This document shows, in pieces, positions 1 to 64,000 of a DNA stretch of 64,000 nt. The DNA is taken from positions 185,969 through 249,968 of the forward strand of contig JAEMGR010000010.1 in the NCBI GenBank assembly GCA_016458225.1, read 5' to 3'. The position numbers and the translations under genes were made by a program. Positions within the stretch are counted from its first letter, which is position 1. Every line of letters begins with the position of its first letter. This DNA is from Myxococcaceae bacterium JPH2. Its GTDB lineage: Bacteria; Myxococcota; Myxococcia; Myxococcales; Myxococcaceae. The notes under the pieces are model-generated. The model saw only the letters and a list, made by a program, of their open reading frames with translations. It was not told where the DNA came from and ran no database searches.

Positions 1-169
1 CCTTCAGCTTCTCGCCCAGGCCCAGGGAATCCCGGACCTCGATGAACATGCCCCGCGCACTGATGTTGCGACCGATTCCCCGCATCATTCCGTCCTGGGT
101 GGACAGATACACGGTGAAAACCTTGTCGAACCGCAGGTGGGTGCGGCGGTCCTGCTGACGCTCGTTCAC
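1..169 (-). CDS. PilZ-domain protein, N-terminal fragment
   Basis: Only the first 56 codons are inside the window; the gene runs off the left edge. Translation from the GTG at 169 begins VNERQQDRRTHLRFDK and continues with a typical PilZ start: an RR pair before the first strand, then a G-R-N-I-S-A-R-G-M-F segment, matching the second conserved PilZ motif. PilZ domains bind cyclic di-GMP and are abundant in myxobacteria, where they affect motility and development. A GGAGG ribosome binding site lies about 8 bases upstream of the GTG. Whether a second domain follows cannot be seen. Confidence 0.75.
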   Translation of the reverse strand, partial: MNERQQDRRTHLRFDKVFTVYLSTQDGMMRGIGRNISARGMFIEVRDSLGLGEKLK

Positions 170-344
170 GCGGGGTGCCTCCAGAAACAGGAAGTGACAG
201 GCACACCCTACATGGTAGCCACATGTAGGCAATTTATTCACCTGTCGCTACCCGCCCTCACCTCCCCGGAAAGGGCTGCCGCACGGCCGCCGGGGGTGGC
301 AGCATCCGAGGTCCCAACCCCCTGTTTCCTGGAGTCGCATCACC

Positions 345-980
345 GTGAATCGCTTCCTGGTTGCCGCCGCTGTCCTGCTGCCCGCGCTTGCCCTGGCCGA
401 TGTGGACTCCCGCTTCGCGAAGCTGCGCGACGAGTCCGAGCCGCTGGGGGGGCTGGGCGCGTTCCTGGAGAAGTACGTGGGCGAGTGCGAGGGCGCGCTC
501 GTGGACCCGCAGTGCAAGTCGCAGGCGGAGGCCTTCCGCAAGAAGTACCAGGGCAAGCGGCTGTACATGATCGTCACCGAGGACGACGCCAGCATGCTGT
601 CCCCGGGCGCCTTCAACCCCGGCACCAACGAGTACCTCATCAACATCACGCCCTTCTTCGGGGCCGGGAAGTACGCGCTCACGCACGGCGCGCCGAAGAA
701 GACGGATGCGCAGGGCAACCCGGTGCTGCCGCTGCTGTCGGTGAGCGGCACGGCGCCGGAGATGTGGAACGGCGGGACGTTCTCCCGGATGTTCTCCATG
801 CGCGGCGTGCGGGCGCAGGTCGTCTTCTCGCCGCAGGGCGTGTGGGCCCTCCCCAAGAAGGGCGGCGGGAAGATCTACGGCGTCAACGCGCGCATCGAGT
901 CCATCCTGGTGACGGAGGGCCGCACCGGCGAGCAGTTCGGCCTGTGGCTCAACGGCAAGGACGCGCAGGTTCGCCGCTAG
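345..980 (+). CDS. Secreted protein of unknown function
   Basis: This encodes 211 residues from a GTG start with GGAG 10 bases upstream. The N-terminus is a clear Sec signal peptide (MNRFLVAAAVLLPALALA, cleavage expected before DVDS), so the protein is probably periplasmic or secreted. The mature part has two cysteines (in GECEG and DPQCKSQ) that could form a disulphide, and no transmembrane segment. I recognise no domain. It is a single-gene unit facing the HtrA-like protease gene tail to tail. Confidence 0.7.
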   Translation: MNRFLVAAAVLLPALALADVDSRFAKLRDESEPLGGLGAFLEKYVGECEGALVDPQCKSQAEAFRKKYQGKRLYMIVTEDDASMLSPGAFNPGTNEYLINITPFFGAGKYALTHGAPKKTDAQGNPVLPLLSVSGTAPEMWNGGTFSRMFSMRGVRAQVVFSPQGVWALPKKGGGKIYGVNARIESILVTEGRTGEQFGLWLNGKDAQVRR

Positions 981-1004
981 GCACGACGGGGCGTCAGCGG
1001 GCGA
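971..1004. terminator. Hairpin spanning two convergent stop codons
   Basis: TCGCCGCT (971-978) pairs with AGCGGGCGA (996-1004) apart from one bulged base. The structure includes the TAG stop of the rightward gene and the last codons of the leftward protease gene. There is no T-tract. It is a candidate bidirectional terminator; similar structures occur at the other convergent pairs of the window. Confidence 0.35.
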
Positions 1005-2526
1005 TGGCGATGTACTGAAGCACCGTGCCCCGCTGCACCCTCAGGAGGATGCTGGCGCCCGCGCTGCCCCGCTCCAATGCGGCGCGGACTCCCGCGGCAT
1101 CCTTCACGCGGCGCCGGTTCACCTCGGTCACCACGTCGCCCGCGCGCAGCCCGGCCTGCTCCGCCGCGCTGCGCGGCAGCACGCCGGACACGAGCGCGCC
1201 CGTCCAGGCCTCGTAGCCCAGCGGCGCCGCCACCTCGGGCGTCAAGTCCCGCAGGAGGAGCCCCACGTCATTGGCGCTGCTGCTGGCGCGGTTGGTCAGC
1301 CCCGAGGTTGCCTCCGCCGCGGGGCGCGCCACCAGCCGCACCGTCACGTCCTGGGTGCCAGTGCCGCGCAGGAGCGTCAGCCGCGCCTCGGTGCCCGGCG
1401 CCAACAGCGCCACCTTGCGCAGGAGCTGGAGGTAGCTGCCGATGGGGCGCCCGTTCACCGCCACCAGCCGGTCCCCCGGACGGATGCCCGCCGCCGCGGC
1501 CGGGCTGCCTCGGTAGACGTCCCGCACCATGGGCGCGCGCTGAGCGCCGTTCTCGCCATCCTCGTTGATGACGACGCCCAGCCACCCGCGCTCCAGCTTC
1601 CCGTTCTCGCGCAGGTTGGGCAGCAGGTCCTTCACCAGGTTGATGGGCACCGCGAAGCCGATGCCCTGCCCCTCGCTGATGATGGCCGTGGCCACGCCGA
1701 CGACCTCGCCCTTCATGTTGAAGATCGGCCCGCCGGAGTTGCCGGGGTTGATGAGGGCGTCCGTCTGGATGAAGTCATCGAACTGGCCCACGCCCAGCAC
1801 GCGCTCCTTGGCGGAGATCATCCCGTGCGCCACCGAGTGGTCGAGGCCGAACGGGTTGCCGATGGCCACCACCCAGTCCCCCACCTGAAGCTCGTCCGAG
1901 TCCCCCAGGTAGACGGCCGGCAGCTTGTCCATCTCCGCGCCATTCAGGCGCAGGAGCGCCACGTCGGTGGAGGCATCGCGGCCCACCACCTCGGCGGGGA
2001 ACTCACGGCCGTCCGCCAGGCGCACGGAGATCTGCTGGGCGGTGGAGCCCTCTCGGCCCCCGACCTCCACGCGCGGCGCATCGGGGTTCACCATCGTGCC
2101 CATGGAGGGCGCGCGGGAGTTGGCCACCACGTGGTTGTTGGTCACCACCAGCCCGTCCGGCGTCAGCACCAGCCCGGAGCCCGTGGAGCGCTTCATCCCG
2201 CCTGGGGCCGAGCCCGGACTCACCGCGGTGATGTTCACCACGCCCGCCTCGACGGCGCGGATCAGCGGCGCCAAGGAGGTGGGCGGAACGAAGTTGGGCA
2301 AGCCCGACGAGCCCGGCGCGCGCTCCTGCCAGAGGCCCATGGCGCCCGTCCGCCCGTCTGCTCCCGCCGCGTGGACGCCAATGTAGGTGGCGTGCTCCCG
2401 CGCGCGGGCCTGGAGCCAGGGGGTCAGCGGATCCTCGGCGGCACCCGCCAAGGGAGCGAGCGCCAGCACGAGACACACGGAGAGGAAGCGAGGGTGCACG
2501 GGGCGGAAGCTTACACGGCGAGCCAT
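994..2526 (-). CDS. HtrA/Deg-type periplasmic serine protease with two PDZ domains
   Basis: This encodes 510 residues from the ATG at 2526, chosen over the TTG at 2541 because GAGG sits 9 bases upstream. It has a signal peptide (hydrophobic run about residues 14-29, ending AGAA), then a trypsin-like domain with the full catalytic triad: His132 in TNNHVV, Asp188 in STDVALL and Ser264 in GNSGGP. Two PDZ domains follow (about 300-395 and 415-505). This is the standard S1C architecture and length for periplasmic chaperone-proteases that degrade misfolded envelope proteins. It lies downstream of grpE, a gene of cytoplasmic protein folding. The product name is firm; orthology to DegP, DegQ or DegS specifically is not. 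Confidence 0.9.
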   Translation of the reverse strand: MARRVSFRPVHPRFLSVCLVLALAPLAGAAEDPLTPWLQARAREHATYIGVHAAGADGRTGAMGLWQERAPGSSGLPNFVPPTSLAPLIRAVEAGVVNITAVSPGSAPGGMKRSTGSGLVLTPDGLVVTNNHVVANSRAPSMGTMVNPDAPRVEVGGREGSTAQQISVRLADGREFPAEVVGRDASTDVALLRLNGAEMDKLPAVYLGDSDELQVGDWVVAIGNPFGLDHSVAHGMISAKERVLGVGQFDDFIQTDALINPGNSGGPIFNMKGEVVGVATAIISEGQGIGFAVPINLVKDLLPNLRENGKLERGWLGVVINEDGENGAQRAPMVRDVYRGSPAAAAGIRPGDRLVAVNGRPIGSYLQLLRKVALLAPGTEARLTLLRGTGTQDVTVRLVARPAAEATSGLTNRASSSANDVGLLLRDLTPEVAAPLGYEAWTGALVSGVLPRSAAEQAGLRAGDVVTEVNRRRVKDAAGVRAALERGSAGASILLRVQRGTVLQYIAIAR

Positions 2527-2583
2527 GGCGATCCGCCTCAACAGCGCGCACCGCCGGGCCCTTCCCGGCCGCCGGGTCCACTG

Positions 2584-3186
2584 TCAGGCGTTCGCCGGCG
2601 GGATGTACTTGGCCACCTTCACCCGGGCCGGCCGGATGATCCGGTCCTTCAGGCGGTAGCCCGCCCGCACCTCGGCGACGATTCTCTGGTCGTCCTCGGG
2701 CACGGGGGTGATCTCCATGTCCGCGGCCTCGGCCAGGTTGGGATCGAACGACTGCCCCACCACCTGGAGGCGCTCGATGCCGGCCGCCTGCACCTTGCGC
2801 AGCAGGCTGTCGCGGATCATCCGGACGCCCTGCGCCAACGAGGAGCCGTCCTCGCCGCCCATGCTCAGGGCCCGGTCCAGCTCGTCGATGGCCTCCAGCA
2901 GCGTGACGGCCACATCGCCGCGCTCGACGTCGATCATCCGCTCGCGCTCGCGCGTCAGGCGCTGCTTGAACTCCTCGCGGTCCTTGTTGAGCGCCTGGTA
3001 GGCCCGAGCGAGCTCATCCACGCGGCGGCGCGAGGCGTCCAGGTCGGCCTGGAGCCGCGCCTTCTCCGCATCCACGGCCGGTGCGCCCTCCTTGCCCGGG
3101 ACATCCTGGGCGGGGCCACCCTCGGGGGTGGGGGTCGCGGCCTCGGTGGCCTCCGTCTGCGTGTCGTTGTGCGTGTTGCCGGTCAT
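2584..3186 (-). CDS. grpE: Nucleotide exchange factor GrpE
   Basis: This encodes 200 residues. GrpE is the dimeric cochaperone that releases ADP from DnaK in the cytoplasm. An acidic, disordered N-terminus (to about residue 40) is followed by a long coiled coil (KARLQADLDASRRR and onward) and a beta-sheet head with the family pattern SFDPNLAEA, then R-x-G-Y-R-L-K-D-R-I-I-R-P-A-x-V-K-V at the C-terminus. AGG lies 6 bases upstream of the ATG. It sits between the sigma-1.1-like gene (68 bases upstream) and the HtrA gene (57 bases downstream), all leftward. dnaK, dnaJ and hrcA are not in the window. Confidence 0.95.
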   Translation of the reverse strand: MTGNTHNDTQTEATEAATPTPEGGPAQDVPGKEGAPAVDAEKARLQADLDASRRRVDELARAYQALNKDREEFKQRLTRERERMIDVERGDVAVTLLEAIDELDRALSMGGEDGSSLAQGVRMIRDSLLRKVQAAGIERLQVVGQSFDPNLAEAADMEITPVPEDDQRIVAEVRAGYRLKDRIIRPARVKVAKYIPPANA

Positions 3187-3254
3187 GTCGAACCTATTCG
3201 TGCAATGCTCGAGGGCCGCGCGAACGTAACCGCCGAGGCGGTCGTGTCAACGCG

Positions 3255-3500
3255 CTAGTGCTCGGATGGCGCCGCGGGTGACTCGGCCATGAACCCGTGG
3301 TCCACCTGCCCGGTCACCTCGTCGATGATCTCCACCTGTGCGGCGCGCAGCGAGTAGTACAGCAACCACCGCTCGGCCGCCGTCAGCGTCCCTGCGGGCA
3401 AGGCCTCCTCGATTTCTTGCACCGTGAGCCGCCCCGCCTTCAGCCCCTTGGCGAAGAGGGCCTTGCGGGCCACGTAGCTCCTGCCGATTCGGTTCTCCAC
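3255..3500 (-). CDS. Stand-alone sigma-70 region 1.1-like small protein
   Basis: This encodes 81 residues from a GTG start with a strong GGGAGGAG site 5 bases upstream. Residues 13-60 (KALFAKGLKAGRLTVQEIEE onward, through ALPAG and AQVEIIDEVTG) follow the pattern of region 1.1 of housekeeping sigma factors: a lysine/glycine turn, G-x-L-T-x-x-E-I, a following A-L-P, then a helix and a strand rich in I, E and D. There is no region 1.2, 2, 3 or 4, so it cannot itself be a sigma factor. In the known family, region 1.1 is a DNA mimic that occupies the polymerase channel; a free copy could act similarly, but this is inference. It is flanked by ftsH and grpE. Confidence 0.6.
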   Translation of the reverse strand: MENRIGRSYVARKALFAKGLKAGRLTVQEIEEALPAGTLTAAERWLLYYSLRAAQVEIIDEVTGQVDHGFMAESPAAPSEH

Positions 3501-3552
3501 GGCGACTCCTCCCTTCGGCCTGAAGATAATTTCGCCTGTTGGACGCCGCAGG

Positions 3553-3578
3553 CCGCCGCCGGTTGCAGCCGACGGCGG
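3553..3578 (-). terminator. GC-rich hairpin after the first ftsH
   Basis: Two 10-base arms (3553-3562 and 3569-3578) pair fully, with one G-T wobble, around a 6-base loop, 21 bases past the ftsH stop on the minus strand. There is no T-run after it, so it may be a Rho-type or attenuating structure rather than a true intrinsic terminator. Confidence 0.4.
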
Positions 3579-3598
3579 TCCGGACGGGAGGCAGGCGT

Positions 3599-5647
3599 TC
3601 AGGCGTCGACGGGAGAATCCGAGTGCTGGGTGGGCGGGGTCTCCGGCTCGTTCGGCGCCACCGGGTGGGCCGAGATGACCGCCCGGGCCTCGGGGTGCAG
3701 CAGGCCCCGCTCCGCGATGACCTTGGGTCCCAGGATGGTGATCATCGCGTCCTCCTCGATGACCTCCGTCGCCAGGAGGCGCGCGGCCACGGCCTGCACC
3801 TTGTCGCGGTGCGTGTTGAGCACGTGACGGGCGCGCTCCAGGGCCTCGGCCACCAGCTTGTGCACCTCTTCGTCGATCATCCGCGCGGTCTGCTCGGAGT
3901 AGGAGCGCGTCTCCGGTATGCCCGCCGAGCGCAAGAAGCCCGGCCCGTGCTCGCTGCCCAGCGCCACCGGCCCCAGGCTGCTCATGCCGTAGTCGCGCAC
4001 CATCATCCGCGCGATCTCCGTGGCCTGCTTCAAGTCATTGGAGGCGCCCGTGGAAATCTCTCCCACGAACAGCTCCTCCGCCGCCCGGCCGCCCATCATC
4101 CCCGCCATCTTGTCGCGCAATTCCTCCAGCGACATGAGGTAGCGGTCCTCCAAGGGCAGCGACATGGTGTAGCCCAGCGCCGCCAGTCCGCGAGGGATGA
4201 TGGAGACCTTCGTCACCCGCTCGGCGTAGGGCAGCATCCACCCCACCACCGCGTGGCCGGCTTCGTGGTGCGCGACAATCTCTTTCTCGCGCTCGTTCAT
4301 CCGGCGGTTCTTCTTCTCCAGCCCCGCCACCACGCGCTCGATGGCCTCCTCGAAGTCCGCGCGCATCACCGCGTCGCGGTTGCGCCGGGCCGCGAGCAGC
4401 GCCGCCTCGTTCACCACGTTGGCCAGATCCGCGCCCACGAAGCCCGGCGTGCGCGAGGCAATCACGCGCAGGTCCACGTCCGGCCCCAGCTTCACCCCGT
4501 GCGAGTGGATCTCCAGCACCCGCTCGCGCCCGCGCTTGTCCGGGCGGTCCACCAGCACCTGACGATCGAACCGTCCCGGGCGCATCAGCGCGCTGTCGAG
4601 AATCTCCGGGCGGTTGGTGGCCGCCAGGATGATGAGGCCCGCGCGACTGTCAAAGCCATCCATCTCCGCGAGGAGCTGGTTGAGCGTCTGCTCGCGCTCG
4701 TCATGGCCGCCCGCGATGCCCGCGTTGCGGCTCTTGCCAATGGCATCCAGCTCATCGATGAAGATGATGCAGGGGGCCTTCGCCGTGGCCTGCGCGAAGA
4801 GGTCGCGGACGCGCGCCGCGCCCACGCCCACGAACATCTCCACGAACTCGGAGCCCGAGAGGCTGAAGAAGGGCACTCCGGCCTCGCCCGCCACCGCGCG
4901 CGCCAAGAGCGTCTTGCCCGTGCCCGGCGGCCCCACCAGCAGCACGCCCTTGGGGATGCGTCCGCCCAAGCGCCGGAACTTCTCCGGCGTCTTGAGGAAC
5001 TCGACAATCTCGCGCAGCTCCTCCACCGCCTCGTCCACGCCGGCCACGTCCTTGAAGCCCACGCCCGTGTCCGACTCGGCCTGCACCTTCGCGCGCGTCT
5101 TGCCGAAGCTCATCACGCTCTGGGGGCCCTGGCCGATGCCGCCCGTCATCCGGCGCATCATGAAGCTCCAGAAGAGGATGAGCAGGCCCATGGGCAGCAG
5201 CCAGATCCACAACACCTCGCTGAAGCTGGACTGGGGCACCGCCTCGAACTGGATGCCCTTCTCCTCGAGGAGCGGGATGAGTTCGTCATCGCCCGGGACG
5301 CGGTAGGCCATCCACGGCAGCGCGCTGGGCTCGCTGCGCAGTGTCTTCTGCTCACCGGCCGGCGGCTGGGCGTTCTCCTTGAGGAAGCCCTTCACCCACT
5401 CGTTGGAAATCTGAACGCGACTGAACTGCCCGTTCTCGATGGCGTCGCGCAGTTGGCTGTAGCTCACGCGCCGCACGCCCGCGTCCTGGAAGACATTGCG
5501 GAACAGCAAGAATCCCAGGACCAGCAACAGGATGTAGCCCAGTGGCGAGCCAAACTTGAACCCGCCGCGCGTTGGCGTGGGTTTGTCTGGCTTCTTTCCA
5601 CGGGGCCCCATCCCTGGCGGCAGATCCTGTGGCTTCATCGTCGGCAC
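3599..5647 (-). CDS. ftsH: ATP-dependent zinc metalloprotease FtsH (first copy)
   Basis: This encodes 682 residues. The GTG at 5647 is chosen because GGAGG lies 6 bases upstream; the ATG 3 codons later has poorer spacing. It is an inner-membrane AAA+ protease with two transmembrane helices (about residues 33-49 and 146-163) bracketing a periplasmic segment. Then come Walker A GPPGTGKT (239-246), Walker [10 protein letters not shown], the second region of homology around ATNRPEILD, and the zinc site HEAGH (461-465). All key residues are present, so it should be active. A second, divergent ftsH lies at 40312-42228. This copy heads the leftward set with the sigma-1.1-like gene, grpE and the HtrA gene. 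Confidence 0.95.
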
Positions 5648-5791
5648 GCTTGGCCTCCCCCGCCCCCCAACACGCACGCGACCCATGTCGCGCGACGTCC
5701 CCACCTGACTGGCGAAAGATGATCACCCCGGCCGGCCCGTCAACCGGAACGCCCCACGGCCTGTTCGGGATGTCCGTGCGCCAACGTCCGT

Positions 5792-6709
5792 TCAGCGGCA
5801 ATCGACTCGGACCAGGGGCTGGCCAGTGAACTCACTGCCCAGCAGATAGCCCCGGCCATCCGGCAGGAAGGCCACCGCCTCCGCCTGGGCCTGGCTCGCG
5901 CCGGGCACTTCCACCACGTCGCCGTGCACCAGCTCCTCCAGGCTCGTGGCCCCGGGGCGCCGCACCTCCCAGACGCGGGAGTAGGTGCGCACCAGCATCC
6001 GCTGCCCGTCACGATGGAGGTCCGCCGCGGTGGAGCGATGGTCTCCGCCGGGCGCGTGCAGCGTCCCCAGCTTCGTTGCCAGCGTGACGCTGTCCGGGCG
6101 CAATCCGTCGAGGGCGAACACCTCGCCCAAGGACTTGCGCGTCTTGGTGATGACCGCGAGCCGCCCCGTCTGCTGCTCGATGACGAGCGACTCGGCGTCG
6201 TGCGAGCCGTCTGGATAACGGAACGACAGGGTCTCCACCGCCAGCGTCGCGTTCCCGAGCACCTCCGGCTCCGGCAGGCGATACAGCCGCACCTCCCGAC
6301 GGAACCCGAAGTTGTCGCCCGTGTCCGCCAGCCAGATGCAGGGGCGCGCGTCGCCCGGAGCACACGGACCCACCGCCACGTCCTCGATGTCCCGAGACTC
6401 CGCGCCCGTGAGCGTCACCCGCGCGAGCACCTGCCCGGCCTCGTTGATCGCGAACACCTCGAACGCGTTCCCCGAGTCATTGTGCGCCCAGAAGACACCC
6501 GGGTGGCGCTGGCTGGCGGCCAGGCCGGACAGCTCCGGCAGCTCGGGCGGGACGGCGCCAGTGCGGTGCGGCTCGCCATAGTGGAGACAGCCCGGGAGCC
6601 CCTCGGCCGCGACGGTGCCAGCGTCCAAGCCGGAGACCGAGGGAGGGCGCGTGCAGGCGCTCCCCGCCAGAGACAGCACGCACCCGACGACGACGCCCGC
6701 GCGCCGCAC
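5792..6709 (-). CDS. Putative lipoprotein with beta-propeller-like repeats
   Basis: This encodes 305 residues from a GTG one base after the NUDIX stop codon, implying translational coupling; longer upstream starts would overlap that gene. The N-terminus (VRRAGVVVGCVLSLAGSAC) looks like a lipoprotein signal, although the lipobox is not ideal. The body has repeated short blades with D-S-G-N-A, D-I-E-D-V, W-L-A-D-T-G-D-N and Y-P-D-G-S-H-D-A-E-S-L, patterns typical of calcium- or sugar-associated beta-propeller proteins of unknown function. No catalytic motif was recognised. The product may be surface exposed. Confidence 0.65.
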   Translation of the reverse strand: MRRAGVVVGCVLSLAGSACTRPPSVSGLDAGTVAAEGLPGCLHYGEPHRTGAVPPELPELSGLAASQRHPGVFWAHNDSGNAFEVFAINEAGQVLARVTLTGAESRDIEDVAVGPCAPGDARPCIWLADTGDNFGFRREVRLYRLPEPEVLGNATLAVETLSFRYPDGSHDAESLVIEQQTGRLAVITKTRKSLGEVFALDGLRPDSVTLATKLGTLHAPGGDHRSTAADLHRDGQRMLVRTYSRVWEVRRPGATSLEELVHGDVVEVPGASQAQAEAVAFLPDGRGYLLGSEFTGQPLVRVDCR

Positions 6710-6710
6710 C

Positions 6711-7118
6711 TCAGGAATCCAGGTCGAGCAGCTTGGCGAGTGTCTTCGCGTCGGCGTCCGGGAATCGATACTGAGACATCTCGTCCAACCCGACCCAGCG
6801 GTGATCGTGCACCCGCAGGTGCTGGATGGGAGTGCGAGCGTCACTCAGCCGACAGTGGAACACGCGGAAGTCGATGTCATAGGTCGGGTACTCGTGGCGG
6901 GTGTGCATCGCCTGGTCGAGCACCTCGATGTCCACGCCCATCTCCTCGCGAAGCTCGCGGGCGAGCGCCTCGGCATCGTCCTCGCCCTCCTCCACGCGAC
7001 CGCCCGGGAACTCCCACAAGAGGGGCAGCGACGCCTTGGGGGGTCGCTGGGTGATGAGGTAGCGCCCCTCATCGTTCTGGAGCATCGCGCCGACGACGCG
7101 GACGTGACGGCGGGCCAT
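6711..7118 (-). CDS. NUDIX hydrolase, MutT-like
   Basis: This encodes 135 residues from the ATG at 7118 (GAGGAG 6 bases upstream). A perfect NUDIX box is present: G-R-V-E-E-G-E, seven residues, then R-E-L-R-E-E-M-G-V, which binds the metal-pyrophosphate. The family cleaves nucleoside diphosphate-linked compounds; small proteins of this shape often remove oxidised or non-canonical nucleoside triphosphates (MutT/NudG type), but the substrate cannot be told from sequence. The lipoprotein gene follows one base after its stop. Confidence 0.85.
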   Translation of the reverse strand: MARRHVRVVGAMLQNDEGRYLITQRPPKASLPLLWEFPGGRVEEGEDDAEALARELREEMGVDIEVLDQAMHTRHEYPTYDIDFRVFHCRLSDARTPIQHLRVHDHRWVGLDEMSQYRFPDADAKTLAKLLDLDS

Positions 7119-7467
7119 TCGCATCTCCTCACGTGGAACGGGGAGCGGCGGACTAGCACACCCCCGCATACCTCGCCAATGCCTCTCCCACCCGAGCACC
7201 GTGTCCACGACTCGCGACAACCGCCACCCCAGGGCGCCTCGGGCCGCGGGGCATCCCAGGCGAGCGAGCGGGCCCACCATTCCTACCTCGGAGGTCGTAT
7301 CAGACGGTCAGGATGGCGGACTTGCCCTCTCCGGCCGCTCCCGGAACGCCCCAGGCCATCGGCCGACGGGGCGCCCCCTTCCGGTCCCCGCCCGGGGCGT
7401 CGTCCTGGGTCCTGGGCGTGTAGGTTTCGGGGTGACGGAACGGCCAGATGGCGCCATGCTCGGGCCC
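7119..7467. other. Non-coding stretch, no clear feature
   Basis: These 349 bases separate the divergent NUDIX and HTH genes. Short open frames occur on both strands but none has a good ribosome binding site or protein-like composition. Promoters for both flanking genes are expected here; I could not identify convincing -35/-10 pairs. Confidence 0.4.
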
Positions 7468-7704
7468 ATGACGACGAGTCGCAGAGAGCGGGCCGAGGCA
7501 CTGGGCTCGACGCTGAAGGCGGCACGGCAACAGGCCGGGCTCTCCATGGAAGAAGTCGCCGAGTACCTGGAACTCCCCGTGGAAGTCCTCGCCCGGGTGG
7601 AGCGCGGGGTGATGGTGCCGACCATCCCCACGCTGACGCGCCTGTGTGTGTTGCTGAAGCTTGACCCGGACGCGTTGCCGGACCTGCCTGAGCTGAGCGA
7701 CTGA
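7468..7704 (+). CDS. Small XRE-type helix-turn-helix regulator
   Basis: This encodes 78 residues, almost entirely one Cro/C1-type DNA-binding domain: L-K-A-A-R-Q-Q-A-G-L-S-M-E-E-V-A-E-Y-L for helices 1-2, then V-L-A-R-V-E-R-G-V-M-V-P-T-I-P-T-L for the recognition helix and the following turn. The start is uncertain: ATG at 7456 would add four residues, and neither ATG has a strong ribosome binding site. It lies 115 bases upstream of a large Ser/Thr kinase gene in the same direction, so it may regulate that unit. Confidence 0.75.
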   Translation: MTTSRRERAEALGSTLKAARQQAGLSMEEVAEYLELPVEVLARVERGVMVPTIPTLTRLCVLLKLDPDALPDLPELSD

Positions 7705-7819
7705 GTCCACCCCGGCCCCGGAGTGTGCGTGCTCACGCACCCTGGGGCCGCATCGCGAGTGGACCCAGACGCCCGGGGCGTGTTCATCGAAGAAACGCCC
7801 CCACCGACCGTTCTGCTCC

Positions 7820-11646
<3,827 letters not shown>

Positions 11647-11650
<4 letters not shown>

Positions 11651-12975
11651 ACAACCGTCGGCCGCCGTTCCCAGACGAGACAGCCTCCCTCACGGACTCC
11701 GAGCCCGAGCTCTCGCTCTACGGTGACGAGTTGGAGCCCGGCGCGCGCGTGGGCCCTTGGATTGTCGAGGCCCGTGTCCATCCCGGGCTCACCGCGTGGC
11801 TGTACCGCGCCAGGCATGAGCGAACGCGAGAACTCGCGGCGCTGAAGGTGGTGCGCTCGCGCTACTCGATGGCGAGCGAAGTGCTCCGCCGCTTTCAGCA
11901 AGAGGCCGACACGCTCCGCGCACTGCTCCACCCGCACATCGTCGAGGTACGCGAATCCGGCGAGCTGTCGGACGGACGACCGTGGTTGGCGATGGAGTGG
12001 CTGGAGGGCGGGAGCCTGGACGCATGGCTCGCGCACCGGGGCCCCTTCTCGCTCGCGGAGGCACTGACCGTGCTGGAGGAACTGGGCGACGCGCTACAGC
12101 TCGCCCATGCGCAGGGCGTCCTGCACCGCGACCTGAAGGCCCAGAACGTGATGATGGTCCCTCAGCCCGAGGGCTTCCGCGTGAAGCTCGTGGACTTTGG
12201 CATCGCCCAGGTTCGCGCGCGCGGAGGCAGCCAGGGATTGACCTCGGAGGGCGCGGTGCTCGGGACGCCCTCGGCCATGGCGCCGGAGCAGATTCGCGGG
12301 CAGGCCGTGGACGCTCGCACGGATCAGTACGCGCTGGGCGTCCTGCTCTACCAGCTCCTCACGGGACGACTGCCCTTCTCGGGCACGAGCGCGGTGGAGT
12401 TGGAGGAGCAGCACCTGCACGCGCCGGCGCCGCGACTGGGTGAGCACGTGAAGGCTCCCACGGGCGTGTGTGAAGCAGCGCGCCGAGCCATGGCCAAGCG
12501 CCCCGAGGAGCGATTCCCAGACGTGGCCACGTTCCTGGGCGCACTGCGAGCGGCGCTCGGGCACGAAGCCCCACGTTCCACCACGCCCTGGGTGGCAGCG
12601 ATGTTCGTGGACGTGCGCTTCCCCGAAGGGACCGAGGATCCCTCCGACGCGGCGATGGACGCGCGAGATGCCGCCGTGGACCACGTGCGCAATACCCTCC
12701 TCGCGGCGGGTTGGACGCTGAAAGCCGAGAGCAGCAATGCCATCCTCGCTCGGAGCGCCCTCCCATCGAGCACGCCCGCGACGCACGCGGCCGTGCGAAC
12801 CCTGGCCGAGCGAGCCCTGGCCGGGGCCCTCCGCGAAGCCGGCGCCTGGGCCGAGGTGCACCTCTACGCTGACGTCGCGCGCGACACGCCACGGGACCTG
12901 GAGCAGTGGGCCACGGGAGGAGGGAGCGCGGGCGCGCTGCAATTCGGCCCTGGACTCATTCCTGAGTCGACGTGA
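11647..12975 (+). CDS. Second Ser/Thr protein kinase with unusual glycine loop and C-terminal extension
   Basis: This encodes 442 residues, translationally coupled to the preceding kinase by ATGA. The catalytic segments HRDLKAQN (160-167), DFG (183-185) and APEQ are present with Lys67 in AALKVV. The nucleotide-binding loop (RVHPGLTAWLYRA) lacks the normal G-x-G-x-x-G, so ATP binding may be altered. About 130 residues follow the kinase domain, starting TPWVAAMFVDVRFPEG; this resembles an eroded nucleotide-cyclase homology domain without metal-binding aspartates. No transmembrane segment is seen. It may be an auxiliary kinase or a pseudokinase-like partner of the upstream protein. Confidence 0.8.
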
Positions 12976-12999
12976 GCGACCCTCACTTCACTTCTCAGC
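12962..12999. terminator. Nested inverted repeats between convergent genes
   Basis: CTGAG (12962-12966) pairs with CTCAG (12995-12999), and GTGAG (12972-12976) with CTCAC (12982-12986). The structure covers both stop codons of the kinase and efflux genes, which are only 12 bases apart. There is no T-tract; a compact bidirectional terminator is possible. Confidence 0.3.
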
Positions 13000-14487
13000 G
13001 GGCTCCAAGTCCTTCGCGTCCCAGCCCCCGCCCAGGGCCTTGATGAGCCCCACCGCCGAAACCATCCGCTGGCCTGAGAGGTTCACCCACTTCTGCTCGG
13101 CGGCGAAGGCGGTCGTCTGCGCGACGAGGACCTCCAGGTAGGTCGCCGTGCCGGCCTTGTATTGGTGGGTGGAGATCTCCAGGGCCTGCTTCGCGGACTC
13201 GACCGCCGACTGCTGAAAGACCAACTCCTGCTCGAGGACCCGCAGCGAGACAAGCGCGTCCTCCACGTCCTGGAACGCGGAGAGCACCGTCTGCCGATAC
13301 TCGGCCACGCTCTGCGCATAGACGGCACGCGCCGCATCCGTCTGTGCCAGTCGCTGCCCGCCGTCGAACAAGGTCGCGACCAACTGCGGCCCGAGTGACC
13401 ACACCCACGCGGGCGCGCTCAACCACTTCGACAAGGCCGCGCTGGTGAAGCCAGTGGACGCGGAGAGCGACAGGTCCGGGAAGAACGCGGCGATCGCCAC
13501 GCCAATCTGTTCGTTCGCGGCGGCGGCCTTGCGCTCGGCCGCTGCGACATCCGGGCGTCGCTCCAGCAGCGACGAGGGGAGGCGCGCGGGAATCGGCGGC
13601 GGCACGGCCCGGAGTGGAGTTCGCGGGAGTGCGAAGCCAGACGCGGGCTCGCCCACCAGCACGGCGATCGCGTGCTCCAACTGCGCTCGGGCAATCTCAT
13701 TCTCCACCGCGGCGGCGCGCGAGAGCTGCACCTGCGTCTGGGCCTGAAGCACATCGGCCCGAGACACCAAGCCCTGCGTGTAGCGATTCTGGGTGAGCGT
13801 GAGGAGCCGCTCGTTCGCGGCGACCGTGTCATCCAGCAACCTCTGGCTCGCATCCAGGGCCCGGAGCTGAAAGTAGCTCTGCGCGAGCATCGCCTGGGCG
13901 GACAGCTTCGCGTTCGCCAGGTTCGCGGCGGCGCCCTGTGCCGAAGCCTTCGCGCTCGCCAGTTGACGGCGCACGCGCCCCCAGAGGTCCAACTCCCACG
14001 AGGCATCCACCGACAATCGGTAGATATTGCCCGTCCCGCTGCTCCCCGTGGTGGGCGCCGTCGTCGGTGTGGAGTTCGTTCCTCCCGTGCGCGATGCACC
14101 CCGAGCCCGAGTGGCGGAGGCGGATGCGCCCACCTCCGGGAACCACGCGGCGCGCGCTTGAGCGACCAGTGCTCGCGCCTGCCAGTACGCCGCCTCGAAG
14201 CCCGCGACCGTCTGGTTCGCGCTGGCCACACGCGCTTCCAGCGCATTCAACTCGGGCTCTTGAAACACTTCCCACCACGGGCCGCGCTCGCGCTCGTCGT
14301 TGGGGCGCGCGGGCATCCACCCATTCGAGGCCTCCTTGAAGTGCGCTGGCACCACGACGTTCGGGCGCCGGTAGGTCGGCCCCACGGGACAGCCCACCCC
14401 CAGCCAGCTCGCGAGCAGCACGAGCCCCCAACGACCGCGCAGTGCAACCCTTCCCCTACTCCGCCATGACGAGAAGTCGCCGGACAT
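12988..14487 (-). CDS. Outer-membrane efflux lipoprotein (OprM/NodT type)
   Basis: This encodes 499 residues from the ATG at 14487 (GGAG 6 bases upstream). It has a lipoprotein signal with lipobox L-G-V-G-C, then the family opening CPVGPTYRRP and two repeats of the outer-membrane efflux fold with long coiled helices (for example ARVASANQTVAGFEAAYWQA). It forms the trimeric outer-membrane channel of a tripartite RND pump. It is the last gene of the leftward unit, 15 bases after the second RND gene, so it probably serves the two pumps encoded upstream. Confidence 0.93.
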   Translation of the reverse strand: MSGDFSSWRSRGRVALRGRWGLVLLASWLGVGCPVGPTYRRPNVVVPAHFKEASNGWMPARPNDERERGPWWEVFQEPELNALEARVASANQTVAGFEAAYWQARALVAQARAAWFPEVGASASATRARGASRTGGTNSTPTTAPTTGSSGTGNIYRLSVDASWELDLWGRVRRQLASAKASAQGAAANLANAKLSAQAMLAQSYFQLRALDASQRLLDDTVAANERLLTLTQNRYTQGLVSRADVLQAQTQVQLSRAAAVENEIARAQLEHAIAVLVGEPASGFALPRTPLRAVPPPIPARLPSSLLERRPDVAAAERKAAAANEQIGVAIAAFFPDLSLSASTGFTSAALSKWLSAPAWVWSLGPQLVATLFDGGQRLAQTDAARAVYAQSVAEYRQTVLSAFQDVEDALVSLRVLEQELVFQQSAVESAKQALEISTHQYKAGTATYLEVLVAQTTAFAAEQKWVNLSGQRMVSAVGLIKALGGGWDAKDLEPAEK

Positions 14488-14502
14488 CACTCGCTCCACA
14501 CC

Positions 14503-17500
14503 TCAAGGGGCCGCGGCGCGCGGGGCTCCGCGCACGAGCCGCCGTGCCCGGATCCCCAGCCGATCGAGGGTCAGGTAGATGACCGGCGTCGTGTAGAGGG
14601 TCAGCACCTGGCTCACGCAGAGTCCACCGACAATGGCGATGCCCAACGGTCGCCGAAGCTCCGATCCCACGCCCGTCCCCAACGCGAGCGGCAGCGCCCC
14701 CAGCAACGCGGCCATGGTCGTCATCAAGATGGGCCGAAGCCGCAGCTGCGCCGCGCGGAAGATGGCGTCACGCGGGCTCGCGCCGCCGCGCTCCTCCGAC
14801 AGCGCGAAGTCGATCATCATGATGGCGTTCTTCTTCACGATGCCGATCAGCAAGATGATGCCGATCAACGCGATGATGGACAGGTCCAACCGGCACACGA
14901 GCAGCGCGAGCAGCGCCCCCACTCCCGCGGAAGGCAGCGTGGACAGGATGGTGATGGGGTGCAGCGTGCTCTCGTACAGGATGCCGAGCACCACATAGAC
15001 AGCGAACAGCGCCGCCGCGATGAGCAGGGGCTCCGATGCGAGCGAGGACTGGAACGCCTGCGCCGTCCCGCTGAAGTTGCCGCGAATCCCCGCGGGCAGG
15101 ACCATCTGGTGGACGGCCTCCTCCACCGCGCTCACCACCGTGCCCAGCGAGGCCCCCGGCAGGAGGTTGAACGAGAGGGTCGCCGAGGGGAACTGTCCCT
15201 GGTGGTTCACCGACAACAGCGTCGAAGCGGGCGCGAAGGTCGCGAACGCGGACAGGGGAACCTGCTGGCCTTCGCTCCCTCGGACATAGACGACGTCGAG
15301 GCTCTCGGGGCGCTGCCAGTACTGTTTCTGGACCACCATGACCACGTGGTACTGGTTGCGCTCGGTGTACATCGTCGACACCTGCCGCTGCCCGAAGGCG
15401 TCGTAGAGCGTGCTGTCGATCGCCGCGGCGGTGATGCCGAAGCGAGAGGCCGTGTCATGGTCGACCGTGACGAACGCCTCCAGCCCATGGTCGCGCTGAT
15501 CGCTGTTGATGTCGGCGAGCCCTGGCACCTGCTGCAGCCGCTCCATCACCCGAGGCGCCCAGGTCGTCAGCACCGACAGGTTGTCCGAGGACAGGGTGTA
15601 CTGGAACTGCGCCCCACCCTGCCGCCCGCCAATCACCAGGTCCTGCGCGGACTGCATGAACAGTGATGAGCCGGGCACTCGCGCGAGCTTTCCTCGGAGC
15701 CGGTTGATGACCGTGTCCGCGGAGACCTTCCGCTCCGCCAGCGGCTTGAGCGTGACGAAGAAGGACCCCGAGTTCGACGAACTGCCTGAGCCACCCACCG
15801 AGCCCGAGACCGCCTCGACCGCCGGATCCGCGCCGATGATGCGCGCGTACTCGATGAACTTGCGCGACAGCGCCTCGAACGAGATGTCCTGCTCGGCCTG
15901 GACGGTCGCGCTGATGCGCCCCGTGTCCTGCTGGGGAAAGAAGCCCTTGGGCACGACGACGAACAAGTACCCATTCAGCACGATGGCCGCGGCCATGACG
16001 AACAGCAGGAGCCCCGGGTGCGCGAGCGCCCAGCTCAAGCTGCGCGCATAGCCTTCCCGCATGCGCTCGAAGGGACGCATGAAGCGCGAGGGCTTCTTCG
16101 CGCCTCGGACGGGTGAACGCAGCAGTCGGGAGCACATCACCGGCGTCACGGTGAGCGACACCAGCAGCGAGACGAAGATGGCCACCGACAGGGTGACGGC
16201 GAACTCGCGGAACAGGCGCCCGACGATGCCTCCCATCAGGAGGATGGGGATGAACACGGCGATGAGCGAGATGCTCATCGACAGCACCGTGAAGCCCACC
16301 TCGCGCGCGCCTCGCAGCGCGGCCTCCAACGGGGGGAGCCCCTCTTCCAGGTGACGCTGGATGTCCTCCAACACCACGATGGCGTCGTCCACGACAAAAC
16401 CCGTGGAGATGGTCAGCGCCATCATCGACAGGTTGTCCAGGCTGTAGCCCAGCAGGTACATCGCCGCGAAGGTGCCGAGGAGCGACAGCGGGACCGCCAC
16501 GCTCGGAATCAACGTCGCGCGAGCGCTGCCGAGGAACACGAACACCACGAAGATGACCAGGGCGATGGCCAGCACGAGCGTCACCTCGACGTCGTGCAGC
16601 GAGGCGCGAATCGTGGTCGTCCGGTCCATCGTCACCGCCGTGTCGATGCCCGCGGGCAGTGACGCCTGGAAGGTGGGCAGCAGCTCGCGGATGGCATCCA
16701 CGGTGTCGATGACGTTGGCCCCGGGCTGCTTGAAGATGACGAGCAGCACGGCCTGCTTGCCGTTCGCCAGCCCCAGGCTGTGCACGTCCTCCACGTTGTC
16801 GTCCGTGACGTCCGCCACGTCCTCCAGCCGCACCCGCGACCCGTCCTGGGACAGCACGGTGATGGCCTTGTACTGCGCCGCCGTGAAGAGCTGATCCGTC
16901 GCGGTGACGCTGTAGGCGCGAGGCCCCTCCTCCAGCTGGCCCTTGGGCCGGTTCGCGTTCTGCGCGGCGATGGCGGTGCGAACACCATCCAGGCCGAGCC
17001 CCAGCTTGTTCACCGCGGTGGGGTTCACCTCCACGCGCACGGCCGGCAGCGCGCCACCGCCCACGATGACCTGCCCCACGCCCTTCACCTGCGCCAGCTT
17101 CTGTTGGAGGCGCGTGGAGGCCACGTCATACATCTGGCCGCGCGTGTACGTATCCGACGTGAGCGCGAGCAACAGGATGGGCGCGTCCGCCGGATTCACC
17201 TTCCGGTAGGTCGGGTTGTTTGGCAGGTTGGCCGGCAGATTGCCGCGCGCGGCGTTGATGGCGGCCTGCACGTCCCGCGCGGCGCCGTCGATGTTCCGCG
17301 ACAGGTCGAACTGCACGACGATGCTCGTGGAGCCGAGCCCGCTCGAGGACGTCATCTGCGTGATGCCCGCGATGCGCCCGAGCTGCCGCTCCAACGGCGT
17401 GGCCACGGAGGTCGCCATGACCCGAGGGCTCGCGCCCGGCAGCGCGGCCTGCACGCTGATGGTCGGGAACTCCACCTGCGGCAGCGGCGCGACAGGCAGC

Positions 17501-17592
17501 AGCGTGAAGGCGAGCGCCCCCAACAGCGCCGTGCCCAGCGCGAGCAGCGACGTGGCGATGGGCCGCGCGATGAAGGGCGCCGAGAGGTTCAT
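14503..17592 (-). CDS. RND efflux transporter, MdtC-like
   Basis: This encodes 1029 residues, starting at the ATG at 17592 that overlaps the stop of the MdtB-like gene by 4 bases. It has twelve predicted transmembrane helices and two large periplasmic loops. The N-terminal segment ([13 protein letters not shown], then [14 protein letters not shown], and [13 protein letters not shown]) and the [14 protein letters not shown] stretch follow MdtC rather than MdtB. The proton-relay region around [13 protein letters not shown] in helix 4 is intact. It is an inner-membrane proton antiporter, in known cases working as an MdtB2C heterotrimer exporting bile salts, novobiocin and similar compounds. The substrate here is unknown. 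Confidence 0.93.
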
Positions 17593-20500
17593 TCCGAGGG
17601 CGCCTCTCTCGGGGGCGTCATCCCCCCGCGCCGCGACGTGCCTCGCGTGAACCGCCGCGAGAGATGGTCGAAGCCGATGTAGATGACCGGCGTGGTGAAG
17701 AGCGTCAGCAGCTGACTCACCGTCAGCCCGCCGATGATGGCGATGCCCAAGGGCCGCCGAAGCTCCGCGCCCATGCCACTGCCCAGCGCGAGCGGCACCG
17801 CGCCGAGCATCGACGCGAGCGTCGTCATGAGGATGGGACGAAAGCGCAGGAGGCACGCCTCGTGGATCGCCTCCTCCGCGCTCCGCCCGTGGACGCGCTC
17901 CGCCTCCAGCGCGAAGTCGATCATCATGATGGCGTTCTTCATCACGATGCCGATGAGCAGGATGACGCCGATGAGGGCGATGACGCCCAGGTCGATGGCG
18001 CACAGCCACAGCGCGAGCAGCGCCCCCATCCCCGCCGACGGCAGCGTGGAGAGGATGGTGAGCGGGTGGATGTACGACTCGTACAGGATGCCCAGCACCA
18101 GGTAGACGACCACGACGGCGGCCAGAACGAGGAAGCCCTCGTTGGCCAGTGAGTCCTGGAACGTGCGCGCCGTGCCCTCGAACTGGGTCTGCACCGACAA
18201 CGGGACGCCCAGGCTCGCCTTCGCCCGGTCGAACACGCGGACGACCTCCGACAGCGAGGTGCCGGGCTCGGGATTGAAAGAGACGATGGCGACCGGGAAC
18301 TGGCCCTGTCGGTTGATGGTGAGCGGCCCCACCCCCGAGGACACGCGCGTGAAGGCAGACAGGGGCACGGGCAGGCCCGCCGCCGATTGGAGATAGAGCC
18401 CGTCCATGGGCTGCGTGGCGCGCTGCTGCTCCGGCAGGACCTCCAGCACCACGTGGTACTGATTGAGCTGCGTGAAGATGGTGGAGACCTGACGCTGGCC
18501 GAAGGCGTCATACAGCGCGTCGTCCACCTGCTGCGGCGTGATGCCCAGACGCGAGGCGGTGTCGCGATCGAGGTCCAGGTTCATCCGGAGCCCTTCATCT
18601 TGGAGGTCGCTGGATACCTGTCCCAGCTCGGGCTGCCCGCGCAGGTAGTCCACCAGCCGCCCGGTCCAGGAGGAGACCTCGGCCGTGTCCGGTGAGCTGA
18701 GGCTGTACTGGTACTGCGTGCGGCTCACCCGCGTGTCGATGGTGAGGTCCTGCACCGGAGTCAGATACAGCGCGATGCCCGGCACCTGCGCGAGCGGTCC
18801 GCTCAAGCGCTGGATGACCTGCGTGGCCGACTCGTCTCGCTGCGACAGTGGCTTGAGGTTGATCAACAGCCGGCCGCTGTTGAGCGTGGTGTTCGTCCCA
18901 TCCACGCCGATGAACGACGTGAGGCTCTCCACCGCGGGGTCCTGCAATACGACGTGCGCCAGCGCTTGCTGCCGCTCGGCCATGGCGGAGAAGGAGATGG
19001 ACTGGGGTGCCTCGCTGATGCCCTGGAGGACACCGGTGTCCTGTACCGGGAAGAAGCCCTTGGGGATGGACCAGAACAGCACCCCCGTGAGCACCAGCGT
19101 GCCCAGCGCGATGAGCAGCGTCACCGGCTGGTGTCGCAGCACCCAGGTCAACGCGACGTCGTAACGCGCCACGAGCCACTGGAAGGCATCCGCCATCGTG
19201 CGCTCGAAGCGGCTCTCACTCCCCGGTGCGTGGTGCCGCAGCAGGCGAGCGCACAGCATGGGTGTGAGCGTCAGGGACACCACGGCGGACAGCAGGATGG
19301 TCACCGCCAAGGTGATGGCGAACTCGCGGAAGAGCCGCCCGACAACGTCCCCCATGAAGAGGAGCGGAATCAGGACGGCGATGAGGGAGACGGTGAGCGA
19401 GAGGATGGTGAAGCCAATCTGCTTCGCCCCCTTCAGCGCGGCCTCCATCGGCGGTGCGCCCCCTTCGATGTAGCGGCTGATGTTCTCGATCATCACGATG
19501 GCGTCGTCGACGACGAAGCCCGTCGCGATGGTGAGCGCCATGAGCGTCAGGTTGTTGAGTGAGAACCCCAGCAGGTACATCGCGCCAAAGGTCCCTACCA
19601 GCGACAGCGGCACGGCCACGCTGGGGATGAACGTGGCGGGCAGGTTGCGCAGGAACAGGAAGATGACCAGCACGACCAGGGCGATGGACAACATCAAGTC
19701 CACCTGCACGTCGTGCACGGAGGCTCGGATGGTCGTCGTGCGGTCGGTCAGCACGGCGACCTTCACCGTCGCGGGGAGCGTGGCCTGGAGCTGGGGCAGC
19801 AGCTTCTTCACGCTGTCCACCACGGCGATGACGTTCGCGCCGGGCTGACGCTGCACGTTGAGGATGACCGCGGGGACGGCGTTCATCCACGCGGCCTGTC
19901 TCGCGTTCTCCGCGCCGTCGAACACCCGCGCCACGTCCGTCAGCCGCACCGGCGCGCCATTGCGATACGCGAGGATGAGCGGCGCGTAGTCCGTGCTGGT
20001 GAGCAACTGGTCGTTCGAGTTGACCGTGAAGGACTGGCGCGGTCCGTCGAAGCTCCCCTTGGGCGTGTTGACGTTCGCCGTGGCCACGGCCGTGCGGATG
20101 TTCTCCAGGGTGAGGCCGCGCGCGGAGAGCGCCGTGGCGTTGGCCTGGATGCGCACGGCGGGCCGCTGTCCGCCGCTGATGCTCACCAACCCCACGCCCG
20201 GAAGTTGCGACAGCTTCTGCGCGAGCCGCGTGTCGGCCAGGTCCTCCACCTTCGGCAGAGGCATCACATCGGACGTCAGCGCCAGGGTGATGACGGGTGT
20301 GTCCGCGGGGTTCACCTTGTTGTAGACGGGCGGGTTGGGCAGGTCGCTCGGGAGCAGGTTCGAGGCCGCGTTGATGGCGGCCTGCACCTGCTGCTCGGCG
20401 ATGTCCAGGCTCATGGTCAGCGTGAACTGGAGGGTGATGACCGAGGCCCCGCCGGAACTCGACGAGGTCATCTGATCCAAGCCAGGCATCTGGCCGAACT

Positions 20501-20702
20501 GCCGCTCCAGCGGCGCGGTGATGGCGGTGGCCATCACGTCCGGGCTCGCGCCCGGATAGAAGGTCATGATCTGGATGGTCGGGTAATTGACCTCGGGCAG
20601 CGCCGAGACGGGCAACAAGCGGTACGCGAGCACCCCGGCGAGCAGGAGCGCGATCATCAACAGCGACGTCGCGATGGGGCGCAGGATGAAGGGCTCGGAC
20701 AT
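17589..20702 (-). CDS. RND efflux transporter, MdtB-like
   Basis: This encodes 1037 residues, a full-length HAE1-type RND protein. It starts with an inner-membrane helix ([20 protein letters not shown]) followed by [16 protein letters not shown]. The segment [20 protein letters not shown] and the following [13 protein letters not shown] are characteristic of Mdt[14 protein letters not shown] (helix 4) carries the paired Asp residues of the proton relay. The ATG directly abuts the stop of the membrane-fusion gene. Together with the next gene it makes the paired-RND arrangement known from mdtABC. Confidence 0.93.
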
Positions 20703-21971
20703 TCACCGACCGCCATCCGGCGCGACGCCGGCGGGCTCCTCCTGGCCGCCATCTCGGCCGCTGCCACCCACGGCGGGACCGGGGGCTCGCGACTGAAGCT
20801 GCACGTGGGCGCCGTTCGTGAGCTTGTCCGCGCCCTCGACGACCACGATGTCCCCAGGCTGGACTCCCGTGGACACGACCGTGTCATCCCCCTCCGAGGG
20901 TCCGGTCTTCACCGGCACCACCTCGACGGTGTCGTTCGACTGAACGCGGTAGACGAAGGCCCCGTTCACGCCGTGCTGGATGGCCGCGGTGGGCACCACC
21001 GTCGCGCCGCGCAGGGTGTCGATCATCAACCACGCGTTGACGAACTGCTGCGGGAACAGCGCGAAGTCTGTGTTGGGAAACGTCGCCTTCAGTCGGACGG
21101 TCCCCGTCGTCGGGTCGATCTGATTGTCGACCGTGAGGAGTGTCCCGGTCGCGAGCAGCTTCGTCCCGGTGCGATCGAACGCACGGACCGCCAGAGTCTG
21201 TCCCGTGGACAGCCGCGAGAGAATCTCCGGCACTCGGTCCTCGGGCACGGAGAAGAGCACCGCGATGGGCTGCACGGCGTTGACCACCACCAGCCCATTC
21301 GCGTCGGCCGAGTGGACGATGTTGCCGGGGTCCACCTGTCGCAAGCCCACTCGCCCGCTGACGGGAGCGGTGACGCGGGCGTAGGTGAGATTCAGCCGGG
21401 CCGAAGCGACCGTGCCTCGGTCCGCCTTCACGTTGCCCTCGTACTGGTGCACCAGCGCCTTCTGCGTCTGCAGCGTCTGTTGGGAGACGGAGTCCTGGCT
21501 GAACAGCGTGGTGTAGCGCTCGAGGTCCACCCGTGCGTTCGCCAGCAGGGCTTCGTCGCGATGGAGCTGTCCGAGCGCCTGTTCGAGCTGGACCTGAAAC
21601 GGGCGCGGATCAATCTCGGCCAGGAGGTCGCCCTCTTGGACGAGCTGCCCTTCGCGAAACGCGACCCGCATGAGCTGTCCATCCACACGCGTCCGCACGG
21701 TGACGGTGCTGGTGGGCGTCACGGCGCCGAGCCCCGCGAGGTGCACCGGCACATCGCGCGTGCGAGCCACCGCGGACACGACAGGCTGCGGCCGGCCGGT
21801 GCCGCGAGCCCCAGCCGCTTTCTCAACGGACCCGGCCTCGTGCCGGCGCGCGAGGAGAACCCCCACCGCGACCACACCGAGGCCGACGACCCACCAAGGC
21901 CAGCGACGGCGCCGAGGCTTCGCGGGCGACGGTGGACCGGAAGGCTCGGGCTCGGATGGCGGCGGATTCAT
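20703..21971 (-). CDS. RND periplasmic adaptor (membrane-fusion) protein, MdtA-like
   Basis: This encodes 422 residues from the ATG at 21971; a longer frame exists but its first 19 residues look non-coding. A proline- and basic-rich cytoplasmic tail is followed by one inner-membrane anchor (WPWWVVGLGVVAVGVLLA), then the lipoyl half-motifs, an alpha-hairpin (about QLEQALGQLHRDEALLANAR) and the beta-barrel/membrane-proximal domains. It links the RND pump to the outer-membrane channel. It is the first structural gene of the efflux operon, and 112 bases separate it from the regulator gene upstream. Confidence 0.92.
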   Translation of the reverse strand: MNPPPSEPEPSGPPSPAKPRRRRWPWWVVGLGVVAVGVLLARRHEAGSVEKAAGARGTGRPQPVVSAVARTRDVPVHLAGLGAVTPTSTVTVRTRVDGQLMRVAFREGQLVQEGDLLAEIDPRPFQVQLEQALGQLHRDEALLANARVDLERYTTLFSQDSVSQQTLQTQKALVHQYEGNVKADRGTVASARLNLTYARVTAPVSGRVGLRQVDPGNIVHSADANGLVVVNAVQPIAVLFSVPEDRVPEILSRLSTGQTLAVRAFDRTGTKLLATGTLLTVDNQIDPTTGTVRLKATFPNTDFALFPQQFVNAWLMIDTLRGATVVPTAAIQHGVNGAFVYRVQSNDTVEVVPVKTGPSEGDDTVVSTGVQPGDIVVVEGADKLTNGAHVQLQSRAPGPAVGGSGRDGGQEEPAGVAPDGGR

Positions 21972-22083
21972 GTGCGCATGACAGAGCCCCCAAGGTAGGG
22001 GGGCGTCACGCGCCGACAAGTCAGTCACCCGGGCGGGGTTGCCTGAGCGCCGCTGAACACACGGCGCCCACGCTCACCCGCGG

Positions 22084-23466
22084 CTACACCTTGAGGCCGT
22101 GCCGACGCAGGAGCCGGTAGAGGTACACCCGGTCCATGTCCGCCGCCGACGCGGCCTGCGCCACCTTGCCCTGGTGCAGCGCGAGCAGCGCATCCAGGTA
22201 CTCGCGCTCGAAGGACTCCAGGGCCCGGCGCCGTGCTTCCGCGTAGGGCAGCTTGGGATCGATCGCCGTCTGCGCGACTCCCGGCGACGCGCCCACTTCC
22301 TCGGACGACGGCGGCATGGCGTCCTGGAACACCAGACAGCGCTCCAGATGGTTGCGCAGCTCACGCACGTTCCCGGGCCACGCGGCGCGCTGGAGCTGTG
22401 CGACGAAGTCCGGCGCGGACAACGACTCCACCTGCGCGGGTGTCGCTCCCAATGAAGCCAGGATTCGCTCGGTGATGAGCGCGATGTCCTCGGGGCGCTC
22501 ACGCAGCGACGGAATGAGGATGCGCAGCACCGCGAGCCGAAAGAACAGATCCGAGCGGAAGCGCCCGCCGTTCACCTCGGCGCGCAGGTCCCGGTTCGTG
22601 GCGGCGATGACGCGCACGTTGACCGGTTGATACGTGTTCGAGCCCAGCCGGCGGATCTCCCCCTCCTCCAGCACGCGCAACAGCTTGGGCTGGAGCTCGG
22701 CGGGCAGCTCGCCAATCTCGTCGAGGAAGATGGTGCCCCCATCCGCCTCCTCGAACGCGCCCACGCGGCGCTGCAGGGCCCCGGTGAAGGCGCCCTTCTC
22801 GTGGCCGAACAGCTCGCTCTCCAGCAGGTTCGCGGGAATGGCGCCGCAGTCCAGGGTGAGGAAGGGGCCCGCGGCCCGTGCGCTGGCGCGATGGATGGCC
22901 AACGCCGCGCGGCTCTTGCCCGTGCCCGTCTCTCCCTCCAGGAGCACCGTGGCGTCGCTCGCGGCGGCGCGCTCCATGAGGGCGAAGCTCACGCGCGCCA
23001 CCACCGACGTTCCCACCAGGTCACCGAACACGGTGCGCTCGGAGATGAGCAGGCGGTTGCTCTCGGGGCTGAAGTCGAAGCGGACGCTGACGCGCCCCAG
23101 GCGCAGCACGCTGCCGCCTCGGAGGAAGGCCTCGCGCACGTGCACGCCGTCGAGGATGGTGCCGTTGCGACTGTCCAGGTCGCGCACCCGCGCCCCGTCC
23201 CGATCCACTTTCACTTCGCAGTGGAAGCGCGACACGGTGGGCTCCTCGATGACCAGGTCATTGAGGGCGTGCGAGCCCAGCGAGTAGGTGTCCGCGCTGG
23301 ACTCGCGGAAGAACCCAGGCTGCGGGCCCTCCAACACGGTGAACCGGAAGCGCCGGACCGCGCCGGTGGCGCCGGGGCGCCGGGTCCCAACAGGCAACGT
23401 CTGCTGCGGATCCTCGGAGCTGGAGGCGGGGCGCGCGGAGCCAGATGGCCGCTCGGGAGGAGTCAT
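22084..23466 (-). CDS. FHA-domain sigma-54 enhancer-binding regulator
   Basis: This encodes 460 residues. The N-terminal FHA domain (about residues 40-132) contains SRFHC (79-83) and NGT (101-103), which bind phosphothreonine. A sigma-54 activating AAA+ domain follows: Walker A GETGTGKS (178-185), the sigma-54-contacting GAFTGA loop (225-230), Walker [13 protein letters not shown], and an arginine-finger region. A short Fis-type HTH lies at the C-terminus ([20 protein letters not shown]). FHA activators are a myxobacterial speciality and are thought to respond to Ser/Thr kinases. It is upstream of and codirectional with the efflux operon, so local control is likely; I found no clear -24/-12 promoter in the 112-base gap. 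Confidence 0.92.
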
Positions 23467-23489
23467 GTCCCCGATACGCTAGCACCGCT

Positions 23490-25739
23490 TCAGCCCCGGA
23501 GGTTCAGCTCAACCAGGAAGTCGGGGCCACCCTCCTCCACCAGGGCCTCGTCAATCGCTTGCGGTCGCTCGTCGCCCGTCCACAGTCCCAGCAGCTCGTA
23601 GATGAGCCACGGCGCGAGTCCCCGCGCCACCCGCTGCGCCGCCTCGCGAGGCAGCCCCGTCAACGAGCCCTGGGCCTCCATCACACCGCGCGCCAGCTTC
23701 GCCGGCATCACCCAGCACTCGGGACGCACGAACGCGGGCACCAGCAACAAGCAGAAGGCGGACTCCGTGCGCGCCAACACCGCATCCACGTGTTCGCGAG
23801 AGAGACGGAAGGTGGGCAGCCACTGTCCCTCGCCTCGCTGCTCCAGCCGCGCCACCCGCATGCGCGCGACCCGGCGCGTGCGCACCATCCCCGCCATCTC
23901 CGCCGTGACGACGAAGGCCACCTCCACGCCGTCGTTCTCCTGCTCGGGCACGGGGGTCTTGCGCCGCACGCTGAAGCCCAGCTCCACCGGAACGGGCTGC
24001 CCATGCGCGAGCAAGGACGACATGTCCCCGCGGATCCGCTCGAACTCACCGTGGATGCCCGACAGCAGGCTTGCCACCAACTCCTCGGGCGCCTCGCGGA
24101 AGCGCTCCGCGTAGCGCAGCGCGAACTCGGACTCCACGCGCCCCACGGCCCCGAGCAGCAGCTCCTCCAGGTCGCGATCCCGCAACCAGGTGCGCCCCCC
24201 CATCGGCACGGCTCGCGTCGAGTGCAGATGGCGCAAGGCGTCCGTGAGCGAGGCCGGGCTCGAGGGCTCCGTCGGCGCAGCGGGCTTCGTCCCCTTCCCC
24301 ACGCCGCCCTGGAACCAGTTCTGGAGGGCGAGCGCACGGAAACGAGCACGCGGTGACGGGTGCTCCAGGAAGCGCCGCACCAGGCGCTTATCGGTCGCGG
24401 TGCGCGCCAGGCCCAGCACCGTCAGCTCCGCCTCGGAGGAGGCTTCATCCGGAGCGCACCACAGGAAGAACTCGATGGCCGCCTTGCGCAGCACCGGCTT
24501 GCGGCCCATGCGCATCGCCACCTGCTGCCGCCACGCCGCCAGCTCATCGAGCCCCGGGCGTGCACCGGCGCGGAAGCGCGGCCACAGCTCCGCGCACTCG
24601 TCCGCCAACCAGCACAGGTGCACGAAGCCAGGCAGCTTCTCCAGTCGAGCCCGCGCACGTCCCCGCCGCTCGAATGCCTCAGGCACGCCGCGCCGCACGG
24701 CCGCGCGGAACAGGCGCTCCTCCAGCCACAGGATGGTGAGGGCCAGCCCCGGCTCGTTCTTGCGCAGCGTGGCCTGACAGTGATCCAACACGAAGCGCGC
24801 GTGCCGGAGATCCGCCGCGGCCTCCATGTCGCTCTGGACGAGCGCCCCCAGCGCCCCTCTGAGCCCATCCACGGGCGAGGAGTCGAACAGCGTCAGCAGC
24901 TCGCACAGGTTCTCCACCACCGCCTGCGGCCCGCCCGCCTCCACCGTGCGAGCCAGGAGCATGCCCGCGCGAGAGCACCAGTCCGGCTCCTTGCGGCCGT
25001 TCGGATAGCACGCGAGGAAGCCCCGCATGCCGCTGCGCCCGTCGGCAGACATGGCCAATGCGAAGAGCCGCTCGCCGAGCACCTCACTGGCCTCATGCCA
25101 CGGGATGCGCGCCGCGCGGGTCCGGATGAAGTCCGCCAGCCTGTCCCTGCCCTCCTCGCGCGTGTCCGGCAACAGCGTGCGCAGCTGCTCCAGCAAGCCC
25201 ACGGACTTCACGCCCGTCCCGAGCACCTGCTTGAGGTCCACCTCCACCACGTCCTGGAAGCGCAACGCCCGGCCGTCGAAGGTGCACGGCACGCCCTCGA
25301 CGAGCGCGAGCAACGACTCGGGATGCCGCCGCAGGTAGCGCGTGAGCACCGTGGACATGGACGCATCCGTCTCACGTCGCACGCGCAGGGCCCCGCCGCC
25401 GTCCCCCGCCGCGATGAGCGCGTGGACCGCCTCGGCCTGCCGCGCCAGGAGCTGACGCAGCAGCCCCGCCGGAGGCTCCGCGTAGGGCCACAGCAGCTCG
25501 CTGCACGTGGACAGGAGGAACAACAGCTCGCCGGACGAACGCTCGCCCGGAGACAGCCGCTCCCACGCGGCGGCCTGCGCTTGGGTGCGCTCTTCCAACG
25601 ACGCGCCGCGCACCCATTGCGCGAACGTCTCTCGCCACCCGGCGCTCGCGTCCACGGCTTCCGCGGGCGAGACCTGGGCCACCTGCTCATAGAGGGGCCG
25701 GATCGACTCCGGCCACCCGCTCTCAACGGACGACGACAT
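23490..25739 (-). CDS. Large protein of unknown function
   Basis: This encodes 749 residues with GAGG 6 bases upstream of the ATG, so the start is good. No signal peptide or transmembrane helix is seen. The first about 560 residues look alpha-helical with many Leu/Ala/Arg-rich amphipathic segments. The last about 180 residues have alternating strands and helices, beginning ELGFSVRRKTPVPEQENDG and VEVAFVVTAEM, then RVARMRVARLE and ending with ARGLAPWLIYELLGLWTGDE. I cannot assign a family. It lies between an FHA regulator and an oxidoreductase gene, all leftward, with only 23 and 27 bases between them. Confidence 0.7.
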   Translation of the reverse strand: MSSSVESGWPESIRPLYEQVAQVSPAEAVDASAGWRETFAQWVRGASLEERTQAQAAAWERLSPGERSSGELLFLLSTCSELLWPYAEPPAGLLRQLLARQAEAVHALIAAGDGGGALRVRRETDASMSTVLTRYLRRHPESLLALVEGVPCTFDGRALRFQDVVEVDLKQVLGTGVKSVGLLEQLRTLLPDTREEGRDRLADFIRTRAARIPWHEASEVLGERLFALAMSADGRSGMRGFLACYPNGRKEPDWCSRAGMLLARTVEAGGPQAVVENLCELLTLFDSSPVDGLRGALGALVQSDMEAAADLRHARFVLDHCQATLRKNEPGLALTILWLEERLFRAAVRRGVPEAFERRGRARARLEKLPGFVHLCWLADECAELWPRFRAGARPGLDELAAWRQQVAMRMGRKPVLRKAAIEFFLWCAPDEASSEAELTVLGLARTATDKRLVRRFLEHPSPRARFRALALQNWFQGGVGKGTKPAAPTEPSSPASLTDALRHLHSTRAVPMGGRTWLRDRDLEELLLGAVGRVESEFALRYAERFREAPEELVASLLSGIHGEFERIRGDMSSLLAHGQPVPVELGFSVRRKTPVPEQENDGVEVAFVVTAEMAGMVRTRRVARMRVARLEQRGEGQWLPTFRLSREHVDAVLARTESAFCLLLVPAFVRPECWVMPAKLARGVMEAQGSLTGLPREAAQRVARGLAPWLIYELLGLWTGDERPQAIDEALVEEGGPDFLVELNLRG

Positions 25740-25766
25740 GGGACCTCGGATGCATCGCCCCGTGCC

Positions 25767-28151
<2,385 letters not shown>

Positions 28152-28360
28152 GAACCACCCTCCCAGAAGCCCGTGCGCGCGACCGTTCCGCCGCCGCCCG
28201 GGCGGGCGCAATCCTACCCCGCCCGAGGCGCGAGGTGACGCCCGAGGATGGGCCTCCCCCCGTCTTCTCCCCACCCGCCCTCCGTTGCCGACACCTCCCA
28301 CCGGCACGAACGTCTTGGAGCGGAGTGCGACAGCGCACGGCACCCCGAGGAGGCGGCGCG

Positions 28361-29383
28361 ATGAGCGGCAGGCACCATGACGGCAAGCGCAAGCGAGGCC
28401 ACGACCCCAAGGGGCGAAAGCACGAGCAGCCCAAGGAGGGGCTGCCCGGCGGGTGGGAGGCAGCCCGAGCGGGCGGTCCCCTCGCCCACGAATCTCCGCT
28501 CCTGGGCCGGGCCCACCGCGACGCGGCGCACTACCTGGACGACGCGCGGGACGACGCCCGAGCGCGGCGGATCCACGCCGGGGACTGGGACTCGGATCCG
28601 GACCGCCAGGGCGAGTCCCGGGACTTCGCGTGGGACCGCGACGACCGGTATCTGGCGAGAGACACCGACACGCGCGAGTTCGACCTCGACCAGGACTTCC
28701 ACGTCGCCGCGCAGGACCTGGACCGGGCGCGCCCGCCGCCGCGGCACTTCGACCCCTACCGAGAGCGGGATCGCCGCGCGCGAGAGTTCGATCCCGAGCG
28801 AAGCCTCCGGCGCCCCGGATTCAGCCCGAGTGGCTCCTTCCACGAGCTTCCCCCCGAACCCCTCCCGGAGCGCCCCAGGCGAGGGCCGCCGCGCCGCCCG
28901 CGAGGGGGGCCCCCGCTCCCCGAACAGGACGTCCGGTTTGGCGGCACGGAGGCCGGACCTCACGGCCCCGGGCGCGAGAACATGGCGCCTCCGCAGATGG
29001 GCTATTGGACCAGCCCGTCGCGACCGCAGGACCACGAGCTGGGGCACGGCGGCTATCTCGGACGCGGCCATGTGCCACGTCCCGCGGGGCGCGGACCTCG
29101 CGGCTACACGCGCTCGGACTCACGGATCCGAGAAGAAATCTGCGAGCGCCTGATGCGGGAGTGGATGGACGCCAGCGAAGTGGAGGTCCACGTCGAGGCC
29201 GGCGAGGTCACCCTGCGCGGCACGGTGAGCAGTCGCGACGAGAAGCGAGCCATCGAAGACGTGGCCGACGGAGAGTTGGGCGTGAAGGACATCCACAACC
29301 ACCTGCGCATCCGCGAGGCGGGGCACGCCGCGGGGACCTCCACGTCCCAAGCGCCAGAGGACGCCCACCCCCACTCGAGCTGA
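28361..29383 (+). CDS. BON-domain protein with long charged disordered region
   Basis: This encodes 340 residues from the ATG at 28361 (GAGGAGG 7 bases upstream). The first about 245 residues are hydrophilic, rich in Arg, Asp, Pro and Gly, with loosely repeated R-x-F-D-x-D/E units and almost no hydrophobic runs, which suggests disorder. A single BON domain follows at the C-terminus (about 248-320: RIREEICERLMREWMDASEV, then G-E-V-T-L-R-G-T-V-S and a matching second half). BON domains associate with membranes or other proteins. No signal peptide is seen, which is odd because many BON proteins are periplasmic. The gene is divergent from the YdeP-like gene. Confidence 0.8.
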   Translation: MSGRHHDGKRKRGHDPKGRKHEQPKEGLPGGWEAARAGGPLAHESPLLGRAHRDAAHYLDDARDDARARRIHAGDWDSDPDRQGESRDFAWDRDDRYLARDTDTREFDLDQDFHVAAQDLDRARPPPRHFDPYRERDRRAREFDPERSLRRPGFSPSGSFHELPPEPLPERPRRGPPRRPRGGPPLPEQDVRFGGTEAGPHGPGRENMAPPQMGYWTSPSRPQDHELGHGGYLGRGHVPRPAGRGPRGYTRSDSRIREEICERLMREWMDASEVEVHVEAGEVTLRGTVSSRDEKRAIEDVADGELGVKDIHNHLRIREAGHAAGTSTSQAPEDAHPHSS

Positions 29384-29410
29384 GGTCCCCTGGGACCACC
29401 CGTCCATGTC

Positions 29411-29440
29411 CGCCCGCGTCACGACGCAGTGACGCGGGCG
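29411..29440. repeat. Perfect 12-base inverted repeat
   Basis: CGCCCGCGTCAC (29411-29422) and GTGACGCGGGCG (29429-29440) are exact complements around a 6-base loop. It lies between the BON gene and hutU. There is no T-tract, so it may be a terminator of the BON gene, a transcript end-protecting stem, or a dyad operator for hutU 100 bases downstream. Confidence 0.5.
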
Positions 29441-29539
29441 CCACCGCGTCGTGCAGCACGAGACATCCCCGGGCCCGGGGGCTTCGGGTAGTGTGCCGGC
29501 CCTCGACTTGACCGAGCCTTCGGCTCCAGGAGTCTTCGC

Positions 29540-31195
<1,656 letters not shown>

Positions 31196-31203
31196 GACCC
31201 GGC

Positions 31204-31932
31204 ATGACTCCCCCGAACGTCCGAAACTGCCTGGCCGTTGCCTGCGCGCTCACGACGCTCGGGGGCTGCGCGCCTACCACCCTGGGCCCGGCCGTGATGC
31301 GGCTGGGCCCGGGCAACCCGGACGCGCGGCTGTTCCAGCTGGGCATCCGCTCCGGGCCCCGGCTGAGCGCGTCGCTCAACAGCACCTCCAGCACGCCCTT
31401 CCGAGGTGACACCAGCACCCTGGCCACGCAGCAGTGGGGGCTCGCCTACGACGCGGCGCTGACCTTCCCCGTGTCAGAGCGGCTGTCGCTCCACGCGGGC
31501 GCGCAGGGCGAGGTGACGCCCATGACGGTGCCCATGCCCGGCTATGGCGTCTATGCCGGCGCGTCGTACTACCTGGGGACGGAGCGCGTGGGCCTGGGTC
31601 CCGCCCTGTCCGTGCGCGGCGCCTCGGACTTCGGCCTCACGGGCCGAGGCGGCCCCGGCAGCATGGTCGGCGCCGAGGCGACGTGCGCGCTCGCCCTCCA
31701 GCCCGAGCCCGGCGTGTCGCTGGGCCTGGTGCCCTTCTTCAGTTGGAACCAGACGTTCGCCCGCGAGGCGACCTCCACCTGGGCGCTGTACTACGGCGCG
31801 GTCCTGGCCGCGCGCGTGTCGCTGGGGCGAGGCTCCAATCAGGTGGAGCTCTCCGGCGGCTTCGGGCGCACGCGCCTGGGCACGGGTGACCGCTGGAACG
31901 TTCCCATCGTGGGCGTGCGAGGCGCCCGCTGA
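31204..31932 (+). CDS. Small outer-membrane-type lipoprotein between hutU and hutI
   Basis: This encodes 242 residues with a clear lipobox (T-T-L-G-G-C about residue 22). The mature part has alternating hydrophobic/polar strands rich in Gly, Ser and aromatic residues (for example GVYAGASYYLG and AYDAALTFPVSERLSLHAG) and ends in a beta-strand-like segment, the look of a small outer-membrane beta-barrel or surface lipoprotein. It starts 8 bases after hutU and ends 10 bases before hutI, so all three are almost certainly co-transcribed. Its link with histidine use is unknown. Confidence 0.7.
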   Translation: MTPPNVRNCLAVACALTTLGGCAPTTLGPAVMRLGPGNPDARLFQLGIRSGPRLSASLNSTSSTPFRGDTSTLATQQWGLAYDAALTFPVSERLSLHAGAQGEVTPMTVPMPGYGVYAGASYYLGTERVGLGPALSVRGASDFGLTGRGGPGSMVGAEATCALALQPEPGVSLGLVPFFSWNQTFAREATSTWALYYGAVLAARVSLGRGSNQVELSGGFGRTRLGTGDRWNVPIVGVRGAR

Positions 31933-31942
31933 GGCCCTGACC

Positions 31943-33202
31943 ATGTTGGACCTGCTCGTTCGCAACACCTCCGAAGTCCTCACCGTCGAAGGCACCCACC
32001 GCGAGCCCGCCGAGGCCGCGCTCACCTCGCGCCCTCGTGCATGCGTGGGCCTGCGCGCGGGCCGCGTGGCCTACGTCGGTCCCGAGGCGGACCTGCCCGC
32101 CGATGCCATCGGTCCCACCACCGAGGTGGTGGACGCCGAGGGCGGCTTCGTGGGCCCCGGCTTCGTGGATCCGCACACGCACCTCGTCTTCGCGGGCGAG
32201 CGCTCCGCGGAGTTCGACCTGCGCAACCAGGGCGCCACGTACTTGGAGATCGCTCGCGCGGGCGGAGGCATCGCGAACACGGTGCGCAACACGCGCGCCG
32301 CCAGCGAGGACGAACTCATCCAGCTCGCGTTGCCGCGCATCGAGCGACTGCTGTCCTTCGGCGTGACGACGGCGGAGGTGAAGAGCGGCTATGGCCTGTC
32401 CGTGGAGCACGAGCTGAAGATGCTGCGCGTGGTGCGCCGCCTGGGCTCGCACACGCCCATGGAGCTGGTGCCCACGCTCTTGTGCGCGCACGCGGTCCCC
32501 GAGGAGTACAAGGGCCGCCGCGAGGACTACCTGGAGCTGTGCATCCGCGACATCCTCCCCGCGGTGGCACGCGAAGGGCTCGCGCGCTTCTGCGACGTCT
32601 TCACCGAGGACAGCGCCTTCACCGTGGACGAGTCGCGCCGGCTCCTGCTCGCGGGCCGCGCGCTCGGACTCGTCCCGAGACTCCACGCGGATCAACTCAC
32701 CGCCATGGGCGCCTCACAGCTCGCCGCCGAGCTGGGCGCCGCCAGCGCGGACCACCTGGAGCAGATCACCGACGATGGCATCCGCGCGCTCGCCGCCGCG
32801 AACGTCACCGCCTGCCTCGTGCCCACCTCCACCCTCTTCTTGCGGATGCGCCCGTACGCGCCCGGCCGCAAGCTGCGCGACGCCGGCCTCAACCTCGCGC
32901 TGGGCTCCAATGTGAACCCGGGCTCGTCCATGACGGAGAACCACGCGCTCGTATTGGGACTCGCCTGTCTGGAGAACGGACTGAGCGCGGCCGAGGCCTA
33001 CTGGGCCGCCACGCGCGGGGCCGCGCAATGCTTGGGACTCCAACAGCATGGCCGCCTGGCTGTGGGGGATGCGGGCGACCTGGTGGTGTTTGGCTGTTCC
33101 AGCTACCGGCACCTGCCCTACCATCTGGGTATCAACCACGCGCGAGTGGTGGTGAAGAGTGGACAGGTGGTGCATCGCGCGCGGATGAGTACCTGTCAGT
33201 GA
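31943..33202 (+). CDS. hutI: Imidazolonepropionase
   Basis: This encodes 419 residues from the ATG at 31943; a longer upstream frame would overlap the lipoprotein gene. It is an amidohydrolase that opens the imidazolone ring in histidine catabolism. The metal-binding His78 and His80 lie in FVDPHTHLVFAGER, and EVKSGYGL, LHADQL and LGSNVNPG are typical of HutI. It is the last gene of the hut cluster seen here. Confidence 0.96.
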   Translation: MLDLLVRNTSEVLTVEGTHREPAEAALTSRPRACVGLRAGRVAYVGPEADLPADAIGPTTEVVDAEGGFVGPGFVDPHTHLVFAGERSAEFDLRNQGATYLEIARAGGGIANTVRNTRAASEDELIQLALPRIERLLSFGVTTAEVKSGYGLSVEHELKMLRVVRRLGSHTPMELVPTLLCAHAVPEEYKGRREDYLELCIRDILPAVAREGLARFCDVFTEDSAFTVDESRRLLLAGRALGLVPRLHADQLTAMGASQLAAELGAASADHLEQITDDGIRALAAANVTACLVPTSTLFLRMRPYAPGRKLRDAGLNLALGSNVNPGSSMTENHALVLGLACLENGLSAAEAYWAATRGAAQCLGLQQHGRLAVGDAGDLVVFGCSSYRHLPYHLGINHARVVVKSGQVVHRARMSTCQ

Positions 33203-33287
33203 GGGGCGACGCAGAGGTCGCGCCGTTCGCCGGTCGACAGGCGGGACTATCCGCCCACGCCGGCCGTTATAAGTACCAACTGCCGCC

Positions 33288-34133
33288 ATGTGCCGACTCT
33301 TTGGAATCCGCTCCGCTGTTCCCGCTGCCGTCCACTCCGCGCTGGTGACGGAGAAGAACTCGCTGCTCATCCAGTCGCGTGAGCACAAGGACGGCTGGGG
33401 CATCGCCGCGTACGGCGCCGAGCCGCTCCCTCACGTGGAGCACGGGGTGGGCGCCGCGTTCAATGATCCCGACTTCGAGCGCGTCTCCAGCTGCGTGTCC
33501 GCGCGCACCGTGGTGGCGCACATCCGGTTGGCCAGCGTGGGCACGGTGCAGCTGAGCAACTCGCACCCCTTCTCCTTCGAGCGTTGGTCCTTCGTGCACA
33601 ACGGCACGCTGCGCGAGTTCGCCCAGCATCAGCCGGCCATCGAGGCGCACATCCGCGCGGACCTGCTCGCGCAGATCAAAGGCACGACGGACAGCGAGCG
33701 CTGCTTCTATCTCTTCCTCACCCGGCTCTCGCAGCGCGCCGCGCTGAGTGGTTCGGTGACCTTGGATCAGGTCGCGAGCGCGCTCGCTGAAACCATGAGC
33801 CTGGTGGCCTCCATCACCGACGTCCCGGGCAACGAGCCCAAGTGCCGCTCGGCGATGAACTTCCTCGTCACCAACGGCGAAGTGATGGTCGCCTCGCGCC
33901 GCAACCGCACCCTGTTCATGTCCGCCGGGCCGCGAAGCTGCTTCGGCGCAGGCCAGACGCCTGTGCCCGGGGCCGCGCTGGAGCAGTTCATCGTGTCCAG
34001 CGAGTCGCTGTGCGGCGGCCCGCATTGGCTTCCACTCGAGGAAGAGGACGTGGTCGGCGTGGACCAGGGCCTCGTCTTCCGCAAGTGGAAGGTACAGGAG
34101 CTGGCGAGCCGTCCGGCGGCGCAGCGCTCCTGA
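33288..34133 (+). CDS. Class II (Ntn) glutamine amidotransferase
   Basis: This encodes 281 residues. The start MCRLFGIRS places the catalytic Cys at residue 2, exposed after removal of Met, and KDGWGIAAYG, HIRLASVG, NSHPF and FVHNGTL are the conserved Ntn-amidotransferase motifs. There is no second synthase domain, so it belongs to the short YafJ/EgtC-like group, which hydrolyses gamma-glutamyl amides; the substrate is unknown. It lies 85 bases downstream of hutI and faces tsaE with only 4 bases between stop codons. Confidence 0.85.
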   Translation: MCRLFGIRSAVPAAVHSALVTEKNSLLIQSREHKDGWGIAAYGAEPLPHVEHGVGAAFNDPDFERVSSCVSARTVVAHIRLASVGTVQLSNSHPFSFERWSFVHNGTLREFAQHQPAIEAHIRADLLAQIKGTTDSERCFYLFLTRLSQRAALSGSVTLDQVASALAETMSLVASITDVPGNEPKCRSAMNFLVTNGEVMVASRRNRTLFMSAGPRSCFGAGQTPVPGAALEQFIVSSESLCGGPHWLPLEEEDVVGVDQGLVFRKWKVQELASRPAAQRS

Positions 34134-34144
34134 GGCTTTAGCCT
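34133..34144. terminator. Short hairpin spanning two convergent stop codons
   Basis: AGGC (34133-34136) pairs with GCCT (34141-34144), covering the 4-base gap between the amidotransferase and tsaE stops. It is weak alone; listed because it fits the pattern at other convergent pairs. Confidence 0.2.
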
Positions 34145-34623
34145 TCCTCGGCCCACCACCGCTCCAGCAGCGCCGTGGGCCGCTCTCCAAACGCCTCGGC
34201 GGTGAGCGTCCGCGCGTCGTCGCCCGCATGGCCGAGCGTCACGCGCAGGTACTCGCGCGGCGCGGCCTCGGGGATGCGATCCAACCACTCCACCAGCACC
34301 GCGCCGTCGTTGCCCACCACGTCCAGGAAGCCCGTGGCGTACAGCTCGTCGTAGTCGACCAGGCGGTACAGGTCCGCGTGGTACAGCGGGATGCGGCCCG
34401 CGTAGGGATAGACAATCGCGAACGTGGGGCTGGCCACTTCGGAGCGAGCCACGCCCGCGCCCTCGGCCACGCCGCGCACGAGGTGCGTCTTGCCCGCGCC
34501 CAGGTCGCCGATGAGTCCCACGAAGTCACCGGGGGCCAGGAGCTGTCCCAGCCGCACGCCCAACCGATGCGTCTCTTCCGGCGACGCGGACACACGCGTG
34601 CGCACCTGCGGTCCTGCAGTCAT
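34138..34623 (-). CDS. tsaE: tRNA threonylcarbamoyladenosine biosynthesis ATPase TsaE
   Basis: This encodes 161 residues from the ATG at 34623, which overlaps the upstream nnr stop as ATGA and has TGAGG 8 bases upstream. It has Walker A (GDLGAGKTHLV), then SPTFAIVYPY, HADLYRL and LVEWLDRIPE, all typical of TsaE. The ATPase works with TsaB and TsaD to make t6A37 in tRNAs reading ANN codons. It is the last gene of a leftward housekeeping operon. Confidence 0.95.
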   Translation of the reverse strand: MTAGPQVRTRVSASPEETHRLGVRLGQLLAPGDFVGLIGDLGAGKTHLVRGVAEGAGVARSEVASPTFAIVYPYAGRIPLYHADLYRLVDYDELYATGFLDVVGNDGAVLVEWLDRIPEAAPREYLRVTLGHAGDDARTLTAEAFGERPTALLERWWAEEG

Positions 34624-36152
34624 CGTCCCCACCTCACCCAGACCTCACAGAGGCCCTTGAGCAGATCCGTGGCGATGAGCCCGAGTTGCCCGCGCCGCGC
34701 CGCCACGAGGTCCCCCGCCAATCCATGCGCATACACGGCGGTGCACACCGCGCTCGACACCGGCAGCCCCTGCCCCAGCAGCGCCCCGCAGACACCGGAC
34801 AGCACATCCCCCGAGCCACCGGTAGACATGCCCGGGTTGCCCGTCGGGTTCATGAACACGCGGCCACCCGGCTCGGCGATGAGCGTGCGCGAGCCCTTGA
34901 GCACCACCGTCACGCCTGACGAAGTCGCCAATCGACGTGCCACGTCCATTCGATGCGCCTGGACCTCCCGAGTCGACTGGCCCGTCAAGCGGGACATCTC
35001 TCCGGGATGTGGCGTGAGGACGACGGGCCCGCGAGCACGGCGAAGCACCGACAAGTCCTCGGCCACCGCATTGAGCGCATCGGCGTCGAGGACCACCGGC
35101 AACTCCACGCGCGACAGCAGCTCGCCCATCAACGCCGCCGTTTGAGGCCCCCGAGCAATCCCCGGCCCCACCACGAGCGCGTCCTTGCCCTCGGCGGCGG
35201 TCAGCAGCGCGTCCAGGTCTCCGAGCCCCAGCGGTCCCTCTGCCTCCAACGCCTCGCCCATGATCTCCGGCGCATGCGCGAGCACATGCCCCAGCGCGGA
35301 GGGACGAGTCGCCACCGTGACAAGCCCCGCACCGCTGCGCAGCGACGCCAGCGCCACCATCGCCGCGGCCCCCGTCTTGCCCGGACTGCCCGCGACGACG
35401 AGCACGTGGCCGTAGGTCCCCTTGTGCGTATCCGCCCGGCGTACAGGCAGCGCCTCACGGGCATCGGACTCTTCCAGCCACAGCAGCTCGGGGCCGGAGA
35501 TCGCCTGAGCGACCGCGCTGCCCATTCCGATGTCCACGCGCCGCACGTCGCCACACAATGAGGCGCCGGGCTCGAAGAGCTGCCCCGGCTTGAGGTAGCC
35601 GAACGTCACCGTCACGTCCGCCTCGACACACGGAGAGAATGCCTCACCCGTGTCGCTGCGAAGCCCCGAGGGCACGTCGGCCGCCACGACCTTCGCGCCC
35701 GACTGACGCCACCGCGCCAGCACGGCGATGGCTTCGGCGAAGGCACCTCCGGGTGCACGACTGAGACCCGTGCCGAACAGCGCATCCACGGCCACGTCGC
35801 CCGTGCGCAGCGCGGGCATCGCGTCCAGCGCGCCCGGCTCCACACCGAAGCCTCGGAGCGCCTCCAGGTTGCGACGCGCCTCGGGCGTGAGCTTCGCGGT
35901 GTCGCCCACCAGCGCGACGAAGACATGCGCCCCACCCGCCTGGAGAAAGCGAGCCGCGACCAACCCATCTCCACCGTTGTTGCCCGGGCCGCCCACCACC
36001 ACCACCCGCCCCGAGGGCGCGAGCAGGCCGCGCGATACCTCCGCGAGTCCCCTGCCCGCGTTCTCCATCAGGAGCCCCGAGGGCATGCCGTGGTGCTGCT
36101 CGGCGGCCTGTTCGGCCTGGCGCATCTGCTCGGCGGTGAGGACACGCAGCAT
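34620..36152 (-). CDS. nnr: Bifunctional NAD(P)H-hydrate epimerase/dehydratase
   Basis: This encodes 510 residues joining two repair enzymes. The N-terminal half (YjeF-N/NnrE) has GPGNNGGDGLVAARFL and epimerises damaged NADHX/NADPHX. The C-terminal half (YjeF-C/NnrD, from about residue 225) has the ribokinase-like sites TPHPGEMSRL and NPGMSTGGSGDVLSG, and uses ADP to dehydrate the S-form. It is 3 bases downstream of acpS and overlaps tsaE, the common bacterial gene order. Confidence 0.96.
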   Translation of the reverse strand: MLRVLTAEQMRQAEQAAEQHHGMPSGLLMENAGRGLAEVSRGLLAPSGRVVVVGGPGNNGGDGLVAARFLQAGGAHVFVALVGDTAKLTPEARRNLEALRGFGVEPGALDAMPALRTGDVAVDALFGTGLSRAPGGAFAEAIAVLARWRQSGAKVVAADVPSGLRSDTGEAFSPCVEADVTVTFGYLKPGQLFEPGASLCGDVRRVDIGMGSAVAQAISGPELLWLEESDAREALPVRRADTHKGTYGHVLVVAGSPGKTGAAAMVALASLRSGAGLVTVATRPSALGHVLAHAPEIMGEALEAEGPLGLGDLDALLTAAEGKDALVVGPGIARGPQTAALMGELLSRVELPVVLDADALNAVAEDLSVLRRARGPVVLTPHPGEMSRLTGQSTREVQAHRMDVARRLATSSGVTVVLKGSRTLIAEPGGRVFMNPTGNPGMSTGGSGDVLSGVCGALLGQGLPVSSAVCTAVYAHGLAGDLVAARRGQLGLIATDLLKGLCEVWVRWGR

Positions 36153-36155
36153 GGG

Positions 36156-36536
36156 TCAGCCCCTCTTCGTCTGAAGCACCACCGTGGCGGCGGCCACGCC
36201 AGCGTCATGGGTGAGCGCGAGGAAGGCCTCCAACCCTCGGGCCTCCATCACCTCGCGAGCCACGCCAGCGAGCGCGAAGCGGGGCGGCCCGTCCTCGCGC
36301 ACGACCTCCATGTCACGCCAGCGAATCCCCTTGGGCGCGCCCAGGGCCTTGACGAGCGCCTCCTTGGCCGCGAACCGCGCCGCGTAGGCGCTGGCGGCAT
36401 CGTGGCGCTCCGAGCAGGTGGCCCGCTCGCCGTCCGTGAACACGCGCGTGAGGAACGCGTCCGCCCGGGGCCCGGTGATGATGCGCTGGATGCGCTCGAT
36501 GGAGCAGATGTCCAGGCCCAGGCCGATGATGGACAT
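36156..36536 (-). CDS. acpS: Holo-[acyl-carrier-protein] synthase
   Basis: This encodes 126 residues. It transfers 4'-phosphopantetheine from CoA to the serine of acyl carrier protein. MSIIGLGLDICSIERI (metal-binding Asp) and YAARFAAKEALVKALG (catalytic Glu/Lys) are the AcpS signatures, and length is normal. It lies 4 bases after pdxJ and 3 before nnr. Confidence 0.97.
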   Translation of the reverse strand: MSIIGLGLDICSIERIQRIITGPRADAFLTRVFTDGERATCSERHDAASAYAARFAAKEALVKALGAPKGIRWRDMEVVREDGPPRFALAGVAREVMEARGLEAFLALTHDAGVAAATVVLQTKRG

Positions 36537-36540
36537 GGCG

Positions 36541-37266
36541 TTACCCCGCGTCGCGCATCAGCTCGAGCATCTCGCGCACCGCACGCTCGAAGCCCACGAG
36601 CACGGCGCGCGCGACGATGCCATGGCCGATGTTCAGCTCGTCGATCTCCTGGATGCGAGCGATGGGCTGCACGTTGTCGTAGTTGAGGCCGTGCCCCGCC
36701 GCCACGCCCATGCCGAGCTTCGCCGCCGCCTTGGCCGCGTCCACGATGCGCGCCAGCTCCCGCGCCCGCTCGCGCTCGTTGCGCGCCTCGCAGTAGCGCC
36801 CGGTGTGCAGCTCGATGCGGTCCGCGTTCACCTTGTGCGATGCGCGCACCTGGTCCAGGTCCGGATCGATGAACAGCGAGACCGAAATCTCCCCGTCCTT
36901 GAGGTTCTTGATGATCTTCGCGATCTGCTCGCGCTGGCCCGCCACCTCCAGGCCGCCCTCGGTGGTGAGTTCCTCGCGGCGCTCGGGCACCAGCGTCACC
37001 ACGTCCGGCTTGTACTCGTAGGCGATCTTCACCATCTCCGCGGTGGCCGCCATCTCCAGGTTGAGCAGCGTCTGCACCGTGTCGCGCAGGATGCGCAGGT
37101 CTCGGTCCTGGATATGGCGCCGATCCTCGCGCAGGTGGATGGTGATCTGCCGCGCGCCAGCCAGCTCGGCCAGCGCGGCCGCCGTCACCGGATCCGGATA
37201 AGGGGTGCGACGCGCCTGACGCAGCGTCGCCACATGATCCACGTTGACACCCAGTCGCTGTCCCAT
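36541..37266 (-). CDS. pdxJ: Pyridoxine 5'-phosphate synthase
   Basis: This encodes 241 residues. It condenses 3-amino-1-hydroxyacetone phosphate and deoxyxylulose 5-phosphate to pyridoxine phosphate (DXP-dependent vitamin B6 route). [21 protein letters not shown] near the start is diagnostic, as is [14 protein letters not shown] is 6 bases upstream. It is followed after 4 bases by acpS, an association common in proteobacteria. Confidence 0.97.
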
Positions 37267-37320
37267 CGACCGCTCCTCGCTTTGCGGGCGGCCTCGGGAT
37301 TCTCAGCGGGCCCGGGCCGT

Positions 37321-37345
37321 GCCGGCCCTTCTATTGAGGGCCGGC
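37321..37345. terminator. GC-rich hairpin between glmM and pdxJ
   Basis: GCCGGCCCT (37321-37329) pairs perfectly with AGGGCCGGC (37337-37345) around a 7-base loop, 27 bases beyond the glmM stop. There is no T-tract on either strand. It may separate glmM from pdxJ expression or mark an internal processing site. Confidence 0.45.
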
Positions 37346-37372
37346 GTCCGGAAGTCAACCCAGCAGAAGCCC

Positions 37373-38767
37373 CTACCGGCTGAGGGCCTTGGCCAGCGCG
37401 TCGCCAATCTCCTTGGCGAAGGCTTCATTGCGCGCCGCGTCCTCGCCCTCGATGAGCACGCGGGCCTTGGGCTCGGTGCCGGAGAAGCGCACCAGCACGC
37501 GGCCGGACTTGCCCAGCCGCTGCTCCACGCTCTTGATGACCTTCATCACCTCGGGCAGCTCACCCAGCTCGCGCTTCTGCTTCACCACCACGTTGAGCAG
37601 CGTCTGGGGCACCGGCTCGAAGATGGAGGCCAGCTCGCTCAAGGGCTTGCCCTGGCGGCACATCACCGCCAGGAGCTGCAGCGCCGCGAGGGTGCCGTCG
37701 CCCGTGGTGGTGTGGTCCAGGAAGATGAGGTGGCCGCTCTGCTCGCCGCCCAGGTTGTAGCCGTTGCGGCGCATCTCCTCGACGACGTTGCGGTCACCCA
37801 CGCGGGTGCGCGCGACCTTCACGCCCCACTGGGACACCGCGCGCTCCAGGCCGATGTTGCTCATCACCGTGGCCACGAGCGTCTTCTTCTTCAGCTCCTT
37901 GCGCGCCACCAGCTCGCCGGTGCAGATGGCCATGATGGCGTCGCCATCCACGACCTTGCCCTTCTCATCCACGACGATGAGGCGGTCCGCGTCGCCGTCC
38001 AGCGCGATGCCCAGGTGGGCGCCGTGCTTCACCACCGTGCGCGCCAGGTTCTCCGGATAGAGCGCGCCGCACTTGTGGTTGATGTTCTTGCCGTCCGGCT
38101 GCACGCCGATGGCGATCACCTTGGCGCCCAGCTCCTCGAGCACCAGGGGCGCCGTGCGGTACGCCGCGCCGTTCGCGCAGTCCACCACGATGGTCAGCCC
38201 CTCCAGCGTCAGCTCGCGAGGGAACGTGGCCTTCAGGTAGACGATGTAGCGCCCGCGCGCGTCCTCCATGCGGAACGCCCGGCCAATCTTGGTGGCGGTG
38301 GGGCGAATGGAGTCGATGGCGCCGCTCGACAGCAGCTCCTCGATCTTCGCCTCCGTCTCGTCCGGCAGCTTGAAGCCATCGCGCCAGAAGAACTTGATGC
38401 CGTTGTCCTGGTACGGATTGTGGGACGCGGAAATCACCGCGCCCGCGTCCGCGCGCATGGACGTGGTGAGGTTGGAGATGCCCGGCGTGGGCAGCGGCCC
38501 CACCAGCTCCACATCCACGCCCATGGAGATGATGCCCGCGGCCAGGGCCTGCTCCAGCATGTAGCCCGAGAGCCGCGTGTCCTTGCCCACGAGCACGCGG
38601 TGCCGGTGCGGACCATTGCGGATGAGATACGCGAGCGCGCGACCGAGCTGCATCGCGACCTCGGCGGTCATCGGGTAGACGTTCGCCGTGCCGCGCACAC
38701 CGTCGGTGCCGAACAACCGTTCCGCGGTGCGCCCCTCCTTCGGGGGCATGTTCATCCTGTACGCCAT
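37373..38767 (-). CDS. glmM: Phosphoglucosamine mutase
   Basis: This encodes 464 residues from the ATG at 38767 (AAGGTGG about 10 bases upstream; the region further up is not coding-like). It makes glucosamine-1-phosphate for UDP-GlcNAc, needed for peptidoglycan and [12 protein letters not shown] (start of domain 1), the phosphoserine Ser115 in [11 protein letters not shown], the metal loop DGDADR and the C-terminal RFSGTEPK are all present. Confidence 0.96.
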
Positions 38768-38977
38768 GTGTGCCGATCCACCTTTCCAACGCCGGGCCAG
38801 CTCCGGGCTCGCGGCGACGGGGCTTATATCCCGTCCCCCACGTGGGCTCGAAGCTAGGAACCCCGCGCTCCCCGGGCAACCGCCCGACCATGCAAGCACG
38901 GCATCCATACCTGAAGCCCGGAAGAATCGCCCGTGCCTGTGCGAGACACCCGCCATGTCCAGGAGGCCACAGCCGGC

Positions 38978-40213
38978 TCAGCGCGAGTACAGGTCCCCGC
39001 CGTCCGCGGCCCCGCGCAGGGCATCCGCCACCGCGAGCGCATCCCGAGCCTCCGCCACGTCGTGCACCCGCACGAAGTCCGCGCCGCCCAAGGCGGCCAG
39101 GGCAGCCACGGAGCCGAGCGTCGCGGCCAGTCGCTCGGAGGGCGGCTTGTCTCCCGTCAGCGTCCCCAGGAAGCGCTTGCGGCTGGTGCCCACGAGCAGG
39201 GGCAATCCCAGCACGCGCAGCTCGCCCATGCGCCGCAGCAACAGCAGGTTGTGCCCCGCTGTCTTGCCAAAGCCAATGCCGGGATCCACCAGGATGCGCT
39301 CACGAGGCACCCCCGCGGCCTGGGCCTGAGCCACGCCCGCCTCCAGGTACGCGAGCACCTCGTCCACCACGTCGTCGTAGCGAGGCGCCTGCTGCATCGT
39401 GGCGGGTGCCCCCTGCGTGTGCATGAGGCAACACGCAGCCCCGGACTCGGCCACCACCGCCGGCAGCGCGGGGTCTGAGTGAAAGCCCGTCACGTCATTG
39501 ACGAGCGAGGCCCCCACGCGAAGGGCCGCGCGAGCCACCTCCGCCTTGGTGGTGTCCACCGACAGCGGCACCTGCGTGCGCGCGCGAAGCCCCTCCAGCA
39601 CCGGCAGCACCCGCGCCAGCTCCTCCTCCACGGACACCGGCCGAGAGCCGGGCCGCGTGGACTCTCCGCCCACGTCGAGCACGTCCGCACCGGCCTCCGC
39701 CAGCGCCAGCCCCCGCGCGATGGCCGCCTCCACGCCGAAGTAGCGCCCACCATCCGAGAAGCTGTCGGGCGTCACGTTCACCACGCCCATCACAAACGTG
39801 CGCGAGCCCAGCTCGAACGTGCGCCCGCCCAGGACGAGCGGAGGGAGCGGAGCCCCCATCTCGAGCACCCGCGCCAGCGCCGTCACCAACTCCGACAGCG
39901 AGCCATCCGCGCGAGCCTCCGCCACGAGCCGCCCGAACCGCGCGCGGCTCCCCGACAGCAAGCCCGTCCCGGGTCGGGAATGCGGCGCACCCGGCAGCCA
40001 CGAAGGAATCGCCTCGCGCCCAGCCTCCCGAGGAGCCGCCGCGAGCGCTTGAAGGAAGTGCTCCTCTCGGGACGTCAGCCCCGTGAGCAGCACCTGCGCA
40101 TGAGGCAACGTCGCGCGCGACGACTCACGCGAGGACTCGGGCAGCCCCATGCGACGGAGGGCCAGCTCCAGGTCTTCCGGACGGTCGAGGCAGATGGGGC
40201 GGGCACGAATCAT
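38978..40213 (-). CDS. folP: Dihydropteroate synthase with long N-terminal extension
   Basis: This encodes 411 residues; typical DHPS proteins have about 280. The conserved enzyme begins near residue 142 (MGVVNVTPDSFSDGG) and continues with GGESTRPG, SVDTTKAEVA, LVNDVTGF, DPGIGFGKT and a C-terminal TSRKRFLG, so catalysis (joining pterin pyrophosphate and p-aminobenzoate) should be intact. The first about 138 residues contain HFLQAL and an Arg/Ala-rich helical part but no recognised domain. The gene is about 100 bases downstream of ftsH, separated by a strong terminator. Confidence 0.93.
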   Translation of the reverse strand: MIRARPICLDRPEDLELALRRMGLPESSRESSRATLPHAQVLLTGLTSREEHFLQALAAAPREAGREAIPSWLPGAPHSRPGTGLLSGSRARFGRLVAEARADGSLSELVTALARVLEMGAPLPPLVLGGRTFELGSRTFVMGVVNVTPDSFSDGGRYFGVEAAIARGLALAEAGADVLDVGGESTRPGSRPVSVEEELARVLPVLEGLRARTQVPLSVDTTKAEVARAALRVGASLVNDVTGFHSDPALPAVVAESGAACCLMHTQGAPATMQQAPRYDDVVDEVLAYLEAGVAQAQAAGVPRERILVDPGIGFGKTAGHNLLLLRRMGELRVLGLPLLVGTSRKRFLGTLTGDKPPSERLAATLGSVAALAALGGADFVRVHDVAEARDALAVADALRGAADGGDLYSR

Positions 40214-40254
40214 GGCGGCGGAACTCCTGTGAGAAACCCGAGGGCGACAAAGCA

Positions 40255-40287
40255 GAAGGCCCCTCCCGAGACTCGGGAAGGGCCTTC
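40255..40287 (-). terminator. Strong hairpin terminator after ftsH
   Basis: GAAGGCCC (40255-40262) pairs with GGGCCTTC (40280-40287), extended inward by CTCCCG/CGGGAA with one mismatch. It lies 25 bases beyond the ftsH stop on the minus strand, and the bases after it read TGCTTTGTC. It should end most ftsH transcripts before folP. Confidence 0.7.
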
Positions 40288-40311
40288 GTTCATTCAGCGG
40301 CTCCGAGCGGC

Positions 40312-42228
<1,917 letters not shown>

Positions 42229-42411
42229 GTGTCAGCTGCCCTTTCGGTACTCGGCGGGATGAGGGCCGCGCTGGGCAAAAAACCCAGCCTGTTTCATGAG
42301 TTGCCCGGCGCCTGTCAGACGACCCAACCAGCGACGGACCGTATCAGCAACAGCAAAAAGCCCTCAACTATTTAGGGGGTCACGGCCATCCCCTGAAGCG
42401 ACGGTTCCACT

Positions 42412-43764
42412 CTATAACGTTGGCGTCTCGTGATTGCTCGCGGCCGCGAGAGACGCCCAGATGTACTGTCCGGAAGCAGCCGCAGCAGGCACTGCTGTCA
42501 GGACGCCCGGAATCCACATAACCGTTCCCGCGGCGTCCGCCACCACCGGCTGCGCATGACGCGCTTCCTCCGGCACCCGGAGATCCACCAACACATCCTG
42601 CAGCTTGCGTTGTCCCGCCCCCGTGCGAATCCGATCGCCCGGCCGGCGGGTCCGCACGGTGAGGGGCCAGCGCGTGCCCGGCCCCAGCGCCAGCCCCGCC
42701 ATGCCCGCCGGAGGCGGCGTGGGCTCGATGGCGAAGTGCCACCCCGTCTCGCCGAGCGAGCCCCGGGCCCCGGGCCCCGCGAGCAACAGGGGTGCGGGCG
42801 CCATCCCGGGTGGGCGCGCACACCGCACGCGACCTCCCGCGGCCTTCAGCCGCAGCCCGCTGCTGAGCGCCGTGGACCCACCCCGCGCCACCGCCTCGTC
42901 CGCGCGCAGCAGCGTCGCGTGGTCCACCAGGGCCCCGGCCTCGGTCACCAACCGCGCGAGCACCCGGCGGCGCAGCGGCGGCTCGAGCGCCCTGACGGCC
43001 ACCGCATCGAGCGCGCCCGGAGCCACCCGCACGCGATCCCAGGCCGCGTCCGCGAGCGCGGCGAGGAGCGCGTCGTCCTCCGCGGCCACGCGCGCGAACG
43101 TCGCCAGGTGCCGCGTCACGGAGAAGCCCGCCGCGGCCGACAGCGCGGGCAGCGCGCCTTGCCGGATGCGCGTGCGAAAGAGCGTGGCGTCCGCGTTCAT
43201 CGGGTCCGTGAAGTACGCGACATCCGCCTCGCGCAGGAAGGCGAGCACGTCCTCGCGCGTGCGCTCAAGCAGGGGTCGGACGAGCGCGCCCCCGGCCGCA
43301 TGGATGCCGCGCGCGCCCCGCAGCGCGCTGCCCCGCGCCAGGCGCATGAGGAGCGTCTCCGCCTGATCATCCGCGGTGTGCCCGGTGGCCACCGCGTCCA
43401 GCCCGCGCTCGCGGCGCAGCGCCTCCAGCGCCTCGTAGCGCGCGGCCCTCGCGCGAGCCTCCACGCCCGCGCCCGGCTCCAGGTGCAGCGCGCGGCGATG
43501 GCAGCGCAGGCCCAGCCCGTACGCGAGGCGGGCGACGGCCTCGCCCTCGCTCGTGGACTCGCGCCGCAGGCCGTGGTCCAGCGTGGCGACCTCCAGCTTC
43601 ATCCCGAGCGCCTCGCTCACGCGCGCGGAGCCCACCAGCAAGGCAGTGGAGTCCGCGCCTCCCGAGACCGCGAGCAGCACGCCGCGACGCTCCAGCCCGT
43701 GACGCCGATAGGCGCGCGAGAGGGTGTTCACCAGCAGTCGGATGGCGGGACGAGTGAGGGGCAT
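42412..43764 (-). CDS. tilS: tRNA(Ile)-lysidine synthase
   Basis: This encodes 450 residues from the ATG at 43764; the start is uncertain because the ribosome binding site is weak and an in-frame start exists 11 codons upstream. It adds lysine to C34 of the AUA-reading tRNA(Ile). The ATP-pyrophosphatase loop SGGADSTAL, then LDHGLRRES, ATGHTADDQAETLLMRLARG and RPLL are typical of TilS. A C-terminal TilS domain is present (RRPGDRI, LQDVLVDLRVPEEAR). Upstream of ftsH, as in many bacteria. Confidence 0.93.
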   Translation of the reverse strand: MPLTRPAIRLLVNTLSRAYRRHGLERRGVLLAVSGGADSTALLVGSARVSEALGMKLEVATLDHGLRRESTSEGEAVARLAYGLGLRCHRRALHLEPGAGVEARARAARYEALEALRRERGLDAVATGHTADDQAETLLMRLARGSALRGARGIHAAGGALVRPLLERTREDVLAFLREADVAYFTDPMNADATLFRTRIRQGALPALSAAAGFSVTRHLATFARVAAEDDALLAALADAAWDRVRVAPGALDAVAVRALEPPLRRRVLARLVTEAGALVDHATLLRADEAVARGGSTALSSGLRLKAAGGRVRCARPPGMAPAPLLLAGPGARGSLGETGWHFAIEPTPPPAGMAGLALGPGTRWPLTVRTRRPGDRIRTGAGQRKLQDVLVDLRVPEEARHAQPVVADAAGTVMWIPGVLTAVPAAAASGQYIWASLAAASNHETPTL

Positions 43765-43790
43765 CGAACAGCTTCGGAATCGAGTGTCCG

Positions 43791-43803
43791 GTAACAAGGT
43801 TAC
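43791..43803. repeat. Short inverted repeat in the tilS upstream region
   Basis: GTAAC (43791-43795) and GTTAC (43799-43803) form a perfect dyad with a 3-base centre. It lies between the tilS start and a rightward promoter, where an operator could act on both. Short enough to be chance. Confidence 0.2.
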
Positions 43804-43817
43804 AGAGCCGCCGTCGG

Positions 43818-43847
43818 TTGAAGGCAGCAGGGGAGGATTCTTATGAT
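43818..43847 (+). promoter_or_regulatory. Predicted sigma-70 promoter
   Basis: TTGAAG (43818-43823), an 18-base spacer and TATGAT (43842-43847) give a fair housekeeping promoter: 4/6 at -35 and 5/6 at -10. Transcription would start near 43855. A strong terminator 190 bases downstream supports a short transcription unit. Confidence 0.45.
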
Positions 43848-43935
43848 CCTCACACCGGGCGCGGATTGGGTGGAAATAGGACGCGCCACCCCGCGTGTTG
43901 AAAGAACGGCTCTGATTTCTGGATGTTGGGCCTAG
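43843..43935 (+). CDS. Possible 30-residue peptide (alternative reading)
   Basis: An ATG at 43843 has GGGAGG 6-7 bases upstream and opens a 30-codon frame ending TAG at 43933-43935 (MILTPGADWVEIGRA, then TPRVERTALISGCWA). The same bases form the -10 box of the predicted promoter, so if that promoter is used the ATG would not be in the transcript. It is a candidate leader peptide or a coincidence. No homologue is recognised. Confidence 0.2.
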   Translation: MILTPGADWVEIGRATPRVERTALISGCWA

Positions 43936-44045
43936 GGGTCCCCCCCCTCCCCCTCTGGGCCCACGGGTCCGCTGAGAGATTCGCTCTCGGCGGTCCCTCT
44001 TTCCGAGACGCCCCGGTCCTCGTCCTTGAGGCCCGGGGCGTTTCC
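43855..44045 (+). ncRNA. Candidate orphan small RNA
   Basis: From a predicted start near 43855 to the terminator at 44008-44050 there is about 190 bases with no convincing gene. It contains a pyrimidine tract (43940-43956), a hairpin with 10-base arms CCGCTGAGAG/CTCTCGGCGG at 43969-43978 and 43984-43993, then the long terminator stem. Size is in the range of 6S RNA and regulatory RNAs, but I see no diagnostic motif of any known RNA family. Its existence is inferred only from promoter and terminator signals. Confidence 0.4.
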
Positions 44046-44050
44046 TTTTG
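44008..44050 (+). terminator. Strong intrinsic terminator
   Basis: ACGCCCCGG (44008-44016) pairs with CCGGGGCGT (44033-44041), extended by CCTC/GAGG inside, and is followed by a T-rich tail TTTCCTTTT (44041-44049). It is oriented rightward but lies far from any rightward gene end, which implies a short transcript upstream. Confidence 0.8.
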
Positions 44051-44090
44051 CGCCCCCCTTTTCGCGCCCCGCTGGACGCCCGCGCGTGCT

Positions 44091-44100
44091 TGAACGTTCA
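44091..44100. promoter_or_regulatory. 10-base palindrome upstream of the small protein pair
   Basis: TGAACGTTCA is a perfect palindrome 36 bases upstream of the -35 box of the following promoter. It could be a regulator site. It shares GTTCA with the Myxococcus LexA consensus but the other half does not fit. Confidence 0.25.
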
Positions 44101-44135
44101 GTATCCGGGGGCACGGAACGAGTCCTCCGAAACCG

Positions 44136-44164
44136 TTGACCCTTCAGGGCGTCTGTCGGATAAC
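44136..44164 (+). promoter_or_regulatory. Predicted sigma-70 promoter of the TIGR04563-like pair
   Basis: TTGACC (44136-44141), a 17-base spacer and GATAAC (44159-44164) make a good housekeeping promoter (5/6 and 4/6). The start would be near 44171, about 50 bases ahead of the first ATG at 44222. Confidence 0.55.
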
Positions 44165-44221
44165 GGCCCCGGTGTGTTCAGGTCGTCACCTCGAATCCGC
44201 CCCGGACCCGGAGACTCAGGT

Positions 44222-44425
44222 ATGGCAGGCACCGACAAGCGCAAGCAGTCGCTGTACTTCCCCGAGGAGATGTTGAAGGAGATCCAGGAGGAAGCGAACC
44301 GGCAGGACCGCTCGCTCTCGTGGGTGGTGCAGCAGGCGTGGAAGATCGCCCGTGAGCGCATCAAGTCATTCCCTGCGGTCAACGACGTGACTGGCGACGA
44401 GCGGCAGGATCCGCGCGAGGAGTAG
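44222..44425 (+). CDS. Small TIGR04563-family protein (first of two)
   Basis: This encodes 67 residues. It opens with MAGTDKRKQSLYFPEEMLKE and continues with N-R-Q-D-R-S-L-S-W-V-V-Q-Q-A-W-K-I-A-R, the pattern of the myxobacterial family TIGR04563. A short beta-strand (QSLYF) followed by two helices resembles the ribbon-helix-helix DNA-binding fold, so a small transcription regulator is possible but unproven. The neighbour 7 bases downstream is a paralogue. Confidence 0.8.
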   Translation: MAGTDKRKQSLYFPEEMLKEIQEEANRQDRSLSWVVQQAWKIARERIKSFPAVNDVTGDERQDPREE

Positions 44426-44432
44426 CGACGCC

Positions 44433-44705
44433 ATGGCCACCACGGACCACCGCAAGCAGTCGCTGTATTTCCCCGAGGAGATGCTCGAGGAGATCCAACG
44501 CGAAGCGAACCGACAGGATCGCTCGCTGTCGTGGATTGTGCAGCAGGCGTGGAAGGTGGCCCGGGCCGATATTCGCAAGATGCCCTCGGTCAACGACGTG
44601 CTGAGCCCGCTGCCTCCTCGGCATGCGTCCCCAGCTCCCGCGCCCACTGCGTCCTCGGCTCCCGTCGTCGCAGCAGCAGCAGCGGGCGAGCCCACGAAGA
44701 CCTGA
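44433..44705 (+). CDS. Small TIGR04563-family protein (second of two)
   Basis: This encodes 90 residues. Residues 7-46 (RKQSLYFPEEMLEEIQREAN onward) match the upstream neighbour almost residue for residue, then a Pro/Ala-rich tail of about 35 residues ends PTKT. It is the product of a tandem duplication followed by divergence of the tail. Ribbon-helix-helix proteins act as dimers, so the two could form a heterodimer; this is inference. Confidence 0.8.
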   Translation: MATTDHRKQSLYFPEEMLEEIQREANRQDRSLSWIVQQAWKVARADIRKMPSVNDVLSPLPPRHASPAPAPTASSAPVVAAAAAGEPTKT

Positions 44706-44722
44706 GGCTCTCCCGCTTCACC

Positions 44723-44753
44723 GGCCCGCCACCTCGCTATCGCGTGGCGGGCC
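44723..44753. terminator. 10-base hairpin over a convergent gene end
   Basis: GGCCCGCCAC (44723-44732) and GTGGCGGGCC (44744-44753) pair perfectly around an 11-base loop. The right arm lies within the last codons of the leftward lipoprotein gene (stop at 44737). No T-tract. Candidate bidirectional terminator. Confidence 0.55.
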
Positions 44754-45573
44754 GCACGGGCAGCGCGCAGTTCTCGAACACGACCCGCGGCGCCTCGGTC
44801 AGCGCCTGCGACGCGTTCGGATACTTCTCCTTCATGTACGCCGCCGTGAGGTTCACGTCCGTGCCGCCCAGCTTGCGGGCCTGCACGGGGTTGCGCGCGG
44901 GATCCTGCCCCACGCTGCCCAGGATGGCGCCGTAGCCATCCCCTCCTCCCAACAAGAAGGCGGACATCGCCACGCGGTAGCGGATGGACTCATCCGTGCG
45001 CGCGGGAATCTGCACGACGCGCGAGCCCACCTTCAGCTCGCGGATCCGCTGGCCCTTCGTGTGCGAGCAGTCCACGCGCACCGACGTCCCCTCCGACACG
45101 TGGAGGAACGCGCCCGAGGGCGACGAGATGTACTGCCCCTCGGAGTACAGCGCGCCCACCGAGTTCTCGAAGACGTCCACGAGCTGCTTCTCGGTGAGGT
45201 CCACCGTCACCACGAGGTTCTCGAAGAGCATGATCTCGTGCAGCACGCCGTCGGTGAGCGGCCCCTTGCGCACGGACGAGCGCGTGACACACAGGCCCTC
45301 CGCGCGCAGCGAGCCACCGTTGACGACGCCCAGCTCGGCGGGCTTGGACGAGCCGTCCTCCGCGTGCAGCAAGGCATCCGCGGAGAGCTGCCCGAGCGCG
45401 TTGTTCGCGTGGCGGGCGAAGGGCTTGTCCAAGAAGACGTCCTCGCCCAGGTACCCCACGACCGCGTCGGGGTCATCCACGAGCGGGGTGCACGAGTCGT
45501 TGTACGCGAGGCAGCCGAGGGCGGGCGCGCAGAGCGCGAGCACCAGCGCGGTGAAGAGTGGACGGCGTTCCAT
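44737..45573 (-). CDS. Lipoprotein consisting of a 5'-nucleotidase C-terminal domain
   Basis: This encodes 278 residues with a lipobox (A-P-A-L-G-C). The mature part is the substrate-binding C-terminal domain of UshA-type 5'-nucleotidases: NNALGQLSADALL, VNGGSLRAEGL, EIMLFENLVVTVDLTEKQL and FLLGGGDGYGA. The N-terminal metallophosphatase domain that carries the active site is absent, so hydrolase activity is doubtful. Its ATG overlaps the stop of the TonB-dependent receptor gene (TGATG), indicating coupled expression and perhaps a role in ligand capture with it. Confidence 0.8.
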   Translation of the reverse strand: MERRPLFTALVLALCAPALGCLAYNDSCTPLVDDPDAVVGYLGEDVFLDKPFARHANNALGQLSADALLHAEDGSSKPAELGVVNGGSLRAEGLCVTRSSVRKGPLTDGVLHEIMLFENLVVTVDLTEKQLVDVFENSVGALYSEGQYISSPSGAFLHVSEGTSVRVDCSHTKGQRIRELKVGSRVVQIPARTDESIRYRVAMSAFLLGGGDGYGAILGSVGQDPARNPVQARKLGGTDVNLTAAYMKEKYPNASQALTEAPRVVFENCALPVRPATR

Positions 45574-48533
45574 CAGTAGCGGGCCCTCACGGTGAGATAG
45601 CCAGAGACTCCCTCACGCGGCAGCAATCCGGTGACTCGGTCCGGGCGCGGCACATCGTCCCGGAAGTCATGGTCGAAGAGGTTCTGCGCCACCAGGGCGA
45701 CTTCCCAGTGGTCCATCAGCGGCTCGGTGCGCAGCTGCGCCGTGATGAGGCTGTAGGCGGGAATCTTGTAGCGGCGGATCAGCTCCAGCGTGGAGCGGCT
45801 GTTGTTGCGCCGCTCGGCTCCGGAGCGAAGGATGACATCGAAGTTCACCCAGTCCCCGATGGGCATGGACACGCCCGCGTTGAAGCGCGCCTGCGGCACG
45901 TCCGTCAGCAAGCGGGACTGGCTCGGCAGCTCCAGGTCCTGCGCGCGGGAGACGCTCGCGTTGATCCACGCCGCGGCGCGACGAGACGCCTCCAGCCGCG
46001 CCTCGCCCTCCACGCCGTACACGCGCACGCCCAGCTCGCGGTTCTCCAGCGGGACGATGTTGCCCGTGGTGTCCACCGGGACGATGGGCGACGCGAAGTT
46101 CTCCAGGAACACGTTGCCGCGCAAGCGCACGCGCGCATCCCCCGCCGACTGCACCAGGTCCACGCCCAGCTCGAAGGTGTCCACCGTGGCGGGCTGGAGG
46201 CTCGGGTCGCCCTCGAAGCGCCCCTGGTTGTAGGTCGTGTCGGGGATGCGCTCCACCAGCTCCTGCGGTGTGGGAGCGCGGAAGGCGCGCCCGTAGAGGG
46301 CCTTGAGCACCAGCGCGTCGGTGGCCGAGAACACCAGGCCCATGCGCGGATTGATCCGCGGGACGAACTTGGAGCCATTGAGGACACCCGCGCCATCCAC
46401 CGTGGGCAGCTGCGTGGCGTCCAGGCGCACGCCGAACGTGAGCGTCAGGGCCGGGATGACCGTCCACTGGTCCTGCGCCGACAGGCCCACCGTCAGCCGC
46501 CGCGTGGCCGCGCCATCCGCGAGCTTCGTCAGGTCCGACACGCCCTCGGGCACCGCGAAGGCGGGCCGCAGCTTCCCATCCAGCGTGTAGTTCGTCTCGT
46601 AGTCGTAGCGCGCGAGCACCTGCTGCTCGGCCACCAGCCCCAGCGTCAACCGGTTGCCCTGCGCCACCGCGACGTCCGCATCCAGCGTGCCCGCCAGCGT
46701 GCGCACGAGCACCCGCGTCTGCTCCTGGAGCCCCGACGGGAAGAGCTGGTCGCCGCCAGCGCCCGTGCGGAAGCCCTTGGGCGTCAGCTGGAACAGGCGG
46801 TCGGTGGACTGCTGATCATACGCGGCCCGCGCCCGAAGCTGGACGCTCCCGCCCAGGTCGCGCTCCCACGTGAGGTCCGCGAGGAGCACGTTCCAACGCA
46901 GCTCCGAGTCCTCGCCCACCGTGTCGAAGAGGCCCAGCAACGCGCCGCGCTTCTCGGTGAGGAAGCGCACCGAGGCGCCCAGTGTCCCCGCGCCGCCCAG
47001 GTTGTAGCTCGCGCCACCGCCCACGTTGACGAGGAAGCGGTTGTCGCGCGTGTGGCCCGCGGGATCCAACACATCGCGGATGCCCTGGGTCAGCGACTCG
47101 TCATCGAGCGAGTCGTGCTCGATGACCTTCGAGTCACCATCCTGGTGCCACACGTCCGCGTCCCCATACAGGCGCAGATCGCCCGACGTGGTCGCGGCGG
47201 ACAGGTGGCCATCCGTGGTGAGCGCCAGTCCCCCGCCATCCTGAGGGAAGCCGCCCCCCGACGCCGACATGCGGACGCCCTCGGAGCGGTCCGTGACGAT
47301 GTTGACCACGCCCAGGAACGCGCCCGCGCCATAGAGCGCCGAGCCGGGGCCGCGGATGACTTCGATGCGCTCCAGGTTCTCCACCGGCAGGTTCATCAGC
47401 GCCTTGCCGTCGAAGAAGTTGTTCAGCCGGTGCCCGTTGAGGAGGAAGAGCACCTCCGCGTCGCTGCGCAGGCCGCGAATCGCGGTGCGGTGGAAGCCCT
47501 GCACGTCACGGCTGACCGACAGGCCCGGGACCACGTCGAGCACGTCCGCCACCGTCCTCGCCCCCAGCGCCCGGAGCTGCTCTCGCCCGAAGGAAGACCC
47601 AATGGCCGGAACGGTCCGCACCTTCTCCTCGTGGCGCGTGGCCAACGCCAGGGTGTCCTCGGCGCTGTAGAGCGCGAGATCATCCTCCAGCTCCGAGTGC
47701 GCGCCCGACGACCCAGCAGGCTCGTGCGCCCCCGGGGCGCGCGCGTGAGCGTCATGCGGCGCCGAGGACTCCGAGGAAGTGGACTCGCGCGGCGTCGCGG
47801 CGCGAGTGCCAGGCTCCCGGGACGCCGAGGCGGAGGACTCCGGAGCGCTGGACTCATGCGCCGCCGAGGCGATGCGCGGCGGCGGTGCGGGCGGAGGCAT
47901 GCGCGGGGGCGGAGCCGCGGGCGGCATGCGGGGCGCGGGCGCCGGCTCCGACGCAGGGAGGTCCGCGGTGAGCGCGGCCATCGAGTCATCGGTCGTGGCG
48001 GTGCTCCGCGTGCGCGAGGCGGGGGGCGATGCGCTCGTGCGCGGCGCGGGGCGAGTCTCCTCGGGGGGCGGCGCGGGCCGCGTCTCCACCGGAGGCGACG
48101 GGGCGCGGCTCCCGGGCCGCGCCTCCGTCACGGTCCGAGACGCGGGCGGCTCACCCCCGACGAGGACGCGCGCGGGGCGGGCCGCGGACTGGAAGAGGGC
48201 CACCCGCTCACCGCCCGCGGTGACGCCCTCCACGTAGTACTCGACGCCCGGTGCCACCAGATGATCCGCGGGAATGACGCCGCGGTAGAGGTCCCCGTAC
48301 TGCCGCTCCATCGCCACCTGGGCGTAGGACTCGCCCGGGCCTCGGTAGCGGATGAGCAGGTCGAGCACGTGCCCGCCGTCCACCAGCGTTCCGTCCAAGC
48401 GCAGGGGCTGATTGGCCTCGGCGCGGGGGGGCGCGGAATGCAGCAGCGTCGGCTCCTGGGCCCATGCGGGCAGCCCAGCGAGGAGCACGAGGGAGAGGGA
48501 GATCGTGCGAGCGAGTGCGGTCTTCAAGGGCAC
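45573..48533 (-). CDS. TonB-dependent outer-membrane receptor with Pro/Ser-rich linker
   Basis: This encodes 986 residues from the GTG at 48533, chosen because it gives a normal signal peptide (KTALARTISLSLVLLAGLPA, cleaved after AWA); an upstream GTG at 48581 is possible. Residues about 27-125 form an N-terminal beta-sandwich-like domain, then about 155 residues of Pro/Ala/Ser/Arg low-complexity linker (127-282). The plug follows (VADVLDVVPGLSVSRDV, then RGLRSDAEVLFLLNGHRLN, ERIEVIRGPGSALYGAGAF) and a 22-strand-type barrel. Ligands of such receptors include siderophores, haem, B12 and glycans. The divergent ChaN-like gene suggests iron or haem. Confidence 0.88.
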   Translation of the reverse strand: MPLKTALARTISLSLVLLAGLPAWAQEPTLLHSAPPRAEANQPLRLDGTLVDGGHVLDLLIRYRGPGESYAQVAMERQYGDLYRGVIPADHLVAPGVEYYVEGVTAGGERVALFQSAARPARVLVGGEPPASRTVTEARPGSRAPSPPVETRPAPPPEETRPAPRTSASPPASRTRSTATTDDSMAALTADLPASEPAPAPRMPPAAPPPRMPPPAPPPRIASAAHESSAPESSASASREPGTRAATPRESTSSESSAPHDAHARAPGAHEPAGSSGAHSELEDDLALYSAEDTLALATRHEEKVRTVPAIGSSFGREQLRALGARTVADVLDVVPGLSVSRDVQGFHRTAIRGLRSDAEVLFLLNGHRLNNFFDGKALMNLPVENLERIEVIRGPGSALYGAGAFLGVVNIVTDRSEGVRMSASGGGFPQDGGGLALTTDGHLSAATTSGDLRLYGDADVWHQDGDSKVIEHDSLDDESLTQGIRDVLDPAGHTRDNRFLVNVGGGASYNLGGAGTLGASVRFLTEKRGALLGLFDTVGEDSELRWNVLLADLTWERDLGGSVQLRARAAYDQQSTDRLFQLTPKGFRTGAGGDQLFPSGLQEQTRVLVRTLAGTLDADVAVAQGNRLTLGLVAEQQVLARYDYETNYTLDGKLRPAFAVPEGVSDLTKLADGAATRRLTVGLSAQDQWTVIPALTLTFGVRLDATQLPTVDGAGVLNGSKFVPRINPRMGLVFSATDALVLKALYGRAFRAPTPQELVERIPDTTYNQGRFEGDPSLQPATVDTFELGVDLVQSAGDARVRLRGNVFLENFASPIVPVDTTGNIVPLENRELGVRVYGVEGEARLEASRRAAAWINASVSRAQDLELPSQSRLLTDVPQARFNAGVSMPIGDWVNFDVILRSGAERRNNSRSTLELIRRYKIPAYSLITAQLRTEPLMDHWEVALVAQNLFDHDFRDDVPRPDRVTGLLPREGVSGYLTVRARY

Positions 48534-48637
48534 GAGAATGGTCCATTGCCATGATTGGAGAGTCAAGGAGCGGCACGTCACGGCTCAGGCCGATTTTTTG
48601 CCGCCTCACGCAGCGCGTGCGACGGTGCCCCCGCTCC

Positions 48638-50197
48638 ATGCGCGCGTCGCTCGCCCTTCACCTCTCCCTCTTCCGTCGACAGAGGGCCCAGATTGCCCGA
48701 GTCGTCGAAGGACGGACCGAGGCCTTCCGCGCCTACGAGGCTCGGTACCGCCGTCGCACCGCCGCGTATTCACGCGTGGTGCCCCTCGCGTTCGTACACC
48801 AGCAGTTGCAGGCCTCGGACGTGGTGTACGTGGGCGACTACCACACGCTGCCGCTCGCGCAGCAGACGTACCTGGAACTCGTCGAGCACGCGCTCACGTC
48901 CGGCCGCCGCGTCGTTCTCGCCCTCGAGTGCGTGGAAGGCCGGCACCAGGGTGCGGTGGACGCCTATCTCGCGGGCCGTCTCCCGGAGCGCTCGCTGTTC
49001 TCCCGGCTCGGGCTCTCCGGCGCGTCCACCTTCGGGCCCGCCACGGGCAGCCGCGCCGTCCTCGCGTTCGCGCGGCGCCACAAGCTGGACGTGGTGGGCA
49101 TCGACCGCCGCGCCCAGGGTGAGCGTTCGCTCGCGCTGCGAGACGCCTATGCCGCCGAGCGCATCGCCCGCGCGGCCCGCGCCGAGGATCGCCCGCTCGT
49201 GCTCGTGCTCGTGGGCCAGTACCACCTGGCGCCCTGCCATCTTCCCCTTCAGGTCGAGCGCGCGCTGGGCGAGGACCACGCGCGCCGCGGGCTCGTCGTC
49301 TACCAGAACGCGGAAGGCCTCTGGTGGCGCCTGGCCCGCGAGGGGCGCGTGGGCGAAGCCGAGGCCGTGGAGCTGGCCGACGGCGCGCTGTGCCTCCTGA
49401 ACGCCTCCCCGGTGATGTGCCAGCAGAGCTTCCTGGACTACCTGGAGGCAGAGGCGGGAGATGCGCCGCTCGAGGTGGATCGCACCGCGGCGGAGCGCTT
49501 CCGCGAGATGTCCGAACTCATTGGCCGGCTCGCGGGCGTCCCCGTCGGGCGCGCGCTGGACTCGGTGGAGGTGACGACGGCGGCGGACAGCGACGTGCTC
49601 GCGCGGATCCGTCGGCGTGGCCGCTTCACCCAGGCCGAGGTGTCCCAGCTCCGCAAGCACATCCTGACGCGCGAGAGCGGCTACATCCCCCGGGCGCGCA
49701 CGGCCTACCTCGCGTCGCTCTCGCTCAATCACGCGGCGGAAGAGGCCGCGCACTTCGTCCGGCACTGCGCCGTGGGCGACGCCATGGAAGCACCCCGCGG
49801 CGCGTCCGAGGCCTTCTATGCGCGCTGCCTGGAAGAGGCGCTCGGGTTCTTCGGCTCGAAGCTGGTGAACCCGCGCCGCACCTGCCCGGGAGTGGCCGAG
49901 TGGGCTCGCCGCTTCGGTGCGTCCCGAGGCGTGGACCGCCAGGTCGCCGCGTTCGTGCTCGCGCACAAGGCGGCGGAGACCGAGGGCCCCGAGGAGGCCG
50001 TGAAGCTCCTGCCCCTGCGCCGCGATCACCTCTTCCACGGCGTGAGCCACGCGCTCGGATACCTGCTGGGCGACGCGCTCTACCGCGCCTTCGATGCGGG
50101 CCACGTGGACACCGCCGACATCCGCGCGCTGTTCCGCGACCCGCTCGATGACCCACGCGGCGCCTACTTCGCGTGGACCGAGCGCGTGCACACCTGA
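48638..50197 (+). CDS. ChaN-like haem/iron-associated protein with extra C-terminal domain
   Basis: This encodes 519 residues from the ATG at 48638. The first about 280 residues match the ChaN fold: VVYVGDYHTLPLAQQTYLEL, VVLALECVEGRHQGAVDAYLAGRLPE, VVGIDRR and LVLVGQYHLAP. ChaN proteins bind haem in periplasm or outer membrane. Here no signal peptide or lipobox is evident, and about 230 more residues follow, including an AAHFVRH-containing helical part, with no domain I recognise. It is divergent from the TonB-dependent receptor, 104 bases apart, which favours a shared role in iron or haem handling. Confidence 0.75.
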   Translation: MRASLALHLSLFRRQRAQIARVVEGRTEAFRAYEARYRRRTAAYSRVVPLAFVHQQLQASDVVYVGDYHTLPLAQQTYLELVEHALTSGRRVVLALECVEGRHQGAVDAYLAGRLPERSLFSRLGLSGASTFGPATGSRAVLAFARRHKLDVVGIDRRAQGERSLALRDAYAAERIARAARAEDRPLVLVLVGQYHLAPCHLPLQVERALGEDHARRGLVVYQNAEGLWWRLAREGRVGEAEAVELADGALCLLNASPVMCQQSFLDYLEAEAGDAPLEVDRTAAERFREMSELIGRLAGVPVGRALDSVEVTTAADSDVLARIRRRGRFTQAEVSQLRKHILTRESGYIPRARTAYLASLSLNHAAEEAAHFVRHCAVGDAMEAPRGASEAFYARCLEEALGFFGSKLVNPRRTCPGVAEWARRFGASRGVDRQVAAFVLAHKAAETEGPEEAVKLLPLRRDHLFHGVSHALGYLLGDALYRAFDAGHVDTADIRALFRDPLDDPRGAYFAWTERVHT

Positions 50198-50276
50198 ACC
50201 CACGCGTCACTCCCCTCTTCCGGGCGAGCCCGCCCCCTGGTTTGATTCGCAAATCAATCCAGGGAGCACCGCCGCC

Positions 50277-51857
50277 ATGAAGATGACCGAACGCGTGGAG
50301 AAGCTCGCCGAGCAGCGCCAGCGCAACGAGGGCATGGGAGGCCCCGAGCGCATCGAGCGACAGCATGCCAAGGGCAAGCTGACCGCTCGCGAGCGCCTCA
50401 AGCTGCTGTTCGACCCCGGCACCTTCGAGGAGATGGGGTTGCTTGCCGCGCACCTGGGCAACCTCCCGGAAGAAGAGGAGGACAAGCCCTCGCCCGCCGA
50501 CGGCGTCATCACCGGCACGGGCGAGATTGACGGTCGCCCGGTGGCCGCCGCCGTCTACGACTTCACCGTGTTCGGGGGCTCCATCGGAGAGATTGGCGAG
50601 CGCAAGGTGGCGCGGCTTCGCGACCTCGCGCTCAAGAATCGCATCCCCATCGTGTGGCTGGTGGACTCGGCCGGCGCGCGCTTGGAGGCCTCGGCGGGCG
50701 TGGATCCGCGCCGCATCGCGAGCTTCGCGGACACGGGCTACCTCTTCCGCGAGCAGGTCGTGATGAGCGGTGTGGTGCCGCAGGTGGCCGCCATGGTGGG
50801 CCCCGGTGCCGCCGGCACGGCGTACATCCCTGGCCTCGCGGACTTCGTCCCCATGGTGAAGGGCACCAGCTCCCTGGCCATCGGCGGTCCCTACCTCGTC
50901 GAGTCCACGGTGGGCGAGAAGGTCTCCGAAGAGGAGCTGGGCGGCGCCAAGGTCCACAACGAGCTGTCGGGCGTCGCGGATGCCGAGTACCCCGATGACG
51001 CCACCTGCGTGGCCGCCGTGCGCGAGTACCTGGGCTTCTTCCCGTCGCACTGCGAGGACAAGCCGCCCCGCCGCCCCACGAGTGATCCGTTCGATCGCCG
51101 CGACGAGGACCTGCTCAAGATTGTTCCCGAGAGCCCTCGCCAGGCCTTCGACATCCACAAGGTCATCCTGTCGCTGGTGGATGAGCGGAAGTTCTTCCCC
51201 ATGAAGCCGCGCTGGGCGCGCAACGTGGTGACGGGACTGGCGCGCATCGACGGCTATCCGCTGGGCATCGTGGCCAACAACTCCATGTACCTGGGCGGCA
51301 TCCTCGACGTGAACGCGGCGGACAAGGCCGCGCGCTTCATCAACCTGTGTGACGCCTTCAGCATCCCCCTGCTCTTCCTGCAGGACGTCCCCGGCTTCAT
51401 GGTGGGCACCAAGGTGGAGCAGCAGGGCATCATCCGCCACGGCGCCAAGATGATGTACGCGGCGGCGAGCGCCACCGTCCCCAAGTTCACCGTGGTGGTG
51501 CGCAAGGGTTACGGCGCCGGCTACTACGTGATGAACGGTCGCGCCTTCGAGCCCGACCTGCTCGTGGCCTGGCCTGGCGCGGAGATCGCCGTGATGGGCC
51601 CAGAGGGCATGGTGTCCATCGCCGCGCGCAAGCTGCTCCAGAGCGCCGAGAGCCCCGAGGCCGCCGCCGCGCTCAAGAAGGAACTCTCGGACGGCCTGCG
51701 CCAGCACATCCGCATCGAGCGCACCGCCGCCATGGCGATGGTGGATGACGTCGTGGATCCCCGCGACACGCGCCGCCTGCTCGCGCGAGCGCTCAAGCGG
51801 ACCGCGAACAAGAAGGTGGAGCGCCCCTTCCGCCGCCGGGAAATCTCTCCCGTCTGA
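50277..51857 (+). CDS. Acyl-CoA carboxylase carboxyltransferase (beta) subunit
   Basis: This encodes 526 residues from the ATG at 50277 (GGGAG 10 bases upstream). It transfers CO2 from carboxy-biotin to an acyl-CoA such as propionyl- or methylcrotonyl-CoA. The crotonase-type N- and C-terminal halves are complete: KLTARERLKLLFD, GGSIGEIGERKVAR, VDSAGARLE, and in the second half NNSMYLGGILDVNAADKAARF, QDVPGFMVGTKVEQQGI and AYKAA-type helices. The biotin carboxylase partner is not nearby, so the substrate cannot be inferred from context. Confidence 0.9.
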   Translation: MKMTERVEKLAEQRQRNEGMGGPERIERQHAKGKLTARERLKLLFDPGTFEEMGLLAAHLGNLPEEEEDKPSPADGVITGTGEIDGRPVAAAVYDFTVFGGSIGEIGERKVARLRDLALKNRIPIVWLVDSAGARLEASAGVDPRRIASFADTGYLFREQVVMSGVVPQVAAMVGPGAAGTAYIPGLADFVPMVKGTSSLAIGGPYLVESTVGEKVSEEELGGAKVHNELSGVADAEYPDDATCVAAVREYLGFFPSHCEDKPPRRPTSDPFDRRDEDLLKIVPESPRQAFDIHKVILSLVDERKFFPMKPRWARNVVTGLARIDGYPLGIVANNSMYLGGILDVNAADKAARFINLCDAFSIPLLFLQDVPGFMVGTKVEQQGIIRHGAKMMYAAASATVPKFTVVVRKGYGAGYYVMNGRAFEPDLLVAWPGAEIAVMGPEGMVSIAARKLLQSAESPEAAAALKKELSDGLRQHIRIERTAAMAMVDDVVDPRDTRRLLARALKRTANKKVERPFRRREISPV

Positions 51858-51871
51858 TTGGCGGCACCGAC

Positions 51872-51905
51872 GGGGTGGCGCGCTCGCACCGTGAGCGCCC
51901 ACCCC
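51872..51905 (+). terminator. Long GC-rich hairpin after the carboxyltransferase gene
   Basis: GGGGTGG (51872-51878) with GCGCGCTC pairs with GAGCGC and CCACCCC to 51905, one bulge. It begins 15 bases after the stop and is followed by GCTCTTCCC. It probably ends the carboxyltransferase transcript. Confidence 0.55.
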
Positions 51906-52090
51906 GCTCTTCCCAACCCCGACGCTGAGCTGGGAATGACGCGCAGCGTGAACCGCCCGAAAAGTTGAAGGGTGGTTCAGGATTCAGCCGCGCGCGACGC
52001 GTCGCGCCTTGAATCCAGACATCCAAAGACAGTCAGGTCTCGACCCTCGGCCGCCCCTCCATCCCCCTCGCGGGCAGCCCGGGAGGCACC

Positions 52091-53977
52091 ATGCGCGGTC
52101 GAGGCATCCGCCCACTTCCGTCGTTCACGCCGTTCCCCTGGCTGCGTCTCGGCGCGCTGCTCGCCACCGTCGTGACGGGCTGCGGTCCCGTCGGTACGGA
52201 CTCCGCGGAGAGAACGCGCGAGCCCGTTGCACAGACGCGACAGGAGCTGACGCAAGTGACGGGCTTCGGCTCGAATCCCGGCAACCTGCTGATGTATCGA
52301 CAGGTGCCGGCGAACATGCCCGCCAATGCGCCGCTCGTCGTCGTGCTGCATGGCTGCACGCAGAGCGCGTCGGCCATCGAGTCCAGTGGCTGGACGGCCG
52401 CGTCCAACGTCTACAAGTTCTACGTCGTCTACGCGCAGCAGCAGAGCAGCAACAACTCCACGAGCTGCTTCAACTGGTTCGAGCCCGGTGACTCAGTGCG
52501 CGGCGGGGGTGAAGCCCTGTCGATCAAGCAGATGGTGGACGCGATGAAGGCCACGTACTCCATCGACTCGGCGCGGGTGTTCGTCTCGGGGTTCTCCGCG
52601 GGCGGCTACATGGTCCCCGTCATGCTGGCCACCTACCCGGACGTGTTCGCCGCGGGCGCCATCAACTCGGGCGGCCCGTACCGCTGCGCCAACTCGATGA
52701 CCGAGGGCTTCTCATGCATGAGCCCTGGCGTCGACAAGACGCCCGCGGCCTGGGGTGACCTCGTGCGCAACGCCAACCCGGGCTACTTGGGTCCGTGGCC
52801 TCGCGTCTCCATCTGGCACGGCACCAGCGACTTCACGGTGAAGTCCTCCAACCTCACGGAGTCCATGGAGCAGTGGACCAACGTGCACGGCATTGACCAG
52901 GTGGCCGACACCAGCGACACGGTCGGCGGCTTCCCTCACAAGGTCTACCGGAACAGCGCGGGCACGGCGCTCGTGGAGACCTACGAGATCACCGGCATGG
53001 GCCACGCCGTCCCGGTGGATCCGCAGTACAGCTTCCCCGGCACCAGCACCGTCTGCGGTGCCACGGGCGCGTACCTGTCCGACGTCAACCTGTGCGGCAC
53101 CTACGCCCAGGCCCAGTTCTTCGGCCTGACCGAGACCGGCACCCCGCCCACCGACACCACGCCACCCACGGTGGACGTGACCGCGCCTGCCTCGGGTAAC
53201 ACCGTGAGCGGCACGGTCAACGTGACCGCGAGCGCGTCCGATGACGTGGGCGTGGCGCGGGTGGAGTTCTACGTGGACGGGAGCCTCGCGGGCACGGACA
53301 CCACCGCGCCCTATGCGCTCGCCTGGAACACCACGACCGTCGCGAACGGCAACCACGCGTTGAGCGCCCGGGCCTTCGATGCGGCGGGCAACTCCAGCAC
53401 CGACGCGGACACCTCCGTCACGGTCAGCAACAGCGGCGGCACGACGCCGACCACCGCGACCTTCTCGAGCATCACGGCCGAGGACGGCTACGTGAAGGCG
53501 AACGCGGACGGCAGTGCCCCCGTGCTGGGAACGCTCACGGGACTCGCGCTCGGACGCGGGACGGACGGCAAGCAGAACCGCGCCATCCTCTCGTTCGACA
53601 CATCGAGCCTGCCCGAGGGCGCGACCTTGCAGCGCGCCTTCGTCACCGTCACGTACTCCTCCGGCTCGGGAGATCCCTGGGCGAGTCCCGCCAACAACTC
53701 GCTCGTCGTCGACGTGAACTCCGGCCCCTTCAACGCGGCCACGCTGGAGACGAGTGACTGGGCCGCGAGCGCCACGGCCAGCGCCGTCGTGGGCATCGCG
53801 AAGTTCACGTCGGGCACGGCCAACTCCGTGGACTTCTCGGGAGCGGGGCTCTCCTCGCTCAACACGGCGGGCCGCACACAGCTTCGGCTCCGCTTCGCGC
53901 AGGATCCGACCAGCACCGCGTATGTCTTCATCAAGGACGGCGCGAGCGCCACCCTCACGGTCCTCTACACGCCGTAG
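52091..53977 (+). CDS. Secreted PHB-depolymerase-family esterase with Ig-like and C-terminal wall domain
   Basis: This encodes 628 residues with GGAGG 6 bases before the ATG. The N-terminus has a lipobox-like L-L-A-T-V-V-T-G-C. Residues about 60-340 are an alpha/beta hydrolase of the PHB depolymerase/feruloyl esterase type, with nucleophile Ser169 (GFSAG), Asp247 (WHGTSDF), His305 (GMGHA) and oxyanion HG in VVLHGC. An Ig-like domain follows (about 355-450: TPPTVDVTAPASGNTVSG) and then a 170-residue beta-rich C-terminal module of the DNRLRE type. It may act on polyester or plant-type esters outside the cell, fitting a predatory lifestyle. Confidence 0.85.
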   Translation: MRGRGIRPLPSFTPFPWLRLGALLATVVTGCGPVGTDSAERTREPVAQTRQELTQVTGFGSNPGNLLMYRQVPANMPANAPLVVVLHGCTQSASAIESSGWTAASNVYKFYVVYAQQQSSNNSTSCFNWFEPGDSVRGGGEALSIKQMVDAMKATYSIDSARVFVSGFSAGGYMVPVMLATYPDVFAAGAINSGGPYRCANSMTEGFSCMSPGVDKTPAAWGDLVRNANPGYLGPWPRVSIWHGTSDFTVKSSNLTESMEQWTNVHGIDQVADTSDTVGGFPHKVYRNSAGTALVETYEITGMGHAVPVDPQYSFPGTSTVCGATGAYLSDVNLCGTYAQAQFFGLTETGTPPTDTTPPTVDVTAPASGNTVSGTVNVTASASDDVGVARVEFYVDGSLAGTDTTAPYALAWNTTTVANGNHALSARAFDAAGNSSTDADTSVTVSNSGGTTPTTATFSSITAEDGYVKANADGSAPVLGTLTGLALGRGTDGKQNRAILSFDTSSLPEGATLQRAFVTVTYSSGSGDPWASPANNSLVVDVNSGPFNAATLETSDWAASATASAVVGIAKFTSGTANSVDFSGAGLSSLNTAGRTQLRLRFAQDPTSTAYVFIKDGASATLTVLYTP

Positions 53978-53989
53978 GCCATCCGGGCG

Positions 53990-54018
53990 GACGGCGGGCG
54001 GCGCGTGCCCCCGCCGTC
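53990..54018. terminator. 9-base hairpin over a convergent gene end
   Basis: GACGGCGGG (53990-53998) pairs perfectly with CCCGCCGTC (54010-54018). The right arm includes the stop codon of the leftward gene (54017-54019). No T-tract. Probable compact bidirectional terminator. Confidence 0.5.
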
Positions 54019-54946
54019 AGAGGTCCACGGGGCTGGAGGTGGCCTCGGACGAACCGAACGTGCCATCACCTCGCAGCTCCCGGAGTACTTCCTTCCGCTT
54101 GAGGCTCAGGGCGCGAATGGTGCCATCCGGCCGCATGCAATAGATGGCTGTCTGGCCGTGCGCGCCCACGCACACCGTGCCCAGCTGCGGGTAGAGCATC
54201 ACCATCGCCAGCTCGGTCTCCAGCGGCCCCGCGATGAGCACATGCGTGTGAACCGAGCTGGTGGGATGGTTCCCCTCCGCGTCCTCGCTCATGTCCACGG
54301 GGATCATCCCCTGGTGCAGGGCGACCTCTTCGCGCACCGTGCGGCCATCCAGACTGAAGCGGAAGCGGAAGTCCCCGCCGAGCAGGAAGCGCTCCGGATC
54401 CGTCATGCCCTGCATCACGTACACCGTGATGCCCTCGGAGTCCTCGAACACGACCGGATTCATCTGCCGTCGCCCATGCGCTTTGAACGTGCGCTCGGTG
54501 GCCGCGCTCACCGCGCGCGCCAGACCATCGAACGACGCGGGCAGCTCACCCACGGGCAACGACTCCATCTCCTCCGAGAACTCGACGGGCGCCCGGTAGG
54601 CGTAGACCGGGACGAAGCGCTCGGTGCCCTCCAGGTGTCCGAAGACGGAGTACCAGGCGTTGCCACGCGCCACGGTGAAGAACATCCCCAGCCCCGAGGT
54701 ATCCAGATCCTGGCGCTCGCTCAGCAGGTCAGAGGCCCGGATGGCCCCCTGCTCCGATGCGACGATGGCCCGAGCCCGAGCCTGGATGCGCACCAGCTCC
54801 GACTCTTCGAGCAGCGTGTCCAGGAACGGCTTCGGTGCCGCTGGTGCCGCTGCCTGCGCCGTGTTCCGTGGGCTCGGCGCGGCCTCACGGTGCGCACCGC
54901 AGCCCAGGGTGAGGAGTGCCACCGAACCGAGAAGCGCACGACGCAT
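54017..54946 (-). CDS. Lipoprotein of unknown function
   Basis: This encodes 309 residues with a lipobox (V-A-L-L-T-L-G-C). An Ala/Pro-rich tether is followed by a helical segment (residues 40-70) and a mixed alpha/beta part with several short aromatic motifs (GNAWYSVFGHLEG, FRFRFSLDGRTV, HPTSSVHTHVLIAGPLE). The histidines in SVHTHVL could bind metal, but the family is not recognised. It stands alone, tail to tail with the secreted esterase. Confidence 0.7.
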   Translation of the reverse strand: MRRALLGSVALLTLGCGAHREAAPSPRNTAQAAAPAAPKPFLDTLLEESELVRIQARARAIVASEQGAIRASDLLSERQDLDTSGLGMFFTVARGNAWYSVFGHLEGTERFVPVYAYRAPVEFSEEMESLPVGELPASFDGLARAVSAATERTFKAHGRRQMNPVVFEDSEGITVYVMQGMTDPERFLLGGDFRFRFSLDGRTVREEVALHQGMIPVDMSEDAEGNHPTSSVHTHVLIAGPLETELAMVMLYPQLGTVCVGAHGQTAIYCMRPDGTIRALSLKRKEVLRELRGDGTFGSSEATSSPVDL

Positions 54947-55120
54947 GGAGGCTCCGAATCAACGAGGAGCCACCAGTCTGCGCCACCCGCTCGCGCACGT
55001 CACGCGATGCACACCTCAGCGGCCATCGGATCCGAGAGCTCGCCGTGGCTCGTGCTGGCTGGCGGCGAGTACGCGAGCGAATGGAAACTCCGCGGCACCG
55101 CGCTGGAACTGACGGCGGCC

Positions 55121-55510
55121 TTACGCGCCCTGCGGACGGGGCGCGACCGCCGCGCGGATGCGCTCGTGGAGCGCGTGGCGACGCTCGCGGAACTGCTCTC
55201 GCTGCGCCTCGGTGAGCGGCGCGCCGCTGGACTCGCGCGCGGCCTTCATTTCGTCGCGGAGCTGACGGGCCTCGGTCTTGAACTGGTCGGCCTGGGCCTG
55301 GCTCAGGCGGCCCTCGGACACACGGCGGTCCAACCGATGCTCCAGCTTCGCGAAGCCACGTCCCCCGCGGTGGCCCCCATGCCCGCGCTCGGAGTGCTCG
55401 CACGTGGAGGTGGCGGGCGAACTCGACGTCGTGGGCGCCTGCTGCGCGAGCGCGGGGAGCGCGAACAGCGCGACGGCGAGCGTGGAACGGAGAAGGGATG
55501 ACGAACGCAT
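55121..55510 (-). CDS. Small periplasmic Spy/CpxP-like protein
   Basis: This encodes 129 residues from the ATG at 55510 (GAGG 8 bases upstream). A signal peptide ends ALAQ. A His/Gly-rich stretch (CEHSERGHGGHRGGRG) is followed by long charged helices with an L-T-x-x-Q motif (APLTEAQREQFRERR) and KLEHRLDRRVSEGRLSQAQA. This resembles the CpxP/Spy chaperone fold or a heavy-metal sensor of the CnrX type. The His cluster may bind metal. No associated regulator or pump is adjacent. Confidence 0.65.
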   Translation of the reverse strand: MRSSSLLRSTLAVALFALPALAQQAPTTSSSPATSTCEHSERGHGGHRGGRGFAKLEHRLDRRVSEGRLSQAQADQFKTEARQLRDEMKAARESSGAPLTEAQREQFRERRHALHERIRAAVAPRPQGA

Positions 55511-55633
55511 GACGGGTTCCTCTGTCGCTGGGGAGCGCCGCGGCTCGACAGTGAGGCGCGGCGCTCGTTTCACAGGGAAGAACCCACGGGGCCCGGGATG
55601 GTTAAATCCACGGCCAACCCCGAGTGACGGCGA

Positions 55634-56170
55634 CTACTGGGTGATGCAGTCACCCATGTCGTAGTTGAAGTCCTGGCGCGGCGTGTGGCCCGGGTCCTGG
55701 TTGATGAGCGCGACGTTCAGCTCCGTGTACGTGACTTCCTGGGAGCTGCCGATGACCGTCTGGGTGCGCACGTTGCGCGTGGTGGACACCACCACCTTGC
55801 CGATCGAGCCGTTCGGCTCCACGCGGTAGCAGTTCAGGATGTGCGGATCGGACGCCGCCACGCGACACGTGGTGTACTGACCGAAGACCGTGCGCTTCTC
55901 GAACGTGCAGCGGCAGTCCCACGGATCGTACTCCTCCGTGACGGTCGCGGCCTCATAGCCACCCGAGGCCGTGCGGACGATCTCGATGAACGAGCCGTCC
56001 TGCGGCTGCTCGCAGTACAGCAGCGTGTTCGAGGTCACGCGGTCCTTCTTGTTCGCGAGCTTCGCCGCGGTGGTGTCGCCCTTCGGCGCCTGAGGCGCGG
56101 GCTCACAGCCGAGCCCCAGCACGGCGCAGCCCAGAACGAGGACAGACGGGAGCTTCCAGGAGAAATGCAT
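55634..56170 (-). CDS. Cysteine-containing lipoprotein of unknown function
   Basis: This encodes 178 residues from the ATG at 56170 (AAAGGA upstream). A lipoprotein signal ends V-L-G-L-G-C. The mature part has further cysteines (LLYCEQP, WDCRCTF, TTCRV, LNCYRV, GDCITQ) likely to form disulphides in the envelope, and beta-strand-rich sequence. I recognise no family. It is a single gene between the small periplasmic protein and the methyltransferase. Confidence 0.65.
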   Translation of the reverse strand: MHFSWKLPSVLVLGCAVLGLGCEPAPQAPKGDTTAAKLANKKDRVTSNTLLYCEQPQDGSFIEIVRTASGGYEAATVTEEYDPWDCRCTFEKRTVFGQYTTCRVAASDPHILNCYRVEPNGSIGKVVVSTTRNVRTQTVIGSSQEVTYTELNVALINQDPGHTPRQDFNYDMGDCITQ

Positions 56171-56288
56171 TCGCGTTCCTTTGGGAGAGGTCCGGAGCAG
56201 TCCGGACCGCGCGCATGGGAGCTTTTCCAGCTTCCCCACGCAACACCCATTTCGGTGGAATGGGTGCGCCTGGAACGTGACACGCGCG

Positions 56289-57083
56289 CTACGGCCGAGC
56301 GGGCTTCAGCGCGCGCGTAGCAATGAAGGGAGAGAGGAATTCCGAGAGGCGATCTCCCTCCATGTACTTGTCCTCGTACAACCCGATGAGGTGGAAGCCC
56401 GCGTCCGTCTGTCCGCCGAGCTGTTCCTCCAGCGAGTGCGCCACGCACAGCGGCTCGCCCTTGTCGGAGTACCGGCGCCGCTCCTCATCCGTCAGGCTGG
56501 TGAAGTCCGAGTACGGCATCGTGTACTTCAGTTGCAGATGCCCCTGCTCCTGCAGCACCGGATCGAAGAGGAAGCTGACGGGGTTGCAGACGCCAGAGAG
56601 GAGCACTCCCCCCGGGCGCAGCACGCGGAAGGCTTCCTTCCAGACGGGCCGAATGGCATCCACGAAGACGTTGGAGCACGGGTGGAAGATGAGATCGAAG
56701 CTCTCATCCGCGAAGACAGACAGGTCGCGCATGTCGCCTTCGACGAGTCGGAGATTCAGCCCCTCGCGCTCGGCCACCTTGCGGTCCTGCCCGAGCTGCG
56801 CGGGCGAGTTGTCGAACACGGTGACGTCCGCGCCCGCCGCCGCGAACACGGGGCCCTGCTGGCCTCCTGCGCTCGCCAACCCCAGCACCTTCTTGCCCTT
56901 GAGGTCCCCGAACCAGGACCTCGGCACCGGCTTGGTCGGCGTCAGCAACACCGACCACTCGCCGCGACGCGCCGCGGCGATGACTTCAGGCCCCACGGGC
57001 AGCGTCCAGCGGTTCTGCCCCTTGGTGACCTCTTGATTCCACGCCTCGCGGTTGTACGCGCGCACATCCACTTCAGCCTTCAT
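56289..57083 (-). CDS. SAM-dependent methyltransferase, class I
   Basis: This encodes 264 residues from the ATG at 57083, with GGAAGG 7 bases upstream. The Rossmann motif I is VLGLASAGGQQG (Gly-rich), with VFDNSPAQL as motif II, LIFHPCSN as motif III-like and VLRPGGVLL as a later motif. Substrate is unknown; similar proteins include UbiE-like and small-molecule methyltransferases. It overlaps the SDR gene by 11 bases and so belongs to the lysine-catabolic operon, where a methylation step is not expected. Confidence 0.85.
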   Translation of the reverse strand: MKAEVDVRAYNREAWNQEVTKGQNRWTLPVGPEVIAAARRGEWSVLLTPTKPVPRSWFGDLKGKKVLGLASAGGQQGPVFAAAGADVTVFDNSPAQLGQDRKVAEREGLNLRLVEGDMRDLSVFADESFDLIFHPCSNVFVDAIRPVWKEAFRVLRPGGVLLSGVCNPVSFLFDPVLQEQGHLQLKYTMPYSDFTSLTDEERRRYSDKGEPLCVAHSLEEQLGGQTDAGFHLIGLYEDKYMEGDRLSEFLSPFIATRALKPARP

Positions 57084-57849
57084 GCAACACCCTTCCTTCC
57101 ATGCCACCGGCAACGGTGATGACCTCGCCGGTGACGTGACCGCTGATCCGGTCTGACGCGAGCGACACCACCACCCGCGCCACGTCCTCGGGCTGCCCCA
57201 CCTTGCGCAGCGGCATGGTCCGCGTGACGCGCCCCACGAACGCCGGGTCGTCCAGCTTGTTGCGGTGGCGATCCACCGCGGTCCAGCCCGGGCACACCAC
57301 GTTCACCCGACCCAGCGGCGCGATGCGGCCCAGCTCGTTCTTCAGGCTCTTGAGGAAGCCGCCCGTGAGCGCGCCCTTGGCCGCCGCGTAGTCCGCGTGG
57401 CCCGCCTCGCCGAACAGCCCCGCTGTCGAGCTGATGATGACGATGTTGCCCGAACCCGTGGTGGCCACGTGCCGAAGGAAGGCGCGGCAACTCAGGAACA
57501 CGCTGTCCAGGTTCTCGGCGAGCGTGCGCCGCCACCGGGCCAGCGACATCTGCCACACGGCCTCGTCGGCGGGAGGCCACACGCCCGCGTTGCACACGAG
57601 CACATCCAAGCGCCCCAGCCCCGACACCGCGGCGGGGACGAGCGCATCCACCTCGGCCTCCACCGTGAGGTCCGCGCGCACCGCCACGCCTCCTACCTCA
57701 CGCGCCAGGTCGGCGGCCTTGGCGACGTTGGCGTGGTGGTGGACCGCCACGCGCGCGCCCTCCTCCGCGAAGGCGCGCACCAGCGCGGAGCCGATGCCGC
57801 CCGCGCCTCCTGTTACCAGCACGCCGTGGCCGCTCAGCCCCGTATCCAT
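57073..57849 (-). CDS. Short-chain dehydrogenase/reductase
   Basis: This encodes 258 residues, a classical SDR: nucleotide-binding TGGAGGIG, NAG in VLVCNAGVW, catalytic Ser in ISSTAGLF and YAAAK (Tyr-x-x-x-Lys), all intact. It probably uses NAD(P)H to oxidise or reduce an alcohol, amine or keto group. Located between kce and the methyltransferase in the leftward lysine cluster, it might carry out the 3,5-diaminohexanoate oxidation normally done by Kdd; this is inference. Confidence 0.9.
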   Translation of the reverse strand: MDTGLSGHGVLVTGGAGGIGSALVRAFAEEGARVAVHHHANVAKAADLAREVGGVAVRADLTVEAEVDALVPAAVSGLGRLDVLVCNAGVWPPADEAVWQMSLARWRRTLAENLDSVFLSCRAFLRHVATTGSGNIVIISSTAGLFGEAGHADYAAAKGALTGGFLKSLKNELGRIAPLGRVNVVCPGWTAVDRHRNKLDDPAFVGRVTRTMPLRKVGQPEDVARVVVSLASDRISGHVTGEVITVAGGMEGRVLHEG

Positions 57850-57882
57850 GTGCCTGTCTCCTCGACGTCGCTGGCGCGGGCT

Positions 57883-58713
57883 CTAGCCCAGGCGCAGAAG
57901 TTGGCGAGCCTGCTCGGGCGTGGCCAGCTCACGGCCGTGCGCCTTCGCGCGCCGGACCGCGTCCTGCACCAGCTCCCAGTTGCCCTTCGCGAGCACGCCC
58001 TTGGACACGTAGATGTTGTCCTCCAGGCCCACGCGCGCGTTGCCGCCCCGCTTCGCCGCCTCCTCCACGTAGGGGAGCTGGAAGCGACCCACACCCGCCA
58101 CCGTCCAGGTGGAGTGCTCGGGCAACGAGGCGATCATGAAGTCCAGCACCTCGGGACGGGCCTGGAGCGTGCCCGGCACGCCGAGCACGAAGTCGAAGTG
58201 CGCCGGAAGCTCGACGAGCCCCTCCTTCGCCAGGTAGCGCGCCTCGTCGATCATCCCCACGTCGAAGCACTCCAGCTCCGGCCGGAGCCCCGCCCCGCGG
58301 ATGCGCTTGGCGATGTCGCGAACGAGCGGGCGAGGATTCCAGAAGACCTCCTCGCCGAAGTTCACCGTGCCCGTGGTGAGCGTGGCCATGTCCGGCCGGT
58401 CCGCGCCCGTCAGCGTCAGCGGACCGCAGCGCTCGTCCACCGTCATGCCCACCGCGCCGCCCGTGGACGTCTGGATGAGCACGTCCGTGCGCTTGCGGAT
58501 GGCGCGGATGGCGGCTCGGAACAGCTCCGCGTCCTGCGAGGGCTTGCCGTCCGCCGTGCGCACGTGCAGGTGCACCATGGCGGCGCCCGCCTCGCGGCAG
58601 CGGACCGCGTCCTCGGCGATCTCCTCGGCGGTGATGGGCAGGTGCGGCGTCTGAGCGCGCGTCGTCTCCGCGCCCACCATCGCCGCGGTGATGACCATGG
58701 GAGGCAGGCTCAT
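57883..58713 (-). CDS. kce: 3-keto-5-aminohexanoate cleavage enzyme
   Basis: This encodes 276 residues from the ATG at 58713 which overlaps the kal stop (ATGA). It is a BKACE/DUF849 protein: a TIM barrel with the zinc ligands in [14 protein letters not shown] and GLEDN near the C-terminus, and [10 protein letters not shown]. In the lysine fermentation pathway the enzyme condenses 3-keto-5-aminohexanoate with acetyl-CoA to give acetoacetate and 3-aminobutyryl-CoA. Other BKACE members use other beta-keto acids, but the kam/kal neighbours fix this assignment. Confidence 0.88.
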
Positions 58714-59108
58714 CGCGCGCCTCGCTGCTTGTCCTTGGGCACCACGCAGGTGCCCGTGGCGCGGCACACCACCACGGGCTCGGCCAGCACGTCCGCCGCG
58801 GAGTCGTTCACGTCCGTGCGAGGACGGATGACCTTGCGCGCCTCGAAGCGCATCTTCCGGGACGTGTTGCCCTCCGAAAGAATCTCGCCCTCGGCCTCGA
58901 TGAAGTCCCCGGCGTACACCGGCGCGAGGAACTCCACCGCGTCATAGGCCCGGAAGAGGCCCTCGTCGCCATCGGCGCGGATGCACAGCTCGGTGGCCAC
59001 GTCGCCGAACAGGCCGAGCATGCGAGCCCCATCCACCAGGTTGCCGCCGTAGTGCGCGTCGTGGCTGCTCATGCGCAGGCGGATGACCGCCTTCATTCCC
59101 GTGCTCAC
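58710..59108 (-). CDS. kal: 3-aminobutyryl-CoA ammonia-lyase
   Basis: This encodes 132 residues from a GTG at 59108 that overlaps the kamE stop (GTGA) and has GGGAGA upstream. It is a hotdog-fold enzyme that removes ammonia from 3-aminobutyryl-CoA to give crotonyl-CoA. The family block [20 protein letters not shown], then [20 protein letters not shown] and GNTSRKM are all present. Translational coupling to kamE and kce supports the pathway assignment. Confidence 0.9.
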
Positions 59109-59890
59109 TGCGGCTCTCCCTGGTAGTGCGCGTCCGCGGACTCCTTGCCCATCTTCTTGAGCAAGGCGTGAACGATGTAGTTGGCCACGTCCGACGGCTT
59201 GGTGCCCGGGCCGAAGCCCGCGTCGAAGCCCAGCTCCAGCGCCAGCTTGTGGTCCACGCGCGGGCCGCCCAAGAGGAGCTGCACCTTGCCGTGGATGCCC
59301 GCGGCCTTGGCCGCGTCAATGAACTGCCGCGAGTTGTCCTTGTGCACGTCGCGCTGGGTGACCACCTGGGACACCAGGATGGCGTCGGCGTTCTTCGCCA
59401 TCGCCTTCTTGATGAGGTCCTCGTTGGGGACCTGGCTGCCCAGGTTGAACGCCTCGAACCCGGGGTAGCGCTCCAGGCCGTAGTCGCCCGCGTAGCCCTT
59501 CATGTTCAGGATGGCGTCGATGCCCACCGTGTGCGTGTCCGTGCCGGTGCACGCGCCGAACACGACGATGCGCCGCCCCACCTTCTCCTTGATGAGGCCG
59601 TTGAGGTCATCGAAGCCCATCTTGCGGACGATGACCTCGGGGACGTCGATCTCCGAGTAGTCGAGGTACATGCCCGAGCGGGCGTACACGATGAAGAAGG
59701 TATAGGTGTCCGCGGCGCGCTCGGCGGCGGCGACCTTCACGTCCGTGAAGCCCATCTTGCGGGCGAACACGGCCGCGGCCTCCTTGGCCTTCTCCGACAG
59801 CGGCACCGGCAGGGTGAAGGACAGCTGCACCACGCCGTCGTCGCGACGGTCTCCGTACGGACGGATGATCTGCTTGCTCGGCTTCACCAT
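59105..59890 (-). CDS. kamE: Beta-lysine 5,6-aminomutase, beta subunit (B12 binding)
   Basis: This encodes 261 residues, the usual size. It binds adenosylcobalamin through the D-x-H-x-x-G motif (Asp118, His120, Gly123 in TDTHTVG) and a C-terminal Rossmann-type cobalamin domain ([28 protein letters not shown]). Lys131 in [10 protein letters not shown] is a candidate for the lysine that holds pyridoxal phosphate. With KamD it moves the terminal amino group of beta-lysine from C6 to C5. It begins 4 bases after the unknown exported protein gene. Confidence 0.95.
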
Positions 59891-59894
59891 CGGC

Positions 59895-60374
59895 TCACTT
59901 CCCCCCTGCGCGCGTGAACATCACGCTCGTGCCCACCTTCTGGGCCAGCGGCGCGAAGCGGTCCTGCTTGCCCTGCTCCAGATGGAAGACCACCGACCAG
60001 GTCGTCTTCCCGTTGCAGCCCACGTACGTCATGGTCTGCACCGCGCCACTGCCATCCGCGGCCGTGTCCGAGTCCGTGCGCCAGGCCGCCGGCTGACCGC
60101 CCACCGACAGGCGCGTCCAGCCCGTGCCTCCGATGGAGCGGACAATCTTGTCCACGCAGACCTGGGCCTTCATGCCCGCGGTCTGCACCGCGCCCACGTC
60201 CACCAGGAAGTAGGCATCCCCCGACGGCGCCAGGAACTTGTCCGAGCCCTCCGCCATCGAGTGGGTCCATGCCGCCGGGACCTTCAGCGAGATGGACTTC
60301 ACCGGGTACGCCGACAGCGCATCCGCCGAGCCGCCCGCGGCCAGCATCAACGACAGAAAGGTGCCGACCATCAT
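59895..60374 (-). CDS. Small exported protein of unknown function within the kam operon
   Basis: This encodes 159 residues. The ATG overlaps the kamD stop by 4 bases and the stop is 4 bases before kamE, so it is firmly inside the operon. A short hydrophobic N-terminus (MMVGTFLSLMLAAGGSADA) looks like a signal peptide. The mature part (VKSISLKVPAAWTHSMAEGS, APSGDAYFLVDVGAVQTAG, QVCVDKIVRSIG, YVGCNGKTTW, FAPLAQKVGTSVMF) resembles a compact beta-sandwich with two cysteines. No family recognised. Interrupting a cytoplasmic two-subunit enzyme with an exported protein is unexpected. Confidence 0.75.
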   Translation of the reverse strand: MMVGTFLSLMLAAGGSADALSAYPVKSISLKVPAAWTHSMAEGSDKFLAPSGDAYFLVDVGAVQTAGMKAQVCVDKIVRSIGGTGWTRLSVGGQPAAWRTDSDTAADGSGAVQTMTYVGCNGKTTWSVVFHLEQGKQDRFAPLAQKVGTSVMFTRAGGK

Positions 60375-61921
60375 GACGCCTCCAGGAGTTCCAGGAACGG
60401 GTTGAAGTAATCCGGAGCCTTCTCCAGCACGCCATCCAGGCCCTTGCCGCCGGTCTCCTCGCGCTTCACGTCGCCGAAGCGCCCCTTGCCGATGGCGGCC
60501 ACCATGCCCTCGTCACGGCACTCCTGGAGAAGCTCCATCGCCTTGCCGAACACCTCGCGCGCGCGGTTGGCGATCTTCCCGTCCTCGCGGATGGTGAACT
60601 CCTCGTCGATGCCACGCGCCGCGCGGTGGATGTACGCCGCCGACTTGAGGGCCACGAAGCGGTCCGCGAGCAGCGGCGTGTGCATGGCCTCGGTCATCAT
60701 GCCGAGCAGCTGGATGCCCTGCCGCGTCCAGATGGCCACCAGGTCCGCCATCACGTCGTACGCGTGGCTGAAGAAGATGTCCGTCTCCTTGTGCTTGGTG
60801 GGCGGCATGTACTTCAGCGGCGCGTCGGGGAAGCAGCGGCGCACCAGCATGGCCTGCGACAGCTCCAGGAGGAGCGTGTCGTCGCGGTACGGATCAATCT
60901 CGTACGAGTGGCCGATGCCGAGCTGCCAGTCCTTGAGGCCCGCGCGCTTGGCGAAGGACTCGTTGATGAACTGGCTGGCGATGACCGTGTGGGCCGCGTC
61001 GTAGGCGTCGGCCGTGGTGATGTAGTTGTCCTCGCCGGTGTTGATGATGATGCCGGCGAGCGCGCAGATGCGGCGGCTGAAGTACTGGTCGATGAACGTC
61101 CGACGCATGTTGATGTCGCGGAAGAGGATTCCGTACATCGCGTCGTTGAGGAGCATGTCCAGCTTCTCGTAGGCCGCGCAGAAGGCGATCTCCGACATGC
61201 AGAGGCCGGACGAGTAGTTGGTCAGCTGGATGTAGCGCTTGAGCTTGCGGCTCTCGTCATCCAGGGCCTCGCGCATGACGCGGAAGTTCTCCTGGGTGGC
61301 GTAGGTGCCGCCGTAGCCCTCGGTGGTCGCGCCGTGGGGCACGTAGTCCAGCAGCGACTGCGCGGTGGAGCGGATGACCGCGATGACGTCCGCGCCCGCC
61401 TGGGCCGCCGCGCGCGCCTGATCCACGTCGTCGTAGATGTTGCCGGTGGCGACGATGACGTACTTGTGCGGCGCCGGAGACATGGGGAACTGCTTGCGCA
61501 GGTCGTCTCGCTGGCTGATGCGCGCGCGCATGTCCTCCATGGCGGCGCGGGCCTCGGCGCGAACCTCCGCGCGCAGGTTCTGCTCCATCTCCGGAGACAG
61601 CGCGGCGAGCTTCTCGGTGGGCAGCGCGGTGAGGCGTTCCACGGCCTCCAGCGGACTCTTCGCCCCCAGTTGGAGGGCCCGGCCGTACCAATAGGCGGCC
61701 CCCTTGTTGAGCACCCCGGCGGCCTTCAGCTTGTCGACCATCAGGTTGGCGAGCGGCACCCCGCGCGCCCCGGCACCCGAGATGCCGAAGAACCGAAGAA
61801 CGGTGCGCTCGATAGAAACAGTGGTGTTGTGGCGGATGAGGTCGAACGTCGGGTTGACGATCTCCTCCGCCAGCGTGCGCGCATGAGCTATCTGCGCGTC
61901 GTCGATGAACGGGCCTGGCAT
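60371..61921 (-). CDS. kamD: Beta-lysine 5,6-aminomutase, alpha subunit
   Basis: This encodes 516 residues from the ATG at 61921, matching known KamD length; an ATG four codons upstream is also possible, and neither has a strong ribosome binding site. The large subunit carries the TIM barrel that binds the substrate and PLP. Family-type segments are HNTTVSIERTVLRFFGI, GATTEGYGGTYATQENFRVM, QLTNYSSGLCMSEIAF, TGEDNYITTADAY and GIGHSYEIDPYRDDT. It is the first gene of the operon, which reads kamD, unknown, kamE, kal, kce, SDR, methyltransferase. Confidence 0.95.
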   Translation of the reverse strand: MPGPFIDDAQIAHARTLAEEIVNPTFDLIRHNTTVSIERTVLRFFGISGAGARGVPLANLMVDKLKAAGVLNKGAAYWYGRALQLGAKSPLEAVERLTALPTEKLAALSPEMEQNLRAEVRAEARAAMEDMRARISQRDDLRKQFPMSPAPHKYVIVATGNIYDDVDQARAAAQAGADVIAVIRSTAQSLLDYVPHGATTEGYGGTYATQENFRVMREALDDESRKLKRYIQLTNYSSGLCMSEIAFCAAYEKLDMLLNDAMYGILFRDINMRRTFIDQYFSRRICALAGIIINTGEDNYITTADAYDAAHTVIASQFINESFAKRAGLKDWQLGIGHSYEIDPYRDDTLLLELSQAMLVRRCFPDAPLKYMPPTKHKETDIFFSHAYDVMADLVAIWTRQGIQLLGMMTEAMHTPLLADRFVALKSAAYIHRAARGIDEEFTIREDGKIANRAREVFGKAMELLQECRDEGMVAAIGKGRFGDVKREETGGKGLDGVLEKAPDYFNPFLELLEAS

Positions 61922-62263
61922 GCGCGGCACCATACCCGCCAAAGGGTCGGAAGTGCTCAAGAAACCCGGCACGCAACCCCCTCCAAGGTCCTCAGTTTCC
62001 AAGGCTCGCACGCTCGCCGCACCGCGCCGTGAACCCGCGCGCCCCGGAACCCGGGCCGGGCGTGCGCCTCCCTTGGCACTGACGCCACCACACCGGAATC
62101 CCGGTGACGCCAACCACCGAAATCCCGGTTCACGCACCGAGGGGACGGTGGCGAGATGCCACGGCTCACATCCAAGCTCTCGGATTCATTGAACCCAGGC
62201 GGACGGCACGCGGGCTGCTCAAGGGGTCGGGCGCAACGCCCTCTTCCCCACTGGAGCCCCCGC
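61922..62263. other. Divergent control region between kamD and catalase
   Basis: These 342 bases have no gene. They must hold promoters for the leftward kam operon and the rightward catalase. The one structured part is a pair of 15-base direct repeats at 62091-62129 (listed separately); an imperfect third copy may lie at 62042-62055. I see no convincing -35/-10 pair. Confidence 0.5.
62091..62129. repeat. Two 15-base direct repeats with imperfect dyad symmetry
   Basis: CACCGGAATCCCGGT (62091-62105) and CACCGAAATCCCGGT (62115-62129) match in 14 of 15 bases and start 24 bases apart. Each copy is itself nearly palindromic (ACCGG ... CCGGT). This is the arrangement of a regulator operator repeated on one DNA face, and lies 135 bases ahead of the catalase ATG. 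The regulator is unknown. Confidence 0.5.
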
Positions 62264-63790
62264 ATGAAAGTCCATTCGTTGGTCCTCGCGGCCCTGTTCG
62301 CTGGCACTCCGACCCTGGCGGCCGGCACGCCGCCTCCCCTCACCACCGACTCGGGGGCGCCTGCGGGCACCAACCAGAGCTCCAAGACGGCGGGCCCGCG
62401 CGGCGGCGTGCTGCTGGAGGACTTCCACCTCATCGAGAAGCTCGCGCGGTTCGATCGCGAGCGCATCCCCGAGCGCGTGGTGCACGCGCGCGGCGTGGGC
62501 GCGCACGGCACGTTCGAGAGCTACGGTGACTTCTCGCAGCTGACGCGCGCGTCTCTCTTCTCAGCCAAGGGCAAGAAGACACCGATGTTCGTGCGCTTCT
62601 CCACCGTCATCCATCCGACGGGCTCGCCCGAGACGCTGCGCGACCCGCGAGGCTTCGCGCTCAAGTTCTACACGGACGAGGGCAACTGGGACCTGGTGGG
62701 CAACAACCTGCCCGTCTTCTTCATCCGCGACGCCATCAAGTTCCCGGACATGGTGCACAGCCTCAAGCCGTCACCCGTCACCAACCGACAGGACCCCAAT
62801 CGCTTCTTCGACTTCTTCTCGCACGTGCCCGAGTCGACGCACATGCTCACGCAGGTCTACTCGGACCTGGGCATCCCGGCGAACTACCGCCAGATGAACG
62901 GCCACGGCGTCCACGCCTTCAAGTTCGTCAACGCGAAGGGCGAGGTCCGCTACGTGAAGTTCAATTGGAAGTCGCAGCAAGGCGTGCGGAGCCTCACCGC
63001 CGAGGACGCCGCGCGCGTCGCGAGCCAGGACTTCCAGCACGCCACGCAGGACCTCTACACCTCCGTCCAACAGGGCAAGTTCCCCGTGTGGGAGCTGAGC
63101 GCGCAGGTGTTGGATCCGAAGGACCTGGATGCGTTCACGTTCGACCCGCTCGACGCCACCAAGGTCTGGCCCGAGGCCAAGGTGCCCTCCGTGAAGCTCG
63201 GCAAGTTCACGCTCAACGCCATGCCGGACAACTTCTTCGAGGAGACGGAGCAGGCCGCCTTCTCGCCGGGCGTCGTGCCTCCAGGCATCGAGCCCTCCGA
63301 GGACCGCCTGCTGCAAGGCCGGCTCTTCGCCTACGCGGACACGCAGCGCTACCGCATCGGCGCCAACTACCTGTCATTGCCCATCAACCGCGCCCAGGCT
63401 CCCGTCCACAACAACAACCAGGGCGGAGCGCTCAACGCGGGCCACACGAAGTCGGACGTCAACTACGAGCCGAGCATCACGCGCGAGACGGCCGATGCCC
63501 CGGCGTACCTCCTGTCCGATGCGCCCCTGACGGGCAGCACCCAGCAGCGGCCCATCGACAAGGCGGACAACTTCTCGCAGGCGGGTGACTTCTACGCGGC
63601 GCTCAGCGCCCCGGAGAAGGAGCGCCTCGTGAAGAACCTCGCCGCGGACCTGGGGCAGGTGCGCGACGCGAAGGTGAAGGCGCGCATGGTCGGTTTCTTC
63701 TACAGCGCGAACGCCGACTACGGCACGCGGCTGGCCAAGGCCGTGGGCGTGACGCTGGACGACGCCCGCGCCACCCTCGCCGCGCGATAG
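62264..63790 (+). CDS. Exported monofunctional catalase
   Basis: This encodes 508 residues from the ATG at 62264 (GGAG 8 bases upstream). A Sec-type signal peptide (MKVHSLVLAALFAGTPTLAA) precedes a normal haem catalase: catalytic His in RVVHARGVGAHGTF, Asn in LVGNNLPVFFIRD, FRDP-like PRGFALKFYTDEGNWD, and the haem-ligand Tyr in RLFAYADTQRYRIG. It is a small-subunit catalase by length. Export indicates defence against hydrogen peroxide outside the cytoplasm. A terminator follows. Confidence 0.93.
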   Translation: MKVHSLVLAALFAGTPTLAAGTPPPLTTDSGAPAGTNQSSKTAGPRGGVLLEDFHLIEKLARFDRERIPERVVHARGVGAHGTFESYGDFSQLTRASLFSAKGKKTPMFVRFSTVIHPTGSPETLRDPRGFALKFYTDEGNWDLVGNNLPVFFIRDAIKFPDMVHSLKPSPVTNRQDPNRFFDFFSHVPESTHMLTQVYSDLGIPANYRQMNGHGVHAFKFVNAKGEVRYVKFNWKSQQGVRSLTAEDAARVASQDFQHATQDLYTSVQQGKFPVWELSAQVLDPKDLDAFTFDPLDATKVWPEAKVPSVKLGKFTLNAMPDNFFEETEQAAFSPGVVPPGIEPSEDRLLQGRLFAYADTQRYRIGANYLSLPINRAQAPVHNNNQGGALNAGHTKSDVNYEPSITRETADAPAYLLSDAPLTGSTQQRPIDKADNFSQAGDFYAALSAPEKERLVKNLAADLGQVRDAKVKARMVGFFYSANADYGTRLAKAVGVTLDDARATLAAR

Positions 63791-63805
63791 GTCGAGCGCT
63801 GCCGG

Positions 63806-63840
63806 CCCTCGGCGCACGCAGCGTCGAGGGGTTTCCTTTT
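63806..63840 (+). terminator. Intrinsic terminator after catalase
   Basis: CCCTCG (63806-63811) pairs with CGAGGG (63825-63830), extended by a G-T wobble and CGC/GCG to a 10-base stem with loop ACGCA. It is followed by GTTTCCTTTT and begins 15 bases after the catalase stop. Confidence 0.75.
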
Positions 63841-63898
63841 CGTTCCGCCCTGCCCTCGCGCGCCTCATCGGTCCGCGCGAGGACACCTGGAGGTCGTC

Positions 63899-64000
63899 AT
63901 GGTTCGCAGACTGTTGCTCGCCGTCGTGGGACTCATGGGTGTGGTGGGGCTGGTGCTCGTCGCGGCCTGGTGGTCCCTGCGGGCGCCGCCCCGCGAGGGT
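63899..64000 (+). CDS. Membrane-anchored or exported protein, N-terminal fragment
   Basis: The first 34 codons are visible before the window ends. GGAGG lies 5 bases before the ATG. The translation starts MVRRLLLAVVGLMGVVGLVL and continues with a hydrophobic VAAWWS, then RAPPREG, an uncleaved signal anchor or signal peptide. The family cannot be told. It is 68 bases past the catalase terminator, so it is probably a separate unit. Confidence 0.6.
   Translation, partial: MVRRLLLAVVGLMGVVGLVLVAAWWSLRAPPREG

Follow-up and report, generated by a model that had tools for sequence, protein, structure and literature searches.

The 457 bases between tilS (start at 43764) and a gene of the TIGR04563 family in Myxococcaceae bacterium JPH2 probably encode a small RNA that has not been reported before and represents a new family. 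Positions are those of the window, that is, the whole stretch of 64,000 nucleotides that was analysed. In favour of a small RNA are the conservation of the unit throughout the order, its covariation, the promoters and terminators that are kept with it, and the lack of a match at any Rfam cut-off. An earlier note on this DNA had proposed an undescribed small RNA of about 190 bases; the small RNA stands, and the length would hold only for a start at the sigma-70 promoter. The elements of the locus are the following.

42412-43764, minus strand: tilS, divergent flanking gene outside the RNA; conserved neighbour (synteny), with TIGR02432 and TIGR02433 over cut-off.
43776-43801, plus strand: P0, putative ECF-sigma-like promoter GGAAT-N18-GTT, just upstream of the tilS start codon (opposite strand); spacing exactly 18, spacer sequence variable.
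43818-43847, plus strand: P1, predicted sigma-70 promoter TTGAAG-N18-TATGAT (TTGAAG 43818-43823, TATGAT 43842-43847); spacer of 17 in most relatives.
43872-43899, plus strand: P2, putative ECF-sigma-like promoter GGAAA-N20-GTT; GGAAT-N18-GTT in many relatives; the element nearest hairpin 1.
43927-43963, plus strand: hairpin 1 (conserved core), with 43927-43938 paired to 43952-43963 in a 12-bp stem and loop UCCCCCCCCUCCC at 43939-43951; 25-nt core identical across the order, stem covariation.
43965-43997, plus strand: hairpin 2 with CTCTTT tail; 10-bp inner arms; terminator-like in the window's family, its counterpart being the terminator in Anaeromyxobacter and other families.
44005-44049, plus strand: hairpin 3 (44005-44044) with T-rich tail, intrinsic terminator; GCCCCGG and CCGGGGCG arms kept, middle variable in length.
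44222-44425, plus strand: first TIGR04563 gene, ribbon-helix-helix-like (sub-threshold); a neighbour dispensable for the RNA.

The earlier note had made its proposal depend on conservation in close relatives, and both sequence and structure proved to be kept across the order. A DNA search of 60 related genomes recovered the interval in 38, its strongest and often sole conserved part being 43925-43967. Among 195 genomes of the phylum, 95 carry the 25-mer GGGGTCCCCCCCCTCCCCCTCTGGG (up to three mismatches allowed), nearly always unchanged and in one copy in nearly all; the reversed 25-mer had no match in all but one of the 195 genomes. No base of the central 25 nt differs between genomes of Myxococcus, Corallococcus, Archangium, Hyalangium and Anaeromyxobacter. 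A covariance model (R1) matched strongly in 125 of the order's 145 genomes and in a single genome from another order of the class (G163); 48 genomes from the phylum's other classes yielded no convincing match. When a relaxed exact pattern was run over 84,980 species genomes, it matched only Myxococcales-type titles (Myxococcus, Corallococcus, Pyxidicoccus, Archangium, Hyalangium, Citreicoccus, Anaeromyxobacter and unnamed MAGs), besides one Comamonas-titled record with Myxococcus gene order and MAGs titled Deltaproteobacteria or Proteobacteria; in viral contigs the pattern was absent. The Comamonas-titled record (L076; Comamonas sp. KCTC 72670, BNCN01000007.1) carries a Myxococcus-type locus with neighbours about 94% identical, and is probably mislabelled.

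The pattern search found no second copy in the JPH2 genome, and extra low-scoring matches to the covariance model, considered as further copies, corresponded to a tRNA end, coding sequence or unrelated sequence. One relative (G036) has two tandem C-rich hairpins 98 bases apart (positions 1303 and 1401 of locus L118; G036:C55:28301-28425), each followed by a hairpin, so that one transcript may carry both. The RNA was not found in five small genomes of the order (G020, G033, G044, G049 and G053; 2.1-3.0 Mb), suggesting that it was lost as genomes shrank.

Hairpin 1 is the most conserved part of the unit. Support for this predicted structure comes from the comparison of homologues, not from fold energy: folded alone, it gives a z of -1.0, unremarkable against shuffles. 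For the whole segment 43930-44050, the fold reaches -72.7 kcal/mol, with a z of -7.0. Of 564 stem cells in 47 homologues only 2 are unpaired, and four pairs show two-sided changes; these values were reached by no shuffle, and slid structures collapse. A set of 24 diverse hairpins has 98.3% of its cells paired and two-sided changes in 6 of the 12 pairs (21 cells), while the loop stays fixed. Shuffling would be expected to yield 5 two-sided cells and slid structures gave 3 at most; neither the 21 cells nor the 98.3% pairing was attained in any of 500 shuffles. Hence, the compensatory changes that the earlier note had suggested looking for across myxobacterial genomes are present. Its second hairpin, with 10-base arms, was also recovered, as hairpin 2; its pyrimidine tract, on the other hand, is the loop of hairpin 1, which the note had missed.

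In diverged members, for example 5'-GGGCCCTGAAG-TCCCCCCCTCCC-CTTCAGGGCTC-3' (L204), the stem is rewritten via compensatory changes and the loop remains U-C(6-8)-U-CCC. The C run varies from 6 to 8 bases in L041, L044, L054, L059 and others, whose copies are otherwise intact, the U and the 3' CCC being fixed. Because the stem changes are compensatory and the loop is unchanged, the stem is conserved as a structure and the loop as a sequence, as for a base-pairing seed presented on a hairpin. Hairpin 1 also shows the mark of the C-rich-loop small RNAs, a C-run left unpaired in a conserved loop whose conservation exceeds that of the stem. The lower stem is near-identical in most of the order, more than pairing requires, and this could point to a protein ligand. 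The C-rich hairpin might then bind a protein, as a sponge or scaffold, rather than mRNAs, and a loop and lower stem almost unchanged across the order, with changes in C-run length tolerated, would suit such a role. We find it rather unlikely, however, since diverged lineages show compensatory stem changes with loop letters kept, as for a pairing seed, and we know of no poly-C-binding partner in these bacteria.

Downstream of the core, hairpin 2 alone folds at -21.9 kcal/mol (z -4.9) and hairpin 3 alone at -32.8 kcal/mol (z -6.2), the latter followed by TTTCCTTTT. The fold thus bears out the terminator with a T-rich tail first read at this position, and would place the 3' end of the RNA at about 44045-44049. 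One or two terminator hairpins follow every copy read in alignments. In Anaeromyxobacter and other families, the terminator lies directly 3' of the core (GGAGAGCCGGCAGCGATGCCGGCTCTCCTCTTTT), and in the window's family hairpin 2 and CTCTTT are followed by a second, stronger terminator.

Upstream, the TTGAAG-N18-TATGAT promoter was likewise confirmed: it is the lone sigma-70-like site in 43300-44800 on both strands, where shuffles expect 0.1. The three promoter-like elements were then counted in 49 non-redundant homologues, against shuffles that ignore the shared ancestry of these sequences. P0 is present in 24, including Anaeromyxobacter (shuffles 0.08), P1 in 22 as TTG-N20-TAT(ACG)(AC)T at -70 to -137 from the hairpin (shuffles 0.01), and P2 in 37 as GGAA(A/T)-N17-20-GTT (shuffles 0.7). 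Permuted-letter controls gave 0 for P2 and 0 or 1 over the three elements. In all three, letters and spacing are kept and the bases in between have diverged; in most genus pairs the spacers are too diverged for the motifs to have been kept by mere ancestry. P0 and P2 have a shape that we take to be that of ECF-sigma promoters. Some of the elements may be activator sites, as two or three promoters within 130 bases would be unusual. P0, kept from Myxococcus to Anaeromyxobacter, might provide another start for the RNA or have a different role. Transcription from P2 would start at about 43906-43908 and make the RNA about 140 nt long here, against about 95 nt in Anaeromyxobacter; from P1 the RNA would measure about 190 nt, and upstream starts overall would give up to about 190-240 nt. 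Overall, the locus has the features of a free-standing intergenic unit, with conserved promoter elements and intrinsic terminators, as read from sequence alone.

No gene of normal size lies between promoter and terminator, in agreement with the earlier note. The same note had offered a 30-residue leader peptide, preceded by a good ribosome binding site, as a competing reading. A frame of 30 codons does start in the window at an ATG 6 bases after AGGGGAGG, and some relatives share its stop, a TAG located in the hairpin. However, this ATG lies inside the conserved -10 hexamer TATGAT, and in about 30 homologues with the P1 element the frames vary in length between 2 and 100 residues and are unrelated in sequence. 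In addition, the AGGAGG-like stretch upstream of the ATG is not kept, and the TAG is changed to CAG or lost in other lineages. The peptide is thus highly improbable, and this part of the earlier note has to be abandoned.

The gene order ftsH-tilS-RNA-TIGR04563 is widespread among the loci compared across the order. In most of the order, the RNA adjoins a tandem pair of TIGR04563 proteins (44222-44705 in the window) with sub-threshold ribbon-helix-helix similarity; no mention of this family was found in the literature searched. Since most of the order has the RNA on the TIGR04563 strand, 170-340 bases upstream of that gene, it might act in cis, as a leader or attenuator whose hairpins stop or pass transcription into those genes. 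Yet at least eight loci, from several families, keep the RNA on the tilS side with no TIGR04563 gene next to it: TIGR04563 is 2.2-2.5 kb away in L077, L105 and L106, and was undetected in the DNA examined around the locus in L102, L103, L108, L111 and L115. Two strong terminators also stand between the core and TIGR04563, the invariant C-rich loop pairs with neither terminator in predicted folds, and TIGR04563 has a plausible promoter of its own, noted by eye (TTGACC-N17-GATAAC, 44136-44164). Regulation in cis is therefore improbable.

A search of the whole window with the Rfam 15 covariance models, the kind of comparison with known RNA families that had been suggested for this interval, gave no match at cut-off, consistent with an undescribed RNA. 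A permissive Rfam search of the short stretch returned weak matches, all below cut-off, the best of which, with Pxr (below), were Scr3202 (28.3 bits, cut-off 52); sX13 (RF02232; 23.4 bits, cut-off 50), with the lowest E-value among them (0.0075); the CsrA sponge PrrB/RsmZ, matched on the opposite strand (18.5 bits, cut-off 44); and 6C (RF01066; 17.2 bits, cut-off 47), matching the terminator hairpins and off the C-rich hairpin. In the open literature searched, which excluded subscription papers and RNA-seq supplements, Pxr was the only characterised myxobacterial small RNA, and an unnamed listing of the transcript may exist; a 2025 review of M. xanthus has small RNA only in its reference list, as a Pxr citation.

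Pxr of Myxococcus xanthus has three predicted stem-loops and a host that lacks Hfq (PMC5684412), and the new RNA is alike in both its three-hairpin layout and its Hfq-less host. A Pxr model (RF01812) is also among the weak Rfam matches, so that a paralogue or diverged copy of Pxr could be envisaged. However, this match reaches 15.4 bits against a cut-off of 80 and covers the two terminator-like hairpins, not the C-rich one, whereas Pxr proper lies at a separate locus of the same genome, with 122.8 bits, and its loop 1 there is CAAAA-like, without a C run. Published Pxr is restricted to the Cystobacterineae and has a predicted sigma-54 promoter (PMC5568312). Pxr is sited downstream of the response regulator gene pxrR/nla19; here the neighbours are tilS and TIGR04563, and the elements are of the sigma-70 and GGAAT-N18-GTT types. 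Pxr thus differs in locus, sequence, loop, promoter type and narrower distribution, and score, locus and loop sequence together refute this identity, to which we give practically no credence. Four relatives (G008, G012, G028 and G029) have tandem arrays of four to five Pxr copies, which fits the paralogues published for Cystobacter.

How the RNA acts can be approached from its loop and its host. Hfq was detected in none of 40 genomes (JPH2 and 39 relatives), where positive controls were detected, in agreement with what is published for myxobacteria (PMC5684412), placing the RNA outside the Hfq-dependent class; ProQ was not found in the JPH2 genome. Given these absences and the precedents with C-rich loops, an Hfq-independent repressor of several mRNAs is expected. 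We consider it likely that the locus encodes a trans-acting small regulatory RNA of about 140 nt, with a gene of its own. Its transcription would depend on a housekeeping sigma-70 promoter together with one or two promoters of ECF-sigma type, with induction in part by an ECF sigma factor, and intrinsic terminators would end a transcript made of an unstructured 5' leader followed by the C-rich hairpin. The 13-nt loop, with its run of 6 to 8 C, would pair with G-rich Shine-Dalgarno sequences (GGGAGGGG and alike) of several mRNAs, block the ribosome and lower the translation of these targets, without Hfq or ProQ.

Within the loop, CCCUCCC mimics the core of the anti-Shine-Dalgarno sequence, and pairing with GGGAGGGG-type sites is possible in principle. 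The near letter-for-letter constancy of the loop across the order suggests that many genes are probably switched off via their ribosome-binding sites. In 11 of 11 genomes, GGGAGGGGG-N2-9-ATG is commoner than its reversed control, about 1.4 to 15 times, an excess that G-rich Shine-Dalgarno sequences would give anyway. The JPH2 genome has 15 such sites, about six of them before real open frames. The candidate targets, named by eye, are DusA-like, YvcK-like, polysaccharide deacetylase-like and heme-oxygenase-like proteins and two unknowns. For the YvcK-like protein and one unknown protein, the leaders in relatives are only loosely G-rich, with no clear GGGAGGGGG match kept. A wider view, which we hold only tentatively, would make the RNA a pan-order global riboregulator under housekeeping and ECF-stress control, damping the translation of an entire class of mRNAs with extended G-rich Shine-Dalgarno sequences without Hfq or ProQ, its sequence frozen for the age of the order.

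Three known RNAs come closest to this proposed trans-acting mode. The sX13 RNA of Xanthomonas (about 115 nt) has an unstructured 5' part and three stem-loops with C-rich loops, and acts independently of Hfq on G-rich motifs near start codons (PMC3771888). The myxobacterial RNA shares the unstructured 5' part, the C-rich loop and, as proposed, Hfq independence, but differs in host lineage, loop sequence and locus, and its conservation sits in one long C-rich loop. GsrN of Caulobacter is controlled by the ECF-type sigma-T and pairs through a 5' C-rich loop with G-rich mRNA leaders; it is stabilised by Hfq and activates katG (PMC5869019). By description, both have a C-rich loop and ECF-type control, the latter putative in the myxobacterial RNA; GsrN, however, uses Hfq, which was not detected in the myxobacterial host. 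Finally, actinobacterial B11 (6C) pairs via C-rich loops with G-tracts of mRNA leaders, e.g. that of eccB4 (PMC10470900), and, according to the title of a paper cited there, 6C binds its targets independently of RNA chaperones. B11 has two C-rich loops, and the myxobacterial RNA has one. Functionally, the new RNA most likely belongs with these C-rich-loop trans-acting small RNAs, namely sX13, GsrN and 6C/B11.

Pxr is known from one suborder, whereas the RNA described here reaches most of the order's genomes, those of Anaeromyxobacter among them, and its sequence is much more strongly conserved. The locus thus offers a test case for small-RNA action in a large bacterial group without Hfq. The pairing model makes a sharp prediction, namely that mutation of the loop should affect reporters with G-rich leaders, and through the GGAAT-N18-GTT elements a connection with ECF-sigma stress signalling can be tested.
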